Assembly: GCF_001644665.1 (NCBI RefSeq)
Contig: NZ_CP011393.1
Coordinates: 1,386,001 to 1,450,000 of the forward strand
Origin: Fervidobacterium pennivorans
Lineage (GTDB): Bacteria > Thermotogota > Thermotogae > Thermotogales > Fervidobacteriaceae
Length of the DNA stretch: 64,000 nt
Direction of reading: 5' to 3'
A model generated the notes under the pieces. That model was not told where the DNA came from. It worked only from the letters and a program-made list of their open reading frames with translations, and did no database searches. A program made the translations under genes and the position numbers. Shown here one piece after another: positions 1 through 64,000 of this stretch (within the stretch, counting starts at the first letter, position 1; every line of letters starts with the position of its first letter).

Positions 1-339
1 CTGAGAAAATTCCTGTTGAAGTGCTGCACGGTCACTTTCCGAAAGCGTGCCATTTGAAGCTTGAACTGCGAGCTCTCTCATTCTTTGAAGATTGTTTGAA
101 ATGCTTTGAAGACCACCTTCTGCAACATTCATAACCCCGATTGCGTTGTACGTACTTGCCATAGCTTCACGATAACCGTTGATTTGTGAGCGAATACGCT
201 CAGCTATCGCTCCGAAAGCTACACTTTGCTGAATAGGTATCGTTGCCTGTGCCAAGCTTTGCACTTGCCTGTTTTGTTGGGTTTGCAAATTTTGAAGATA
301 CCTAATAGCCCACATTCCAACGTTGTTGTTAATCCGCAT
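1..339 (-). CDS. Flagellin-like protein, atypical, N-terminal part only
   Basis: Only the first 113 codons are in the window; the gene continues past the left edge. The protein begins MRINNNVGMWAIRYLQN and contains NLQRMRELAVQASNG, which are flagellin N-terminal D0/D1 signatures. A GGAGGG Shine-Dalgarno lies just upstream of the ATG at 339. It differs from the two flagellins further right: the usual LSSGLRIN..DDAAGLAISEKMRGQ segment is replaced by LAQATIPIQQSVAFGAIAERIRSQI. It is therefore a divergent flagellin paralogue, possibly a minor filament or junction component, transcribed away from the rest of the locus. Flagellin family membership is clear; the special role is inference. Confidence 0.85.
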   Translation of the reverse strand, partial: MRINNNVGMWAIRYLQNLQTQQNRQVQSLAQATIPIQQSVAFGAIAERIRSQINGYREAMASTYNAIGVMNVAEGGLQSISNNLQRMRELAVQASNGTLSESDRAALQQEFSQ

Positions 340-397
340 TACCATCCCTCCCTACAGGCATGGACGGAAAAATAAGCATAACCAAAAGTCAGTATCT

Positions 398-424
398 TAA
401 TCGAGCCAGTGCCTTTTTTTCCTA
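398..424 (-). promoter_or_regulatory. Possible weak sigma-28-like promoter of the atypical flagellin
   Basis: On the minus strand TAGG, 15 bases and CTCGATTA resemble the sigma-28 consensus TAAA-N15-GCCGATAA, with mismatches in both boxes. It lies about 60 bases upstream of the start at 339. It is the best candidate I see in the 220-base gap 340-561, which otherwise holds only ribosome binding sites. Confidence 0.3.
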
Positions 425-561
425 CTCATTATATTAGACCACACATATGCGGAAATCGTTCAAAAGATTTTTGTAAATCTCCAGTCATGATGATAGGACT
501 TATAACTTTGGGAAAAGAAGAATAAATTGTCAAACAGTGAAAGACAAGGGGGAATACTCAG

Positions 562-1932
562 ATGTCAGACTTCCCAGAATTATCACAACTTACGGAACTA
601 ATAACACAAGGGAGATTCTCCGAAGCCAAGCAAATAGTAGAAAAGCTACCAGATATTGTTCAGAAAGAAAACGCTTTTGGCATGATATATTACTACGAAG
701 GTAAGCTTGATGATGCAATAGAGCATTTCAAAAAAGCAGTTGAAATAGACCCCATCAATTCCGATGTTCTTTTCAATTACGGGAAAGCCTTGTTTGATAA
801 GAAAGACTACAAGGAAGCTTGGCGTTATCTATTACGCATTCACAATAAAGACTGGGCAGTATACGATTTGCTTGGAGATACACAGATTGTCCAAGGAAAC
901 ATTCCAATGGCACTTTACTATTACAGAAAAGCGGCAGAAATTTTACCACTTGAAGAGATGAAGAAAAAATATCTTGAATACAAAAAGCAATACCATCAAG
1001 ATGTAAATATAGCGATTCTTTGCTTGCCAGGTCTTGATAATTTTATCCGTGACATCGCTGACATATTGGGAGAGGTGTATAACGTAAAACTCGTTGTATC
1101 AGCGAACGGTAACAAAATAGTGCAGGCGTACGAATGGGCAGATATCGTCTGGTTAGAATGGGCAAATGAATTAGCGGTGGAAGTGACGAATAAGTTGGAA
1201 AAGAAAGGGAAAAAGATAATATGTAGGCTGCATAGTTATGAGGCACTAACCAATGCCTTTCTGTCTAAGATTTTTTGGGATAAGGTGGACGCTATTGTTT
1301 TAGTTGCTGAGCACATGAAAGACGTTATAAGAATGTATCACCCCGACGTTTATAAGAGGATTGAAGCCAAAATCAAAGTTATCCACAATGGGTTAAATTT
1401 GGAAAGATTTAAGTACAAGCCCAGGACAAGGGGATACAACATTGCAGTAGTAGCTCACATAAATTACAAAAAGGATCCAACAATGTGGTTACAAATTATG
1501 GGATTACTGAAAAAAATTGATCCGAGATACAATCTATCAATTGCGGGTGATTTCCAGGATTACAGGTATCATCTTTACTTTCATTACTTTATTGAAGAGG
1601 CAGGCTTGCGAGACAATGTAAAGTTACTCGGTCATGTTAACAATATTGAAGAATTCTTGGAAGATAAGAATTACGTGCTATCAACGAGTGTGCATGAAAG
1701 TTTTGGATATAACATAGCAGAAGCAATGGCTGTTGGTATAAAACCTGTCGTTCATAATTTTTATGGTGCTAAGACGTTATGGATGGAAGATACTTTGTTC
1801 AATTTTATCGAGGAGATCCCACAAATTCTTGAATTTGATTACAGGAGTGAAGTCTATAGAACTTTTGTCGAGGAAAATTATTCCTTTGAGAAACAGATAA
1901 GGCAAATTGAGGATGTTCTTTTAAAGGTTTGA
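562..1932 (+). CDS. TPR-containing family 4-type glycosyltransferase, probable flagellin glycosyltransferase
   Basis: This 456-residue protein has two parts. Residues about 1-150 form TPR-like helices (for example GMIYYYEGKLDDAIEHFKKA followed by a second set ending in ALYYYRKAAEILP). Residues about 155-456 form a GT-B glycosyltransferase with the donor-binding E-x7-E region HESFGYNIAEAMAVGIKPVV near residue 385. No signal peptide or membrane segment is visible, so it should act in the cytoplasm. An AAGGGGG Shine-Dalgarno precedes the ATG. It sits between a divergent flagellin and a canonical flagellin, and a second TPR glycosyltransferase follows. Transfer of sugar to flagellin before export is the likely role, inferred from position; the sugar is unknown. 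Confidence 0.75.
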   Translation: MSDFPELSQLTELITQGRFSEAKQIVEKLPDIVQKENAFGMIYYYEGKLDDAIEHFKKAVEIDPINSDVLFNYGKALFDKKDYKEAWRYLLRIHNKDWAVYDLLGDTQIVQGNIPMALYYYRKAAEILPLEEMKKKYLEYKKQYHQDVNIAILCLPGLDNFIRDIADILGEVYNVKLVVSANGNKIVQAYEWADIVWLEWANELAVEVTNKLEKKGKKIICRLHSYEALTNAFLSKIFWDKVDAIVLVAEHMKDVIRMYHPDVYKRIEAKIKVIHNGLNLERFKYKPRTRGYNIAVVAHINYKKDPTMWLQIMGLLKKIDPRYNLSIAGDFQDYRYHLYFHYFIEEAGLRDNVKLLGHVNNIEEFLEDKNYVLSTSVHESFGYNIAEAMAVGIKPVVHNFYGAKTLWMEDTLFNFIEEIPQILEFDYRSEVYRTFVEENYSFEKQIRQIEDVLLKV

Positions 1933-1967
1933 AGCATTTTATATTCGTAAACTTAAACTCTCTTCTG

Positions 1968-2007
1968 GCGGTTCTTTAGTTTCCCACTAAAGAACCGCTA
2001 ATTTTTT
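1968..2007 (+). terminator. Rho-independent terminator after the TPR glycosyltransferase
   Basis: A 13-base-pair stem (GCGGTTCTTTAGT with its exact complement) around a TTCCC loop is followed by TAATTTTTT. The right arm of the stem also provides the -35 box of the flagellin promoter described next. Confidence 0.9.
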
Positions 2008-2014
2008 CCGATAA
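1988..2014 (+). promoter_or_regulatory. Sigma-28 (FliA) promoter of the first canonical flagellin
   Basis: TAAAGAAC, 11 bases and TCCGATAA match the FliA consensus TAAAGTTT-N11-GCCGATAA closely, including exact spacing. The promoter lies about 100 bases upstream of the flagellin start at 2115. The -35 box is inside the terminator stem and the spacer contains the terminator T-run. Confidence 0.8.
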
Positions 2015-2029
2015 AAATATTGGTAAAAA

Positions 2030-2047
2030 CAAAAGGGCGCCCTTTTG
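2030..2047. repeat. 18-bp perfect palindrome in the flagellin leader
   Basis: CAAAAGGGCGCCCTTTTG reads identically on both strands with no spacer. It falls just downstream of the predicted sigma-28 start site, so it is in the transcribed leader. It could be a protein-binding site or a short leader hairpin; no family is recognised. Confidence 0.7.
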
Positions 2048-2114
2048 GAAGACAGATTCTGGTTTTGAGTTCTTAAGAATTTAAAGGAAAAAACTCACAT
2101 GGAGGTGGAGAGTT

Positions 2115-3284
2115 ATGAGGATTAACCACAACATTAACGCTCTGAACAGCTGGCGAAACATCACGATGACCAACATGGACATGAGCAAGACGCTTGAAAG
2201 ACTCTCATCTGGATTAAGGATCAATAGAGCAGGAGATGACGCAGCAGGTTTGGCAATCAGTGAAAAGATGAGGGGACAAATCAAAGGTCTTGACATGGCA
2301 ATCAAGAACTCACAAGATGCTATCAGCTTGATTCAGACAGCAGAAGGAGCACTGACAGAAGTACACTCGATACTCCAAAGGATGAGAGAACTTGCAGTAC
2401 AAGCATCAAGTGATACAAATACGAACGTAGATAGGAACCAGATACAAGCAGAACTTGACCAACTGAGAGAAGAAATAGACAGAATAGCAAGAACAACAGA
2501 ATTCAACACAAAGAAGTTGTTAGATGGAAAACTTGAAGGATTCAGATACACACCGGATGCAAAAGTTGTTACAGGTGGAAATATTGACGTTGATCTTGCA
2601 GCGGTAAGCACTGCAGCAAGTGAAGGAACATATGTTATTGAAGTTGGGCAATTTGATGGTGCTGTTAGTAGCCAGATCGATGTAAGAATTGTACGCATTG
2701 GTACTGATGGAAGTATAGTGGAAGTTGCGATTACAACGATTTCGGCTGGTAGTTTGGCAGTTGGGGGAATAACATTTAGATGGAATTCCAGCACATTTGA
2801 CATAAGTCAATTTAATGGAGCGCTGCCAATGAACGAAGTAATTGACAGTGCAGTAGTAAGGGTAGAAGCGGTGTACACAGCAGCGAATCAACTCGTTTTC
2901 CAGATAGGTTCAAACGAAGGACACAACATGATAGCAGGAATAGACAACATGAGCGCAGCAGCGCTTGGGTTGTCAACAAGTACGCTTAAGGTAACAGACC
3001 AAGACAGTGCAGAAAGAACGATAATGGTGGTAGATGCAGCGATACACAGGGTGAGTACAGCAAGAGCAGCACTTGGTGCAATTCAGAACAGGCTTGAACA
3101 CACGATAGCGAACCTTGGAGTAGCGGCGGAGAACTTGACAGCAGCAGAAAGCCGAATAAGAGACGCAGACATGGCGAAAGAGATGATGCAATTCACGAAG
3201 CAGCAGATACTGTTGCAATCGAGCATGTCGATGCTTGCACAAGCTAATGCTCAACCTCAACAGGTGTTGCAATTGATGAGATAA
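2115..3284 (+). CDS. Flagellin
   Basis: This 389-residue flagellin forms the flagellar filament. The N-terminal D0/D1 region (about 1-150) starts MRINHNINALNSWRN and contains LSSGLRINRAGDDAAGLAIS. The C-terminal region (about 300-389) contains IANLGVAAENLTAAESRIRDADMA and ends QPQQVLQLMR. The middle (about 150-300) is a short Thr/Val/Ala-rich variable domain that would be surface-exposed. A GGAGGTGGAG ribosome binding site precedes the ATG. It is transcribed from its own sigma-28 promoter and ends at a strong terminator. It is closely similar to the flagellin at 6121, indicating duplication with divergence of the central domain. Confidence 0.97.
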   Translation: MRINHNINALNSWRNITMTNMDMSKTLERLSSGLRINRAGDDAAGLAISEKMRGQIKGLDMAIKNSQDAISLIQTAEGALTEVHSILQRMRELAVQASSDTNTNVDRNQIQAELDQLREEIDRIARTTEFNTKKLLDGKLEGFRYTPDAKVVTGGNIDVDLAAVSTAASEGTYVIEVGQFDGAVSSQIDVRIVRIGTDGSIVEVAITTISAGSLAVGGITFRWNSSTFDISQFNGALPMNEVIDSAVVRVEAVYTAANQLVFQIGSNEGHNMIAGIDNMSAAALGLSTSTLKVTDQDSAERTIMVVDAAIHRVSTARAALGAIQNRLEHTIANLGVAAENLTAAESRIRDADMAKEMMQFTKQQILLQSSMSMLAQANAQPQQVLQLMR

Positions 3285-3316
3285 TCAATGAAAAGTTAAT
3301 AAAACCCCAAAAATGG

Positions 3317-3350
3317 AAAAGCGGGCGAAAGCCCGCTTTTCTGTTTTTCT
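3317..3350 (+). terminator. Terminator after the first canonical flagellin
   Basis: The stem AAAAGCGGGC / GCCCGCTTTT closes a GAAA tetraloop and is followed by a T-rich tract, giving a strong intrinsic terminator. Confidence 0.92.
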
Positions 3351-3439
3351 TAGTTTTTAAGGAATATTCTTTATTAAGAATGAATAATATGTTAGGAAAG
3401 TTATCAAAAGATTTAAGCGAAAAATTTGGAGGTCGAAGT

Positions 3440-6076
3440 ATGCCAGACAAAAAGCGTTGCTTACTAAGTGTTGCCATGATTGTGAAAAACGAAGAGCACA
3501 ACCTTGACAGAGCTCTTGGAAGTATTAGGCCTTACGTTGATGAAATCATTGTTGTTGATACAGGTTCAACGGATAATAGTGTGGAGGTCGCAAAGAAATA
3601 CACAGACAAGATTTATTTCCACGAATGGAAAGATGATTTTTCAGAAGCAAGGAATTATTCTCTCCAATTTCCTACGTGCGAATGGGTTTTAATTTACGAT
3701 GCCGATGAAGAGGTTAAGGAAGATTTCGCCGGGATAAGGGAATTTCTTGCAAATTTGCCGGAGGATGTAAATACCGTATATCTACCTACTCTGAGTTATT
3801 TGGACTGGGATTTGAAAAAGACAGAGATAGCTTCGACTGCAAGAGTGTTTAGAAATGGAACCGTGAGATACGAAAATATTGTTCACAACCAGCCTATTTA
3901 CAAAGGTAAGGTTGTGGAAGCTCCTTTTACAATATACCATTACGGATACATTTGGACACGAAAACTGAAAAAGAAAAAATACGAGAGGACAAGAAACCTC
4001 ATAGTCAAACTATTAGAAGAAAAAAAATACATACCTTCTCAAGAAAGAGCTTATTATTTGTGCCAACTTTACAAAACAGAGATGATTGGTGGAAATACGA
4101 AAGAGCTCTATCCAATAGTTAATAAGGTAATCGAAATAATTAAAAAAGACCAAAAGATGCCTGCCATTGCTTTTGAGGTTTTACTGATGCATGCTCTTGC
4201 TTTAAATGCGAAAGGCTTCAACAAAGAGGCCAGGGAGTTGCTGGAATTTTTGCTAAGAACAGAACCCAAAAACCCTGATCCATACTACGGGCTTTTGGCT
4301 GTCAGTGAAGCGGAAAAGAAATACGAAGAAACGATATCCTATGGAGAAGAGTTCCTAAAACGAATCGAATATGTAGAAAAGAATCCTCAAGAGTTCACCT
4401 GGACGATAATTGCTATTAAATATACTCCTATGGTCCACACTCTTCTTGCGATTGCGTACCTAAAGAAGAAAGATATTGAGAAATTTAAAATGCATTTTGA
4501 AAAGATATTTGATAAATCAAAACTCACCATAACTGAGGCACAAAAGCTTGTAAATGCTTTGGGCAAATATATTACAGAGGTCGATGATGATGACTTCATA
4601 AAAATTGTCCCTGAAATTGAAAAACTTTTACATGAAGCTCATCAGTTTGGTGTTCATTTTAACGTGCTTGATATCGTTGAGCGCGTGAAGAAAATAGGTC
4701 TACAATTCAACTACGACCTTTTTGAACCGTTCTTGAAGGGTACCTTTGGAAAACTTGTTATGGAAAATTTGAAGACAAAGAAAGATGGCTTGATGGAATA
4801 CATCTTTGGTTCTGATGAAAATCAGTGGGCAGAAAAAATAGAGAAGATGGGACTTGAAGCGGTTTTATTCTTCTACGAAAACCTTCCGAATACCAGTCCG
4901 GAGAAATTGCGGGTGCTAAACAGGCTAAGAAAATCAGAAAACGAAGTTATCAAAGGTGTTAGCTACGGACTAATTGCGGATATTTACTTAGAAAAGGCGA
5001 ATTTTAAGTTGGCTCTTGAGTATTACAGGACAGCTGCTGAAATCTTGCCAGAACTTGGTAAGTTCGTGAAGCCTGTCTTAGATGATTTAAAAACAAAATT
5101 AGACCCAACGATAGAAGGTATATTCCACGAACTTAAAAGGTTTTACTTTGAAAACAAAGAGCTTATGATGGGAGCACTTAAAGAGTTTCCAAAGGAGCAA
5201 CTTGAAAGGCTTTACCTCATCTCGGACACAGACTTTGCAAAATACGTTAGCGCGACGAATATTTGGAAAAATAATAGGGAAAAGTCATCACAGTTACTGG
5301 ATAGCATCTCTAAGAAAGAAGAATTCCCGTTTTTGGAATACAGGTATGCAAAATTGTTCGAAGATTCGAAGGACCAAGAAGAGTTGAAAAAAGCCTACTT
5401 ATACCATGCCGAAGCTTTAAAGAAGAACACAGTGCTAGGTGATTTAGCGTTAGGGGTTTATAAATTTGATAATTTCTATCCGCATGAAGCATTTGAAAAC
5501 AAAAATGATGAGATTGTATGGGTTGGGAATATCTCGGAAAAGCATTCAGGACTCGGTGTTATCTCACCATTGCGAGTTTGGCGGAAGGCGAGTAGATATT
5601 ACTATGTTGAACCATTCCATATCGATGAAGCGATTAGGGTATACAAGCAAAGAAGAGTTGGTTATAACCTACCGGTTTTGGAAGTCAAAAGAGAAGATAT
5701 TTTAAAAGTGCTCACAGAAGTGAATATATCAGAAATCAAAGTTTACGAGGAAGATGAAAAATATATCGAGCTAGTTAAAAATGTTGCATTAGAAACTGGT
5801 ATTGAGTATGACGATAAATCAAAGAATATAGTAAGCTTTGAAATTGTCAACATAGCTAAGGAATTTGGTGAGGTCGTGAAGAATTTTGAAAGTGGAGTGC
5901 TTTTCTATTTTGTTCCGGATTTCAACAATCATGACGATATCGTTTGGTATTATCCAATCTTTAGGTTTATCAGAACAAGAAAGCAAGTTGAAGATGAGTT
6001 GAGAAAGGCAGGAGCGAAAAGGATTAGACATTTTGTTTTGAACGAGTCTCTAAGGGCTGTTATTTTTGAAAGGTGA
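3440..6076 (+). CDS. Large family 2 glycosyltransferase with TPR region, probable flagellin glycosyltransferase
   Basis: The ATG at 3440 is chosen because GGAGGT lies just upstream; an upstream in-frame ATG at 3380 has no such site. The product is 878 residues. Residues 1-110 are a GT-A domain: LSVAMIVKNEEHNL, VDEIIVVDTGSTDNS and the metal-binding DADEE in WVLIYDADEEV. The next part (about 200-680) is helical and TPR-like, with the tetratricopeptide-style LALEYYRTAAEILPE. The last 200 residues (about 680-878) form a separate domain I do not recognise, with SFEIVNIAKEFGEVV and VLFYFVPDFNNHDD. It sits between two flagellin genes and 44 bases before the second. Protein O-glycosylation of flagellin is the likely job, by position and architecture. 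Confidence 0.8.
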   Translation: MPDKKRCLLSVAMIVKNEEHNLDRALGSIRPYVDEIIVVDTGSTDNSVEVAKKYTDKIYFHEWKDDFSEARNYSLQFPTCEWVLIYDADEEVKEDFAGIREFLANLPEDVNTVYLPTLSYLDWDLKKTEIASTARVFRNGTVRYENIVHNQPIYKGKVVEAPFTIYHYGYIWTRKLKKKKYERTRNLIVKLLEEKKYIPSQERAYYLCQLYKTEMIGGNTKELYPIVNKVIEIIKKDQKMPAIAFEVLLMHALALNAKGFNKEARELLEFLLRTEPKNPDPYYGLLAVSEAEKKYEETISYGEEFLKRIEYVEKNPQEFTWTIIAIKYTPMVHTLLAIAYLKKKDIEKFKMHFEKIFDKSKLTITEAQKLVNALGKYITEVDDDDFIKIVPEIEKLLHEAHQFGVHFNVLDIVERVKKIGLQFNYDLFEPFLKGTFGKLVMENLKTKKDGLMEYIFGSDENQWAEKIEKMGLEAVLFFYENLPNTSPEKLRVLNRLRKSENEVIKGVSYGLIADIYLEKANFKLALEYYRTAAEILPELGKFVKPVLDDLKTKLDPTIEGIFHELKRFYFENKELMMGALKEFPKEQLERLYLISDTDFAKYVSATNIWKNNREKSSQLLDSISKKEEFPFLEYRYAKLFEDSKDQEELKKAYLYHAEALKKNTVLGDLALGVYKFDNFYPHEAFENKNDEIVWVGNISEKHSGLGVISPLRVWRKASRYYYVEPFHIDEAIRVYKQRRVGYNLPVLEVKREDILKVLTEVNISEIKVYEEDEKYIELVKNVALETGIEYDDKSKNIVSFEIVNIAKEFGEVVKNFESGVLFYFVPDFNNHDDIVWYYPIFRFIRTRKQVEDELRKAGAKRIRHFVLNESLRAVIFER

Positions 6077-6120
6077 TTAATATATATAATAAATCATTTA
6101 GTTTCTATGGAGGTGAGGTT

Positions 6121-7293
6121 ATGCGTATCAATCACAACTTATCTGCACTGAACGCATGGAGGCAGATAACACTTACGGATTCTGACATGAAAAAGGTGCT
6201 TGAAAGACTTTCGTCTGGTTTGAAGATTAACAGAGCAAGTGACGATGCGGCAGGTTTGGCGATTAGCGAAAAGATGCGAGGACAGATCAAAGGTCTTGAA
6301 ATGGCAGTAAAGAACGCACAAGATGCTATCTCACTCATTCAAACAGCAGAAGGTGCACTTAACGAGGTGCATGCTATTTTGCAAAGGATGAGAGAACTCG
6401 CAGTCCAGGCGGCAAGTGATACGAATACCGATGTGGATAGGTCAAGTATACAAGCAGAACTTGACCAGTTAAGAGAAGAAATCGACAGAATCGCAAGGTC
6501 AACGGAGTTTAACACAAAGAAACTTTTAAACGGAAATCTTGAAAGTTTCAGATTTACACCTGATGTGAAGGTTGTTGCACAGGGAAATATAGACCTCGAA
6601 GTTACTGCTGTCAGCTCTGCCGCAAGTGTTGTCGAAGGAACTTTTGTTGTTGAAGTAGGTCAATTCTCAGGTAACGTAACAAGTGCACTTGATGTTAGGG
6701 TAGTTCTCGTAAAACAAGATGGTGTAAGCACTGTTATTACAAGCTACAGCCAAGGTTCTATCGTAATCGGTGGTGTGAAGATAATTTGGAACAAAAACAG
6801 ATTCGATATTTCTCAATTTGGCGGAGGGTTGCCACTTGAAGAAGTAATCGACACAGGAGTTGCAAGGGTTGAGAAGACAAATATAACAGGCAACCAGCTT
6901 GTTTTCCAAATAGGTGCAAACGAAGGTGCTAACATGGTAGCTGGTATCGATGCAGTGGACGCGAAAAACCTTGGCTTGTTAACCTCTACACTAAAGGTCA
7001 CAAGTCAGAATGATGCGGAAAGAACGATTAGTATAATCGATGCGGCAATCCACAAGGTAAGTTCGATTAGGTCTCAGCTCGGTGCAATTCAAAACAGACT
7101 CGAGCACACAATAGCCAACCTTGGAGTAGCAGCAGAAAACCTCACAGCAGCAGAAAGCCGAATAAGGGACGCAGATATGGCAAAAGAGATGATGCAGTTT
7201 ACCAAGATGCAAATTCTCATGCAATCTGGTATGTCAATGCTTGCACAGGCAAATACGTTGCCACAAAATGTTCTTCAATTGATGAGAGGATAA
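6121..7293 (+). CDS. Flagellin, second canonical copy
   Basis: The start is ATG 6121 behind GGAGGTGAGGTT; a longer frame from 6073 would include the ribosome binding site and is rejected. The 390-residue protein begins MRINHNLSALNAWRQ, carries LSSGLKINRASDDAAGLAIS, and ends QNVLQLMRG. It matches the flagellin at 2115 nearly throughout the terminal regions, whereas the central part (about 150-300) diverges. I see no sigma-28 promoter in the 44-base gap before it, so it may be read through from the upstream glycosyltransferase. A strong terminator follows. Confidence 0.97.
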   Translation: MRINHNLSALNAWRQITLTDSDMKKVLERLSSGLKINRASDDAAGLAISEKMRGQIKGLEMAVKNAQDAISLIQTAEGALNEVHAILQRMRELAVQAASDTNTDVDRSSIQAELDQLREEIDRIARSTEFNTKKLLNGNLESFRFTPDVKVVAQGNIDLEVTAVSSAASVVEGTFVVEVGQFSGNVTSALDVRVVLVKQDGVSTVITSYSQGSIVIGGVKIIWNKNRFDISQFGGGLPLEEVIDTGVARVEKTNITGNQLVFQIGANEGANMVAGIDAVDAKNLGLLTSTLKVTSQNDAERTISIIDAAIHKVSSIRSQLGAIQNRLEHTIANLGVAAENLTAAESRIRDADMAKEMMQFTKMQILMQSGMSMLAQANTLPQNVLQLMRG

Positions 7294-7318
7294 TTCTAAT
7301 ATCAATTTTTGAAAAGGA

Positions 7319-7357
7319 AAAGCGGGGCAAGTCCAAGGTGCCCCGCTTTGTTTTTTT
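7319..7357 (+). terminator. Terminator after the second flagellin
   Basis: AAAGCGGGGC and its exact complement GCCCCGCTTT form a 10-bp stem, followed by GTTTTTTT. It closes the flagellin locus. Confidence 0.92.
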
Positions 7358-7360
7358 GGT

Positions 7361-7368
7361 GGTATAAT
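7361..7368 (+). promoter_or_regulatory. Probable extended -10 promoter of the serine dehydratase operon
   Basis: TATAAT at 7363-7368 is preceded by TGG at 7360-7362, an extended -10 arrangement, immediately after the flagellin terminator and 41 bases before the dehydratase start. No good -35 box is visible. Confidence 0.45.
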
Positions 7369-7408
7369 ATTTCTGATACGCTGTCTAAAACGAGTCGAGG
7401 TGAATTTC

Positions 7409-8071
7409 ATGGGTTTGCTCGAAGTTTCAGGTCCTGTTATGACAGGTCCATCAAGTTCACATACACTTGGAGCTCTGAGAATTGCAAGGTTTGTGTATAA
7501 GCTGATGGGAATTCCAGATAGTGTTGTCTTTACTTTGCATGGTTCGTTTGCGTTAACCTACAAAGGTCATGGAACCGATAGAGCACTGTTGGCTGGTATT
7601 ATCGGATTAAAAGCGGATGACCCGAGAGTGAAGGATGCATACAAGTTGGCAAAAGATGTGGGTTTAAAATATGAATTTGAATTTGCAGACCTTGGTGATG
7701 TGCACCCTAATACTGTGTTAATTAAAGCGCATAAAGGAGATTTATACAACGAAGTTGAAGGTTCTTCCATCGGCGGCGGAGCGATTAGGATTACAAAAAT
7801 CAACGGTGTGGAGTGTTCACTCGCTGGCGATTATCCTGCATTGGTTGTTGTTAATAAAGATAGACCAGGTGCTCTAAAGGGGATTTTGGATTGCATAAAC
7901 GTGAATATTGCGAATGTTTATTTGCGCAGGGTTAATGCACTTGAGGGGATTGCTTTAACGATTATTGAGCTCGATGAAAATCCTACCGAAGAGGTTTTAG
8001 AATGCATCAGAACACTGAAGAATGTTATCGAAGTGTATGCGGTAAGGCTTGAAGAAGGTGAGATTATATGA
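7409..8071 (+). CDS. sdaAB: L-serine dehydratase, iron-sulfur type, beta subunit
   Basis: With the alpha subunit it deaminates L-serine to pyruvate and ammonia, using a 4Fe-4S cluster. The ATG at 7409 follows GAGGTG at proper spacing; a GTG at 7400 overlaps that site. The 220-residue protein begins MGLLEVSGPVMTGPSSSHTLGALRIA, the family hallmark. Residues about 145-215 are an ACT domain (PALVVVNKDRPGALKGIL). The gene overlaps the alpha-subunit gene by four bases, so translation is probably coupled. Confidence 0.95.
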   Translation: MGLLEVSGPVMTGPSSSHTLGALRIARFVYKLMGIPDSVVFTLHGSFALTYKGHGTDRALLAGIIGLKADDPRVKDAYKLAKDVGLKYEFEFADLGDVHPNTVLIKAHKGDLYNEVEGSSIGGGAIRITKINGVECSLAGDYPALVVVNKDRPGALKGILDCINVNIANVYLRRVNALEGIALTIIELDENPTEEVLECIRTLKNVIEVYAVRLEEGEII

Positions 8072-8940
8072 AATTCGCAGAGCTAATTGAAATATGGCAA
8101 AACACAAATCTTGAGTTCAGCGAGATTATATTGGCTCAAGAGATGATAGAAACAGGTAGAGATCCGGAGAAAGTTAAGCAGGTGCTAAGTAATTTGTTAA
8201 GGGTTATGCTCGAGGAAGCTGAGAAGAATTTTGGTAAAAGGTTCGAAACGCTGACGGGATTGACAGGTGATAATGCCTACAAACTTGCGAATGTGAAACC
8301 AAGGATGATGAGCAATTTTAATCATATAGCAATGGTTGTTGCACTTTCTATGGGTGAGTCAAACGCATCGATGGGAAGGATAGTTGCTTGTCCAACTGCG
8401 GGTTCATGCGGTGTTGTCCCAGGTGTTGCTTATGCGCTTTGGGAGGTTGAAAAAGCAAATTTTGATGATTTGCTTAAAGCATTCATAGTTGCCTCGGGCA
8501 TAGGGAATGTTGTTGCAAAGAGGGCAACGCTTTCAGGTGCTGCCGGTGGGTGTCAAGCAGAAATTGGAACGGCAACAGCGATGGCATCTGGGTTGTTGAC
8601 TTACTATTATTCGAAAGATCCTATCAGAGTTGGGCATGCAGCTGCTTTAGCTTTGAAAGCACTTATGGGACTTGTATGTGACCCTGTCGGTGGGTTTGTT
8701 GAAGTACCATGTGTGAAAAGGAATGGCAATGCTGTAAATGTGGCGATTGCTACAGCGGAAATGGCATTAGCTGGTATTGAGAGTGTCATTCCGTTCGATG
8801 AAGTTGTCGAAGCAATGTACGAAGTTGGGAAATCGCTACCCGAATCGCTGAGAGAAACAGGTCTCGGTGGTATTGCTGCTACAAAAACTGCCAAGGAAGT
8901 TGTTGAAAAGATACGAGAAAATTGGAAAGGGACGGAATAA
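8068..8940 (+). CDS. sdaAA: L-serine dehydratase, iron-sulfur type, alpha subunit
   Basis: This 290-residue catalytic subunit carries the cysteines expected for the cluster, in CPTAGSCGVVPG (about residue 111), GGCQAEIG and LVCDPVGG. Length and motifs agree with the two-subunit clostridial type. It overlaps the beta gene by ATGA. The pair lets the cell use serine as a pyruvate and ammonia source, which fits a peptide-fermenting anaerobe. Confidence 0.96.
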   Translation: MKFAELIEIWQNTNLEFSEIILAQEMIETGRDPEKVKQVLSNLLRVMLEEAEKNFGKRFETLTGLTGDNAYKLANVKPRMMSNFNHIAMVVALSMGESNASMGRIVACPTAGSCGVVPGVAYALWEVEKANFDDLLKAFIVASGIGNVVAKRATLSGAAGGCQAEIGTATAMASGLLTYYYSKDPIRVGHAAALALKALMGLVCDPVGGFVEVPCVKRNGNAVNVAIATAEMALAGIESVIPFDEVVEAMYEVGKSLPESLRETGLGGIAATKTAKEVVEKIRENWKGTE

Positions 8941-8991
8941 AGAAAAATAGAAAAATGCGTTAAATGATTTTTGAAATGCTTTGAATTTATT

Positions 8992-9014
8992 CCTAAACGT
9001 TTGTCTTTCTTAGG
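8992..9014. promoter_or_regulatory. Inverted repeat upstream of hutU, candidate operator
   Basis: CCTAA and TTAGG flank 13 bases containing ACGTTTGTC, 20 bases upstream of the hutU -35 box. A similar block in the opposite orientation lies upstream of glnA at 21791-21813, so it may be a shared regulator site. The regulator is unknown. Confidence 0.3.
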
Positions 9015-9034
9015 TATGGTTATTTTAGGAAGAA

Positions 9035-9063
9035 TTGAGAAAAGTCGTGGTTAGGGGTAGAAT
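9035..9063 (+). promoter_or_regulatory. Sigma-A promoter of hutU
   Basis: TTGAGA and TAGAAT are separated by exactly 17 bases, 54 bases upstream of the hutU start. Confidence 0.7.
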
Positions 9064-9117
9064 AAAAATATAGAGCTTTTCAATGCATTTTGGATGTTTT
9101 TCAAAGGGGGTTTGAGT

Positions 9118-10782
9118 ATGGCAGAAGTGATTAGAGCTCCAAGGGGAACAAAGTTAACGTGTAAGTCATGGCAGACAGAGGCTGCAATGCGTATGCTTAT
9201 GAATAACCTCGACCCTGAAGTAGCAAGGGACCCGGCAAATTTGATAGTGTACGGTGGTAAAGGAAAAGCAGCTAGAAATTGGGAATGTTTCTACAAGATA
9301 GTCGAAGTGCTTAAGGAACTCGAAAATGATGAAACACTTATTGTTCAAAGCGGAAAACCTGTTGCCGTTTGGAAAACGCATGAATGGGCTCCGCGTGTAC
9401 TCATTGCAAATTCCAACCTTGTTCCAAAGTGGGCAACCTGGGAGTACTTCAATGAACTTGAAGCACGCGGACTAATCATGTATGGTCAGATGACCGCAGG
9501 AAGCTGGATTTATATTGGCACACAGGGTATACTCCAAGGGACTTACGAGACGTTCTATGCGGTTGCTAAAAAATACTTTGGTGGAACACTTAGAGGAAGG
9601 CTTGTGTTGACAGCTGGGCTTGGTGAGATGGGTGGAGCTCAGCCACTTGCTGTAACAATGAACGATGGTGTGGTAATCGCTGTTGAAGTGGATAAACGAA
9701 TGATAGACAGAAGGCTTCAAACGGGGTACCTTGATACGTGGACAGATAGTCTCGACGAAGCGTTGAAAATGGCAAAAGAAGCCATGAAGGAAGGTAGACC
9801 TCTGTCGATAGGTCTACTTGCCAATGCGGCTGACGTACATCCTGAACTTGTGAGAAGAGGAATCATTCCCGATGTTGTCACAGACCAGACAGCTGCACAT
9901 GATCCACTCAACGGATACGTTCCGGCAGGTATTTCTTTTGAAGAAGCACTTAAGTTGAGAAAAGAAAATCCACAAAAATACTTGGAGATGGTATATGGTA
10001 GTGTTGTTAAACATGTGAACGCTATTTTGGAAATGCAAAAACAAGGTGCAAAGGTCTTTGAGTATGGAAACAATATCAGAAGGCTCGCTTTTGACCACGG
10101 CGTTAAGGATGCGTTCAATATTCCAGGATACGTACCTGAATACATCAGAGACCTTTTCAGTGAAGGTAAAGGACCGTTCAGATGGGTTGCACTCTCTGGA
10201 AATCCTGAAGATATATACAAAACAGACCAGAAGGTTTTAGAACTTTTCGGAGAAGACGAACATTTAAGGAAATGGATAGAAATGGCTCAGAAGAAAGTAA
10301 AATGGCAAGGGCTTCCGGCACGAATTTGTTGGCTTGGTATGGGTCAAAGAGCTGAGATGGGACTTGCAATGAATGATATGGTGAGAAAAGGTGAACTCGA
10401 AGCTCCTATCGTTATTGGTAGAGACCATCATGATACAGGTTCTGTTGCAAGTCCGTATAGAGAAACCGAAGCGATGAAAGATGGTAGCGATGCAATTGCC
10501 GACTGGCCCATTTTGAACGCTATGCTCAACGTGGCAAGCGGTGCTACGTGGGTATCGTTCCACCACGGTGGCGGTGTTGGTATTGGTTATTCACTCCATG
10601 CTGGCGTTGTTATCGTTGCAGATGGAACTGAATTGGCAAGGCAGAAGCTCGAAAGGGTGCTTACAAACGATGTAGGTATGGGAGTCGTAAGACACGCTGA
10701 TGCAGGATACGAGATTGCAATCAGAACGGCGAAGAAACACGGCATCAGGATGCCGATGTTGAAAGATGAAGAAGGGAAGTAA
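9118..10782 (+). CDS. hutU: Urocanate hydratase
   Basis: The enzyme converts urocanate to 4-imidazolone-5-propionate in histidine degradation, with tightly bound NAD+. The start at 9118 follows AAAGGGGG; an ATG at 9094 lies upstream of that site and is rejected. The 554-residue length is that of the family. Recognisable blocks are [14 protein letters not shown] near the N-terminus, [42 protein letters not shown], and [17 protein letters not shown]. No hutH, hutI or formiminotransferase gene is in this window, so the rest of the pathway would have to be elsewhere. It has its own promoter and stands alone. Confidence 0.97.
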
Positions 10783-10820
10783 TTTTAGTTGATTTTGGGA
10801 AGGAAGGTCGAGAAATAGCG

Positions 10821-11621
10821 ATGTATGTAGGACCTGAGAGGTTTAAGAAATTAGAAAAAATAGATTTTGATACTTCTGAACTTATTGGGTTTTTAGAGAG
10901 TAAGAAAGAAAGGCTTGATGTTTACCACCGCCATGTGGCGGTGGTAAGTTGTCATCTTAACCATACTGAACATTTTTCAACTTTCCCGTTTTATATGAAC
11001 TTCATAGTCACGCCTTCCGATGAAAAAGTCGTCGGTATTTCGATTTCCTCGCCGATGTCACTCACACCTGCGATTTACAAAATGAATGAACTTGCGAAAA
11101 AAGATGAATTCATCAAGCTTTGCGGCGAGATTATAAACAATCCGAATGAGCAATGGATTTGTCAGTGTGGTATAATGAAATTGCCGTTAAAGACCAGGTT
11201 CGTAGCGATTGCTGGAAATGATGGATTTCTAAACAAGGAGATGTTCAGTGAAAAGGTTTTTGGCACAGAATCATTTTCTTTTGCCAAGCGTGTGAATGAG
11301 AAAGTTTTGGAATTTTTGGAAAAATACAAAGATGGACAGTATAAAATATGTAGAACGATAATAAACGATGAAGGGTTGAATCTCTTTGTGGTTGATAAGA
11401 AGGTAACTGATGAGTTCCGTCCATTGTATTCAGAGGTTATTTCGTTGCTAAGAAAGAAATACAGCCTTGCACCAGCTAAATATTATCCGATATCGGAACG
11501 CGTCATTGGTTCGTTTACGCTTGAGTTTGAAACGATTTTTTCCAATGCGCCGTTTGAAAGAGTTGATAGGCTACTGGAAGATTATGAGAAAATAAAATCT
11601 GATATCGCAAAGTATTTTTAA
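10821..11621 (+). CDS. Unrecognised protein with in-frame DNA palindrome
   Basis: This 266-residue protein has no signal peptide or membrane segment and I do not recognise its family. The open frame, good codon use and a ribosome-site-like GGAAGGTCGAG before the ATG support a real gene. It contains a Cys-x-Cys in WICQCGIMKLP (about residue 115) and a Lys/Glu-rich C-terminal helix. Residues 34-43 (VYHRHVAVVS) are encoded by a perfect 11-bp inverted repeat, which may be an inserted element. It sits between hutU and a TPM-domain gene, with no clear functional link to either. Confidence 0.6.
   Translation: MYVGPERFKKLEKIDFDTSELIGFLESKKERLDVYHRHVAVVSCHLNHTEHFSTFPFYMNFIVTPSDEKVVGISISSPMSLTPAIYKMNELAKKDEFIKLCGEIINNPNEQWICQCGIMKLPLKTRFVAIAGNDGFLNKEMFSEKVFGTESFSFAKRVNEKVLEFLEKYKDGQYKICRTIINDEGLNLFVVDKKVTDEFRPLYSEVISLLRKKYSLAPAKYYPISERVIGSFTLEFETIFSNAPFERVDRLLEDYEKIKSDIAKYF
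10922..10947. repeat. Perfect 11-bp inverted repeat inside a coding frame
   Basis: TTACCACCGCC, a four-base ATGT loop and GGCGGTGGTAA form a GC-rich hairpin (about 7 G/C pairs of 11) unlike the AT-rich surroundings. It keeps the reading frame of the unrecognised gene and encodes YHRHVAVV. Candidate explanations are a small dispersed repeat or an insertion footprint. Confidence 0.8.
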
Positions 11622-11648
11622 GCTTGCGATATGAATGGGGTTGAGTCG

Positions 11649-12407
11649 ATGAGATTAAAGCGAACGTTTTACTTAATTTTGGGTTTGTTGTTTATTTCAA
11701 ATATATTGTTAGCAGTTGATTTTCCAAAGCCCACACCATACAAATACATCAACGATTACGTTGGTGTGGTTGAACCAGAATACGTTCAAAAGATAATTTC
11801 GGTGGGAAAAGAACTCGAAGATAAAACCACAGCGCAGGTAACGGCGGTAATTATTGACTCACTACAGGGTATAACAATTGAAGAATATGCGGTTGAGCTT
11901 TTCAGAAGATGGGGAATAGGACAGAAAGGGAAAGATAATGGTGTTTTGTTGCTCGTTGCGATAAACGACAGACAAATGCGTATAGAGGTAGGTTACGGAC
12001 TTGAAGGCGCCATCCCGGATGGGAAGGCTGGACGGATTAGGGATGAGTATATCATTCCATATTTCAAGGAAGGTGATTACTCAAAAGGTATTTACTACGG
12101 ATATTTGGCTCTTGCGAAAGAAGTTGCCAAGGAATACAATGTGGAACTTACGTTTGATGTAGATGCCGAGTTACCTAAGAGTTCTTCGGCGTATGTTGAG
12201 ACGATAGTGATAGTACTAATTGTGGTTTTTATCATGTTAGTTTTGTCGAGGCGAGGGGTATGGTATATTGGTCCACGTGGTCCAATGGGACCTGGTAATT
12301 TTGGTGGATTTGGCGGATTCAGAGGCTCTGGAAGAAGTTCTGGTGGAGGATTTGGTGGTTTTGGTGGGGGCAGAAGTGGTGGCGGTGGTGCTAGCGGGAA
12401 GTGGTGA
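11649..12407 (+). CDS. TPM-domain (YgcG-like) exported membrane protein
   Basis: Start ATG 11649 is preceded by GGGGTTGA. The 252-residue protein has a signal peptide (MRLKRTFYLILGLLFISNILLA), a TPM domain at about 25-165 (YINDYVGVVEPEYVQKI, AQVTAVIIDSLQG, NGVLLLVAINDRQMRIEVGYGLEG), one membrane helix at about 175-195, and a Gly/Phe-rich tail ending GGGGASGKW. The architecture is that of the widespread YgcG family. TPM domains have been linked to membrane protein repair and phosphatase activity, but the role here is unknown. The domain would lie outside the cytoplasmic membrane. Confidence 0.85.
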   Translation: MRLKRTFYLILGLLFISNILLAVDFPKPTPYKYINDYVGVVEPEYVQKIISVGKELEDKTTAQVTAVIIDSLQGITIEEYAVELFRRWGIGQKGKDNGVLLLVAINDRQMRIEVGYGLEGAIPDGKAGRIRDEYIIPYFKEGDYSKGIYYGYLALAKEVAKEYNVELTFDVDAELPKSSSAYVETIVIVLIVVFIMLVLSRRGVWYIGPRGPMGPGNFGGFGGFRGSGRSSGGGFGGFGGGRSGGGGASGKW

Positions 12408-12432
12408 GAGAATAGCGAGGTGTTTGCGGTAA

Positions 12433-13431
12433 ATGAAAAGTATTTACAAAGTCGAAAAAATAAACATACTTATATTGGAAGGATTGGCGATATTCTTTGT
12501 TATGCTAGTTCACGCTGGAACTCCAAACTATATATATGCATTTTTCAGCTATGGACTTGGTTCACTTGTGTTTGCAAGGGGATACCAGTGGAAGAAAAGA
12601 GATTTCAAAGAGTTACTCTCATCAAGAATTTTGCTTGTTCAAACTTACTATGTTGCGGGTTTTATCAACACGATAATTTTTCTATTAATTGCACCAGCTA
12701 ATGTGCAGAAGTATCCGAAATACACGTATTTAATGAATTTTCTCTTAGGTAGGATGGACAAATTAGACCAGGTTGCCGTCAATGCGATACCAACATGGTT
12801 TTTCTTGATGCTTTTCTTTGCAGAGATTTTGTTCTATTTTGTTGAGAAGAGTAAATTTCTGCTAATTTTTTCGATTATAGGTTCATTTGTATTTAGGATT
12901 TTCGCACACGAACCGCTACCTTTTAAAATTGATGCTGCAATTGTTGCACTACCATTTTTCTGGATAGGACGTGAATGGAAAAAGAGAAACCTTAGCATTT
13001 CCATCGTGGATTTTATGCTTGCAACTGTTGGTTTGATTCTAATAAGTCAGGTCAATGGTGATATTTCTTGGAACAACCAATGGTTTGGAAAAAGTGGAAT
13101 AATTTCGTTCCTTGGAGAGGTTCTGGCGATAGTTGTTATCGCGTTCCTTTCTGATTTGGTGAAGAAGTTAAAGATTGATAAGTTCTTTTTGAGATTATCC
13201 ATGAACGCACTTTTTGTGATTTCTTACCATATACTACTTGGTAGTTTGATTTATGTTTTGATAAATTCACTTGGAGTGGTCATCTCCGATGTGATGGTAT
13301 TTTTGAATAAATTTTGGTATATTTATTTCACACTTGATCTAATTTTGGTATATTTAGCAATTACTTATCTTCCTTCAAAGGTAAAAGTGCTTCTGATTGG
13401 TGATTTGAGGAGATTACTAACTAAGCGATGA
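12433..13431 (+). CDS. Integral membrane acyltransferase, family 3-like
   Basis: This 332-residue protein is a polytopic membrane protein with about ten hydrophobic segments. The N-terminal LEGLAIFFVMLVHAG has the early-helix histidine typical of the acyltransferase 3 / OpgC group, and later helices contain NALFVISYHILLGSLIYVL. These proteins acylate carbohydrates at the membrane. It overlaps the next glycosyltransferase gene by ATGA and opens a surface-glycan cluster, so acetylation of a surface polysaccharide is the likely role. Family assignment is moderate because the sequence is divergent. Confidence 0.65.
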   Translation: MKSIYKVEKINILILEGLAIFFVMLVHAGTPNYIYAFFSYGLGSLVFARGYQWKKRDFKELLSSRILLVQTYYVAGFINTIIFLLIAPANVQKYPKYTYLMNFLLGRMDKLDQVAVNAIPTWFFLMLFFAEILFYFVEKSKFLLIFSIIGSFVFRIFAHEPLPFKIDAAIVALPFFWIGREWKKRNLSISIVDFMLATVGLILISQVNGDISWNNQWFGKSGIISFLGEVLAIVVIAFLSDLVKKLKIDKFFLRLSMNALFVISYHILLGSLIYVLINSLGVVISDVMVFLNKFWYIYFTLDLILVYLAITYLPSKVKVLLIGDLRRLLTKR

Positions 13432-14452
13432 ATTCTGACAAACCTCTTGTTTCAGTTGTCATTCCAGCGTATGATGTTGAAAAATTCATCCCGAAGACAT
13501 TGGAGAGTGTGTTAAAGCAGACGTATGAAAATTTAGAAATAATAGTTGTAAACGATGGGTCAGTAGATAAAACAGGTGTTGTTGTGGAAAACATATTGGG
13601 AAATCAAAATAGATTTCCCTATAAAGTGATACACAAAAAAATGAAGGTGTGAGCGTAGCGAGGAATGTTGGAATTGAAAACGCGAAGGGGAAGTATCTGA
13701 AATTCCTTGATGGTGATGATTGGCTTGAGCCCGATGCCGTACAAGTTTTAGTTGAAACATGTGAAAAGTACAACTGCGAGATAGCTTTTGGCGGACAGGA
13801 TGTCGTTAGTTCGAAGGGAAGGGTTTTATATAAGTACAACGAAAGCTATGTTTATGACGAAGGATTAAAAAATCCAAGAGAAGTGCTTAGGGATTTTCTT
13901 GTTGGAAAAAGTTATATTTCTATGAACAGTTCGATATTTCTCAAAAGCGTTGTCGATAAATACGAAATAAGATTTACTAAAGGTGCAAAATTTGGTGAAG
14001 ATAACGAGTTTATCTCTAAATTCTTGTACTTTTCAAACGCAGCTTACATGTTCAATAGGAAGTTCTCATCACTTGTTTATAGACATAACTCAGTTACAAA
14101 ACAGGCAACATTAGCAGTCTTTCATAATGTTGGATCTATGAAAAGGTTGAAGCGATTTTTTGAATTGAATAACGAATCTGAACTTGTAAAGTTGTTGGAA
14201 GAATACGTGATACCAAAAGCATATGCTTGGACTATTGGAAATCTTGCTTACAATGGATATTCATTTCGTAAGTGGATAAAAATCGCCAGAGCTCCGAACA
14301 TTCGCAAGCAGATACTTAAGTTAAAACGCGAGTACAATCCAACGAAGATGGGGAAAGAGATGAAATTTGTATTGAGGATGTATGCTATTTCTCCGGAATT
14401 AACTTACGTATTACTTAGAACTGCAAATATAATTTTCAGATTAAAGGCATGA
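13428..14452 (+). pseudogene. Family 2 glycosyltransferase split by a one-base slip in an A7 tract
   Basis: The first frame (13428-13652) encodes a GT-A start (PLVSVVIPAYDVEKFIPKTL, IIVVNDGSVDKT) and stops soon after the A-run at 13635-13641. The second frame (13649-14452) continues with VSVARNVGIENAKGKYLKFLDGDDW, the exact next part of a GT2 fold. With one extra A the junction would read HKKNEGVSVARN, a canonical GT2 sequence. The rejoined protein would have about 341 residues. Everything else looks intact, so this may be a sequencing error, a recent mutation, a phase-variable switch, or a gene expressed by slippage or -1 frameshifting. It overlaps the acyltransferase gene by four bases. Confidence 0.85.
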
Positions 14453-14462
14453 AATCAGCAGG

Positions 14463-15359
14463 ATGACTCTGAGAAAGCGGGTGTTGTGCTTGACAATGAA
14501 AAGGTACTTGATAGCAACAGCATGTAACAAAAAATACGAAGAGTTTTTGCTGAACCACTGGTTCAGGTCGCTTAAAGATAATGTTGATTTATCTGAGATA
14601 GATGTACTGATTATGGATTATGGATTATCGGAAGATATAGTTCAAAAGCTTTCCGAACAAGGGGCTATTGTGAGGAAGGCAAACCGAGTAGATGGACACA
14701 TTAACAATACAAGATTTTTGGAACTGGCGGATTTTTTAAAAGAAAATCCTGCTTATGAGCAGGTTATTTTATGCGATTCGGGAGATATAATCTTCCAAGG
14801 TGATATATCACACCTGTTTAAAGAAAGTACAACACAAATAAGGGCGGTTACAGAAGACTTTTCGCCAAATATGGATATGATAATCAATGAAACTAAAGTT
14901 GAGAATGCAGATGAGGTACGAAAAAAGCTATGGAAAAAGCAACTGATAAATGCGGGTTTTGTGGTATATCCTCGTGATGTTTATATCGACTTTGTAGAAA
15001 GAGCATTCTCAAAAGTTAAGGATAGCTACGCCTGGGGTGTTGATATGATACTTTTAAATTACTACGCTTATGAAAACGGTTTTTTCAAGCTTCCAGTCAT
15101 ATACAATTTCATCCCAACGACAGCAAGAGTCAGGTATAAAATAGAAGATGGGATTTTCTACATAATAAAAAATGGTGAAAAGATAAAAGTTTATGTTGTA
15201 CACAACGCAGGTGGATACAAAGCTTTCAGACCTGTCTTAAAGTTCGGCTACGGCAAAAACTACAATATTCCACGACCGTTAACGATATTTACGCTGAGGA
15301 TATTCTATATATCGCTTTATGGTTTAAGACATTTAGGCTCGATATTTCGCAAACGATAG
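14463..15359 (+). CDS. GT8-like glycosyltransferase
   Basis: The protein is 298 residues from ATG 14463, or 287 from ATG 14496 (MKRYLIATACNKKYEEFL), which better fits the fold. The key feature is VILCDSGDIIFQGDISHLF, a DxD-type metal and nucleotide-sugar site followed by the usual disc-like strand pattern, then AVTEDF and INAGFVVYPRD. This resembles family 8-type transferases. There is no signal peptide. It is the last plus-strand gene of the glycan cluster and converges on the minus-strand galactofuranose genes with an 11-base gap and no visible terminator. Confidence 0.65.
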   Translation: MTLRKRVLCLTMKRYLIATACNKKYEEFLLNHWFRSLKDNVDLSEIDVLIMDYGLSEDIVQKLSEQGAIVRKANRVDGHINNTRFLELADFLKENPAYEQVILCDSGDIIFQGDISHLFKESTTQIRAVTEDFSPNMDMIINETKVENADEVRKKLWKKQLINAGFVVYPRDVYIDFVERAFSKVKDSYAWGVDMILLNYYAYENGFFKLPVIYNFIPTTARVRYKIEDGIFYIIKNGEKIKVYVVHNAGGYKAFRPVLKFGYGKNYNIPRPLTIFTLRIFYISLYGLRHLGSIFRKR

Positions 15360-15370
15360 AAGCTGACGAA

Positions 15371-16429
15371 CTAAACATCCAAAATTTTTCTGAGCAGTTC
15401 TTCCAGATTCTTTCCAGTTGCTAGAGTTTCTGCTAACGCAACAATATTCTTCTTCCATGTTTTGTATTCATCTTCTGTAACCTGAGAAAGTTTTTCATCT
15501 AATTCCATCAAATTTGACACACCAAAACCTATATTGTATTGTTTGACAAGTTCATAGATTGCCGATTCTTTCCATACTATCAACGGTAAACCACTCACAA
15601 TGTAAAGTGAGGCTTTATGCGGAGAGTTATACCTCAAGTACTCTCCGGTTGTGCCGGCGATAGTCTCTATTTCTTCTCCATCCCAGACTAATCCGAAGTG
15701 TCCTTCAATTTTGTATGGTAGTTCATCGGGGTGAAATGCCCCTTTTAGTTCAAGTATGCCTTCTCTGACTTCTCCGTTGTAACCTTTGCCGTATAGATGA
15801 AGTGTATAACCTTTAAAAGGCGATTTATGAAGCATTTTTTCTATAAACTTTGATTTTGCAAGGTTACCAGCGAATGTAATTATGTATCTACCATTTGGTT
15901 TATGTGGTGTTGATAGAAGTTTTTCTTTATCTATACGTTCAAGAAGATAATCAAAGAAACCTAATATGAAAGTTTCTCCAGGAAAATTCAGTTCGTTCTT
16001 AAGGTATTCTGCCATCTTTTTGGAGTGAACTACTGCATGTGTGAAATTCTTAAAGACAAAGCGTTCTCTCAATATGTCAATTTTTCTCGCATATCTGATG
16101 CTTTCAATATCATGTATTACGACGATTCTTCTACCATTCTTGAAAGTTGATTTCAAGAATGGTGCAATGAAGGAATCGAGACCTGTTCCGTTCTGAAATA
16201 CAGCGTTTGATTCTCTAATACCTTTATCAACCCAAGAACGGAAGAGTAACGCGAAGAGTTTATGAGGCATAAAAACTTTTTCTGTCTCTTCTGTTTTACC
16301 TTTGAAAATATCTATCCGTTCAAGTCCCATGCTTATTAACACTCTTTCTACATCCATTTTTGCTTTGAATCCTGCGTTGAATTTGCTTCCCCAGTGAAAG
16401 TAAGGGACATAGTACGTCAGAAAAATCAC
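15371..16429 (-). CDS. Probable beta-1,6-galactofuranosyltransferase (WbbI/Gtf3-like)
   Basis: This 352-residue GT-B protein has an N-terminal acceptor half (FQNGTGLDSFIAPFLKS, RRIVVIHDIESIRYAR) and a C-terminal donor half ending with GTTGEYLRYNSPHKASLYI and SGLPLIVWKESAI. That last block is characteristic of the WbbI/Gtf3 group, some of which transfer galactofuranose. The gene overlaps the end of glf by ATGA, which supports UDP-galactofuranose as donor. Specificity could instead be for glucose, as in Gtf3. Confidence 0.65.
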   Translation of the reverse strand: MIFLTYYVPYFHWGSKFNAGFKAKMDVERVLISMGLERIDIFKGKTEETEKVFMPHKLFALLFRSWVDKGIRESNAVFQNGTGLDSFIAPFLKSTFKNGRRIVVIHDIESIRYARKIDILRERFVFKNFTHAVVHSKKMAEYLKNELNFPGETFILGFFDYLLERIDKEKLLSTPHKPNGRYIITFAGNLAKSKFIEKMLHKSPFKGYTLHLYGKGYNGEVREGILELKGAFHPDELPYKIEGHFGLVWDGEEIETIAGTTGEYLRYNSPHKASLYIVSGLPLIVWKESAIYELVKQYNIGFGVSNLMELDEKLSQVTEDEYKTWKKNIVALAETLATGKNLEELLRKILDV

Positions 16430-17535
16430 TCCTTAAGCCATTTCGAAACTTTTTCCTTACTAACCTCAATAACTTGATCCATATTGTAGTACTTGTATTC
16501 CGCAAGCCTCCCTACAAATATGTATTCCCCACTCTCTTCTAACTTCTCTACCTCTTTCATATATTTTTCCCTTTTCTCCATATTATCCTGTGTCATCACT
16601 ATGTAGTATGGTTCCGCGCTTGCAAGTGGGTATTCAAAGCATACTGTCGTTTTCTCACTCTTCTCGTTCAAAAAGTGCTTGTACTCAGTTATCCTTGTCC
16701 AATCGTAATCGTTCGGGTAATTGACAACTGCCACCGGTTGGTAATATTCTTTGTCGTATGTCTTCAACTCCAGCCTCAACGAACGATATTCGAGTTTCCC
16801 ATACACATAATCAAAAAACCTATCAAGTTCTCCTGTATATACTGTTAGCTCCGATTTGAATAAATCCCTTACTTCGAAGTAATCCACTCCTGTGAGTATA
16901 GCTATATTTTCATGATTTAGCATGTTTTCTACCATCTTCGTGTAACCATGTTTTGGAATTCCTTGGTATTTGTCTGAGAAATACCTATCATCCCTATTTG
17001 TCCTTATCGGTATTCTCTTTGCTACCTCTGGTGATAGCTCTTCTGGGTCTCTTTCCCATTGTTTTATTGTGTAATTTTTGAAAAACATTTCATATAACCT
17101 TTCCCCAACTTGTGAAACAACTACATCTCTGAAATTCTTTGGTGGGTTATTGAACTTTGACTTTTTCACTTCTTTTTCCAAGAACTCTTCCACTTCGTAT
17201 GTGGCTATATTAACCCCAAACACTTCGCAGAGTGTGTCCCTGTTGATTGGAAATGGTAAAAGTTTTCCTTCAACATAGCTCAGGACTTTGTGCTGGTAGT
17301 AGTGGAATTCGGTAAAACGGTTAACAAAATCCCAAACATCTTTGTTATTGGTGTGGAAGATATGCGGACCGTAGGTATGGATGGTAATACCATTTTCATT
17401 TTTGTAATCATGGCAATGTCCTGCAATGTGTTTGTGTTTTTCAATAACAAGAACTCTCTTTCCTGATTCAGCTAAGATTCTTGCTGCTGTTGCACCTGAC
17501 AACCCCGCTCCAACTACAACTATGTCAAAGCTCAT
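16426..17535 (-). CDS. glf: UDP-galactopyranose mutase
   Basis: The flavoenzyme interconverts UDP-galactopyranose and UDP-galactofuranose. The 369-residue protein starts MSFDIVVVGAGLSGATAARILAESGKRVLVIEK (FAD-binding Rossmann fold) and contains GHCHDYKNENGITIHTYGPHIFHT, YTIKQWERDPEELSPEVAKRIPIRTN and DRYFSDKYQGIPKHGYT, all diagnostic. Its length is that of bacterial Glf. It is translationally coupled to the downstream galactofuranosyltransferase-like gene. A furanose-containing surface glycan in this organism follows from the pair. Confidence 0.96.
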   Translation of the reverse strand: MSFDIVVVGAGLSGATAARILAESGKRVLVIEKHKHIAGHCHDYKNENGITIHTYGPHIFHTNNKDVWDFVNRFTEFHYYQHKVLSYVEGKLLPFPINRDTLCEVFGVNIATYEVEEFLEKEVKKSKFNNPPKNFRDVVVSQVGERLYEMFFKNYTIKQWERDPEELSPEVAKRIPIRTNRDDRYFSDKYQGIPKHGYTKMVENMLNHENIAILTGVDYFEVRDLFKSELTVYTGELDRFFDYVYGKLEYRSLRLELKTYDKEYYQPVAVVNYPNDYDWTRITEYKHFLNEKSEKTTVCFEYPLASAEPYYIVMTQDNMEKREKYMKEVEKLEESGEYIFVGRLAEYKYYNMDQVIEVSKEKVSKWLKE

Positions 17536-17581
17536 TTTCCCACCTCTTCTTTTTCTTTTAGTCTTTTACTGACTTGCTCCA

Positions 17582-17609
17582 TTGACAACCCCAATCCTTA
17601 TGGTAAAAT
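17582..17609 (+). promoter_or_regulatory. Sigma-A promoter of tRNA-Gln
   Basis: TTGACA and TAAAAT are separated by 16 bases; the predicted start is about 20 bases before the tRNA. Confidence 0.8.
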
Positions 17610-17638
17610 ATATTTTGCCTTGCTTGTTCAAGGCGTGT

Positions 17639-17712
17639 TGGGAGGTCGTCTAATGGCAGGACTGCGGACTCTGGATCCGCCAGTGGAGGTTCGAATCCTC
17701 CCCTCCCAGCCA
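17639..17712 (+). tRNA. tRNA-Gln (anticodon CTG)
   Basis: The 74-base gene folds as a cloverleaf: acceptor TGGGAGG pairs with CCTCCCA, the D arm starts GTCTAATGGCAGGAC, the anticodon loop is CTCTGGA with anticodon CTG, and the T arm is GGAGG-TTCGAAT-CCTCC. CCA is encoded. It has its own promoter and terminator. In organisms that use GatCAB, this tRNA is first loaded with glutamate and then amidated; gatA and gatB are in the same window. Confidence 0.96.
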
Positions 17713-17729
17713 AATCCAATACCCATAAG

Positions 17730-17760
17730 AAGCTCCCACACGGGAGCTTTTAATTTTTTA
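17730..17760. terminator. Terminator between tRNA-Gln and hisS
   Basis: AAGCTCCC and GGGAGCTT pair around a four-base loop and are followed by TTAATTTTTT on the plus strand. It serves the tRNA; a weaker T-tract on the other side could also serve hisS. Confidence 0.85.
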
Positions 17761-19023
17761 CGCTAGTTCTGTTAGCAGGTCTTTGATACCGGTGACAACA
17801 AAGTTCTTCTCAAACTCAAGTTGCTCACCTGTTTCCATGTTCTTGACTAATACAATATCCCTTTCAAGTTCGTTCTCACCAATGATTATACAAAGCTTTG
17901 CGTCTGTTCTTGCAGCGTTTTTAAGTTGCGCACTCAGTCCTCTTTCCATGATTTCAAGGTTCACCGCGATACCTTCCCTGCGAAGTTGCTGGGCAAGTTT
18001 CATCGCTTCTATTTTAACTTCCTCTCCTCCAAAGTGTGCGATATACACTTCATTTATCTTTATATCATCAACGTGCACATTTTCGGCTTTTAATGCGAGT
18101 ATCAGTCTTTCCATACCAGCAGCAAATCCTAATGCCGGGACGTCTTTACCACCAATTTCTTTTATTAAATTGTCGTATCTTCCGCCACCAGCAATTGCGC
18201 TCATCGCGCCAAGTTTGTGATGGTGCACTTCGAACACAGTTCGATTGTAGTAATCAAGCCCTCTTACGAGTCTTGGGTCTTCTACATATTTTATTCCAAG
18301 ACCGTTGAGTAATTTTTTTAGTTCTTCGTAATGTTTTCGTGCGTTTTCGCCTATGTAATCTATAAGTTTGGGGGCTTGTTTTGCGTATTCGACGTCTACT
18401 TTACAATCGAGCAATCTCAAGGGATTGCGTTCGTATCTTACTTTACAATCATCGCAAAGATGATCCAGGTGCTGAGCGTAATATTCTCTCAGCGCTTGTT
18501 TGTAATTTGCCCGGTCTTCTGCGTCTCCAAGGGTGTTTATATGTATCTCAAAATCCACTAGTCCTATATCTCTAAGAAATCTATCAACAAAGGCTATTAA
18601 TTCGGCATCAGCGAGAGCAGAGGGGCTTCCGAAGATTTCTGCACCAAATTGATGGAATTGTCTCTGTCTTCCAGATTGTGGACGTTCGTAACGGAACATT
18701 GGACCGATGTAAAAATATTTTTGAGGGAAGCCTTGGGTAATCAAACCATTTTCGACAAATGCGCGCACAACTGGAGCGGTTCCTTCCGGTCTTAGAGTGA
18801 TGCTCCTACCACCTTTGTCTTCAAATGTATACATCTCTTTTTGGACGATATCTGTATCTTGACCAACACTTCTGACAAACAATTTTGTCTCCTCAAATAT
18901 CGGTGTGCGAATTTCTGTAAATCCGTACACCAAAGAAATCTTTCTGGCTTTTTCTTCTATCCAGTACCAATACTTCATCTCTTGGCCGTATAAATCTTCC
19001 GTTCCTTTTATTTTTTGGTACAC
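17758..19023 (-). CDS. hisS: Histidyl-tRNA synthetase
   Basis: This class II synthetase charges tRNA-His. The 421-residue protein starts with GTG 19023 behind GGAGGTGGAAAGGAA. It shows IKGTEDLYGQEMKYW, motif 2 (PQKYFYIGPMFRYERPQSGRQRQFHQFG), the histidine-binding LVRGLDYYNRTVFE, motif 3 (AAGMERLILAL) and a C-terminal anticodon-binding domain (about 325-421). It is the last gene of the rmlA-HAD-TPR-hisS operon and overlaps the TPR gene by 16 bases. Confidence 0.97.
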   Translation of the reverse strand: MYQKIKGTEDLYGQEMKYWYWIEEKARKISLVYGFTEIRTPIFEETKLFVRSVGQDTDIVQKEMYTFEDKGGRSITLRPEGTAPVVRAFVENGLITQGFPQKYFYIGPMFRYERPQSGRQRQFHQFGAEIFGSPSALADAELIAFVDRFLRDIGLVDFEIHINTLGDAEDRANYKQALREYYAQHLDHLCDDCKVRYERNPLRLLDCKVDVEYAKQAPKLIDYIGENARKHYEELKKLLNGLGIKYVEDPRLVRGLDYYNRTVFEVHHHKLGAMSAIAGGGRYDNLIKEIGGKDVPALGFAAGMERLILALKAENVHVDDIKINEVYIAHFGGEEVKIEAMKLAQQLRREGIAVNLEIMERGLSAQLKNAARTDAKLCIIIGENELERDIVLVKNMETGEQLEFEKNFVVTGIKDLLTELA

Positions 19024-19757
19024 TTCCTTTCCACCTCCGAGATTCTGGTTTTTATCTCGTTTTTTGCTTCCTCGTCAACTACTTTCCATTCTGGTCTGAT
19101 GGATAACTGGAGTGCTGTTTTATAGACGTTCAGTGCATCGCAAAATTGTCCTTTCTTTTCGAAAAGTTTGCCATACATTAAGTATGTGTAGATGTGGTCC
19201 GGATTGTTTTCTAAAGCCTTTTTCAAATATTGTTCAGCGAGTGTGAGGTTTGGAAAAAGCGGGACTTCCAAATTTCGAACGCCTGCTAAAAAGAAAGGTT
19301 CCCATTCTTTGGGTCCGTATTGCATGGCTTGGTTAAGATGGTAGTCTATTTTTCCAACAAGCGTTATAGCAAGAAGATTATTTTTTTGAACCCTATGGGA
19401 GAGTACAACCGCCATCGCATAGTGAAATTTCCAGAATTCCGGATGCTTTTTGAGCATTTCATCTGTTAATCTGTAAGCTTTTTCAGAATAACTATAATCC
19501 ACACCTGCCCAACTGTAAAGCTCGCTAAGAGCGATTATATAATCAGCTTTTTCAATCAACGTCAACTTTTCAAAATCTAAAGAGCCAAGGAACTGTACAA
19601 GTTCCTTGGCTTGTCGATTGCCTATCATATACTGGATTTTGTAGGATATTTCACTCATTTGTTTGGCATCTAAAAATGCAAAGCTAAAAGCCCCTAAGAA
19701 AATGAATAAAATCGCAGCTTTGAACAATTTAGTTATTCTCATCACCAACTCACTCAT
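19008..19757 (-). CDS. Exported TPR protein of unknown function
   Basis: The protein is 249 residues from ATG 19757 (AGGA just upstream); ATG 19742 would give a cleaner signal peptide, MRITKLFKAAILFIFLGAFSFAFLDA. The mature part is helical with TPR-like units near 65-110 and 180-230 (YLMYGKLFEKKGQFCDALNVYKTALQL). It would act outside the cytoplasmic membrane as a protein-interaction scaffold. It overlaps both neighbours (8 bases with the HAD gene, 16 with hisS), so it is translated within a tight operon. Confidence 0.75.
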   Translation of the reverse strand: MSELVMRITKLFKAAILFIFLGAFSFAFLDAKQMSEISYKIQYMIGNRQAKELVQFLGSLDFEKLTLIEKADYIIALSELYSWAGVDYSYSEKAYRLTDEMLKKHPEFWKFHYAMAVVLSHRVQKNNLLAITLVGKIDYHLNQAMQYGPKEWEPFFLAGVRNLEVPLFPNLTLAEQYLKKALENNPDHIYTYLMYGKLFEKKGQFCDALNVYKTALQLSIRPEWKVVDEEAKNEIKTRISEVERKCTKK

Positions 19758-20586
19758 CTATTCCTAATGCCCATTTCTTTACTGCGTAAGCAACTCCTGC
19801 TTCGTTATTAGGTTTTGTGATATATCTTGCGTATTGTTTAACTTCGCTATGTCCGTTTTCCATAACTACCGGATAACCCACCATTTTAAGAAGCCCTATG
19901 TCGTTGAAGCTATCTCCCAGATACATCGTTTCATCGGGCGTAACATTGAAATATTCGAGAAGATACTTTATCGAATGTTCTTTTGAAGCATTTGGTCCAA
20001 AGACTTCATAGAAAGTTTCTTCGTTTATCGTGTTATTTTTTACAATGCTTGTTGCATTTCTTAGTCCGTCAAGGGCTTCATTTAAAGCGTGCGTTATCTG
20101 TTCCTCATTACCAACAAGCGCGATTTCGGCAACTGTAAGTTTGTTTTTTAAGTATTTTAACACATTGTCGACAATATTCAACCTCCAGCGATTTTGATTC
20201 AGATAAAGTGAAAAGTTACCGTTGTATGGTTGGTCTATGTACATATCTTTTTCTTCGAGAAAGTCTCTGTAGAGTATGTAGAAAATCTGATACTTTCTTG
20301 CCGTCTCAATAACCCTTTCGGCAATTTCTGTTTTAAGCTCGGACTTGTATATGACTTTATCTTCCATCCACTGGTAAATAAACGCGCCGTTTTGGAAGAT
20401 GACAGGAACATCGAGTCCTAATTCTTCGATATATGGTTTGGCTGAGTAGAAATTTCTGCCCGTTGCAACACTTACGTGTATACCTTTTTCCATAGCTGTT
20501 TTTAGTGCTTCGATATTTTCTTTTGGTATGTGTTTTTCATCGTTTAGGAGAGTGCCATCTAAGTCTGTAACTATGAGCTTTACCAT
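19750..20586 (-). CDS. Cof-type HAD phosphatase
   Basis: The 278-residue start at 20586 follows GGAGGTTAGAGAG; the longer TTG frame overlaps that site. Motif I is VTDLDGTLLND, motif II is SVATGRN, and motifs III/IV lie in TMYLGDSFNDIGLLKMVG. A cap domain of the Cof (C2B) type separates motifs II and III. These enzymes dephosphorylate sugar phosphates, nucleotides or cofactors; the substrate cannot be told from sequence. It lies directly after the sugar-nucleotide gene rmlA. Confidence 0.88.
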   Translation of the reverse strand: MVKLIVTDLDGTLLNDEKHIPKENIEALKTAMEKGIHVSVATGRNFYSAKPYIEELGLDVPVIFQNGAFIYQWMEDKVIYKSELKTEIAERVIETARKYQIFYILYRDFLEEKDMYIDQPYNGNFSLYLNQNRWRLNIVDNVLKYLKNKLTVAEIALVGNEEQITHALNEALDGLRNATSIVKNNTINEETFYEVFGPNASKEHSIKYLLEYFNVTPDETMYLGDSFNDIGLLKMVGYPVVMENGHSEVKQYARYITKPNNEAGVAYAVKKWALGIDE

Positions 20587-20610
20587 CTCTCTAACCTCCA
20601 AGCTTTTGTG

Positions 20611-21690
20611 TTATCTTGAGACTATAACCTTACTGAGGTCGCCCACGATTATCTGGACACCTTTTGGTTTACCATCGTTCTCTGTTATTTCTACCTTCTT
20701 ACCTATGACAGAGGAATCTATTCTGAACGAAAGGTTAGAAATCTTAACTTCGTCCATGACAATGGAATTTTCGATTTCGCAGTTTTCAATCATTACCCCG
20801 TTACCTATCGATGTGTAAGGACCTATGTACGCGTTCGAAATAGTGCAGTTGTCCCCGATGATTACCGGCCCTCTTATTACGCTGTTAACCACTTCTGAAT
20901 TCTTTCCAACACTTACTCTACCTTGTATAACAGATGAAGCTTCAACGGTGCCTTCAATTTTGAATTCTTCGATAATTTCATCCAGAATCTTGTGGTTTGC
21001 CTCTATAAGGTCTTCAGGTTTACCGGTGTCCTTCCACCAACCATATATAATGTGTCCTTCAACAGTTCCTTTATGTTGAATAAGCCAGTCTATCGCATCT
21101 GTGATTTCGAGTTCTCCGCGCCAAGAAGGTTTGATGTTGGCTATGCCTTCGAAAATATCCTTTCTGAATAGATAAAGTCCAATAATTGCGAGGTTTGAAG
21201 GTGGTTCTTTGGGTTTCTCGATAGTTTTGATAATTTTATTTCCTTCCATTACCGCTATACCAAAGCGTGATGGTTCTTGGACTGGAGAGAGCATAATCAA
21301 TGCGCTTAACTCCTTCTTTTCTTCAAATTCTTTTACAAAGGGTCTTATATCGTCCATGATGAGGTTGTCACCAAGGTACATCATGAAATCCTCGTCTCCG
21401 AGGAAGTCTTTTGCCATGAGAACGGCATGTGCCAAACCTTTTGGTTCTTCTTGGAGGATGTAAGTCAGGTTGACGCCGTATTGTGAACCATCACCAAGTG
21501 CAGCTATGAAATCTTGCCTGTTTTCTGGACTGACAATGATTCCTATCTCCTTAATCCCCGCGCTTTTGATTTTCTCGATAGTGTAGAGTATAACAGGTTT
21601 GTTTGCAACAGGAATAAGGTGTTTTGCCGTTGTGTAGGTAAGAGGTCTTAAACGTGTTCCTTTCCCTGCGCAAAGGATAATAGCCTTCAC
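20611..21690 (-). CDS. Glucose-1-phosphate thymidylyltransferase, long form
   Basis: The enzyme makes dTDP-glucose (or a related nucleotide sugar) from glucose 1-phosphate. Start GTG 21690 has GAGGGGTG at proper spacing and gives the typical MKAIILCAGKGTRLRPLTYT nucleotide-binding start; GTG 21699 is too close to that site. The 359-residue length, the nucleotidyltransferase half (1-240) and a C-terminal left-handed beta-helix with hexapeptide-like repeats (SVIQGRVSVGKNSEVVNSVI) match the long RmlA group. UDP-sugar specificity is possible. It heads a minus-strand operon with a good promoter and probably feeds the surface glycan. Confidence 0.85.
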   Translation of the reverse strand: MKAIILCAGKGTRLRPLTYTTAKHLIPVANKPVILYTIEKIKSAGIKEIGIIVSPENRQDFIAALGDGSQYGVNLTYILQEEPKGLAHAVLMAKDFLGDEDFMMYLGDNLIMDDIRPFVKEFEEKKELSALIMLSPVQEPSRFGIAVMEGNKIIKTIEKPKEPPSNLAIIGLYLFRKDIFEGIANIKPSWRGELEITDAIDWLIQHKGTVEGHIIYGWWKDTGKPEDLIEANHKILDEIIEEFKIEGTVEASSVIQGRVSVGKNSEVVNSVIRGPVIIGDNCTISNAYIGPYTSIGNGVMIENCEIENSIVMDEVKISNLSFRIDSSVIGKKVEITENDGKPKGVQIIVGDLSKVIVSR

Positions 21691-21752
21691 ATTTCTCACC
21701 CCTCATCAATGATTTCAATTGAATTCATTGTGTTATTTTAAGAAGCAAAACT

Positions 21753-21780
21753 ATTATATAACAATGGCGTTGGATTTCAA
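21753..21780 (-). promoter_or_regulatory. Sigma-A promoter of the rmlA-hisS operon
   Basis: On the minus strand TTGAAA and TATAAT are separated by 16 bases, about 60 bases upstream of the rmlA start. Confidence 0.75.
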
Positions 21781-21790
21781 ATAGAATTAA

Positions 21791-21813
21791 CCTAAAAACA
21801 AACGTCTTTTTAA
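21791..21813. promoter_or_regulatory. Motif upstream of glnA resembling the hutU upstream repeat
   Basis: CCTAAAAACAAACGTC is similar to the reverse complement of the hutU-upstream block at 8992-9014; both carry ACCTAA followed by ACAAACGT. It lies in the 280-base divergent region between rmlA and glnA and may be a shared operator. Confidence 0.25.
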
Positions 21814-21970
21814 AGAGCATATCGAAGAATTTTTAAGAAAAAATGAGAAGCTCTCAGGATAGTTTAAGATAAATCGTTTTTTGTATGTTCCACTTGGATG
21901 CTGTAATTTGTTTCCTTAAAGTAGGCATGTTAGTATTAATATGCAAAGAAAGCAATTAGGAGGGATTAGG

Positions 21971-23341
21971 ATGACCAGTTCTCAAGTTCTGAAATTGATT
22001 GAACAAGAGGGTATCAATTTCATAGACCTTAAGGTTGTTGACCTTTGGGGTAGATGGAGACATGTGACACTTGCAAGAACAAACTTTTCTGAAAAGACTT
22101 TTGTTGAAGGTGTAGGATTTGATGCATCAAATCTTGGTTATGCCGAAGTCTTCAGCAGTGATATGGTTATTATACCAGACCCCGAGACCGCATTTATCGA
22201 AGAATACGAGGGTGAAAAGGTTCTTTCAATGATTTGTGATGTTTACGAAGTTGAAAATATGACACCGTGCTCACATGACCCGAGAACTATTTTGAAGAAA
22301 ACTCTTGAGTCAATAAAAGAAATCGCGGATGAAGTTTATCTGGGACCTGAGTATGAATTTCACATCTTTGAAGATGTGAGATACGATGTGAAGTCTAACA
22401 GAGTCATGTTCGAAATCGATAGCTCAGAGGGTTTTTGGAAATCTAGTGAGACAGGGGAATATTTCATTGGTAGGAAAAAAGGTTACCACAGAATCCCTCC
22501 ATTTGATAGGTTGATGGAAGTCAGAAATGCGATTGTTAAAAAGTTGCTTGAATACGGAGTGCCTGTTAAGTACCACCATCACGAAGTTGGAACTTGTCAA
22601 GTAGAGATTGAATTAACATTTGTAGATGCTTTGAAAGCGGCAGATTACACGATGCTTGTCAAACACGTTGCAAGAATGGTTGCAAAGCAATATGGATACT
22701 TAGTAACATTCATGCCTAAGCCTATGTTTGATGAGGCTGGTAATGGTATGCATGTGCATCAATTCTTGAAAAAGGATGGAAAAAATATTTTCAATAGTGA
22801 TAAGCTTTACAATCTTTCTCAAGAAGCGCTTTGGTACATTGGTGGTATGTTGAAAAACGCGCCAGCACTCATGGCTTTTACAAACCCATCAACGAACTCA
22901 TACCGTAGATTGGTTCCAGGATTTGAAGCGCCAACAAACGCTGTCTTTGCACTTGCAAATAGGACATCAGCCATTAGAATCCCTGCTTATGTTAAAGACC
23001 CAGAAAAGCGAAGGATTGAGTTCCGAACGATAGATGCGACGTGTAACCCATACCTTGGTTTTGCAGCGATGATACTTGCTGGTGTCGATGGTATTAGGAA
23101 GAAGATAGACCCAACATCTGAAGGTTTCGGACCGTTTGAAGGAGACGTTTACGAAAAAGAACTTAAACCTCTTCCAAAATCACTCGAAGAAAGTTGTATA
23201 GCATTGAGGAATAATCACGAATTCTTAACCACGTTCCCGAAAGATTTAATTGAACACTGGATAAAGGCAAAACTATTCGAAGAAAGGCAAGTCAACTCTG
23301 TGCCACATCCAAAAGAATACGACTTGTATTTTGATGTGTAA
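21971..23341 (+). CDS. glnA: Glutamine synthetase, type I
   Basis: It forms glutamine from glutamate, ammonia and ATP. The start at 21971 follows AGGAGGGATTAGG. The 456-residue protein shows VDLWGRWRHV, GPEYEFHIFED, KYHHHEVGTCQVEIEL, NGMHVHQFL (metal and substrate residues), NPSTNSYRRLVPGFEAP and NRTSAIRIP. Its length, shorter than enterobacterial GlnA, and lack of an obvious adenylylation tyrosine segment suggest the GSI-alpha type, which is controlled by feedback. It is monocistronic and closed by a strong terminator. Confidence 0.96.
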   Translation: MTSSQVLKLIEQEGINFIDLKVVDLWGRWRHVTLARTNFSEKTFVEGVGFDASNLGYAEVFSSDMVIIPDPETAFIEEYEGEKVLSMICDVYEVENMTPCSHDPRTILKKTLESIKEIADEVYLGPEYEFHIFEDVRYDVKSNRVMFEIDSSEGFWKSSETGEYFIGRKKGYHRIPPFDRLMEVRNAIVKKLLEYGVPVKYHHHEVGTCQVEIELTFVDALKAADYTMLVKHVARMVAKQYGYLVTFMPKPMFDEAGNGMHVHQFLKKDGKNIFNSDKLYNLSQEALWYIGGMLKNAPALMAFTNPSTNSYRRLVPGFEAPTNAVFALANRTSAIRIPAYVKDPEKRRIEFRTIDATCNPYLGFAAMILAGVDGIRKKIDPTSEGFGPFEGDVYEKELKPLPKSLEESCIALRNNHEFLTTFPKDLIEHWIKAKLFEERQVNSVPHPKEYDLYFDV

Positions 23342-23409
23342 TATGATAGTCTAAAATAAGAGTTAAAAACATCGGAATATCAGAGAAGCTTCCTCATACC
23401 AGTACCCCC

Positions 23410-23447
23410 ACCCCCTTGGGCTAATAAGTGCCAAGGGGGTTAATTTT
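23410..23447 (+). terminator. Terminator after glnA
   Basis: ACCCCCTTGG and CCAAGGGGGT form a perfect 10-bp stem around an 11-base loop, followed by TAATTTT. Confidence 0.9.
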
Positions 23448-23457
23448 AAGATATTAC

Positions 23458-23485
23458 TTGACAAAAATCAGTAGTGATATATAAT
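23458..23485 (+). promoter_or_regulatory. Sigma-A promoter of the PadR gene with possible overlapping operator
   Basis: TTGACA and TATAAT are separated by 16 bases. TGAT-containing short inverted sequences overlap and follow the -10 box (23476-23505), where an autoregulatory PadR site could lie. Confidence 0.75.
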
Positions 23486-23534
23486 CAATGCTGATAATTA
23501 TAACAAGCAGTTGTTGAGGAGGGGAATTGGGTTC

Positions 23535-23915
23535 GTGAGAAGAAAATGCGCATGTCAACATCATGGTGAAGGACATCATGGACCTCATATATGTGAGCAG
23601 TTAGGTTTTTCTGTTGGTGACTATCTTACGGCGGTTGTTTTGAGAGAGCTCTCAAAAAAGCCGATGCATGGTTACGAATTATACGAAAAGATATCACAAT
23701 TGGAATATTATCCATTTAAGCATGATCAAAGTGTCATCTATAGTTTGCTAAGAAAGCTGAACAACCATGGATTGGTGAGTTACTCACTTCAGGAAGGAAA
23801 CGGTGGGTTGAGGAAAGTCTACGAAATAACAGAAGAAGGTCTCAAATACTTGGAGCAGTTGGTGGAATACATATCGAAGTTAAAGCAAGCGTTTGATTTG
23901 TTTTTGAATGCCTGA
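23535..23915 (+). CDS. PadR-family regulator with His/Cys-rich N-terminus
   Basis: This 126-residue protein has a PadR winged helix: AVVLRELSKKPMHGYELYEKI, SVIYSLLRKLNNHGLVSY, RKVYEITEEGLKYL. The start is GTG 23535, behind GAGGAGGGG. The segment before the winged helix is unusual: RRKCACQHHGEGHHGPHICEQ has three cysteines and five histidines, suggesting a metal or redox centre that controls DNA binding. It is followed after 38 bases by a His-rich NifX/NafY-like gene, probably its target and operon partner. The metal-sensor role is inference. Confidence 0.85.
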   Translation: MRRKCACQHHGEGHHGPHICEQLGFSVGDYLTAVVLRELSKKPMHGYELYEKISQLEYYPFKHDQSVIYSLLRKLNNHGLVSYSLQEGNGGLRKVYEITEEGLKYLEQLVEYISKLKQAFDLFLNA

Positions 23916-23953
23916 AAGATGGAAAAGAATCAAACTTGAAGGAGGTGTTGGGT

Positions 23954-24400
23954 GTGAAAATTGCGATTCCCACTGACGATGGAAAAACGGTGGCAAGTCA
24001 CTTTGGTAGGGCTGAGTATTTTATGATAGTTGAACTCCAAGATGGAAAAGAAATAGCCAGAAGACTTTCAGAAAATCTTCATGCAAGAGGACATGGTCAT
24101 CATGGTCATCATGGTTATCACGAGCATTATGAAGAACACGAGAATCACGAAGGATATGGTCATGGTTGGCATCATGGTAATCACGGCTTTGGTGAAGGTC
24201 ATCACCACGGGCATGAAGACGTATTTGCCTCGACAGGAGAGATTCAAGCAGTTATTGCTGTTAGGATAGGACCACATATGTTTGAGGATTTGAAAGAGAG
24301 AGGTATAGAAATTTACTTGGTTCAACCAGGAACAGATATTGATGAAGCAATTTCAAAACTTGCTTCGGGAGAACTGAGAAGAATTGAACCAAAAAAGTAA
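23954..24400 (+). CDS. NifX/NafY-like (dinitrogenase Fe-Mo cofactor family) protein with His-rich insert
   Basis: The start is GTG 23954 behind GGAGG. The 148-residue protein begins VKIAIPTDDGKTVASHFGRAEYFMIVEL, typical of the dinitrogenase iron-molybdenum cofactor family, and ends with VIAVRIGPHMFEDLKERGIEIYL and GTDIDEAISKL. Between them (about residues 43-92) is an insert with about 18 histidines, such as HGHHGHHGYHEH and GHHHGHED. No nif genes are present, so nitrogen fixation is not implied. Binding, storing or delivering a metal or metal cluster is likely. Confidence 0.85.
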   Translation: MKIAIPTDDGKTVASHFGRAEYFMIVELQDGKEIARRLSENLHARGHGHHGHHGYHEHYEEHENHEGYGHGWHHGNHGFGEGHHHGHEDVFASTGEIQAVIAVRIGPHMFEDLKERGIEIYLVQPGTDIDEAISKLASGELRRIEPKK

Positions 24401-24422
24401 AAGGTGAGAGAATTTTCCAAAC

Positions 24423-24455
24423 AAACCGACGCTTTAAAGGCGTCGGTTTTATTAT
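24423..24455 (+). terminator. Terminator after the NifX/NafY-like gene
   Basis: AAACCGACGC and GCGTCGGTTT pair around TTTAAAG and are followed by TATTAT; it separates this pair from the two-component system. Confidence 0.88.
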
Positions 24456-24523
24456 AAGTCACTGTTATGATAAAATTAGTGTTGAAGGGCGAAAAATCTA
24501 TTCGTTCCAAGGGGTGATTAACT

Positions 24524-25513
24524 TTGCGAGTTTTCCTATTTTTGCAAGTAATAGCACTTATTATCTTCGTATATACGATGTATTTTTTACCTTCAAATTT
24601 GTATTTCATCTCTGTTGTATCTGTGTTTGTCATAGTGAACACTGTTGGTTTGACTTATTATGTTTTCAGAACTTGGTGGAAGGAGCTACAGAATCCTGGA
24701 AAAATAACTAAATTTCTGTATTTTACACTATTGTTCATTGCAGTTATTGCTGTAATTTTCTTGTTTTCAAATATCTTCAGAATGTGGGTTTACAAATATC
24801 CAGAAGATTCGCTTGTGAACTTTTCAAATTCGTTACTTGTTATTTCTACCTTTCTTTTGGTTTCTTTTGGAATTTCTTATTTAACTTTGAAGAGAGAATT
24901 AGAAAAACAATTGCAAGAATATGAGAAGTTAAGAAACGTCCAGCAGAAGTTGAGCATCCAGGTTGTGAGATACAAAACAAACCCACATTTTCTTTTCAAT
25001 TCGTTGAGCACAGCAATTTCAATGTTGCACCTACAAGTGGAAAGAGAGAAGATTAGAGAATATTTGTCAAACATCGCAGAGCTTTTCAGAGTTGTGTTGA
25101 ATGCACCTGAAGTCTGGACATTGAAGGATGAACTGGAACTTGCCAAGCGCTATCTTGAGATACAAAAAGTTAGGGTGGAAGGTCTTGAGTATGAAATTAC
25201 TATGGGTCCAGCATGTGAGACAGTGAGAATTCCTTCTTTGGTTTTGCAACCAATAGTAGAAAATTCTATAGTTCATGGAATAGCGAAATCGAAAAACGGC
25301 GGGAAGATAAAACTGGAATGTATGAAAGTTAATGGGATTGTTACTATAAAGGTTAGTGATAACGGGAAAGGTGGAGAGAAGATAATTCCAGGAATGGGCT
25401 TAAAACTTGTTCAAGAATTGATGAGTGCTTTTTCACGGAAGGTGGAGTTAAATTTTGAAACTTCCCCGGAAGTTGGAACGATTGTTACTCTTTCCTGGGA
25501 GGATGTTAACTAA
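24524..25513 (+). CDS. LytS/YehU-type sensor histidine kinase
   Basis: This 329-residue membrane kinase starts with TTG 24524 behind AAGGGGTGA. Residues 1-120 hold about four membrane helices with no large extracytoplasmic domain, followed by a coiled coil (about 125-150). The His_kinase block is KTNPHFLFNSLSTAISMLHLQ, with the phosphoacceptor histidine at about residue 154. A GHKL ATPase domain follows with the N-box LQPIVENSIVHGI and the G-box VSDNGKGG and GMGLKLVQE. It is 30 bases upstream of its LytTR regulator. The signal is unknown. Confidence 0.92.
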   Translation: MRVFLFLQVIALIIFVYTMYFLPSNLYFISVVSVFVIVNTVGLTYYVFRTWWKELQNPGKITKFLYFTLLFIAVIAVIFLFSNIFRMWVYKYPEDSLVNFSNSLLVISTFLLVSFGISYLTLKRELEKQLQEYEKLRNVQQKLSIQVVRYKTNPHFLFNSLSTAISMLHLQVEREKIREYLSNIAELFRVVLNAPEVWTLKDELELAKRYLEIQKVRVEGLEYEITMGPACETVRIPSLVLQPIVENSIVHGIAKSKNGGKIKLECMKVNGIVTIKVSDNGKGGEKIIPGMGLKLVQELMSAFSRKVELNFETSPEVGTIVTLSWEDVN

Positions 25514-25543
25514 ATTAGAAAAGATTCTTCAAGGGGGGAGTCA

Positions 25544-26278
25544 ATGACTTGCGTAATTGTTGAAGATGAAAAACTTTTAGCGATGTTATTGGAAAAAATG
25601 GTAAAAGAAGAAGGACTGGAAGTGCTTGGTGTTGCCAAGGATGCAGAAGAAGCGATAAAAATGATAGACGAGAAAAAACCTGAGGTAGTTTTTCTTGATA
25701 TAAACCTTGGAGAACACGATGGGTTTTACGTGCTCCAACATATCAATCACAAACCATACGTCATATTTACTACCGCCTACTCTGAGTATGCGGTAAAGGC
25801 TTTTGAAGAAAACGCCGTGGATTATCTTTTAAAGCCGATAAAAAAGGAAAGGTTGCGGGAAGCTATTGAAAGGGTTAGAAAGTTGAGTACTTTTGAAAAA
25901 GCGAATATAGCTGATAACATTCAAAGATTAAAAGAGTTAGCGCAAAAATTGAAAACAGACAAGTTCATTGTAGAAACTGGCGATGAAATAGTTTTTCTAA
26001 ATGTCGATGAGATAATCTTTCTAACCTCGGACGAAGGCGAGACGGTAGTCGTTACAAAGGATGGTAAGATGAAGACAAAGATGCCACTTAAAGATTGTGA
26101 GATTAAGTTGCCACACGAAAAGTTCCTAAGAGTGCACAAGTCGTATATCGTTAATGTTGAAAAGATAAAAAAGATTATCCGAAATTATTTTGGTTCTTTT
26201 GCCCTTGAACTTTCGAATGGGGATATTATCCCTGTAGGAAGAAATTACAAAGACTCTATAAAAAAACTGCTCGAGTAA
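25544..26278 (+). CDS. LytTR-family response regulator
   Basis: This 244-residue regulator has a receiver domain (1-120) with acidic residues in VIVEDEKLL, the phosphoacceptor aspartate in VVFLDINLGEHDG, and the conserved lysine in DYLLKPIKKERL. Residues about 140-244 are a LytTR DNA-binding domain (DKFIVETGDEIVFLNVDEIIFL, FLRVHKSYIVNVEKI, SNGDIIPVGRNY). It pairs with the upstream kinase. Its coding end lies in the terminator stem. Confidence 0.95.
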   Translation: MTCVIVEDEKLLAMLLEKMVKEEGLEVLGVAKDAEEAIKMIDEKKPEVVFLDINLGEHDGFYVLQHINHKPYVIFTTAYSEYAVKAFEENAVDYLLKPIKKERLREAIERVRKLSTFEKANIADNIQRLKELAQKLKTDKFIVETGDEIVFLNVDEIIFLTSDEGETVVVTKDGKMKTKMPLKDCEIKLPHEKFLRVHKSYIVNVEKIKKIIRNYFGSFALELSNGDIIPVGRNYKDSIKKLLE

Positions 26279-26295
26279 ATCGAGCAGTTTTTTGC
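26263..26295. terminator. Bidirectional terminator at the end of the response regulator
   Basis: AAAACTGCTCGA and TCGAGCAGTTTT form a 12-bp stem around GTAAA with A- and T-runs on both sides. It can serve the regulator and the convergent heat-shock operon. Confidence 0.9.
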
Positions 26296-26310
26296 TAAAT
26301 TTCGGTGGTC

Positions 26311-27744
26311 TTATATTTCCGATAAAAACTTTATCAATCCTTTCATTTTTCCATCATCCATAATGCTACCGGATAATATGAACACATTTCGATTCTCATC
26401 TCTTGTTATTGAAAAGAGCATACCGTATTCCGTGTCAATTGTTTTCTCAACAATATTGATGACATTTGAGTTTTTGTCGTATTCAAAAATACCATACCAA
26501 GGGACTTTTTTCTCATAATCGTATTTGTAACCTGCGAAATAAACAACGTCATTCGATTCTTGAGGTCGGCTTTGCGAATTACAAACCACAGAATGGATTC
26601 TCACATTTTCTCCAAACGTTTTTAAGTACTCCACCTCTCCGTTTAGGGACAATTTTGCAACGAAGGCTTTCTCGGTTCCAAGCTTTTCGAAATTCGGAAC
26701 GTTGGAGAATTCATAAACGTAACCTGCGACAAAAACGCTCTCAGCTGTGACACATAAATCCATGGGCCAAAGGGTTTGAGAGTTTGTAAGAACTGTTTGC
26801 CAAAGTAGGTTCCCGTTTGTATCATAACTGACAACGTATCCATCGTAACGTGTCCCATCTGTAAATGAGTTACTTGTCCCTGCAACGATTATTTGTTTGT
26901 TTTTCTCATCATAACCAACAGCGTAAGCCCTGTCCCAGCGTACTCCTCCAAAACTTCTGTCCCAAATGATTTTACCTTCTTTTGAAAGTGAAACAATCCA
27001 GTAGTCGTGTTCTCCAAAATTTTGAGTTACATCTTTACCTTTTTCGTAGTTATCACCAATGAAAACAAAGTTGTCTTCTACTTTCGTTATTTTGTAAGCT
27101 CTATCCCAGTCAGGTCCTCCAAATGATTTTTGCCAAATCACATCCCCGGTTTTATCAAGTCGAATGACGTAAGCATCAAATCTTCCTAAAGCGCCTAAAC
27201 TTCCTGAAGAGGTTGTTCCAAGAAGTAAGAAGCCATCGTCTAAAGGAATAATGTCGTATCCAAAATCATCCCCATCAGCTCCTAAAAGTTTAGTCCACAG
27301 AATTTTGCCGGTTTCGTCTATCTTGGTAAGTAATATCTGATATTTCTCTTTTTCATCAGTCATTACTGAACCAATTCCGGCAAATCCATCATCGGTGCCG
27401 ATAACCCTTGATATTCTTGATTCTAACCCTGTGTCAATTATTACTTCTTTATCCATTGTTACATCCTTTTTGCTATGAGTGCTTTTTATCAAAGACAGCG
27501 ACGGGTAATTATGTGTGAAAATAAATCCGAAACTAAGAACTAAAATTCCAAGGATTATAAAAAGTAAAATCATAGAAACTAAAATTTTTGACTTTGAGCG
27601 TTTTTTTGTTTTCTGTGGTCCCGAGACTGAAAATGGACTTGAAAAGCTTTCTCTTTTAGAGTTTCCAAGGAATTTTTGACTGCAATGTTTGTTGAACTTT
27701 CTCTTTTTTTGAAAATTCCTTAGTTTGTCTCTGTCAAGTCTCAA
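26311..27744 (-). CDS. Membrane-anchored beta-propeller protein coupled to dnaJ
   Basis: This 477-residue protein has a basic cytoplasmic tail (about 1-52), one membrane helix ([24 protein letters not shown], about 53-76) and a large extracytoplasmic propeller. The repeats run about 50 residues and share a pattern like [34 protein letters not shown] and [18 protein letters not shown]. It starts with TTG 27744, overlapping the dnaJ stop by four bases, so it is the last gene of the hrcA-grpE-dnaJ operon. Propellers of this type often bind proteins or ligands. A role in envelope stress or envelope protein quality is inferred from the operon. Confidence 0.75.
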
Positions 27745-28880
27745 ATTTCTAAGCCCCTTTCCTTTGCTATTTCTTCAAGAAATTTTCTTTCTTTAGATGA
27801 GACTCTTTTTGGTATTAACACTTTTACTTCTACTATGAGATTTCCGCGCTTTCCTGTTCTTGAGTTTGGAATACCTTTTCCTTTAATGACAATACGTTCA
27901 TTTGGTTGTGTGCCTGAAGGTATCTCTACTGGAACACGTTCACCATTTGGCAGATTCACATATACAGTCCCACCAAGTATGGCGGTGACATAGTCAATAG
28001 GGACAGTTATTATTATATCATCACCTTCACGTTTGTAATCACTTGTTTTTCTAACCCGAACATGGACATACAGGTCACCATAATCTCCACCACTTATTCC
28101 AGCGTTACCTTTCCTTGGAATTCTAATTACGGCTCCATCTTCTACACCAGCTGGTATGTTTACAACGGTACTTGTTCTTTTCCTTACTCTTCCAGAGCCT
28201 CTACAAATATGACAAGTTTCTCCAGGAACAGTTCCACTACCGCCACAAACGTCACAAGTGTATTGGTTTATGAAGACACCAAATGGAGTTCTGCGCTCTT
28301 CACGGACTACACCAGTTCCATGGCATTTTGAACATGTTACCCATCTGCTACCTGGTTCTACTCCTTCTCCCTTACAATTTTCACAAGTTTCGTATCGGTC
28401 GTACTCTATTGTGACATCTTTGCCTGTGAATACGTCGGCTTCCGTGATGGTTACCTCAAGATTTATATCTTCTCCTCTTTTGGCGTATCTTCTTCCACTA
28501 GTTGTTCTTTGTGTTTGTGATGCGGTCGTTCTGTGACCACCGAAAAATATGTTAAATATGTCATCGTTCAGGAAATCTCTAAAGATGTCGCTTATATCGT
28601 CGAATCCAAATCCACCAGTTCTTCCTGAAGGTTCGTACACGTAACCACCCTCGCCCACGTATCCAAATTTATCATACATCGCACGTTTTTGAGGGTCACT
28701 TAAAACCTCGTACGCTTCTTGTATCTCTTTGAATTTCTGCTCTGCTTCCTTTTTCTTATCACCAGTATGCCTATCAGGATGCCACTCTTTTACAAGCCTT
28801 TTATATGCAGCCTTTATTTCATCCTCAGAAGCGTTTCTTGGCACTCCGAGAATTTCATAATAGTCTTTTCTTGCTGGCAT
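27741..28880 (-). CDS. dnaJ: Chaperone DnaJ
   Basis: This Hsp40 co-chaperone stimulates DnaK ATPase and delivers clients. The 379-residue type I protein has a J domain (1-72; [22 protein letters not shown] in EWHPDRHTG), a Gly/Phe region, four zinc-binding CxxCxGxG repeats ([36 protein letters not shown]), and the C-terminal client-binding domains. It lies between grpE and the propeller gene; dnaK is not in the window. Confidence 0.97.
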
Positions 28881-28911
28881 TGCAAACCACCCCTATTTTG
28901 TATTTTGATTC

Positions 28912-29550
28912 TCACGTGTTTTGTTGGTCATTAACTGCATTCTCTTCCTTTTTTCTTGGTTTTATAGCAACACGTACCTTAGTTGGTTTTACAACCTGCC
29001 CATTGAATGTGTAACCATCTTCAATGACTTCAAGAATAGTGTATTCTTCAACATCATCACGTTCCTCTTTTTCAAATGCTTCATGGTTGAACGGGTCAAA
29101 CTTTCCAGAGGCATCAATAATCCTTAATCCCTCGTTTTCCAGTGTCTTTAGAAGTTTTTCATAGATTTTTTCTACTCCAAGTTTGAATTTTTCTAAATCC
29201 TTGTCTGAGTCGTAGTATTTGAACGCTCTCTTAAAATCGTCTAAAATGGGTATAAGCGCTTTTACTATACGAAGCGCCGTTGATTTCGTTGCGTCTCTAA
29301 TTTGCCTATCAACGTCGAGCTTGTAATTTTCAAATGCTGCTTTGATTATGCGTGCAGCGTTCTGTATTTCCTTCAGTTGGTTTTCTAACTCTGCTATCTT
29401 TTCTTTCAGTTGTTTGTTCTCTTCTGATAATTCGTTTTGGTTCATTTGGTTCACTTCTTCTCGCTCCTTAATTTCATTTGAACTTTCCAAGTTGTTTTGA
29501 ACTTGCAGTTGTGTTTCATTTATTTCATTTATTTTCTTTTCTTCACACAT
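28912..29550 (-). CDS. grpE: Nucleotide exchange factor GrpE
   Basis: GrpE releases ADP from DnaK. The 212-residue protein has a long N-terminal acidic, Gln-rich coiled coil (about 1-110), then DRQIRDATKSTALRIVKALIPILDDFKRAF and the C-terminal beta domain with GKFDPFNHEAFEKEE and EVIEDGYTFNGQVVKPTKVRVA. It sits between hrcA and dnaJ. The hydrophilic N-terminal extension is longer than average. Confidence 0.95.
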   Translation of the reverse strand: MCEEKKINEINETQLQVQNNLESSNEIKEREEVNQMNQNELSEENKQLKEKIAELENQLKEIQNAARIIKAAFENYKLDVDRQIRDATKSTALRIVKALIPILDDFKRAFKYYDSDKDLEKFKLGVEKIYEKLLKTLENEGLRIIDASGKFDPFNHEAFEKEERDDVEEYTILEVIEDGYTFNGQVVKPTKVRVAIKPRKKEENAVNDQQNT

Positions 29551-29580
29551 GTTCCCTACCTCCTCTTTTAGTTTGAGTTT

Positions 29581-30630
29581 TTAGACATTCCTCGATACTA
29601 TAGTGAAATACTCGCTCAGTCTGTTGAGCATAAACTCGAAGCTATCCATAATCAAATCATATCGACCGTATTTGTCGAATATAACAGCAACGCGTCCAAC
29701 GGGATTATCTTCTGAGTAGAACTGTCCAAGAATTACCGAGAAATCTTCAAGGAACTTCAATCCATGCTCTTTACCGATGTATATGTCGTTCTCAAGCTCA
29801 AATAGTTCTTTGTAAAACACGTCGGATGAAACATACACAAGGATGTTTTGTAATTTTTTCAGATTGATTCTATCGTTTGCAAGAAGGTTTGGTAGTCCTT
29901 CCGTTATGTAATCTTCGTAGCTTTCAACAGATAACCTTTCCGTGATTTCTAAAAATCCACGACTGATAGTTCCAAAATCGCTGTCTTTGAAGCTATTTAA
30001 GTTGTTAAAATTATTGATTCGAGTAAGTATATCTCGCAATTTGGATTTGAATTCGTTCAATGTTAATCCTGTCATCGCTTTGTTAAGCATCTGCTCTATT
30101 TTCTCAACATCGTCAAGTTCGGTGTGCTGGATTGGAATGGAAGAACTGAGACCGAGGGATGTAATTATATTCGCAATTGAGAAATTCTTACTCACAGGTG
30201 TTACAACTATACGCTTGATTCTTAGCGTTAGTGGGCTGGGCTTTTCAATAATAACCATACCTTTTGTTGAAGAGCTTAACAACTTTGCTGCACCCGTGAG
30301 CACCTTTTCCATATCACCGATTGGAAATTTTGCCGCAACCTCCACTTGTGAGCTTTTGGACTTTATCTCTTCCCTGATTTTTTTCAGTTCATTTACGTAA
30401 AACCTGAGTCCTTTGTCTGTTGGAACGCGACCAGCAGAAGTGTGTGGCTGGAATATATATCCCGTGCGCATTAAACGGTTCATATCATTTCTAATCGTTG
30501 CACCGGATCTCTCAATTGCAGCACTTTCCAAAACCCTTTTTGAGCTTACAGGGGTCCTCGTGTTGATGTATTCTTGCACAATGCAGTAAAGAACTTTCTT
30601 TTGTCTTTCGGTGATATCGTTTCCTAACAC
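29581..30630 (-). CDS. hrcA: Heat-inducible transcription repressor HrcA
   Basis: HrcA represses heat-shock operons by binding CIRCE. Start GTG 30630 has GGAGAGG at suitable spacing; GTG 30639 overlaps that site. The 349-residue protein has an N-terminal winged helix (TERQKKVLYCIVQEYINTRTPVSSKRVLE, GATIRNDMNRLMRTGYIFQPHTSAGRVPTDKGLRFYV) and the HrcA C-terminal domain ending with GRVAVIFDKYGRYDLIMD. A CIRCE-like element precedes the gene, so it is autoregulated. Confidence 0.96.
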   Translation of the reverse strand: MLGNDITERQKKVLYCIVQEYINTRTPVSSKRVLESAAIERSGATIRNDMNRLMRTGYIFQPHTSAGRVPTDKGLRFYVNELKKIREEIKSKSSQVEVAAKFPIGDMEKVLTGAAKLLSSSTKGMVIIEKPSPLTLRIKRIVVTPVSKNFSIANIITSLGLSSSIPIQHTELDDVEKIEQMLNKAMTGLTLNEFKSKLRDILTRINNFNNLNSFKDSDFGTISRGFLEITERLSVESYEDYITEGLPNLLANDRINLKKLQNILVYVSSDVFYKELFELENDIYIGKEHGLKFLEDFSVILGQFYSEDNPVGRVAVIFDKYGRYDLIMDSFEFMLNRLSEYFTIVSRNV

Positions 30631-30687
30631 GGTTATCACCTCTCCGTTTTTCTATCTGTTTTAGCCTAATTTTTGTTATCAGAAATG

Positions 30688-30714
30688 TTAGCAATCTACA
30701 CTTTAGTCTGCTAA
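30688..30714. promoter_or_regulatory. CIRCE operator
   Basis: TTAGCAATC, nine bases and GTCTGCTAA match the CIRCE pattern TTAGCACTC-N9-GAGTGCTAA, with exact spacing and intact outer six bases of each arm. It lies directly downstream of the hrcA -10 box, where bound HrcA would block initiation. Confidence 0.88.
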
Positions 30715-30715
30715 T

Positions 30716-30744
30716 ATATTACCATAAGTGTGAGAATTTGTCAA
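30716..30744 (-). promoter_or_regulatory. Sigma-A promoter of the heat-shock operon
   Basis: On the minus strand TTGACA and TAATAT are separated by 17 bases, and the -10 box is next to CIRCE. Confidence 0.85.
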
Positions 30745-30797
30745 TTTTTGGAGTGTTTTCAGTATCTGAGATATCAGACACAAAGCAAAGAAAAATA

Positions 30798-30825
30798 TTG
30801 ATGAAAATTTCCTTTTTGGTAAAAT
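30798..30825 (+). promoter_or_regulatory. Sigma-A promoter of the EamA transporter gene
   Basis: TTGATG and TAAAAT are separated by 16 bases, about 70 bases before the chosen start. Confidence 0.65.
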
Positions 30826-30893
30826 AGTAACAGAAAAAATTGTGCGGAATACGAACATTTGTAGATGATTCTACTTTGCCTGAGGTGATAAAT

Positions 30894-31769
30894 GTGAACT
30901 GGAAGGTTTATATTTCTGGATTTGCAGTTTCAACGATATTTGGGTTATCATTCCTTTTTACTAAAAACAGTATAGAACATATAAACGTTTACACGTTTTT
31001 AGCCTTTAGGTTTGGTGTGGCAACCAGTGTGATGCTATTACTTTGGCTTTTTGGAATCGTAAAATTAACAAAGAAACCATTTTGGAAATTATGGAAAGTA
31101 GCGCTATTTCAACCGATTGCTTACTTTGTGTTCGAGACTAATGGACTCAGGTTTACGACGTCCTCTGAGGCTGGGATGTTGATTGCATTAATTCCAATCG
31201 TTATAACGATTTTGAGTCCAGCATTGCTGAAAGAAAGAATCAGATGGTACCAAATTCTCTTCGCATTTCTTAGCTTTTTTGGAGTGTTTCTTATCGTCAA
31301 AGGTGGGGGATTAGAACAAGGAGCGCTACTTGGAAAGCTGTTGGTTTTGGGTGCGGTTTTCTCCGCAGCATTTTACAATATTTTCTCGAGAAAGCTATCC
31401 TCAGAGTTCACTCCTGTTGAGATAACGTTCTTTATGATGCTTACGGGATTTGTCTTTTTCTTTTTCCTGAGCATCGTAACAGGAAATTTCACAATCGCAT
31501 TCCACCCTGCTGTTGTTATTGGAGCATTGTATCTTGGCATACTTTCTTCAACGGTTGCATTTTTTCTTGTGAATTTCATGCTTAGCAAGGTTTCACCAAC
31601 GGTTTCTTCTCTTTTCTCAAATCTAACGACGGTGATATCTGTAATTGCAGGCAGTTTCATTCGGCATGAAAGGATTGCTGCAGTACAAGTATTTGGAATG
31701 ATTTTGATACTTGTTTCGCTAATTCTTAATTCTTATCTGAAAAGCAAAGAAGTTGAACAGAGTAGATAA
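30894..31769 (+). CDS. EamA/DMT-superfamily transporter
   Basis: This 291-residue membrane protein has about ten helices in two EamA repeats (YISGFAVSTIFGLSFLFTKNSIE; then LLGKLLVLGAVFSAAFYNIFSRKL). GTG 30894 has GAGGTGATAA at the right spacing; longer frames add a non-membrane leader. DMT transporters move amino acids, nucleosides or other metabolites, and sequence alone does not give the substrate. It is monocistronic and divergent from the heat-shock operon. Confidence 0.88.
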   Translation: MNWKVYISGFAVSTIFGLSFLFTKNSIEHINVYTFLAFRFGVATSVMLLLWLFGIVKLTKKPFWKLWKVALFQPIAYFVFETNGLRFTTSSEAGMLIALIPIVITILSPALLKERIRWYQILFAFLSFFGVFLIVKGGGLEQGALLGKLLVLGAVFSAAFYNIFSRKLSSEFTPVEITFFMMLTGFVFFFFLSIVTGNFTIAFHPAVVIGALYLGILSSTVAFFLVNFMLSKVSPTVSSLFSNLTTVISVIAGSFIRHERIAAVQVFGMILILVSLILNSYLKSKEVEQSR

Positions 31770-31773
31770 CAAA

Positions 31774-31800
31774 AAAGCCCTCGGATTTCCCGAGGGCTTT
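31774..31800. terminator. Bidirectional terminator between the EamA gene and rpsB
   Basis: AAAGCCCTCGG and CCGAGGGCTTT form an 11-bp stem around ATTTC. The minus-strand T-run (TTTTTTG) makes it a strong terminator for rpsB and it also closes the EamA gene. Confidence 0.92.
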
Positions 31801-31817
31801 GGTATTATTTATTTTCC

Positions 31818-32594
31818 TTATATTTCCTCTTCGTCAAGGTTTTCTGGTATGCTGATTTCAATTTCTTCTACTTCTGTCGTAGTTGTGGTTGCTTCTTCTG
31901 TTGAGTAAGGTACTCCTTCACGACCTTCGAGGTATGCATCCGCTATCTTACCGGCAATGAGAGCTATTGCTCTTATTGCGTCATCGTTCGATGGTATTAC
32001 GTAGTCGATAGGATCCGGGTCACAGTTTGTATCAACCATTGCAACTATTGGTATTTTGAGGTGGTTCGCTTCTTCAACGGCTATCTTTTCTTTCCTCGGG
32101 TCGACTATGAAGATGACATCGGGTAAGCTCTTCATGTTTTTGACGCCACCGAGGTTCTTTCTGAGTTTTTCAAGTTTCTTTCTGAGTTTGCTCTGTTCTT
32201 TTTTTGGAAGCTTGTCGAGTTCACCATTTGCTTCCATTTCCTCGAGTTCGATGAGCTTTTGGATTCTTGTCTGGATTGTGGAGAAGTTGGTCAAAAGTCC
32301 ACCGAGCCATCTGTTGTTAACGTAGAATCCTCCGCATCTTTCAGCTTCATTTTTGACAACTTGTTGTGCTTGTTTCTTTGTTCCAACAAAGAGGATAGTT
32401 CCACCTTTGCTTGCTACGTCTCTGACAAAATCGTAGGCTTCATCGAGTAGTTTGACAGTCTTTTGCAAATCGATAATATAGATACCTTTTCTTGCGCCGT
32501 AAATATACGGTTTCATCTTAGGGTTCCATCTTTGTGTTCTGTGCCCGAAATGGACACCTGCTTCCAAGAGCTGTTTCATCGTTACAACTGGCAT
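31818..32594 (-). CDS. rpsB: 30S ribosomal protein S2
   Basis: The 258-residue start ATG 32594 has GGAGGTGTCGGT just upstream; the frame is open further upstream but that part is the leader RNA. The protein starts [33 protein letters not shown] and contains [34 protein letters not shown] and [28 protein letters not shown], all typical. The acidic C-terminal tail follows the S2 fold. The usual partner tsf is not downstream; the gene ends directly at a terminator. Confidence 0.97.
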
Positions 32595-32636
32595 ACCGAC
32601 ACCTCCATGATTTGGTTTTATCCTCCGCCCCCTTGA

Positions 32637-32677
32637 CCCACCGACCTTGCAATTACCTTGCAAGGCACCGAGGTGGG
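32637..32677 (-). ncRNA. Structured leader of rpsB, candidate S2 autoregulatory element
   Basis: In the minus-strand transcript CCCACC pairs with GGTGGG, enclosing an internal loop and an upper stem CCTTGCAA/TTGCAAGG with a GGTAA loop. It ends 43 bases before the rpsB start, in a leader of roughly 120 bases. Ribosomal protein S2 represses its own mRNA in some bacteria; I do not recognise a named family here. Confidence 0.6.
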
Positions 32678-32722
32678 AAACGGGTTGGCGTGTGGATTGG
32701 GATACATTTTTAACGCATTCGA

Positions 32723-32750
32723 ATTTTATCATATATTTTTTGTTCGTCAA
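32723..32750 (-). promoter_or_regulatory. Sigma-A promoter of rpsB
   Basis: On the minus strand TTGACG and TAAAAT are separated by 16 bases; transcription would start near 32716. Confidence 0.75.
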
Positions 32751-32791
32751 GTATTTAGTGTTGCAAACGGAAGGCATTAAATGGTAGTTAG

Positions 32792-32821
32792 TTGTTTTAT
32801 TACGCAAAAATGTGATAAAAT
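32792..32821 (+). promoter_or_regulatory. Promoter of the decayed SBP/GGDEF gene
   Basis: TTGTTT and TAAAAT are separated by 18 bases, and TGA precedes the -10 box. It is divergent from the rpsB promoter. Confidence 0.5.
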
Positions 32822-32868
32822 ATGTAGCGAGATGCTCAGTCTGAAACTCAGAGGAGGGCAAAGCAACA

Positions 32869-34193
32869 GTGAAGAGAAAATTAAGTTTTCTTTTTTATTT
32901 TTTCTTGATGTCCACTCTTTTGTTTTCGGCGATAAAAATAGGTTATTACGATAACTACCCGCTAACTTACGATGACAATGGTAAGCCTAATGGATTGTTC
33001 ATAGACGTGCTCAAAAGAGCTGGAATCCTAAGAAGTTTCGATGTGGAATTTATCTTTGGCGAATTTGCTGACCTTATGCAGCAATTGAATAAGGGTTATA
33101 TTGATATGGTCGTTTGTGTTGCGCATACTCCCGAACGCGAAAAATTATATTCGTTTAACACAGAACCTGTAATTATAAACTGGGGTGTACTTGTTAGTTT
33201 TAGGACACTTGAAGATATAAAAGCAATAGATGGAAAGAACATTGCCGTAAATCGTGGGGATATATACTATCAAAAATTCTTGGAGATTGCTCAGTCCTTT
33301 GATGTAAAACCAAATTATGTGGGATAGGACTCGTATGAAAGCGTTATAAGAGCTGTCAACGATGGAGAAGCGATAGCTGGTGTTGTTAGTAGGTTAGCTT
33401 ATCTTGTCAACAATACTAAGTATCCGAAAGTTAGAGCAACATCCTTTGTTTTTAGTCCTGTTCAACTCAAGTTTGCAATTCGCAAAGGTTCTGAAGTTGC
33501 CAATAAAGATATTTTAGAAAAGATTGATAAGACGGTTGCGGTTATGAAAGCTTCTGGTGAGTTGGATAAGATTTTTAATTCATATTTTGGCGTTTCAAGA
33601 GAGGTTGGAAGGCAAGGCATTTAAATGTATTTGGTACTAACCTTTATAGGACTTTACGTACTTACCATAACTGGCTTTATGCATGGAATAAAACTCCAAA
33701 AAGCTCGCTATGAAGCTGCTTTAGAGGTAAACAGACACAAGCTATAGCGAGAGAAAGCATTCTCGACGAAAGTAGAGGGATTTACACTTACAGTATCGGA
33801 TTAGAAATTTTGAAAAAGTACATGGAACTTTCGAAGCGGGAGAATCAATTGCTCGGAGTTGTTATTTTGGAATTTGAAGGAACAGGATGCGAAGAAAGTA
33901 AGGGAAAGGTAGAAAGCATACTTAGGCAAAATGCAAAAGAAGGAGATGTTATAATTTACATATCACAAAATACATATGCGCTGGTTCTTTACAAATATGG
34001 TGTTTTCTTTGCGGGACATTTTAGAAGAAAGGTAGTAGATTCTTTGGAAAAAAATAATATACCTTGCAACCTCTACATTGGGTTTGCAAGGTATATTCCA
34101 GAAAAAAACATATCGGCGGAAGCTCTTGTATATGAGGCAACTGCTGAAATGGAAAAAGATAAAGAATTCAAGAAAAAGATGAATATTGAGTGA
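32869..34193 (+). pseudogene. Decayed substrate-binding/GGDEF sensor gene
   Basis: The first part has a signal peptide ([21 protein letters not shown]) and a solute-binding fold like the SBP_bac_3 family (IKIGYYDNYPLTYDDNGKPNGLFIDVLKRAG). A TAG at 33325-33327 stops the frame, yet the same frame continues (DSYESVIRAVNDGEAIAGVVSRLAY) to a TAA at 33622. It then reads a membrane helix (MYLVLTFIGLYVLTITGFMHG) and reaches a TAG at 33745. After a frame change near 33730, the last part (33732-34193) resembles a GGDEF domain whose signature position now reads SQNTY. At least four lesions make a pseudogene likely. The ancestor was probably a ligand-responsive diguanylate cyclase. It converges on the HD-GYP operon. 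Confidence 0.8.
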
Positions 34194-34206
34194 GAGAATA
34201 ATTAAA

Positions 34207-35934
34207 TCATCTTAATTTCTCCCAAATTTTACGTATTTCATCAGCGTTTTCTTTAAATACTTCCAGTATCTTCGGTGAAAAGTGAGATGGAAGTGTTCTA
34301 CCATCACCTTTTAAGATAATTTCCAATGCCTCTTCGTGGGTCATACCTTTTTTGTAAGGTCTGTCAGAACGCAGAGCATCGTAGACGTCTACGATTTTTA
34401 CTATTTGTGCCTCAGTTGGTATTTCTTCATTTGCTAAGCCAAATGGATAACCTGTTCCATCGTAATTTTCATGGTGATATAACGCTATGTTTAAGGCTGT
34501 TTCAAACCCAGGAACATCAAGAATCCTTCTTGCATAGATTGTATGTTTTTTCATCTCTTCCCATTCTTCTGGTGTTAGTTTTCCAGGTTTTAGTAGGATT
34601 TCCTTTGGTATGAAAATCTTTCCTATATCATGCAAGCTTGCAAACATGTTTATCTCTTTAATTTTTTCTTCAGACAAATTCAGCTTTTCAGCAATTAATT
34701 TGGAGAGGTGTTTAACCCTATATATATGCTGACCTGTATTTTCATCGTAGCCTTCGGCGATAATAGCCAACTTTTCGGAAATATTAACCAAGAGTCTTTT
34801 AAATTCCTCGCTTTTGAGTCTTATTTCATCGTAAGAACGCATAAGTTCTTGGTTTGTGGCTTCTAATTCCTCCATAGTTGCGCTCAGTTCTTGTAAGATT
34901 GCCGAGAGAGTTTCATAAAATTCCTGGGTTTCGACTAAGTTAAAGTTGCCTGCAGGTGGTAAAGTGCCTGTGTTCCCAATTTCTCTCACGGCAATGGATA
35001 ACTTATTCAAATCGGAAGCGAAAGGTTTTAGCGTTGCTTGTGTGGCAAAGAGCGTAAAAATAATTACGGTTAGTATAAACGCAATCAAATAGATGAGAAC
35101 GTAGAATAAAACTTTTCGGTAATCAAAAACAACTTTGAGATAAATTGGAACGGTTAATTCTCTGTAGGAAGAAAGAACGTAGGCTTTATAGAATATGGAT
35201 TTTGGCCAGTCCCTTTTTAAATATTGGTCCTTAAAGCCTTCTGCAATTATTGGGTCAGCTATCTTTTTAGAGGTATCCAACCTGTTTTCGTAATCTACGT
35301 ATATGGCTATCTCAGAAACATTTGCTGCGGATAAGTTTGCTAATCCTTTTATAAATCCTTCGTATAATCTTGGACTTAGGTATAACGTGAAAAGAAGATA
35401 TTCGGTTTCAGAGAACTGTAACCATAGGTATTTGACCATGCGTGATGTCCCTGGAACAAAGCCTGTAATGATTGATATGGAATTTGTAGAATAAACTGTA
35501 GGTTTAAATCCAATATTTTTTACAGTTGCAAGATAACCTGTTGCGTTCAAAATTTCTCCTTTTGAGTTCAACAGAGCGACGTCTATATCAACGAAGACGT
35601 TTGGAATACTGTATAAAATGGTCTGTGAAAGTTGCTTTTTAATGTTTTCTAAGGCTTCGTTTTTATTTAAATTACCGATAAGCTCCTTGGCTAAAGGAAG
35701 GTTAGCCCTTATGTAATCTTCCAGCTCTTCATCATGATGTGAAACTAGGGTATTAAATGTGTCAAGAAAGTTTCTAAAAGCTAAGTCTATCTTTTCAAAA
35801 TGCGCAGTCGAATTTTCCACACTGTAGAATCTTGTCCAAATCAGTGAGCCAACAAGAACGAATATAGTAACTGAAATTGCAACTAGAAAGTTTTTTATGA
35901 GGATACTCTTCTTAAGTTGGTCAACCCTTAACAT
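34207..35934 (-). CDS. HD-GYP phosphodiesterase with periplasmic sensor domain
   Basis: The 575-residue protein starts at ATG 35934 (GGAGCGG upstream). It has one membrane helix at about 13-34, an extracytoplasmic sensor of about 235 residues, a second helix at about 274-300, a coiled coil (about 340-390) and an HD-GYP domain (about 390-575). HDIGK lies near 435 and HHENYDGTGYP near 487. HD-GYP proteins hydrolyse cyclic dinucleotides, usually c-di-GMP. It is the last gene of the transaldolase-to-HD-GYP operon and lies next to a decayed GGDEF gene. Confidence 0.93.
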   Translation of the reverse strand: MLRVDQLKKSILIKNFLVAISVTIFVLVGSLIWTRFYSVENSTAHFEKIDLAFRNFLDTFNTLVSHHDEELEDYIRANLPLAKELIGNLNKNEALENIKKQLSQTILYSIPNVFVDIDVALLNSKGEILNATGYLATVKNIGFKPTVYSTNSISIITGFVPGTSRMVKYLWLQFSETEYLLFTLYLSPRLYEGFIKGLANLSAANVSEIAIYVDYENRLDTSKKIADPIIAEGFKDQYLKRDWPKSIFYKAYVLSSYRELTVPIYLKVVFDYRKVLFYVLIYLIAFILTVIIFTLFATQATLKPFASDLNKLSIAVREIGNTGTLPPAGNFNLVETQEFYETLSAILQELSATMEELEATNQELMRSYDEIRLKSEEFKRLLVNISEKLAIIAEGYDENTGQHIYRVKHLSKLIAEKLNLSEEKIKEINMFASLHDIGKIFIPKEILLKPGKLTPEEWEEMKKHTIYARRILDVPGFETALNIALYHHENYDGTGYPFGLANEEIPTEAQIVKIVDVYDALRSDRPYKKGMTHEEALEIILKGDGRTLPSHFSPKILEVFKENADEIRKIWEKLR

Positions 35935-35984
35935 TACTACCGCTCCTTTTCGTTTGAATCCAGTCATTCTGAAATTGAAATGAG

Positions 35985-36302
35985 TCATTTTTGAAATTTT
36001 TTCAGGATTTGCAACCTGTCTGGGTTTTCATAGTTTAAACAACATCCACTTCCAAAAAGTCTAATTTCAAGTTTTTGTGATTCTTCAAATGCGTTTATTT
36101 CATCGTATTTGCTACACAAGTTATCTTCAGTTAAATACTTGCATTGGTTTTTCTCATAGTCCCATTCACCGTAGTAACAAACGGTATGTTTACAGCACCA
36201 GCCACACTTTACACATGGTGGGCATGCCGTTTGTTTTGTTTCATCCAACATTTTTTCAAGTTCTTCTACAAAATCATCTGATAATGGCTCTGAGCTACTC
36301 AT
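35985..36302 (-). CDS. Small cysteine-rich YkgJ-like (CxxCxxCC) protein
   Basis: This 105-residue protein has CPPCVKCGWCCKHTVC, then NQCKYL, NLCSKY and GSGCC, the pattern of the YkgJ zinc/iron-chelating family. It has about ten cysteines and no signal peptide. It is 4 bases after der and 50 bases before the HD-GYP gene, so it is cotranscribed with both. Function in this family is uncertain. Confidence 0.8.
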   Translation of the reverse strand: MSSSEPLSDDFVEELEKMLDETKQTACPPCVKCGWCCKHTVCYYGEWDYEKNQCKYLTEDNLCSKYDEINAFEESQKLEIRLFGSGCCLNYENPDRLQILKKFQK

Positions 36303-36306
36303 GAGT

Positions 36307-37701
36307 CTATTGCCTCTCTTTGAATTTTAAGAATATCGGAGCACCTGTGAATGGGTCAACTTGCTCTCTTATTGTTTTCCTTATCGCATTCTGGAAACTC
36401 TCAGGCACTTCTAATTTGTTCACGAAGAACAAAAACGTTGGTGGACGTATGTCAACTTGTAGACCGTAGTAGAGCTTTAGTCCGTGAGGTGGTTTGGCTA
36501 TCATCCTTTGGATAGCTGCGTTTACTGCACTTGTTGGGACTTTTTTGTGGAGAGAATCGTATGCTGTGTTGATTGCTCTTATCAACTCCTTGTAACCAAC
36601 ACGATTTATCGCACTCGTGAAGACAACAGGTGCAAAGTCTACGAAGTAAAGTTTTTCGTTGAACTGGTCCATGAAATCTTTGATTCTTTTGTCTGCATGT
36701 TTAATCAAGTCCCACTTGTTGAATACGACCACAATACCTTTACCATTTTTTTCTGCAAGTCCCGCTATTCTTTGGTCTTGTCTTGTTATACCTTCTGTAG
36801 AGTCTATGACCAAGACAACGACGTCCGAACGCTCAATTGCGTCTATCGTTCTGAAAGTGCTAACGCGTTCTATAAAGTCTTCGATTCTACTCTTTTTTCT
36901 CAAACCAGCGGTATCGACAAAGAGGTAACTTTTATCACCTATCTTGACAATCTCGTCTATCGTGTCACGTGTTGTCCCTGCAATTGGTGTGACCAATGCA
37001 CGCTCTTCTTTCACAATCATGTTAAAGAGCGAAGATTTGCCAGCGTTAGGTCTACCGACGATAGTAACCCTAATGAGGTTTTCAAATTTTGGAGTTTTAC
37101 TTAGGTCGTATCCTTTCTCTTCAAGCTTGGTGATAATTAGTTCAACTAATTCGTCCAAATTCTTGCTTTGTTCTGCAGAAACCGGGAACGGTTCGCCAAA
37201 TCCCAAGCTGAAAAGCTCTGGATAAACTTTTGAATAATTCTTTTCACTTTCAGACTTGTTAGCAACCAAGATAACGTCGACCCCGGATTTTCTGAGCATA
37301 TCTGCTATTGTGTAGTCTTCTGAGGAAAGTCCATTCTTTCCATCAACAACGAAGAGTATTAAATTGCTTTCTTGCAAAGCTTTGAGTGTGAATTCTTTGC
37401 TCTTCTCATAAATTTCGTCTTCTTTTCCCTCGAAGATTCCACATGTATCGACCAACTGAAACATTTTGTCAGAATAAACGACGCGGTCAATGACCGCGTC
37501 TCTTGTGGTCCCTTGCTCATCTGCAACTATCGATTTTCTCTTACCGATGAGTTTATTAAAAAGTGTTGATTTTCCAACGTTACTTTTTCCAACTATTAGA
37601 ACCGTTGGGAGTTTTGATATATCTACAGTTTTGTTCTCTTGTTTCACTTGTTCTTCATTCTTTAGCTGTTCCTGTTTCTGGTCCCTTGGATTCAACGGCA
37701 T
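36307..37701 (-). CDS. der: Ribosome assembly GTPase Der (EngA)
   Basis: This 464-residue protein has two G domains in tandem: VLIVGKSNVGKSTLFNKLIG, DTCG and NKSE in the first (about 33-190), then VTIVGRPNAGKSSLFNMIV, DTAG and NKWD in the second (about 205-375). A KH-like C-terminal domain follows (375-464). Der helps 50S assembly. From ATG 37701 the protein has a 30-residue hydrophilic extension and overlaps the IspH-S1 gene by 47 bases; GTG 37647 would remove the overlap but has a weak ribosome site. Confidence 0.95.
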   Translation of the reverse strand: MPLNPRDQKQEQLKNEEQVKQENKTVDISKLPTVLIVGKSNVGKSTLFNKLIGKRKSIVADEQGTTRDAVIDRVVYSDKMFQLVDTCGIFEGKEDEIYEKSKEFTLKALQESNLILFVVDGKNGLSSEDYTIADMLRKSGVDVILVANKSESEKNYSKVYPELFSLGFGEPFPVSAEQSKNLDELVELIITKLEEKGYDLSKTPKFENLIRVTIVGRPNAGKSSLFNMIVKEERALVTPIAGTTRDTIDEIVKIGDKSYLFVDTAGLRKKSRIEDFIERVSTFRTIDAIERSDVVVLVIDSTEGITRQDQRIAGLAEKNGKGIVVVFNKWDLIKHADKRIKDFMDQFNEKLYFVDFAPVVFTSAINRVGYKELIRAINTAYDSLHKKVPTSAVNAAIQRMIAKPPHGLKLYYGLQVDIRPPTFLFFVNKLEVPESFQNAIRKTIREQVDPFTGAPIFLKFKERQ

Positions 37702-40252
37702 CCTCTAATTTTCCCTCCATAGTTACTTTTGCTATGTTTGTTTCTTCTGTTGACTTTGCACTTTTCAAAGCGTTTTCATCTTCGTAAGCTTTAGGACTGA
37801 CGATAATCTTATAGATATCTTTTTGTGGTTCGAGTTTGATGATTTTGCCAGTAATTTCATCATCGATGTTCAAATTATCGTATACTTGCGTTTTTGGTAT
37901 GTATACCTCCACACCTTCGCAAAGTCCGATGTAACCTTTATCGACAGCTTTTATTATTTTGGCAGTTACTGTATCTCCTTCCTTGTGGCTCTTTGCAAAT
38001 TTTTCCCAGGGGTTTTCCTTCGCTTTCCTAATGCTAACCCTTATTTTTTTGTTATCTTTGTCAATTGAGATTATCTGGAATTTTACTATGTCGCCTTCTT
38101 TTATCACATCTTCGATTTTATCAACAAAGTTCCAGCATATTTCTGAAATGTTGCAGAAACCAGTAATGTTTGGTTCTAGTTCGACTATGACTCCGTTTGG
38201 CAACACCTTGATAACTTTACCAGTAGCTATACTACCTTCTGGATATTTCTGTTCAACCTTATCCCACGGATTTCCTTCAACAGATTTATAGCTCAACACA
38301 ATTCTTCGCTTTTCAGGGACAATTTCAAGAATCTGCAACTTAACTGCATCCCCGACAGCAACAACATCCGTGATTTTGCCTGGTTTTCCCCAGAAGATTT
38401 CGGATATCGGCACTAGCCCTTCTATACCGTCATCTATTTTTGCAAAGAACCCGAAAGGTTTTATTGAGGTGACGATACCTGAGACTTGTTGACCGACCTG
38501 GAATTTCTTGGTTACGTTTTCCCATGGATCCGGCATCAAGGTTTTAAGGCTGAGCGTTATTCTTCTTTTTTCTGGGTTTATTTCTTTAATTTGGAATTTC
38601 ATGACTTTTCCTGCTGTTAGGACATCACTTGCTTTAGTAGAACTGTTGTACGAAACTTCGCTGTTTGGTAAGAAACCAGTTAAAACCCCACCTATCTTAA
38701 CAAATGCGCCACGTTCGTCAATCGTTTCAACAATACCTTCGACGACATCACCTTGTTTTTTTGTCTGGAAGAATTCTTCGATGAGTTTTTGGAAAAGTCT
38801 TTTTCTGGAAACTACAACGTTAGTTTTTCTACCTCGTTGTTCAAAATTTATAACCGCGAAGTGCATTTTTTCTCTTGGCAGTTCTTCACCTTCTTTTATG
38901 TTGGACTCGCTACCTGGAAGGAACGCTTCTACTACATTTTCGATAAGGACTCTGTATCCACCTTTAATTCTTTCGAGTATTCTCCCTGTAACGGTTTTGC
39001 CTTCTCTAAACGCGTTGAGTATATCTTCCATCACTTTCCTTTGCATTGGTTTCTTTTCAGAAAGGATTGCAGTTCCTTCTTCCTCGTTGAACTTTTCTAT
39101 TCTAACAAGGATTTTTTGACCTACTTTGTATTCTGAAAGTTCTTTGTAAAGTTCCTCGAGAGGTACCACTCCTGTTCCTTTCCATCCAAAGTCTACGGTT
39201 AAACCTGTCGGTGTGACTTCTGTTACGATGCCTTCTACTATACGCCCCTTCCCCACACGATTCTGCTCCATCGCTTTTTCCGACTCGTTAAGAAGTTCTT
39301 CAAATGATGGTTCGCTTTGGTTTTCTAACTGTTCGAAGTTGACCTGTTCTTCTTTAACAGTGTCGTTGAGTTTTTCAAGTTCCGCCATGAAAAGTTCCCT
39401 CCCACCGTATTTTTCAAGAATATATTTAACGATGTTGTTGACATCGTTATTTGATGTAGAAGTACCACTCAAAATACCAATCTTCGAATCTGCGTTCGAA
39501 AGAATTTCAGAAAGCTTAGAGTCAACGGAAATCAAGCTTTTCAGTTCTTCAATATCCTCAACGTGAATAGCGTTACCCCGTTTCTCTAAAGCTAACTCGT
39601 AAAGTTTCTTCGTGTTAGAACTATTCTTTCCACCTATTACTATTGTTAAATCACACATCTCACCGAATTTTTTCGCAACATCTTCTCGTTCAATAGTGAC
39701 ATTGCATATGGTATTGTAAATACTGAATTCTGCATCTGGGTTCAGTGTTTTCATCGATTTTACAAACTGCTCATAGCTATCTTTAGAACTCGTTGTTTGG
39801 CTTATGATTGCCCATCTTCCAGGTTCAACGCGAACAGGCATTTTTGTAATTATTGCGTCTTCGACATGTCCTTTTAGCGCAATCATTTCTGCATGAAGGG
39901 GATTACCGTAAGCAATTATTTTGAAACCATTAGCTCTAAGTTTTTTGGCGAGTTTGAATACATTCAAAACTATCGGGCATGTTAAATCAATTATTTGGTA
40001 TTTCTTTGAAATTTCACTTAACACCTTTGGTGGTAAGCCATGGGCTCTAACAACAAAGATAGTTTTGTCAAAACCAACATCTTCCTCGACCTTCAAACCA
40101 AGCTCTTTGAGATGGTTCATAACATTTTTGTTATGAACTATCTCACCATCAGTAAGGACATTTTTTCCTTCCCGAAGCAACTCTTTGACCTTTTCAACAG
40201 CTCTTTCAACGCCAAAGCAAAATCCAACAGGTCCGATTATTACATTTGGCAC
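37655..40252 (-). CDS. IspH fused to six-domain ribosomal protein S1
   Basis: Residues 1-275 are 4-hydroxy-3-methylbut-2-enyl diphosphate reductase, the last step of the MEP pathway. Cluster cysteines lie in GFCFGVERA, DLTCPIV and YNTICNVT; other active-site residues are in EIVHNK, GNPLHAE, SQTTSS and GGKNSSNT. Residues about 335-840 carry six S1 RNA-binding repeats (starts such as RIVEGIVTEV, GDVVEGIVETI, GQQVSGIVTSI and GSIATGKVIKV). IspH-S1 fusions are known in clostridia and Thermotogota. It follows cmk, the usual clostridial order. The S1 half probably serves as the cell's S1-like protein. Confidence 0.93.
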   Translation of the reverse strand: MPNVIIGPVGFCFGVERAVEKVKELLREGKNVLTDGEIVHNKNVMNHLKELGLKVEEDVGFDKTIFVVRAHGLPPKVLSEISKKYQIIDLTCPIVLNVFKLAKKLRANGFKIIAYGNPLHAEMIALKGHVEDAIITKMPVRVEPGRWAIISQTTSSKDSYEQFVKSMKTLNPDAEFSIYNTICNVTIEREDVAKKFGEMCDLTIVIGGKNSSNTKKLYELALEKRGNAIHVEDIEELKSLISVDSKLSEILSNADSKIGILSGTSTSNNDVNNIVKYILEKYGGRELFMAELEKLNDTVKEEQVNFEQLENQSEPSFEELLNESEKAMEQNRVGKGRIVEGIVTEVTPTGLTVDFGWKGTGVVPLEELYKELSEYKVGQKILVRIEKFNEEEGTAILSEKKPMQRKVMEDILNAFREGKTVTGRILERIKGGYRVLIENVVEAFLPGSESNIKEGEELPREKMHFAVINFEQRGRKTNVVVSRKRLFQKLIEEFFQTKKQGDVVEGIVETIDERGAFVKIGGVLTGFLPNSEVSYNSSTKASDVLTAGKVMKFQIKEINPEKRRITLSLKTLMPDPWENVTKKFQVGQQVSGIVTSIKPFGFFAKIDDGIEGLVPISEIFWGKPGKITDVVAVGDAVKLQILEIVPEKRRIVLSYKSVEGNPWDKVEQKYPEGSIATGKVIKVLPNGVIVELEPNITGFCNISEICWNFVDKIEDVIKEGDIVKFQIISIDKDNKKIRVSIRKAKENPWEKFAKSHKEGDTVTAKIIKAVDKGYIGLCEGVEVYIPKTQVYDNLNIDDEITGKIIKLEPQKDIYKIIVSPKAYEDENALKSAKSTEETNIAKVTMEGKLEDAVESKGPETGTAKE

Positions 40253-40259
40253 GAATATC

Positions 40260-40940
40260 TCACCTTACTGTCTTTTGAAAATTTAGACTGCACCGCTCTT
40301 TAATTATTTCCAGAATCTTTTGAACTACATCTTCAACACTTAGATTGGAAGAGTCAATTTCAATAGCATCTTCTGCCTTAACCAGAGGTGCTATTTCTCT
40401 GGAAGAATCGAGTTTGTCCCTCTCTATTATTTGTTTAAGAAGCTCATCGTAGCTAACTTCTAAACCTTTGCTTTTGAGTTCTTCATATCTTCTTTTTGCT
40501 CTGACTTCTGGAGAAGCGATGAGGAAAATTTTAACTTGGGCATCTGGCATGACGACAGTACCTATATCGCGCCCTTCGGCAACGATGCTCCTCGTGGCAC
40601 AGATTTCTTTTTGAATTTTTGTTAAAAATTTTCTCACTACAGGGTTTGCACCGTAACGTGATGCGTAAATGCCTGCTTCTGCTGTTCGTATCTCGTCTCC
40701 TACTTGCTTGCCATTTAAATAGTACTTTCCATCTTTGTATTCTATTGAAACGGTACTTAACGTCTTTTCGATTTCTTCCGTTGAATCTGGACTCACACCA
40801 CAGTTATGAAGATAAAGCCCAACGATGCGATACATCGCACCCGTATCAAGGTAATCAATCCCCAGCCTTTTGGCAATTTCTTTTGCAACAGTAGTTTTTC
40901 CGGAGCCGGCTGGTCCGTCTATTGCGATTTTACAATGCAA
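40260..40940 (-). CDS. cmk: Cytidylate kinase
   Basis: It phosphorylates CMP and dCMP. The 226-residue start TTG 40940 has GAGGAGG at proper spacing; a longer frame overlaps the STAS gene. The P-loop is IDGPAGSGKTTVAKEIA; DYLDTGAMYRIVGL, VAEGRDIGTVVMPDA, KIFLIASPEVRAKRR and LDSSREIAPLVKAEDAIEIDSS are all Cmk landmarks. It sits 4 bases after the STAS gene and 7 bases before the IspH-S1 fusion. Confidence 0.95.
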   Translation of the reverse strand: MHCKIAIDGPAGSGKTTVAKEIAKRLGIDYLDTGAMYRIVGLYLHNCGVSPDSTEEIEKTLSTVSIEYKDGKYYLNGKQVGDEIRTAEAGIYASRYGANPVVRKFLTKIQKEICATRSIVAEGRDIGTVVMPDAQVKIFLIASPEVRAKRRYEELKSKGLEVSYDELLKQIIERDKLDSSREIAPLVKAEDAIEIDSSNLSVEDVVQKILEIIKERCSLNFQKTVR

Positions 40941-40944
40941 TTTA

Positions 40945-41274
40945 TCATGCCTCCTCAACAGTCTGCACAATTTTGAATACTCTATCGAGTCGTGTCATTT
41001 CGAATATTCTCATAACGGTTTGTTTTAGTGAGGCGAGAACGAGTTCTTTTTCGGCCATCCTGGCATCTTTGTAGAGTGCAACCAAGCTACCAAGACCAGC
41101 ACTGTCAATGTAATTTACTTCCGACATATCAAGGACGATTTTTGGTAACTTTGTTTCATTTATGGCATCTTTAAGAAACTTTTTGACCTCTCCAGAATGG
41201 TACGCATCTATCTCGCCGTGAATAGAGATAATCAGTTTATCCTTTTCTTCCCTTTTGTCGAACTTAATAGCCAT
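40945..41274 (-). CDS. STAS-domain anti-sigma factor antagonist
   Basis: This 109-residue protein is a single STAS domain: IISIHGEIDAYHSGEVKKFL, then KIVLDMSEVNYIDSAGLGSLVALYK with the phosphorylatable serine in DSAG. Start ATG 41274 follows GGAGGTG; GTG 41280 is too close. Proteins of this type bind anti-sigma kinases or act in stress-response modules. No kinase or sigma factor gene is adjacent. Confidence 0.88.
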   Translation of the reverse strand: MAIKFDKREEKDKLIISIHGEIDAYHSGEVKKFLKDAINETKLPKIVLDMSEVNYIDSAGLGSLVALYKDARMAEKELVLASLKQTVMRIFEMTRLDRVFKIVQTVEEA

Positions 41275-41317
41275 AGACACACCTCCCGTTGTTAGTGGTA
41301 TTCCAAGTTTTATATCA

Positions 41318-43039
41318 TTACCTCAAAGAGATTCCAAGCTCTTCAAGCTGTTTTTGTGAAACTGTCGATGGTGCGTTGGTTAATAAACAAGTCCCACTAG
41401 ATGTTTTTGGGAATGCGATAACCTCTCTGATACTATCAGCCCCAACTGCTATTGTTACTAGTCTGTCCAGTCCGAATGCAATTCCTCCGTGCGGAGGTAC
41501 GCCGTATTTAAGTGCTTCCAAGAAGAATCCAAATTTCTCCTCCATCTCTTCTTTTGTCAAACCAATTATATCAAAAACTTTCTCTTGTATATCCTTCCTG
41601 TGAATTCTTATACTTCCCCCACCGACTTCATATCCGTTTATAACCATATCGTACGCATGTGCTCGGATTTTTGAAAGTTCCACTCCGTTTTCTAAGTCTT
41701 CTACGTATGGCATTGTGAATGGATGATGTCGAGCGACGAATCTATTCTCTTCTTCGCTCCATTCAAGGAACGGGAAGTCTACAATCCAAAGGGCATCGAA
41801 ACCTTCCACTTTGAAATGCTCTTTTCCTATCTTTAGCCTTAGAGCACCCAATGCTTCATTCAGCCTCTCTCTATTATCATGTGCTGCAAGTATGACAACG
41901 TCTCCTTCCTTCATTTCGAATGCTTTTGAGATTTCCAAATATTCATTTTCTAAATACTTTGCTGTCGTTGATGCGATTTGACCATTTTCAATTTTAAACC
42001 AAAGAATGCCACCTAGGCCGAAAGTCTTTACAAATTCTGAGTATTCGTCAGCTATTTTTCTACTCATAGGTATGTGTGTTTTAAAACCTTTTACTGAACC
42101 ACCTTTTGCAAGAACATCTGCCACGATTTTGAACTGCGTGTTAGCGAAGTGAATTGTTAGGTCATGTAGTTCCATTCCATACCTTCGGTCAGGCTTGTCT
42201 GACCCATATTTTTCCATCGCTTCTTCATATGGGATTCTATCAAATTTTTCGGGAAGGTGTATCCCCACCTTTGAGTAAATGTATCTTATCAGGTCTTCGG
42301 CAAGGTTCAGGACATCTTCCATGTGGACAAAAGACATTTCTATATCAATTTGGGTAAATTCAGGTTGTCTATCCGCTCTCAGGTCTTCATCCCGGAAGCA
42401 GCGTACTATTTGGAAATATTTATCCATTCCTGAAATCATGAGTATTTGTTTAAATAACTGCGGGCTCTGTGGAAGGGCGTAAAATGTCCCCTTTTTCAAA
42501 CGAGATGGAACAAGAAAGTCCCGCGCACCCTCTGGGGTACTTTTTGTAAGGTATGGAGTTTCAATTTCCAAAAAGTCTTTGCTTGTTAAGAATTCTCTAG
42601 CATGGAACGCCATTTTGTGCCTGACTATGAGGTTATTTGCCATCTTTGGATTTCGAATGTCCAAGTATCTGTATTTCAAACGCATTTCTTCCGAAACTTC
42701 ATCACCCGGATAAAATGGCGGTAGTTCGGATTTTGAGAGAATTTCGATTTTCTCCGCGAGAATTTCTATCTCTCCGGTAGGTTCAGAAGTCACCGCTTCA
42801 TTTGGCCTTGCTCGAACAATGCCTTCAACATTGATGACGTCTTCTCTGGAAATTGTATTGACAATCGAGTAAACTGGTGAATCCGGATTTACAACAACTT
42901 GCGTTTTTCCATACCTATCTCTGAGGACTATGAACTTAACACCGCCGAGGTCTCTGATTCTGTCAACCCAACCCGCAAGTTTCACTTGCTTTCCTTCGTC
43001 TTTTAAGCGGAGCTCACCACAATTATGAGTTCGATACAT
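41318..43039 (-). CDS. aspS: Aspartyl-tRNA synthetase
   Basis: This 573-residue class II enzyme has an N-terminal OB fold ([27 protein letters not shown]), motif 2 ([28 protein letters not shown]), a GAD-like bacterial insert and motif 3 ([17 protein letters not shown]). Its length and insert mark the bacterial type. If the organism lacks asparaginyl-tRNA synthetase, it could be non-discriminating, with GatCAB completing Asn-tRNA; that cannot be judged from this window. It is followed by the STAS gene in the same operon. Confidence 0.96.
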
Positions 43040-43071
43040 CTATTTACCTCCCTTTAGTGTTCGCATTCTTT

Positions 43072-43725
43072 TTACTTTTTCGAAGATTTGTAAGATTCCC
43101 AGTCTTGCAAGAATCTCTTTATCCCAACATCGGTTAACGGATGCATAAACATCTTCTTAAGCACATCGAATGGAACTGTTGCTATATCCACACCTATAAG
43201 TGCAGCTTCCACAACGTGCATTGGGTGTCTTATACTTGCGGCAATTACTTCTGTTTCAAAACCATAATTAGCGAAAATTTGCATGATTTCTTCCAACAAT
43301 TTCAGTCCATCGTTACCGTTGTCATCTATTCTTCCTACGAAAGGACTAACATACGTTGCACCAGCTTTCGCTGCGAGTAAGGCTTGGTTTGCACTAAAAA
43401 CAAGTGTCACGTTTGTTCTTATACCTTCGGCTGATAGTATCTTCACAGCTTTTATTCCATCAGGAGTCATTGGAATTTTTATTACCACATGTTCGTCGAT
43501 TGCGGCAAGTTTTCTAGCTTCTTCGACCATGCCTTCCCAGTTCAAAGAGATAACCTCAGCAGAGACAGGTCCTTGGACAAGCTCGCATATCTCCTTTATA
43601 CGTTTTTCGAAATCTGCTCCTTCTTTTGCTATGAGTGTTGGGTTTGTTGTAACTCCATCTACTATTCCCCACTCCACTCCCTGCCTTATCTCCTCAAGAT
43701 TCGCTGTATCGAGAAAGATTTTCAT
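43072..43725 (-). CDS. Transaldolase, small (MipB/TalC-like) type
   Basis: This 217-residue protein is the short transaldolase class. The Schiff-base lysine lies in [12 protein letters not shown], and [32 protein letters not shown] and [18 protein letters not shown] are typical. It moves dihydroxyacetone groups in the non-oxidative pentose phosphate pathway, although related enzymes are fructose-6-phosphate aldolases. It precedes aspS by 32 bases. Confidence 0.92.
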
Positions 43726-43812
43726 ATCACTCCACCCCCTATCAAAGGTTTAGATGAACCAAAACCTTTGGTAAGATTATACCATACTTGTTTTAACTTT
43801 TGAAAGCCTGAC

Positions 43813-44394
43813 TTAAACTTTTTTGTTGCTAAGTTCGTTGTAAACTTCTTCTTTGCCGAACTTTATGCTTTTGTTTAGAGCGTATGTGTATCTATCGTTA
43901 CCATGGTAGAGCAGCAACGATTTTGAAAGTCCATTGTCGTAGTATGTTTTATCGTAATGTATTCCAACAATTTCGCCGACGTATAATATATGGTCTCCGT
44001 ATGTTTTTTGGTCTACTATTTTGCATTCATAACAAGCTATTGCGTTTTCTAAAACAGGCACAGGAAGAACTTTCCCATCAAAGTATTTTAGTTCGAATGT
44101 TTTAACTTTATCTAAGTCCTTTCCTGATGTTCTTCCGACAAAGCCGGCTATTTTGTAATCTTCGAACTTCAGAAAATTGACAGAAAATGCATCTGTTTGT
44201 TTTATAAGCTCGTTTGTGTATCTTTTTGGTGAGATTAAGATACCATATAGCGGCGGGTCAAAAGAAAGTTGTGTATGCCACGCTACGGACATGAAATTTA
44301 CCTTTTCGTCAACCTTGACTCCTATTATAGCAACAGGAAATGGGTAATGATAATAATATTTACCACTTCTCAGTTCAAATGTTAATTGGTTCAT
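43813..44394 (-). CDS. Flavin reductase-like FMN-binding protein
   Basis: Start ATG 44394 follows GGGAGGGAAGAGG. The 193-residue protein has the flavin reductase fold: YPFPVAIIGVKVDEKVNFMSVAWHTQLSFDPPLYGILISPKRYT, NFLKFEDYKIAGFVGRTSGKDLDK and LENAIACYECKIVDQKTYGDHILYVGEI. Relatives bind FMN and act in electron transfer or as flavoredoxin. It is monocistronic and lies between transaldolase and the divergent gatA. Confidence 0.88.
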   Translation of the reverse strand: MNQLTFELRSGKYYYHYPFPVAIIGVKVDEKVNFMSVAWHTQLSFDPPLYGILISPKRYTNELIKQTDAFSVNFLKFEDYKIAGFVGRTSGKDLDKVKTFELKYFDGKVLPVPVLENAIACYECKIVDQKTYGDHILYVGEIVGIHYDKTYYDNGLSKSLLLYHGNDRYTYALNKSIKFGKEEVYNELSNKKV

Positions 44395-44486
44395 CCTCTT
44401 CCCTCCCAATGTCGTTTTGGCTAAGTTTTCTTTTCATTTGCTTTGTTATCAATTTTAACACACAACGGTGTATTTTGTTGAATATG

Positions 44487-44495
44487 TGATATAAT
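44487..44495 (+). promoter_or_regulatory. Extended -10 promoter of the gatA gene train
   Basis: TGA precedes TATAAT (44490-44495), 30 bases before the gatA start. No good -35 box is visible. Confidence 0.45.
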
Positions 44496-44524
44496 TTCCT
44501 CGAAAGAGCAAGGAGGTGTTCACA

Positions 44525-45919
44525 TTGGAAGAGAGGGTTTTGAATTCCGAGGAATTTAAAAAACTGACACTCAGAGAAGCTATTGAATTTGCAAAAAGTG
44601 ACGATTTAGGAATACTTGTGAAAAGAGCGTTAGAAGTCATTGAAAAAGAAGACAAGATTTTGAATGCGTTTATAAGTGTAAACAAGCAAGCTCCAAGAGG
44701 AGTCCCTATAGGGATAAAGGATAACATAAATGTTCAAGGAATTGAAACCACATGTGCATCGAAGATATTGAAAGGATACATTGCTACCTACGATGCTACG
44801 GTCGTGAAGAAACTCAAAGAAAATGGATTTTCTGTTGTTGGAAAGACAAATCTCGATGAGTTTGCAATGGGAGCGAGTACAGAGTACTCCGCCTTTGGAC
44901 CAACAAGAAATCCGCATGACACGCAAAGAGTTGCGGGCGGAAGTAGTGGAGGCTCGGCTGCAGCTGTAGCATCTGGAGAAGTAGTTGCAGCGCTTGGAAG
45001 TGACACAGGAGGTTCGATTAGACAACCAGCCGCCTTTTGTGGTGTTGTAGGTTTTAAACCATCTTACGGTTTGGTCTCGCGATACGGACTTGTCGCTTTT
45101 GCTTCTTCACTGGACCAGATAGGACCTATCACAAAGACGGTTGAAGATAGCGCGATATTGATGAACATAATTGCGGGAAAAGATGAAAATGATTCTACAA
45201 CAGTTGACAGAAAAATCGATTTTACGCAATTCATAGGGAAAGAATTGCCAAGAATGAAAATCGCCGTTGCTAAACAATCTTTCAATGATGGGGTCGAAGA
45301 GGGCGTAAAAGGAAAGATTGATGAATTCATTAAATTCCTGGAGAGCTTAGGACATTTTGTTGATATGGTTGATTTGGACGAAATCAAATATTCGGTTGCA
45401 ACTTATTACATAATAGCCCCTGCGGAGGTAAGTTCAAACCTGTCGAGGTTCGACGGGGTGAAATACGGTTTAAGGGTTTCAGCAGAAGGGTTAAGAGAGA
45501 TGTACGAAAGAACGCGAGGGATAGGGTTTGGTGACGAGGTGAAAAGAAGGATACTAATAGGAACGTTCACACTTAGTGCTGCTTACTACGATGCGTATTT
45601 CGAAAAGGCTCAAAAAGTTAGAAGAAAAATATCGACGAAGCTCAACAGTGTCTTTGAGCAGTACGACTTCATCGTTACACCCACATCTCCTATCGTTGCT
45701 TTTAAAATAGGTTCTGTTAGTGACCCGCTTGTTTATTATATGATGGATATATTCACAATCCCTGCAAATCTTGCTGGATTACCAGCAATTAGTATTCCTT
45801 TTGGTAAAGTGGAGCATCTACCCGTTGGTATCCAAATAATGGGTCCGAGATTTTCTGATGCCAAGGTCTTAGGTTTTGCTGATTACATTGAAAGGCACTT
45901 AGGAGAAAAGGGAGCTTAG
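44525..45919 (+). CDS. gatA: Glutamyl/aspartyl-tRNA amidotransferase subunit A
   Basis: GatA releases ammonia from glutamine for amidation of Glu-tRNA-Gln and Asp-tRNA-Asn. TTG 44525 follows AGGAGG at proper spacing; GTG 44516 overlaps it. The 464-residue protein has the amidase signature GGSSGGSAAAVASGEVVAALGSDTGGSIRQPAAFCG, with the catalytic Ser-Ser-Lys set (the lysine in PIGIKDNINV). It is the first gene of a long plus-strand train and is followed by gatB. gatC is not adjacent. Confidence 0.96.
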   Translation: MEERVLNSEEFKKLTLREAIEFAKSDDLGILVKRALEVIEKEDKILNAFISVNKQAPRGVPIGIKDNINVQGIETTCASKILKGYIATYDATVVKKLKENGFSVVGKTNLDEFAMGASTEYSAFGPTRNPHDTQRVAGGSSGGSAAAVASGEVVAALGSDTGGSIRQPAAFCGVVGFKPSYGLVSRYGLVAFASSLDQIGPITKTVEDSAILMNIIAGKDENDSTTVDRKIDFTQFIGKELPRMKIAVAKQSFNDGVEEGVKGKIDEFIKFLESLGHFVDMVDLDEIKYSVATYYIIAPAEVSSNLSRFDGVKYGLRVSAEGLREMYERTRGIGFGDEVKRRILIGTFTLSAAYYDAYFEKAQKVRRKISTKLNSVFEQYDFIVTPTSPIVAFKIGSVSDPLVYYMMDIFTIPANLAGLPAISIPFGKVEHLPVGIQIMGPRFSDAKVLGFADYIERHLGEKGA

Positions 45920-45942
45920 ATGCTAAGGAGGTTGAATGTTAG

Positions 45943-47382
45943 ATGGAAAAGGCGAAGAGATATAAGCCTGTCATAGGGCTTGAAATACATGTTCAATTGA
46001 GCACAAAAACGAAGGCATTTTGCAACTGTAGTGCGGATGTATTCGATTTGGAACCTAACACTTCAATATGTCCTGTATGCACGGGTCAGCCCGGTGCTTT
46101 GCCTGTACCGTCAATGGAGATGTTTGAATTAGGAGTTAGGTTAGGATTGGCTTTGAATTGTAAGATAAACAGGTACTCAAGATTTGATAGGAAGAACTAC
46201 TTCTATCCGGACTTGCCAAAGGGGTATCAGATTACTCAGTTCTTTTATCCACTTGCTGAACACGGATTTTTGGAAGTTGAAGGTAAAAGGGTTCGAATAA
46301 GAAGAATACACTTAGAAGAGGATGCTGGAAAATTGATGCATGCTGGAGATAACATCACCGAAGCTGATTACTCACTTGTTGACATGAACAGATGTGGGGT
46401 GCCATTGGCTGAAATTGTTACTGAACCTGATATAGAATCTCCAGAGCAAGCAAGGATATTTATGGAGAAACTAAGGAGCATTTTGAGATACATAGGCGTA
46501 AGTAGTGGAGATATGGAAAAGGGAGCTATGCGTTGCGATGCAAATATTTCAGTCGTAGACACTCTAACGGGAAAGCAGAGCAACAAAGTAGAGGTCAAAA
46601 ACATGAACTCTTTTAGGTTCGTTGAAAAGGCTCTTGAATACGAGTATGAACGCATTGTAGAGCATTTGGAAAAAGGGCTAGACGTGGAAAGGGAAACAAG
46701 AGGCTGGAATTTAAGCACTAAAACTACGGTGAGTATGAGAAGTAAAGAAGAAGCACACGATTACAGATACTTTCCAGAACCGGATATACCACCTGTCGTG
46801 CTTGATGACGAGTTTATTGAGAAAATCAAAGCAACAATTGGGGAGTTGCCAGAACAAAGGCTCAAAAGATTTGTAGAAACTTACGGTTTGAACACAAAAG
46901 AAGTTTGGGCACTTGTTGAAGACAAAGAGATTGGTGACTTGTACGAAGAGGCTGTGAAAAAATCAGGAGAACCTAAAGAGGTTGCAAACTGGTTCTTAAC
47001 AGAACTTTTTAGATTGTATGGCGAGTACGAAAAAGAGAAGCTATTTGTTAGTGCAGATACGTTTGTAGAGGTTATCAACTTAATGAAGGATGGAACCATT
47101 TCACGGAATATGGCAAAGGACGTTTTCCAAGAATCGTTACTCACAGGTAAAATGCCAAAACAGATAGTTGAAGAGAAAGGTTTAAAACAGATAGACGACA
47201 CTGCGTTGATAGAGCAGATTGCAAAGAAGGTTATCGAGAGCCATCCAAAAGAGGTTGAGACTTTCAAAGCTGGAAAAGAAGGCCTCTTTGGTTTCTTCGT
47301 TGGACAAGTTATGAAAGAGCTCAAAGGCAAGGCAAATCCAAAGACGGTGAACGAAATATTGAACAAACTGCTAAGAAACTAA
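45943..47382 (+). CDS. gatB: Glutamyl/aspartyl-tRNA amidotransferase subunit B
   Basis: GatB binds and activates the mischarged tRNA. The 479-residue protein starts [28 protein letters not shown] and contains [44 protein letters not shown] and [18 protein letters not shown], plus a C-terminal YqeY-like helical domain (about 330-479). ATG 45943 follows AGGAGG, 23 bases after gatA. Confidence 0.97.
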
Positions 47383-47419
47383 AGTCTATTTTCTTGAAAG
47401 GTTTTAAGGGGGGGACAAG

Positions 47420-48316
47420 ATGGATACATGCAAAAGCTTAAGGCTTGTGTTACTAACTCTGGTATTCTTTTTATTTTCATCAACAATAGGTTTTGGTGAC
47501 GTAGCTGAGGATACTGTAAACGTCCTGAAGAGTGTGAATCTTGAAATACAGGGCATGTATAATGCTATTTCGCTCAATGTGTGGAATGCATCCTTAGTAT
47601 ATGAAAATTCCAAGTGGGCGGTAGGATTAAGGTTGCACGATGAGAATGTCAGAAACGAAGCTTATAAGCTGGGATTTATAAACATGAAGCGCCCTGTTGA
47701 CAAAAGTTATTTTAACTTACTAGCGTTTGTTGGGCAAGTGCAAGGAGTTGCTCTTACGATAGGATATGAGAGTTATTCTATACCTGTTACAGGTTTTGAA
47801 AAGACTTACTATATTTCCACAAACCAGGTCTTGCAAACCGAGTATTCCAAGACATGGCTTGCTTTACCAAGCTTGCCATTAGGTGATTTGGTTATAGGAC
47901 CTTTCGCGTTGAACTACGAAGGTTTTTCGTTCTCAAAACTAGGGAACGAGCAGCCCAAGGTCGAGATAAACATGAAGAGGGGATACGCCCTAATCGATAC
48001 ATTACCTCTCAGCTTTGTGCAGATAGGCAACATCTATTCACTTGGCATTTTTGTATTTGCGGACAAATCACTTGAGCAAGGAGCAATCGTGAACCTTGGG
48101 TGGGATTTCGATGAAGGAAGATTAGTAGGGCTTCTTGGAGGGAGAATATTTATAGACTTCCAGGATTTCAGATTTTTCTTCTCAACCTTTGGAACTTACG
48201 TTCCATCTTCTCAGAACCTAAAATACGGTGTTTGGTTTAGGTTCCTTTCACCGTTCTCAGGAGATTTGATAATCCAAAACAACGTGGCTTATTTTAAGCT
48301 TAGATTTTCTGAATAA
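47420..48316 (+). CDS. Exported beta-rich envelope protein of unknown function
   Basis: This 298-residue protein has a signal peptide (SLRLVLLTLVFFLFSSTIGFGD) and a mature part dominated by alternating strands such as LEIQGMYNAISLNVWNASLVYE, WAVGLRLHDENV and GDLIIQNNVAYFKLRFSE. This is the look of a small beta-barrel or outer-envelope (toga) protein. It follows a GGGGGGG ribosome site and lies between gatB and hemW. I do not recognise a family. Confidence 0.7.
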   Translation: MDTCKSLRLVLLTLVFFLFSSTIGFGDVAEDTVNVLKSVNLEIQGMYNAISLNVWNASLVYENSKWAVGLRLHDENVRNEAYKLGFINMKRPVDKSYFNLLAFVGQVQGVALTIGYESYSIPVTGFEKTYYISTNQVLQTEYSKTWLALPSLPLGDLVIGPFALNYEGFSFSKLGNEQPKVEINMKRGYALIDTLPLSFVQIGNIYSLGIFVFADKSLEQGAIVNLGWDFDEGRLVGLLGGRIFIDFQDFRFFFSTFGTYVPSSQNLKYGVWFRFLSPFSGDLIIQNNVAYFKLRFSE

Positions 48317-48320
48317 TTCA

Positions 48321-49460
48321 ATGGAGAGGTTGAGTAAATCAATGCTTTTCAAGAGTCTTCAGGAAGGATTAGGGGTATACATACATATTCCATTCTGCAA
48401 AAGTCGTTGTGTATACTGTGATTTTGTGAGTTTTGTAGATAGAAGTTACGATGAGTATACGGAATACTTGTTGAAAGAGGTAGAGATGTATAAAGAGTAT
48501 CTCAGTGAAGGTGTTACAACATTGTACATAGGTGGCGGAACTCCAAGCATATTTCCTTTGCAGAACCTTGCCAGGATGGTTAAGTCCATTTCTATTTATG
48601 CAAAAAATAGTTTTCAAGAGTTTACGATAGAAGTTAACCCCGACTCTTTCGATTTAAACTTAGCTGTTGAATACAAAGCGCTTGGAGTAAATAGACTGAG
48701 CATGGGACTGCAAAGTACAGATGACAACGTGCTTAAGAGGTCTGGTAGATTATATGATTTTGAAACATTTTTGAGAAAGTACGACATTGCCCGAAGGTAT
48801 TTTGATAACGTGAATGTAGATTTTATTGTAGGATTACCTGGAGAAACATGGAAAACTATTCAAGAGAACGTTAGGTTTGTGAGCGATTTTGTGCCTGACC
48901 ATGTTTCCGTTTATATGTTGGAGATTCATTCAGAAAACGGTGCCGGTGTACTAAAAAAGCCAGACGAACAGACGTTTCAAAGGTATGATGAGTTTTTAAA
49001 TGCACTAAGAGCACTTGGATATGAGAGGTATGAGATTTCTAATTTTACCATCAACGGTAAATATTGTTTACACAATTTAAAGTATTGGTTTAATACAGAC
49101 TACATAGGTTTGGGTGTTGCCGCAGGTGGTCATATAGGTTTTCTGAGGTATAATAACTTCGAGAAATTGAGTGACTATTTTTTGGCAATCTCCGAAGGTA
49201 GATTACCCAGGTCTTACGAAGTGTTCAATACACCCGAAAGAGAAGCATTAGAAACACTCTTTATGTCGTTAAGAACAAAATGGGGTTCTGACCTTGAGTA
49301 TGTCAAACGAAAAACAGGTGTAGATCCAAAGGATGTACTTGATATCCTTAAAAGAAGGTTTGAATTTTTTGATGGTGAAAAACTTACAGAGCAAGGTATG
49401 GACTTTAGTAACCTATTTTTCGTAACACTTCTTAGTGTTTGGGAGGAGTATTTCAAGTGA
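48321..49460 (+). CDS. hemW: HemW-like radical SAM heme chaperone
   Basis: This 379-residue radical SAM protein has the cluster motif in HIPFCKSRCVYCDFVSF, then TLYIGGGTPSIFPLQNL, EVNPDSFDLNLAVEYKALGVNRLSMGLQS and VDFIVGLPGETW. The HemW-type HNLKYWFNTDYIGLGVAAGGHI favours HemW over the CPO enzyme HemN. An inner ATG at 48342 is an alternative start. It overlaps ftsW by GTGA. HemW delivers heme to respiratory proteins, which is notable for an anaerobe. Confidence 0.9.
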   Translation: MERLSKSMLFKSLQEGLGVYIHIPFCKSRCVYCDFVSFVDRSYDEYTEYLLKEVEMYKEYLSEGVTTLYIGGGTPSIFPLQNLARMVKSISIYAKNSFQEFTIEVNPDSFDLNLAVEYKALGVNRLSMGLQSTDDNVLKRSGRLYDFETFLRKYDIARRYFDNVNVDFIVGLPGETWKTIQENVRFVSDFVPDHVSVYMLEIHSENGAGVLKKPDEQTFQRYDEFLNALRALGYERYEISNFTINGKYCLHNLKYWFNTDYIGLGVAAGGHIGFLRYNNFEKLSDYFLAISEGRLPRSYEVFNTPEREALETLFMSLRTKWGSDLEYVKRKTGVDPKDVLDILKRRFEFFDGEKLTEQGMDFSNLFFVTLLSVWEEYFK

Positions 49461-50572
49461 GAGCAGAACTCAAAGCTACTCTGGTCACTTATCTGGTGCT
49501 TTTTGTTATTGGAGCTTTGGCAATGTATAGCTTGGACCTTGCGAAAGAACAGGTTTTCAATACCTCGAGCAATTTTTTTGTAAAACATGTAGTCACAATG
49601 GCTGTTAGTCTGTTTCTCATGCTGATTGTAAAGAATATACCTTTCAGTTTTTATGAAAGGTACGATAAATGGCTCTATGCGATTGGTATTGTTTTGCTAG
49701 GGGTAGTATTTCTATTCCCTCCGATAAATGGTGCACACAGATGGATACACATCGGAGGGTTCACATTACAACCTTCCGAGTTTGCTAAAATCATACTAAT
49801 ACTTTATCTATCGATTTATGCGAAAAAACACAAAGCAAAGATGTCTGAAGTTTGGACAGGAATGTTATTACCGCTCTTATATGCATTGGTTTACGTCGGT
49901 TTGATTGTCCTCGAACCGAATTTAAGCACAGCCATGTTTACGTTTTTGATAGCCGCAGTTACTTTGTATTACGGTGGTACGAAGCTAAGGTATTTTCTTG
50001 TAGCTGTTGTAGTAATTGTTATTGCAGTTGTAATTGCTTCAACGACAGGTCTATTGCATTCTTACCAGCTTGGTAGGTTGCGATACTTCTTCAGTGGGGA
50101 ATTAGCACCGCAGGTAGAGATAGCGCTGAAGACTTTGAAAAACTCAGGACCAACAGGTGTGGGAATAGGTAACAGTTGGTTGAAGGTTTATGTTCCTGAA
50201 GCGGAGAGTGATTTTGTCTTGGCAGTCATTGGAGAAGATTTTGGCTTTTTTGGTATAATCCTTGTTTGTGTGATGTACATGTTTTTGAGTTATTCACTCA
50301 TGAGATTGGGAAGTTACATAGAAGACACAGCACTTCGTGTCTTTACTTGGTCGTATGCAACAGTTATACTTTTCCATGTGACAATAAATCTTGGAGTTTT
50401 CGCCGGGCTTTTCCCGGTGACTGGTATCCCGCTACCTTTTATAAGCACAGGCGGAAGCTCCATGATGGCACTTTTGATAGGCTTTGGGATAATACTCTCA
50501 GGATTATTTGGAAAAGAAGAGAACGAAAAACGGGAGAATATAAAAATTTCAAAAGAAGGAGAGAGCATGTAA
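49457..50572 (+). CDS. ftsW: FtsW/RodA-family peptidoglycan polymerase
   Basis: This 371-residue protein of about ten helices polymerises lipid II at division or elongation sites. GTG 49457 follows GGGAGGAG. Hallmarks are NGAHRWIHIGGFTLQPSEFAKI, LLVFEPN-like VLEPNLSTAMFTFLIA, and NLGVFAGLFPVTGIPLPFISTGGSSMM. Its place directly before murG supports FtsW rather than RodA, but this is not certain. It is cotranscribed with murG and murC. Confidence 0.93.
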   Translation: MRAELKATLVTYLVLFVIGALAMYSLDLAKEQVFNTSSNFFVKHVVTMAVSLFLMLIVKNIPFSFYERYDKWLYAIGIVLLGVVFLFPPINGAHRWIHIGGFTLQPSEFAKIILILYLSIYAKKHKAKMSEVWTGMLLPLLYALVYVGLIVLEPNLSTAMFTFLIAAVTLYYGGTKLRYFLVAVVVIVIAVVIASTTGLLHSYQLGRLRYFFSGELAPQVEIALKTLKNSGPTGVGIGNSWLKVYVPEAESDFVLAVIGEDFGFFGIILVCVMYMFLSYSLMRLGSYIEDTALRVFTWSYATVILFHVTINLGVFAGLFPVTGIPLPFISTGGSSMMALLIGFGIILSGLFGKEENEKRENIKISKEGESM

Positions 50573-50575
50573 AAT

Positions 50576-51631
50576 ATGTTGGAGAAAAAAATAGCAACAG
50601 ATAGACCGTTAAAGATAGCTGTTGCCGGCGGGGTTACCGGCGGGCATTTTTACCCAAATCTAGCGGTGTTGGAGGAGTTCCAGAAAAGAAGAGAGATTGA
50701 AGTATTATATTTCTGTGTTGAAGGTAAAATAGAAGAACGGGTACTTCCAAAGTTTCATCCGGAGTTCAAAAGGTTCAGTGTAAGGGTAAAGGGCTTGCGT
50801 AGACCGATATTTCATCCAGAAAATGTGCTAAGGTTTTCGAAGTTGGTTTTAAATTCGATAATCATAAGAAGAGAACTTGAAAGATTTTCTCCTGATTTTG
50901 TCTACGTATCTGGTGGTTATGTAAGTTATCCAGTTGCTTTAGCAGGTAAAAAGCTCGGTGTTCCTGTATACGTCCAAGAACAAAATACTATACCAGGGAA
51001 GGCGAACGTAACTATTTCGAAATTTGCTAAAAAGGTCTTTGTCTCATTTGAAGAATGTGTGGAAAAATTTCCCCAAGAGGTGCGAGAAAAGATAATGGTT
51101 ACTGGTAATCCTATCTGGGCAAGGGAAGGGAAGGTAGAGCTAGTTCACCCCACGGTGATAGTTATAGGTGGTAGTGGCGGTAGCGAGTTTCTAAACAAAA
51201 TTACGTTAGATATTGCAAAGTTACTGCCAGGTGTGCATTTTATTCTGTCTACCGGTGGCAAGAAAGTAGAAGGAGATGTTCCTGGTAACGTTCAAGTCGT
51301 GGATTATATAGAAAACATGTACGCATACTGGCGGAGTGTTGACTTGGCGATAACACGGGCTGGTGCAACAACTATTTCTGAGCTGATTTACTTTAACGTT
51401 CCTGCTGTTGTTGTACCTTGGGAAGGTGCTACTGAATCTCACCAGGTTGTAAACGCAAAAATCATTGAAAGAAAGGGACTTGGAGTAATGATTAAGGAAA
51501 GTGAGTATGAACCCGACAAGTTGGCTGAAACGATAAAACAATTACTGGCAAAAGGTAGGAATTTTCAAGAGCGCGAAAATCCTGCGAAGAGAATAGTAGA
51601 TGAGATAGAACGAGACATATTAGCCATTTAG
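50576..51631 (+). CDS. murG: UDP-N-acetylglucosamine--N-acetylmuramyl-(pentapeptide) transferase
   Basis: MurG converts lipid I to lipid II at the inner face of the membrane. The 351-residue GT28 protein shows GGVTGGHFYPNLAVLEEF, VYVQEQNTIPGKANVTISKFAKKVFVSFEE, VTGNPI, GGSGGSEFLNKI, and TRAGATTISELIYFNVPAVVVPWEGATESHQVVNA. It starts three bases after the ftsW stop and precedes murC. Confidence 0.96.
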   Translation: MLEKKIATDRPLKIAVAGGVTGGHFYPNLAVLEEFQKRREIEVLYFCVEGKIEERVLPKFHPEFKRFSVRVKGLRRPIFHPENVLRFSKLVLNSIIIRRELERFSPDFVYVSGGYVSYPVALAGKKLGVPVYVQEQNTIPGKANVTISKFAKKVFVSFEECVEKFPQEVREKIMVTGNPIWAREGKVELVHPTVIVIGGSGGSEFLNKITLDIAKLLPGVHFILSTGGKKVEGDVPGNVQVVDYIENMYAYWRSVDLAITRAGATTISELIYFNVPAVVVPWEGATESHQVVNAKIIERKGLGVMIKESEYEPDKLAETIKQLLAKGRNFQERENPAKRIVDEIERDILAI

Positions 51632-51675
51632 TCCTGTGAAAAACGAACATAATCTACAGCATGGAGGCATGGAAG

Positions 51676-53010
51676 ATGGGATTTGAGAACGGCAAGAGGG
51701 AAAAGATACACTTCATAGGTGTTGGCGGCATTGGAATGAGTGCACAAGCGATGCACGAACATTTCACTGGGAAAGAAGTCTCGGGTAGTGACCCCTACAG
51801 TTCTGAGAGAACGCAGTATTTGAGAAGTCTTGGAATAAAAGTTTACGACAGACATGAAGAAACGAATGTAGAAGGCGTGGATGAAGTCGTTATGACTCCC
51901 GCTATTCCCAAGGACAATCCGGAATACGTTGCGGCAATTAAGAACAACATCAAGATAACAATGCGCATAGACCATTTTAGAAGGATTTTGGAACCGTTCA
52001 AAGGTTTCGCTGTAACTGGAACGGATGGCAAATCTACAACTACTTCGATGCTCGCAAACAGTTTGATAAACCTCGGTGCTGACCCGTATGTTTTCTTAGG
52101 TGCGTTGCACAACAAATTGGAGCACGGAAACTACAGAAAAGGATCGGAAGAAACAAAAGTTGTGGTTTACGAACTTGACGAAAGCCAACCAGGATTTGAG
52201 CAGTTTTGTCCTGATTATTTAATAATAACCAACATACGTGAGGACCACTTAGAGAATTATCGTGACTTGGAACATTATTACAGCTGTTTCGAAACGCTTA
52301 TCAAAAATTCGAAGTTTGTGGTCACATTTGCGGACGAAGGTAAGTACAAAGGACATGCAACATTTGGGTTATATTCTGGTGATTTCAAAATGGTTGAACG
52401 TAAACAAGAAGGCTTCAGGCAAATTGTTACAATAATTACCCCATGGGGGGAGAAAAAACTGTTTTTACCCGTGCCTGGATATCACAACGCTTTAAATGCA
52501 CTTGCTGTTGTCACTTTACTCTCAAGTGTGGGGTACAATATAGATGATGTGCTGAACTCTTTCCATGATTTTACACTGCCTGGCAGAAGGTTCAACGTAA
52601 GTTACGACAACCCGAGCAGAAAGCTTACGATCGTGGATGATTATGCGCACACAGCGGAAGAAGTTGAAGTACTCTTAAAAACAGCCAAAGAGGTTTATCC
52701 AGACAGAAAGGTCGTTGTCATATTCCAACCACACCGTTATACAAGACTGAAGAGGGAAGCTGAGCGGTTCAGTAAGGTTTTACAGTTAGCTGATGAAATA
52801 TATGTCACGGAAGTTTACGGTGCATTTGAAAGCAAGAACGGGGCGAGTGCAAGAAAAATTGTAGAGAGTATCCCCAAGGCAATTTTTGTAGAACAATTAG
52901 ATGAATTGAAAAACCTGAAATTCGAAGATGGAGCAGTCTATATGTTTGTAGGAGCAGGGGATATATATAATGTATCGCAAGAGATAATAAAAGTTTTAAG
53001 TGTTCAGTGA
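51676..53010 (+). CDS. murC: UDP-N-acetylmuramate--L-alanine ligase
   Basis: MurC adds the first alanine to UDP-MurNAc. ATG 51676 follows GGAGG. The 444-residue protein has the N-terminal FIGVGGIGMSAQAMHEHFTGKEVSGSD, the ATP P-loop GTDGKSTTTSMLA, ITNIREDHLENY, PGYHNALNALAVV, LPGRRFNVSY, IVDDYAHTAEEVEVLL and VIFQPHRYTR. The P-loop differs from the usual GTHGKTTT of MurC. The operon ftsW-murG-murC supports the assignment. Confidence 0.93.
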   Translation: MGFENGKREKIHFIGVGGIGMSAQAMHEHFTGKEVSGSDPYSSERTQYLRSLGIKVYDRHEETNVEGVDEVVMTPAIPKDNPEYVAAIKNNIKITMRIDHFRRILEPFKGFAVTGTDGKSTTTSMLANSLINLGADPYVFLGALHNKLEHGNYRKGSEETKVVVYELDESQPGFEQFCPDYLIITNIREDHLENYRDLEHYYSCFETLIKNSKFVVTFADEGKYKGHATFGLYSGDFKMVERKQEGFRQIVTIITPWGEKKLFLPVPGYHNALNALAVVTLLSSVGYNIDDVLNSFHDFTLPGRRFNVSYDNPSRKLTIVDDYAHTAEEVEVLLKTAKEVYPDRKVVVIFQPHRYTRLKREAERFSKVLQLADEIYVTEVYGAFESKNGASARKIVESIPKAIFVEQLDELKNLKFEDGAVYMFVGAGDIYNVSQEIIKVLSVQ

Positions 53011-53068
53011 TACCAAGAATGTCCACATTAAAAGATATGGCAGTCCCTAAGAATGGGGAGGGTGGTCG

Positions 53069-56000
53069 GTGGTATTAAAGGAGATTTTCATAAAAGGTTT
53101 CAAGTCGTTCGCTGACCCAGTTCGATTGGAGGTATCAGATAGAGTAACAGTTGTTGTAGGTCCCAACGGCTCTGGAAAATCAAACGTGGTCGATGCGATA
53201 CGTTGGGTGCTCGGTGAACAATCTATGAAAGAAATCCGTGCGCAAGAGCGCGAAGATGTGGTATTTTGGGGAAATGAGAAAAGACCACCCGCACAATATG
53301 CTTACGTGGAACTTGTTTTTGAAGATAACGGGAATAAAGTTTCTATTGCTAGGGAATTATCACGTGACGGGACAAGTAGGTATCTGCTCAACGGAGATGA
53401 AGTAAGGCTTAAAGATTTGAGAGAGCTACTGATGACACACGGGTTTGGAAAAAACCCGTATTCTATTATTGGTCAAGGTCAAATCGATAAGATAGTATCC
53501 GCCACACCCGAAAGTTTGCGTGCAATAATAGAAGAGATTGCTGGAATTGGTATCTATCGAGAAAAGAAGAAAGAAGCATTAGCAAAACTCGATGCAACGC
53601 AAATCAACCTCAGTAGGATAACAGATGTGCTTTTTGAGGTTGACAAAAATAGAAAATCACTCTACTTGAAAGCAAAAAGAGCAGAAAGATATCTTGAGTA
53701 TTCTCAGGAATTAGAAAATGTGAAGAAAGAATATTATGGAGGAGTCTATCGTTTAGAAACCCAAAGACTTGCCGACATGGAAAGTTATTTCAATGAGTTG
53801 AACATCTCTTTGAAAGAGAAACTAAAGCAGCTTGCGCAACTTGAAATGAATTGGTCTACTCTCCGTGAGGAATTCAACCAGATAGACGTGGAAATGGAAA
53901 GTTACACAAAGACTTTGGAAGAGTTCAAGATACGAGAAGACCAGCTCAGGGAGATTAGAGAGAAATTTACAAAGAAACTCAATGAGCTTGAAAGTAAGTA
54001 TATTGAAATAACAACACGTCTTGACATGTTGACGGATGAGGCAAATTCACTGAAAAATAGATACGAGGAAATAAAACTCATCGTCTCAAAAATAACGGAA
54101 GAGATTAATGAGAAAGAATCCGAGCTCTCAAAACTTGAAAAAGAAAAGAGCGAAATATACACGCAGTATTCTGAGCAAGAGAAGGAGATACTGAAAAAGA
54201 AACAAGAATACGAGGAGATAGAAAAAAGCCTTGCAAAAATCCACAATGAGATAGTTCGTTTGACGGAAACAAACCAAGATATCAAGCACCGACTTGAAAT
54301 GATTCAGAGTCAAAGAACGTCCAAGGAAACAAGGAAGCAAGAGCTGGAGGAAGAAATAAACGACCTTGAGAAACATTTGCTTGAAATCGTAGAGAAAGAG
54401 AACGAACTTGTGAAGGAATTAGAGGTTGTCAAAAGTTCACTGGAAGAGTACAATCAAAGTAAAGAATTGAAAACTCATCAGCTGGATACGATTGTGCGAA
54501 GGCAGAAAGAAATACTAGCAGAAATCGATGTTTTGAATAAGCAAATCTCAGAGTATCAAGGATTTGGTTATTCAATAAGGAAGATATTCGAAAACAAAGA
54601 CATATTTAAAGGACTCATAGACGTTGTTGCCAATCTTATTGACTTTGATAAATCGCTCTCTACAGCTTACGAAACACTTTTGGGCGGAGCAGTGCAACAT
54701 GTTGTTGTAAAAACCGCAGAAGATGCAAAACAAATAATCGACTTCTTAAAAGCGGGTGAGTATGGTCGTGCCACTTTCATACCCTTGGATTTGATAGACG
54801 CTTCATTTTCGCCTATCAGCGGTATTGAACACGAGCCGGGATTCATTGGATATGCCGCGAATCTTGTAAATGTATCAGCAGAATACAGGAATTTACCACT
54901 TTATTTATTTGGTAACGACATAATTGTCAAAGATATCGACTGTGCAATAGAGATAAAAAGAAAGTATGAAATCAGGTCAAGGATTGTTACACTCGATGGT
55001 GAACTCATCTCAGGTCGAGGGGCTATCAGTGGTGGAAAAGCGAAGGAAGATTATTCGAACTCGTTGATAGCAAGAAAGGTTAGACTAAAGACACTACAAG
55101 AAGAACTTGAAAAGTTAGTTAATGAGAAGAGCAAAGTCGAAAAGGAGATTGAAGAAATCAGTAAAGAGATAAAGCAACTTCAAGAAAATATGGCAATAAT
55201 AAGAGAAGAGCTTGCAAGTGTGTCAAGTAAGTCTCTCTCATCCAAACGTGTGCTCGAAGAACTCCAGAAAGCACTAAGGGATGTTACAAACGAACTTTCT
55301 GACTTAATCAAACTCGAGGCAGAATACAACGGAAAGTACGAAGGTAATATTGCTCGAATAGAATATTTGGAAGAAGAAAGCAAAGTGCTGGAAGAAAAAC
55401 GAAAGGTTTTACAAGCAGATGTCAGCGAATTTTCAAAAGAACTAGAAGAGCATAGGAAAAAATTGGAGATTCTAAATGAAAATATCGCAACATTACGTGC
55501 GGAGTTGAAAAACCTTGCTGAAAGAAAACTACAATACACAGCCGAGAATGATAGAATAAACAACAGGTTGGAAGAAATTGCTAAAGAGGTGGCCGATGCT
55601 AAGTACAATATATCGCAACTTGAGCAGGAAATAAATGACACGAAGAACTTCCTAATAGAAAACGAAAGGGAACTGGAAAGTTTAAAAGCAACGGCACAGG
55701 ATATCTTCACAAATATTAGAGAAAGAAAGAGCGGAAAAGAGGAAAAACTACAACAACTCCAGACATTGGAAGAGGAGATAAGCCGAATAAAAAGTGAGAT
55801 AGAATCAACAAGGGAAAGAATCCATGAAACGGATTTAAGAATACAAGAAATTAGATTCAGGATTTCAAATGTTCCCGAGGAATACAGAAATCCCGTAGAG
55901 ATAGAATCTGAGAGATTGGATGAACTCGCTCAGCTAATGAAGGATTTGGAGAATAAAATAAAGATGCTCGGTGCCGTTGATTTGAGTGCTATTGATGAAT

Positions 56001-56563
56001 ACAAGGCTGTTGAAAATGAATATAACGAGCTTGTGAAACAGAAATTGGACCTGGAAGAAGCAAAAAGGAAGTTGGAAGAACTCATTGAACAGACCGATAT
56101 CCAAGCAAGAGAGCAATTTTTAAACACATACAACAGAATTAACGCAGCCTTCAAAGGATACATAGAAAACCTGTTCTATGGTGGAACGGGTAGTATGAGA
56201 TTAATTGACGACGGGAATATATTTGAATCAGGCATAGAAATCGTGGTTTCAAAAGCTGGTAAAAAGGTCCAGAAACTCCAATTGCTCTCTGGTGGGGAGA
56301 AAGCGCTTGTTGGAATTGCACTTATAATGGCGATGCTTGAATCTAACAAAGGGGTTTTTTACGTTCTTGATGAGGTTGATGCCCCACTTGATGATTACAA
56401 CTCAGAAAAGTTCAGAAGACTTTTGGAACAACAACAGTCGCAGTTCATAGTAATAACGCACAACAAGCTGATTATGGAAGCTGGGGATATTGTGCACGGG
56501 GTAACTATGGTTGATGGCATTTCAAAAATCATTCAAGTGAAGATGGAGGAGGTAACAGCATGA
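53069..56563 (+). CDS. smc: Chromosome partition protein SMC
   Basis: This 1164-residue SMC condenses and segregates the chromosome. It has the N-terminal Walker A (VVVGPNGSGKSNVVDAIRWVLGE), a long coiled coil, a hinge domain at about 515-665 (FKGLIDVVANLIDFD, GGAVQHVVVKTAEDAKQIIDFLK, ISGRGAISGGKAKED), the returning coiled coil, and the C-terminal ABC signature LLSGGEKALVGIALIMAML with Walker B FYVLDEVDAPLDDYN. GTG 53069 follows GGGGAGGGTGGTCG. It overlaps the next gene by ATGA. Confidence 0.97.
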   Translation: MVLKEIFIKGFKSFADPVRLEVSDRVTVVVGPNGSGKSNVVDAIRWVLGEQSMKEIRAQEREDVVFWGNEKRPPAQYAYVELVFEDNGNKVSIARELSRDGTSRYLLNGDEVRLKDLRELLMTHGFGKNPYSIIGQGQIDKIVSATPESLRAIIEEIAGIGIYREKKKEALAKLDATQINLSRITDVLFEVDKNRKSLYLKAKRAERYLEYSQELENVKKEYYGGVYRLETQRLADMESYFNELNISLKEKLKQLAQLEMNWSTLREEFNQIDVEMESYTKTLEEFKIREDQLREIREKFTKKLNELESKYIEITTRLDMLTDEANSLKNRYEEIKLIVSKITEEINEKESELSKLEKEKSEIYTQYSEQEKEILKKKQEYEEIEKSLAKIHNEIVRLTETNQDIKHRLEMIQSQRTSKETRKQELEEEINDLEKHLLEIVEKENELVKELEVVKSSLEEYNQSKELKTHQLDTIVRRQKEILAEIDVLNKQISEYQGFGYSIRKIFENKDIFKGLIDVVANLIDFDKSLSTAYETLLGGAVQHVVVKTAEDAKQIIDFLKAGEYGRATFIPLDLIDASFSPISGIEHEPGFIGYAANLVNVSAEYRNLPLYLFGNDIIVKDIDCAIEIKRKYEIRSRIVTLDGELISGRGAISGGKAKEDYSNSLIARKVRLKTLQEELEKLVNEKSKVEKEIEEISKEIKQLQENMAIIREELASVSSKSLSSKRVLEELQKALRDVTNELSDLIKLEAEYNGKYEGNIARIEYLEEESKVLEEKRKVLQADVSEFSKELEEHRKKLEILNENIATLRAELKNLAERKLQYTAENDRINNRLEEIAKEVADAKYNISQLEQEINDTKNFLIENERELESLKATAQDIFTNIRERKSGKEEKLQQLQTLEEEISRIKSEIESTRERIHETDLRIQEIRFRISNVPEEYRNPVEIESERLDELAQLMKDLENKIKMLGAVDLSAIDEYKAVENEYNELVKQKLDLEEAKRKLEELIEQTDIQAREQFLNTYNRINAAFKGYIENLFYGGTGSMRLIDDGNIFESGIEIVVSKAGKKVQKLQLLSGGEKALVGIALIMAMLESNKGVFYVLDEVDAPLDDYNSEKFRRLLEQQQSQFIVITHNKLIMEAGDIVHGVTMVDGISKIIQVKMEEVTA

Positions 56564-57786
56564 GGTATCTATACTTTTTGCAACAGTTTTTTGAAAGACT
56601 TCCAGCACCTGCGTTTATTAAAGACAATAAAGGACGTTACCTGTGGATAAATAAAGAACTTGAAAACGTTCTGGGGTTGCCGGAAGAAAAGATTATAGGA
56701 AAGCTCGAGAGCGAAATTTTTGGTATTGAAGAAATTGAGGAAATCGATAGGAAGGTCAAAAGAACTAGAAGAAACCACTCACATGAGATAGTTTACAACG
56801 GAAGACATTACAACATCCAGAGAATGCCTATCAGACTTGGTGATGGGAACTACGGTGTTGCCGGTGTGATGTTCGATATCACACAAAAGGTTCTTGAACA
56901 GAGCTTGTATAAACTACTGTCTTTTGTTGAAGAAAAAATTATGGAAGCTTTGGGTGAAGCTGATGGAGATATAGTTACGTTTGTAACGTCTTTTTCCAGA
57001 AAATTCCATGCACAGTATCCTCACGTTGCAGTTGTTCTTCTAATGAACAACGAATATTTAATAGGGACAAAAGATGAAAAGATTATAGAGAAGGCAAAAG
57101 AGATTAACGAAGTTAAAACATTCGTCCACGATAAGAAGACTTATCAAGTTGTTCCTATCGACCGTTTCAAATTTGTTGTTCATGTGCCTGAGCACTATAC
57201 AAGCATGGCAAAAGCGATGGCAGGATTCTTAGGTTCTTACGTGCTTGCTGCGTTAAAAGTTTTGGAAAATCAAAAGGTCTACAAAGATGTTACAGAAAAA
57301 CTCAATTCAATTACCAAGATTATCGAGCTTTGGAACAAAACCCAAACACTTGAAGAATATCTAACACTCATGCTCGATGAACTTGTAAAAGTTATCCCAG
57401 AAACGCAAAAGGCTTCTGTGTGGCTTTTAGAAAATGACGAATACAAGTGTGTCGCAGTTTACAACTACGATGATGAAGTTAAGAATCTTGTTATAAAGGC
57501 TTCCGAAGACAGTTATGGACCGCACATTGGCGAAAACAAAGTTGTGGAGTTGTTGGATGCATATAAGTTAAACAGGGAAAGTAAATACAAGGACCTCTGG
57601 GAAAAAACAGGGGTTACCTCTCCGAACTTTATTCCCTTGATTGGTAGTGTTAAGGTTGGTGATAAAAAGGTAATAATTATATCGCTTGATAATTTTGAAG
57701 GTAGTCGTTTTTCGGAGGCCAGTAAAAAAGTTTTGCAGATTTTTGTTGAATTGCTCTCAACATTCTTGTCTTCAAAGGAAAAATAA
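56560..57786 (+). CDS. PAS and GAF domain protein without an output domain
   Basis: This 408-residue soluble protein has an N-terminal PAS domain (about 8-110; PAPAFIKDNKGRYLWINKELENVLGLPEEKIIGK, GVAGVMFDITQKV), a middle region (about 115-230) and a GAF domain (about 245-405; LTLMLDELVKVIPETQKASVWLLENDE, KVIIISLDNFEG). No kinase, GGDEF or HD domain follows, so it may be a sensor acting through partner proteins. It overlaps smc by four bases. Confidence 0.8.
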   Translation: MRYLYFLQQFFERLPAPAFIKDNKGRYLWINKELENVLGLPEEKIIGKLESEIFGIEEIEEIDRKVKRTRRNHSHEIVYNGRHYNIQRMPIRLGDGNYGVAGVMFDITQKVLEQSLYKLLSFVEEKIMEALGEADGDIVTFVTSFSRKFHAQYPHVAVVLLMNNEYLIGTKDEKIIEKAKEINEVKTFVHDKKTYQVVPIDRFKFVVHVPEHYTSMAKAMAGFLGSYVLAALKVLENQKVYKDVTEKLNSITKIIELWNKTQTLEEYLTLMLDELVKVIPETQKASVWLLENDEYKCVAVYNYDDEVKNLVIKASEDSYGPHIGENKVVELLDAYKLNRESKYKDLWEKTGVTSPNFIPLIGSVKVGDKKVIIISLDNFEGSRFSEASKKVLQIFVELLSTFLSSKEK

Positions 57787-57812
57787 GTGGGAGTAAAAGG
57801 AGAGCAGAGAAT

Positions 57813-58247
57813 TTGTCATTCCGCCTTGAAAAGTTACTGTCACTAAGGCAAAAGGAAGAAGAGGCTTTAAAAAATGAGCTTAGCAGAATCAGGGCAGAAA
57901 TAAGAAAGTTAGAAGAAGAGATAGAACAGGTCAGCAACTCGAAAAAAATCACAGAAGAGCAACTGCGTAGTGGTGTTCAAACCGGTGCGCAGGTTGCTTT
58001 TTTAATCTACCTTGTTCAAATGTACGATGAACATTTGAAAAAGCTTAAGCTGAAACTGAGTAACATTCGTAAGATAGAGGAAGAAACCTTAAGAGCTTAT
58101 CTTGAAAAACGAACCGAGCGCAGAAGTTTCGAAAAGCTCAAGGAAAGATATGTCAGAGCGCAGTTGCTGGAAGCTGACAGAAAAGAAAGGAAAATTATAG
58201 ATGAAGTGGCTCTACAAAAGTACATAAAAAGTTTAGAAGGGCGTTGA
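57813..58247 (+). CDS. fliJ: FliJ-like flagellar export chaperone
   Basis: This 144-residue protein is nearly all coiled coil. SFRLEKLLSLRQKEEEALKNEL at the start and RRSFEKLKERYVRAQLLEADRKERKIIDEVA later match FliJ, the soluble component of the flagellar export apparatus that works with FliI/FliH. Start TTG 57813 follows GGAGAG. Unlike most genomes, it is not next to fliI in this window. Confidence 0.75.
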   Translation: MSFRLEKLLSLRQKEEEALKNELSRIRAEIRKLEEEIEQVSNSKKITEEQLRSGVQTGAQVAFLIYLVQMYDEHLKKLKLKLSNIRKIEEETLRAYLEKRTERRSFEKLKERYVRAQLLEADRKERKIIDEVALQKYIKSLEGR

Positions 58248-58284
58248 AAAAGCGTGCTGAGTGGGAGGCGTTTAACGTTCAAAT

Positions 58285-59028
58285 ATGCTTGAACTCACGA
58301 AGATAATATCTGCTTTTATTATATTTCCAGGATTTTTCGTTACATTTTTTGCGATTTTAGCATTTTATTTTTTTCTTAAGAAGAAAAAGCCATTAAAACC
58401 TCTGAGAAGTGCTTGGTTACCTGTTCTATTCCTTTCACTCTCTGTGTTCTTTTACATGGTTTCCTCAACCTGGTTCGTGAATTTGTTTTCTAAGGTTCTA
58501 TACATTCCAGATACAAAAGACAAAGGGGATTACATCGTTGTTCTTGGTGGAGGAATTGATGAATACTCTGGAAGCGTTGAGGTAGGAAAACACACACTTA
58601 GGAGATTGTATAAGGGGTATTTACTTTACAAGTCAAAACCAAGAAAGATTGTCGTTACAAGTGGAGTGGTTTCAAAAGGTATTCCGGAAGCTTTTGTTAT
58701 GAAAGATGTGTTAATCTCATTTGGTGTACCTGAGGAAGATGTTATTGTTGAAGATAAAGCAAGGAACACCTTCCAAAACGCACAGTATACTTATAGTATA
58801 ATTGGAGACAGACCTATTACTCTTGTGACGAGTGTAACACATATGAAGAGAAGTTTGCTGTCGTTCAGGAAATTTTTCAAGGAAGTTTACCATATCCAAA
58901 GCGACGTGCCTCTTGATTTTCGAAATGCCTTTCTTGATTACATACCCACATACAGAGCCTTTTATACTTTTTGCAATATAGTGTATGAGTTGGTTGGGAT
59001 TCTTCAGTATGCGATTTTTAAGAGCTAA
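58285..59028 (+). CDS. YdcF-like membrane protein
   Basis: This 247-residue protein has two N-terminal membrane helices (about 5-32 and 45-70) followed by a DUF218/YdcF domain (GDYIVVLGGGIDEYSGSVEVGKHTLRRLYKGYLLYKSKPRKIVVTSG, DVIVEDKARNTFQNAQYT, ITLVTSVTHMKRSLLSFRKF). Relatives such as ElyC and SanA act in envelope integrity. Its place after wall-synthesis genes fits such a role. Confidence 0.85.
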   Translation: MLELTKIISAFIIFPGFFVTFFAILAFYFFLKKKKPLKPLRSAWLPVLFLSLSVFFYMVSSTWFVNLFSKVLYIPDTKDKGDYIVVLGGGIDEYSGSVEVGKHTLRRLYKGYLLYKSKPRKIVVTSGVVSKGIPEAFVMKDVLISFGVPEEDVIVEDKARNTFQNAQYTYSIIGDRPITLVTSVTHMKRSLLSFRKFFKEVYHIQSDVPLDFRNAFLDYIPTYRAFYTFCNIVYELVGILQYAIFKS

Positions 59029-59062
59029 TTTAATTTCTTTTTATTAGAGAGGTGAGAGACAA

Positions 59063-59713
59063 ATGTTTCCACTTTACGATACAATACCAAGTTTGAGAAA
59101 ACCTGTTGTGAATTATATGATTGTGATAACCAACGTCCTTGTTTTTCTCTATGAATTAACATTATTTTGGGATCCAGAACTTCTCCAGGAATTTTTCTAC
59201 ACGTTCGGATTTGTTCCAGAGCGTATGTTCTATGCATTCCCTGTCTTACAGATTTTCACACATATGTTTGTCCATGGTGGGTGGTCGCATATAATCGGTA
59301 ATATGTGGTTTTTGAAGATATTTGGCGACAACGTCGAAGATGCCATGGGGCATTTTAAATTCTTTCTGTTTTACATAACGGGTGGAATTTTTGCTTTGTT
59401 TTTCCATGTAATATTTAACCCGTTCTCCCCTTATCCATTGGTGGGTGCTTCTGGTGCAATATCCGCAGTTATGGGTGCTTATTTCATTTTGTTCTACTAT
59501 TCACGCATAGTTTCTCTTGTCTTTTTCATCCTTCCATTTATCGTGGAAATTCCCGCGGTGATTTACTTATTTGTCTGGTTCTTACTGCAAGTATTGAACG
59601 GTATGTTAGCTGATGTCACAGGAACAGGTGTTGCCTACTGGGCACACGCTGGAGGTTTTATCTACGGCGTTCTTGTTGGAATGAGAATCAGGAAGAAAAG
59701 GTACTGGTATTGA
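59063..59713 (+). CDS. Rhomboid-family intramembrane serine protease
   Basis: This 216-residue protein has six helices. The catalytic serine is in LVGASGAISAVMGAYF (about residue 133) and the catalytic histidine in YWAHAGGFIYGVLVG (about 195); the conserved HGGWSHIIGNMWFLKIFGDNVED is also present. Rhomboids cleave substrates within the membrane. Its targets here are unknown. Confidence 0.92.
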   Translation: MFPLYDTIPSLRKPVVNYMIVITNVLVFLYELTLFWDPELLQEFFYTFGFVPERMFYAFPVLQIFTHMFVHGGWSHIIGNMWFLKIFGDNVEDAMGHFKFFLFYITGGIFALFFHVIFNPFSPYPLVGASGAISAVMGAYFILFYYSRIVSLVFFILPFIVEIPAVIYLFVWFLLQVLNGMLADVTGTGVAYWAHAGGFIYGVLVGMRIRKKRYWY

Positions 59714-59749
59714 TTGCCATCGGTAAACTTTGAAAGGGGAGAGGGATTT

Positions 59750-60781
59750 ATGATTTCTGGTAATTGGATGACCAAAAGAAAAAAGAAGATAATTATTATA
59801 AGCACAGGTGGAACAATAGCAATGGTGAAAAAAGGTAGGACTGTTGTTCCGTATGACAAGGGGAATGCACTTGTTACAGACATACCCGAACTTTACGATA
59901 TCGCCGATGTGGAGCTTTACGAATTCTCTAATATTCCAAGTCCTTACATGACTCCAAAGTTGATGTTTGAACTTGCAAGAAAGATAGATGAATTTTTAGA
60001 AGAAAAAGGATACGACGGAGCTGTCGTGACGCACGGAACTGACACATTGGAAGAGACAGCTTACTTTCTTGACCTCGTGTTGAAGACGGAAAAGCCCGTT
60101 GTCTTGACAGCGTCAATGAGGAACATCAGTGAGCTTAGCACGGACGGTCCACGAAATGTACTTTCATCTGTACTTGTTGCTTCTTGTGATGATAGCTACG
60201 GAATGGGGGTTGTTGTGTGTTTGAATGACGAAATACATGCGGCGAGGGAAGTGACAAAGACATATACGAGTAATGTGGCAACGTTTGATTCTCCAGGTTA
60301 CGGTCCACTTGGCTTGGTGGATGAGAACAATGTGATATACTTTAGAAAATCACTGACAAGAGAGAAGATACCGACCGATAGAGTAGAGGAAAGGGTAGCT
60401 GTTGTTAAGACTTTTACAGGTGATGATGGCACAATTTTGCGTACTGTATATGAAATGGGTTACAAAGGGATTGTATTGGAGGGTTTTGGACGCGGTAACG
60501 TTCCACCAGAACTTGCTGATGTGGTTGAAGAGATTGTAAAAAAGGGAATTCCTGTGGTAATTACATCGCGATGTTTCAAAGGAAGGGTGTATCCAATATA
60601 CGGATACACAGGTGGTGGCGCTGATTTGAGAAGACGAGGTGCTATACTCAGTGAACACCCACTTGCTCAGAAGGCAAGAATTAAACTGATGGTTGTCCTT
60701 GGAATTACGAACGATATAGAGGAAATAAGGAAATACTTTGAAAAGCACATAGGAGGGGTGGTAAGTGAAGTTGAGCATTAG
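59750..60781 (+). CDS. L-asparaginase, type I
   Basis: ATG 59750 follows GGGGAGAGG; a longer frame starts at 59714 but includes that site. The 343-residue protein has the nucleophile threonine in IIISTGGTIAMV, the second catalytic block GAVVTHGTDTLEETAYFL, and VVLTASMR. It hydrolyses asparagine to aspartate and ammonia in the cytoplasm; no signal peptide is present. It overlaps the permease gene by 17 bases. Confidence 0.93.
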   Translation: MISGNWMTKRKKKIIIISTGGTIAMVKKGRTVVPYDKGNALVTDIPELYDIADVELYEFSNIPSPYMTPKLMFELARKIDEFLEEKGYDGAVVTHGTDTLEETAYFLDLVLKTEKPVVLTASMRNISELSTDGPRNVLSSVLVASCDDSYGMGVVVCLNDEIHAAREVTKTYTSNVATFDSPGYGPLGLVDENNVIYFRKSLTREKIPTDRVEERVAVVKTFTGDDGTILRTVYEMGYKGIVLEGFGRGNVPPELADVVEEIVKKGIPVVITSRCFKGRVYPIYGYTGGGADLRRRGAILSEHPLAQKARIKLMVVLGITNDIEEIRKYFEKHIGGVVSEVEH

Positions 60782-61781
60782 ACAACAAGCACTTCTCATA
60801 GTGCTTTTGTATGCTGCGATATTTTTCATAGCATTTGCAATTTCAAAAACATTGTTATACGTCTTCGTTTTTTCGCTGATATCCATATTAGTGGTAAATT
60901 TCATCTACAAAAATTTGCTGAAGATAAAAATCCCGCATCCTATCTCTGTGACTTTATCACTGATTATATATTTTGGAGTGTTAGTCTACGCATTTGTCAA
61001 CATCATACCCTTAGTTGTTAACCAAATAGGCTCTTTCTATGAGTTCATGAAGAAGATTCTAGATTCAAAATATTGGGAAAATTACTTGGTTGACAATCCA
61101 GAACTGTCCAAAGTTATAGGTAACTTAGCTGACTGGGCAAGCCCAAGGATTTCAGAGCTGTTCAACAATTTCCTTTTGGATTTTGCTAAGAAACTTCCCG
61201 GTATTGGCGTTATTATTTTTTATAGCATACTCTTCACAGTCTACGTAACGATATACACTAAATGGACAACAAAATCACTACCAGGACTTTTCCCCAAGCG
61301 AGTTAGACCTCTGATAGAGGATTTCCTTACAAAATTGGGAAATTCTTTGCAAAGTTATGTTGATGTGATTCTTCTTGGAGCACTTATCGTAGGCGTGAGT
61401 TTCTATTTCCTTTTCACGATTTTCCTTCCAGAGTATACAATCCTACTTTCCTTTTGGGGATTCATAACTAATTTTATACCAATAGTCGGGGTTGTTATTG
61501 AGTGGATACCTATTCTGATAGTTACACTGGGATTGGGTTTCAAGAACTTTTTGATAGTGAATTCAATCGTTGCTATAGTTCATTTAGGTGCGTTTTTGTT
61601 CTTCATCTTTATCATGAAACACAAAGCTGATATCAACCCGGTTTTGATGTTGATATTCATCTTCTTAGTAGGGTTGGTCTACGGATTAGTTGGAACATTC
61701 TTCGCTGTGCCTGTTGCCATATTTTTTGTGACATTGTGGAACGAATTCATCAAAAGCGAGTTGGATGAAACAAGAATTTGA
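60765..61781 (+). CDS. AI-2E/PerM-family membrane permease
   Basis: This 338-residue protein has about eight helices and the family pattern PLVVNQIGSFYEFMKKI, FLTKLGNSLQSYVDVILLGALIVG, WGFITNFIPIVGVVIEWIPILIV and IFIFLVGLVYGLVGTFFAVPVAIFF. Members include the AI-2 exporter TqsA and sodium/proton antiporters; the substrate here is unknown. GTG 60765 follows AGGAGGGGTG. It is the last gene of the long train. Confidence 0.88.
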   Translation: MKLSIRQQALLIVLLYAAIFFIAFAISKTLLYVFVFSLISILVVNFIYKNLLKIKIPHPISVTLSLIIYFGVLVYAFVNIIPLVVNQIGSFYEFMKKILDSKYWENYLVDNPELSKVIGNLADWASPRISELFNNFLLDFAKKLPGIGVIIFYSILFTVYVTIYTKWTTKSLPGLFPKRVRPLIEDFLTKLGNSLQSYVDVILLGALIVGVSFYFLFTIFLPEYTILLSFWGFITNFIPIVGVVIEWIPILIVTLGLGFKNFLIVNSIVAIVHLGAFLFFIFIMKHKADINPVLMLIFIFLVGLVYGLVGTFFAVPVAIFFVTLWNEFIKSELDETRI

Positions 61782-61799
61782 TATCTTTTGATATCTTTG

Positions 61800-62591
61800 T
61801 TATTCAAATATGTGTTTTTCTTCAGGGAATAGTTTAGATTTAACCTCTTCCCTATATTTTTTAATAGCATCTAACATTATCTCGTAAGTGTTTGCGTATC
61901 TTTTTACGAATTTCAAATTCATTTGAGATAGACCTACGATGTCATGGAATACAAGAACTTGTCCGTCGCAAAATCTTCCAGCTCCAATTCCTATGGTTGG
62001 TATATTTATGCTTTCCGTTATCTTTTTTGCCACGCTCTCAACAACGAGCTCAAGAACGATTGCAAAACATCCAGCTTCTTCCAAAGCTTTTGCATCTCTC
62101 AAGAGCTTTTCTTTGCTTTCGTTTGTCTTACCTTGTACTCTGTGACCACCGAGTAGATTAACCGACTGGGGAGTAAAACCAAGATGTCCCATGACTGGTA
62201 TTCCAGCACGGATAATTTGTCTTATTGTGTCTGCGTATTCTTCTCCACCCTCGAGTTTTATTGCGTTTGCACCGGCTTTAAGCATGAGTCCTGCATTTTC
62301 AACAGCTTTTTCGATGCTAACCTCATAGGATAAAAATGGCATATCCCCAACGATAAATGCTTCAGGAGCACCTCTTCGAACAGCCTTGATGTGCATTAGC
62401 ATTTCTTCCATACTCACAGGTATTGTGGAATCGTAACCAAGCACAACGTTTCCCAGGGAATCACCAACTAAGATGATATCAACACCAGCTTCTGATGCTA
62501 TCTTTGCAGTTGGGTAGTCGTAAGCTGTTACCATAACAATAGGTTCTTTGCCCTTCATATCTATAATCTTCCTCGTGTTAACTGCTCCCAT
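61800..62591 (-). CDS. panB: 3-methyl-2-oxobutanoate hydroxymethyltransferase
   Basis: PanB makes ketopantoate from alpha-ketoisovalerate and methylene-THF, the first step of pantothenate synthesis. The 263-residue protein has VMVTAYDYPTAKIASEAGVDIILVGDSLGNVVLGYDST, GDMPFLSYE, AIKLEGGEEYADTIRQIIRAGIPVMGHLGFTPQSVNLLGG and GIGAGRFCDGQVLVFHDIVGL. It converges on the permease with a 18-base gap and no visible terminator. panC and panD are not in the window. Confidence 0.96.
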   Translation of the reverse strand: MGAVNTRKIIDMKGKEPIVMVTAYDYPTAKIASEAGVDIILVGDSLGNVVLGYDSTIPVSMEEMLMHIKAVRRGAPEAFIVGDMPFLSYEVSIEKAVENAGLMLKAGANAIKLEGGEEYADTIRQIIRAGIPVMGHLGFTPQSVNLLGGHRVQGKTNESKEKLLRDAKALEEAGCFAIVLELVVESVAKKITESINIPTIGIGAGRFCDGQVLVFHDIVGLSQMNLKFVKRYANTYEIMLDAIKKYREEVKSKLFPEEKHIFE

Positions 62592-62637
62592 TTTCCATCA
62601 CCCCTTGCATTTTGGAAAAACAACTTCAGATAACAAA

Positions 62638-62661
62638 ATTATACCACCTTTGTGGTATAAT
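62638..62661. repeat. Palindrome carrying two divergent -10 boxes between panB and the M3 peptidase
   Basis: ATTATACCAC, a CTTT loop and GTGGTATAAT are a perfect 10-bp inverted repeat. Each arm holds TATAAT in outward orientation, so it may combine the -10 boxes of panB and the peptidase gene with an operator. Neither has a good -35 box. Confidence 0.6.
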
Positions 62662-62719
62662 GACTACACATGGAAGATGTGTAGGAAAATTGAGAATAGA
62701 CTAAAGGGGGTTAAAAAAG

Positions 62720-64000
62720 ATGAGATGGGTTTTGACAAATATCTATTCTTCATTTGAATCAGAAGATTTCAAGTCTGATTTAGTAAAGTTTGAAAAGGAG
62801 CTTTCAGAATTTCTAACGTGGATGGATGAGGAACTTCAATCAACAGAAAGAGTTGAGGAAAAGTTAGAGTACGTTATCAACAAACTTAACGAACTTTCCT
62901 TGCTTGGAGGGAAGTTGTACAGTTTCGCCAGCTTGACACTAAGTGCGGATGCGAACAACGAAACAGCAGCAAAGTATCTTGACATTATAAGAAGTAAATT
63001 TGTAGACCTTTCAATCGCAAGGACAAAGTTTAGGAAGTTTTTGAAGCAGGTAGAAATTGAAAACCTCGAAAATACCTCTTCAGAGGTTATTAAATCGCAC
63101 ATGTTTGTGATTAAAGAACAAAAAATGTTGTCAAAATACATGCTTTCTGAAAATGAAGAGAGAATCATCAATATGATGAGACTAACAGGTGGAAACGCAT
63201 GGAATAACTTATATGAAAAAACAACATCAAATCTAACCTGCGAAATGGAAATGAACGGCGAAAAGAAAAAATTGCCTTTAATGAAAGTTAGAAATTTGGC
63301 GTACGATAAATCTCCAGATGTTAGAAAGAAGGCGTATGAATCAGAACTCAGGGCATGCGAAAGTGTTGCTGATGTTGTGGCACAGTGTCTAAACAGTATA
63401 AAGGGTGAGTTTTTGACTGAGGTGAAACTCAGGGGATATTCATCACCTCTGGAACCTATGCTTTTTGAGAATAGAATAACTGAGCAGACATTCAGCGCTA
63501 TGATGGATGCTGTTAGAGAAAGTATGCCAAAACTGAGAGAATACCTAAAAAAGAAGGCAAAAATGCTTGGATACGATAAAGGTTTACCTTGGTATGACTT
63601 ATTCGCACCACTTGGTGGATACGAACGAAAATGGAGTTATGAAGAAGCTAGAAGATTCATAGTGGATAATCTCTCAACATTTTCAAAAGAGCTTGGAGAC
63701 TTCATAGATGATGCTTTTGAAAAAAGCTGGATTGATGCAGAGACAAGACCAGGAAAACGTGGAGGAGCGTTTTGTGCATCAATAAAAGCACTTAAAGAAT
63801 CAAGGATACTCATGAGTTTTGACGGAACTTTGGATAATGTTCTTACACTTGCCCACGAGCTTGGGCATGCTTTCCATAACTATTGTCTGAAAGATGAAAC
63901 ACCTTTGAACAGTACTACCCCCGCTACTTTGGCTGAGACGGCATCGATTTTCAATGAGACGTTGCTTCTGAACATGATAAAGAAAGATGCGAAAAGTAGT
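62720..64000 (+). CDS. Oligoendopeptidase F (M3 family), 3' truncated by window edge
   Basis: 427 codons are visible and the gene runs off the right edge. The protein starts MRWVLTNIYSSFESEDFKSDL behind AAAGGGGG; an overlapping shorter frame (62725) is a shadow. The zinc site HELGHAFHNYCL is near residue 377, preceded by CASIKALKESRILMSFDGTLDNVLTLA, and followed by TPATLAETASIFNETLLL. This order is typical of M3B oligoendopeptidase F, which degrades oligopeptides in the cytoplasm. It fits the peptide-fermenting metabolism suggested by the serine, histidine and asparagine enzymes here. Confidence 0.94.
   Translation, partial: MRWVLTNIYSSFESEDFKSDLVKFEKELSEFLTWMDEELQSTERVEEKLEYVINKLNELSLLGGKLYSFASLTLSADANNETAAKYLDIIRSKFVDLSIARTKFRKFLKQVEIENLENTSSEVIKSHMFVIKEQKMLSKYMLSENEERIINMMRLTGGNAWNNLYEKTTSNLTCEMEMNGEKKKLPLMKVRNLAYDKSPDVRKKAYESELRACESVADVVAQCLNSIKGEFLTEVKLRGYSSPLEPMLFENRITEQTFSAMMDAVRESMPKLREYLKKKAKMLGYDKGLPWYDLFAPLGGYERKWSYEEARRFIVDNLSTFSKELGDFIDDAFEKSWIDAETRPGKRGGAFCASIKALKESRILMSFDGTLDNVLTLAHELGHAFHNYCLKDETPLNSTTPATLAETASIFNETLLLNMIKKDAKSS

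Follow-up and report, generated by a model that had tools for sequence, protein, structure and literature searches.

The PadR-family regulator and the DIN/NifX-like protein encoded next to it form an operon that is well supported as a self-contained unit, and the sequence of its promoter region makes it very likely that PadR represses only this operon. We read the pair as a variant of an under-described PadR-DIN module in which both proteins gained extra ligands in one lineage. The overall proposal, namely a negatively autoregulated PadR-DIN operon with an Fe-S- or metal-tuned leader and with DIN as a buffer or carrier, has in our estimation an even chance of being correct. In its heat-loving anaerobic host, the pair has the appearance of a private buffer for metal or iron-sulfur, and a metal sensor/buffer role is plausible on the basis of the encoded residues.

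DIN proteins are widespread in organisms that lack nitrogenase and for the most part await explanation, and a conserved putative PadR operator in front of DIN genes offers a direct handle on the timing of DIN production. A metal or Fe-S signal should be most readily measured with this Cys/His-loaded version of the pair. If true, the proposal would give the PadR superfamily a metal or Fe-S input and link orphan NifX-like proteins with metal buffering in anaerobes; in the open literature, we found nothing on PadR together with DIN genes and nothing on Fe-S- or metal-sensing PadR proteins.

Organization and conservation of the operon

In the window (the whole stretch of 64,000 nucleotides analyzed, belonging to a single-contig genome of 2.06 Mb), glnA is followed by the PadR gene and, after 38 bases, by the DIN/NifX-like gene (Table 1). 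The GTG start codon of PadR is supported by the ribosome-binding site preceding it and by the leader, which is conserved from RRKC onward. The original prediction of a self-contained unit is well supported: the unit has a promoter to itself, is flanked by terminators, carries the only operator of the genome, and is conserved as a pair among changing neighbors.

Table 1. Coordinates of the features of the PadR-DIN operon in the window
Feature	Position	Strand	Details
Hairpin resembling a terminator, behind glnA; insulates the unit on its upstream side	23410..23440	+	dG -21.1 kcal/mol, z -3.0, then TTAATTTT
Sigma-70-type promoter TTGACA-16-TATAAT	23458..23485	+	12/12 consensus bases; layout kept in relatives
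Putative PadR operator	23468..23494	.	TCAGTAGTGATATATAATCAATGCTGA; 27-bp inverted repeat over spacer and -10
Ribosome-binding site of PadR	23518..23525	+	GGAGGGGA
PadR-family regulator, 126 aa	23535..23915	+	GTG start at 23535, stop at 23915; PF03551 E 1.5e-13, residues 35-107
Cys/His leader of PadR, residues 1-24	23535..23606	+	C5, C7, H18, C20 invariant in 7/7
Ribosome-binding site of the DIN gene	23938..23947	+	GAAGGAGGTG
DIN/NifX-like protein, 148 aa	23954..24400	+	GTG start; PF02579 E 2.6e-18
His-rich insert, residues 43-90, loop before second alpha-beta half of DIN fold	24080..24223	+	18 His, 12 Gly of 48
Intrinsic terminator closing the two-gene unit	24423..24449	+	dG -17.0 kcal/mol, z -6.1, T-rich tail

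A search of 45 genomes of the order, followed by reading of the loci, identified the adjacent PadR-DIN pair in identical order in seven genomes of two genera: the present one, four of the eight other genomes of the genus (G012-G015), and two of the sister genus (G020 and G021). All seven pairs carry the His-rich insert. Two further genomes of the genus, G016 and G019, have no such pair, which is therefore dispensable there. The 3' neighbors vary, with LytS/LytTR here and Fe-ADH, phosphorylase, and others in relatives. A LytS-type histidine kinase and a LytTR response regulator are encoded directly 3' of the pair (24524-26278); of the relatives read, G015 alone has them in this position.

The expected absence of nearby nif genes extends to the entire genome, in which the NifD/K family (PF00148) has no match and only one DIN gene is present. 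Likewise, no metal exporter was recognized in the translated frames within approximately 8 kb of the pair, the sole transporter seen nearby being EamA (30840-31769). Mrp/NBP35-type genes are located elsewhere in the genome and not beside the pair, and no DUF5320 gene was found in it. The genome also encodes a ferritin, and iron storage is thus not left to the PadR-DIN unit alone.

The putative operator and probable autoregulation

The DNA region originally proposed for PadR binding (23458-23505) does contain a putative operator; the region was drawn too widely, as the repeat occupies its narrower central part and overlaps the promoter (Table 1). In this repeat, 9 of the 11 tested position pairs are complementary, and alignment of the upstream regions yields the consensus TCAnTAnTGATATATAATYAnTAYTGA. 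Over the seven pair promoters, symmetry reached 51 of 77 pairs compared with 24.2 +/- 4.0 in 2000 shuffles (maximum 38) and with at most 35 at other offsets; the symmetry center was picked after the motif was seen, a choice that the scan of offsets controls for in part. The operator is conserved at all seven pairs, with the G014 copy shifted upstream over the -35 and spacer.

With up to three mismatches allowed, the present genome contains a single operator site, located at the promoter of the pair, and one operator locus each, again at the pair's promoter, was found in G012-G015 and G021, while the promoter copy in G020 diverges beyond this threshold. The same scan found no site in G016 and G019, both devoid of the pair, and a reversed-pattern control gave no sites. 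A regulon beyond the operon was rejected, since no further site with up to three mismatches occurs in the genome. The promoter architecture strongly suggests that PadR represses both genes by binding the inverted repeat, which covers the -10 of their sole promoter. A repressor bound there, over spacer and -10, would keep RNA polymerase off. Loss of repression would then lead to production of the DIN protein.

The Cys/His leader and the His-rich insert

PadR belongs to the winged-helix family PF03551 (50.9 bits; curated cut-off of 27) and scores far below the equivalog cut-off for the Rv3488 type (NF053635; 26 bits versus 140). The Cys/His-rich leader predicted to precede the winged helix proved to be conserved: the 24 residues MRRKCACQHHGEGHHGPHICEQ comprise three Cys and five His, and C5, C7, H18, and C20 are constant in all seven PadRs despite the varying length of the stretch between them. 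Each of these proteins has exactly three Cys, all within the leader and none elsewhere. The AlphaFold2 model is confident for the winged helix from approximately residue 27, and in this apo model the leader (residues 1-22) is disordered. PadR regulators such as TM0937, LmrR, and others have in common with the present protein the winged-helix core and C-terminal helix, but the latter differs from them in its Cys/His leader and in its putative operator, an inverted repeat that spans the -10 and has a TGAT-N5-ATCA core. The leader represents a conserved Cys/His site of metal type, through which PadR may sense a metal.

The DIN protein is a member of PF02579 (66.5 bits; cut-off of 26.3), its match being split in two by the insert, and Foldseek paired its model with solved DIN structures at a probability of 1.00, the fold matching MJ0327, TM1816, MTH1175, TM1290, NafY, NifX, and ORP. 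In agreement with the approximately 18 His originally noticed in an insert of the cofactor-binding domain, 18 of its 20 His are located in residues 43-90, and it contains no Cys. The best 40-residue stretch holds 16 His, compared with 7 in the runner-up among 110 open frames in the window. AlphaFold2 predicts a confident core and a disordered insert (approximately residues 54-84). Across the seven partners, the insert varies in length and sequence and is always His/Gly-rich (13-20 His per protein); among the sampled loci, it was otherwise found only in G028. Conservation of both the leader and the insert in relatives argues that they did not arise by chance.

Members of the DIN family (PF02579/IPR003731), including MTH1175, TM1816, TM1290, and MJ0327, have the same domain and fold, but their loop with a conserved His (EHGPG/AHGAG type) here holds a 48-residue His/Gly-rich insert. 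With NifX/NafY cofactor chaperones the protein shares the fold and the His of the HFG motif (H16), which we take to be equivalent to NafY His121; unlike in these proteins, the Cys four residues past this His in the NifX-type HFGxC motif is replaced by Ala (HFGRA), and the genome encodes no nitrogenase family. The NifX equivalog score (TIGR02663) is 19.2 bits versus a cut-off of 112, and the nitrogenase genes that NifX/NafY function presupposes are absent (PF00148). NafY His121 is a ligand of FeMo-co (PMC6428710).

In the ORP/MrpORP Fe-S systems of Desulfovibrio, DIN domains are tied to Fe-S delivery, and related PadR-DIN modules of the phylum carry NUBPL-type ATPases, unlike the present pair, which has none beside it. 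The MrpORP model (NF041136; P-loop NTPase fused to DIN) was matched by the DIN part only (33.1 bits versus 450). Relatives that share the DIN domain bind Fe-S species and pass them on (MrpORP; PMC6345978), and family precedents for an Fe-S role comprise both IssA (PMC5524996) and MrpORP (PMC6345978). Pyrococcus furiosus IssA also combines a DIN domain with a low-complexity Gly/aromatic segment, as found here, and MTH1175, the best PDB sequence match of our DIN protein, is marked as the IssA homolog (PMC5524996). An IssA-like bacterial iron-sulfur (thioferrate) store, in which a Gly/His/aromatic loop takes the place of the IssA tail, would be in line with this common domain family; it is nonetheless improbable, because the IssA tail is C-terminal, Gly-rich, and cationic (pI 10.7; PMC5524996), whereas the insert is internal, His-rich, and has a pI of approximately 6.2 (approximately 6.0 for the whole protein), and because the genome contains a ferritin gene.

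The disordered leader's site of three Cys and one His (C5, C7, H18, and C20) is most likely a ligand set for a metal ion or an Fe-S cluster, whose binding would tune repression to metal or Fe-S status. The NifX-type domain of DIN appears suited to bind iron-sulfur species and may act as a buffer or carrier, with the His-loaded loop adding low-affinity metal capacity. In a specific form of this proposal, which we consider tentative and on balance unlikely, the leader would bind an Fe-S cluster through an IscR-like set of three Cys and one His; PadR would then sense Fe-S and control a dedicated bacterial buffer for Fe-S or metal, with a His-loaded NifX domain as its basis.

The sequence evidence at this locus fits Fe-S, Zn, Ni, Co, or Cu alike. 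His-rich loops are typical of Ni and Zn chaperones, and the presence of Ala in place of the HFGxC Cys, which weakens Fe-S binding, together with 18 His and no Cys leaves room for a divalent-metal role. Homeostasis of Zn, Ni, Co, or Cu, with PadR as a thiolate/imidazole sensor and DIN as a His-rich chaperone or sink whose domain lost its Fe-S function, is a rather doubtful reading; no metal transporter was recognized within approximately 8 kb, the genome has no operator elsewhere, and related modules sit with Fe-S proteins. The latter association makes Fe-S or iron a likelier cargo than a generic metal.

PadR-DIN modules across the phylum

PF02579 was identified in 84 of the 103 genomes of the phylum, and 31 of 70 sampled DIN loci, a count in which the loci described here and some closely related ones are included, have a PadR gene within 1.5 kb in either order. 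The neighbors of these modules include ferredoxins, paired ferredoxin-bearing NUBPL-type ATPases, DUF5320, and ArsP permeases. As the linkage is widespread and often found beside ferredoxins or NUBPL-type ATPases, we read it as an Fe-S or metal buffering module. Outside the phylum, a single scan of genome contigs gave only ordinary PadRs.

A matching operator precedes PadR-DUF5320-DUF5320-DIN in G030 (0 mismatches), DUF5320-DUF5320-DIN in G022, where the PadR ortholog is on another contig, a DUF5320 pair upstream of PadR in G029, and PadR-DIN in G083, which belongs to a distant family; weak matches precede DIN in G023, G025, and G027. One operator for all PadR-DIN pairs of the phylum was rejected, as it was not found in f2, f6, f8, or f9. 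The f1 PadRs of other genera have no Cys/His leader. Because a matching operator is retained with such sister PadRs, recognition of the operator does not require the leader, and ligand sensing by way of the leader is not universal. This retention, along with a continuous PadR-DIN open frame in G058 and the fact that PadR proteins usually bind hydrophobic ligands, would suit a PadR that answers a small molecule or, by protein-protein feedback, DIN itself, the leader being a structural zinc knuckle or DNA-contacting arm and the DIN loop a flexible linker. We regard this as unlikely, considering that the four leader ligands are invariant in a stretch of varying length and that leader and insert co-occur in the same seven genomes.

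In the phylogenetic trees, the seven PadRs group together (99/99) next to leaderless f1 PadRs (90/87), and the His-rich DINs, including that of G028, also group together (100/100), so that the insert may predate the split from G028. Taken with the operators, the leaderless f1 PadRs, and the lack of DUF5320 in the present genome, the trees suggest that PadR control of DIN came first and that the leader and the DUF5320 loss came later. The ancestor would have been a PadR-controlled DIN operon of the kind widespread in the phylum; in the present lineage, the DUF5320 partners were probably lost and both remaining proteins elaborated with metal ligands. A single Cys before helix 1 is enriched in DIN-linked PadRs (21/36 versus 3/20, p 0.002) but was rejected as their general mark, as the rows are related and the test takes no account of this.

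The G028 gene (locus L087, 7904-8299, minus strand) encodes its His-rich DIN without an adjacent PadR, between groES-groEL and sufC-B-D-S-U, and is flanked by terminators; we do not claim membership of the SUF operon, since a terminator and a new promoter lie between this gene and sufC. The frame in G058 (L091, 2624-3550, minus strand) spans the PadR and DIN domains over 309 aa, but a fusion was not accepted, since the DIN start keeps its ribosome-binding site and a lost stop codon or an error in the MAG is as likely. An operator-like site with three mismatches in G022 (L126, 1501-1527, minus strand), located before genes for a predicted decarboxylase-type membrane protein and then a ferredoxin-like protein, may be due to chance.

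PadRs with CxHGHG or CRC leaders occur in genomes without DIN genes (L041, 1450-1842, minus strand; L048, 1486-1854, plus strand). G002, also without a DIN gene, encodes a PadR with the leader NCGCCHW (L037, 1194-1436, minus strand), followed by an 81-aa protein that starts with MCCCGCCCFHCCCCHCCCCKHHGRGHH, a metallothionein-like N-terminus, and has no Pfam match; this protein may be a parallel example of a PadR partner loaded with Cys and His. Two loci (L096, 1543-4093, plus strand; L101, 1821-4344, minus strand) contain a compact operon of PadR, ferredoxin, DIN, and two half-size ArsP_1 permeases, a possible link of DIN modules to metal(loid) export.
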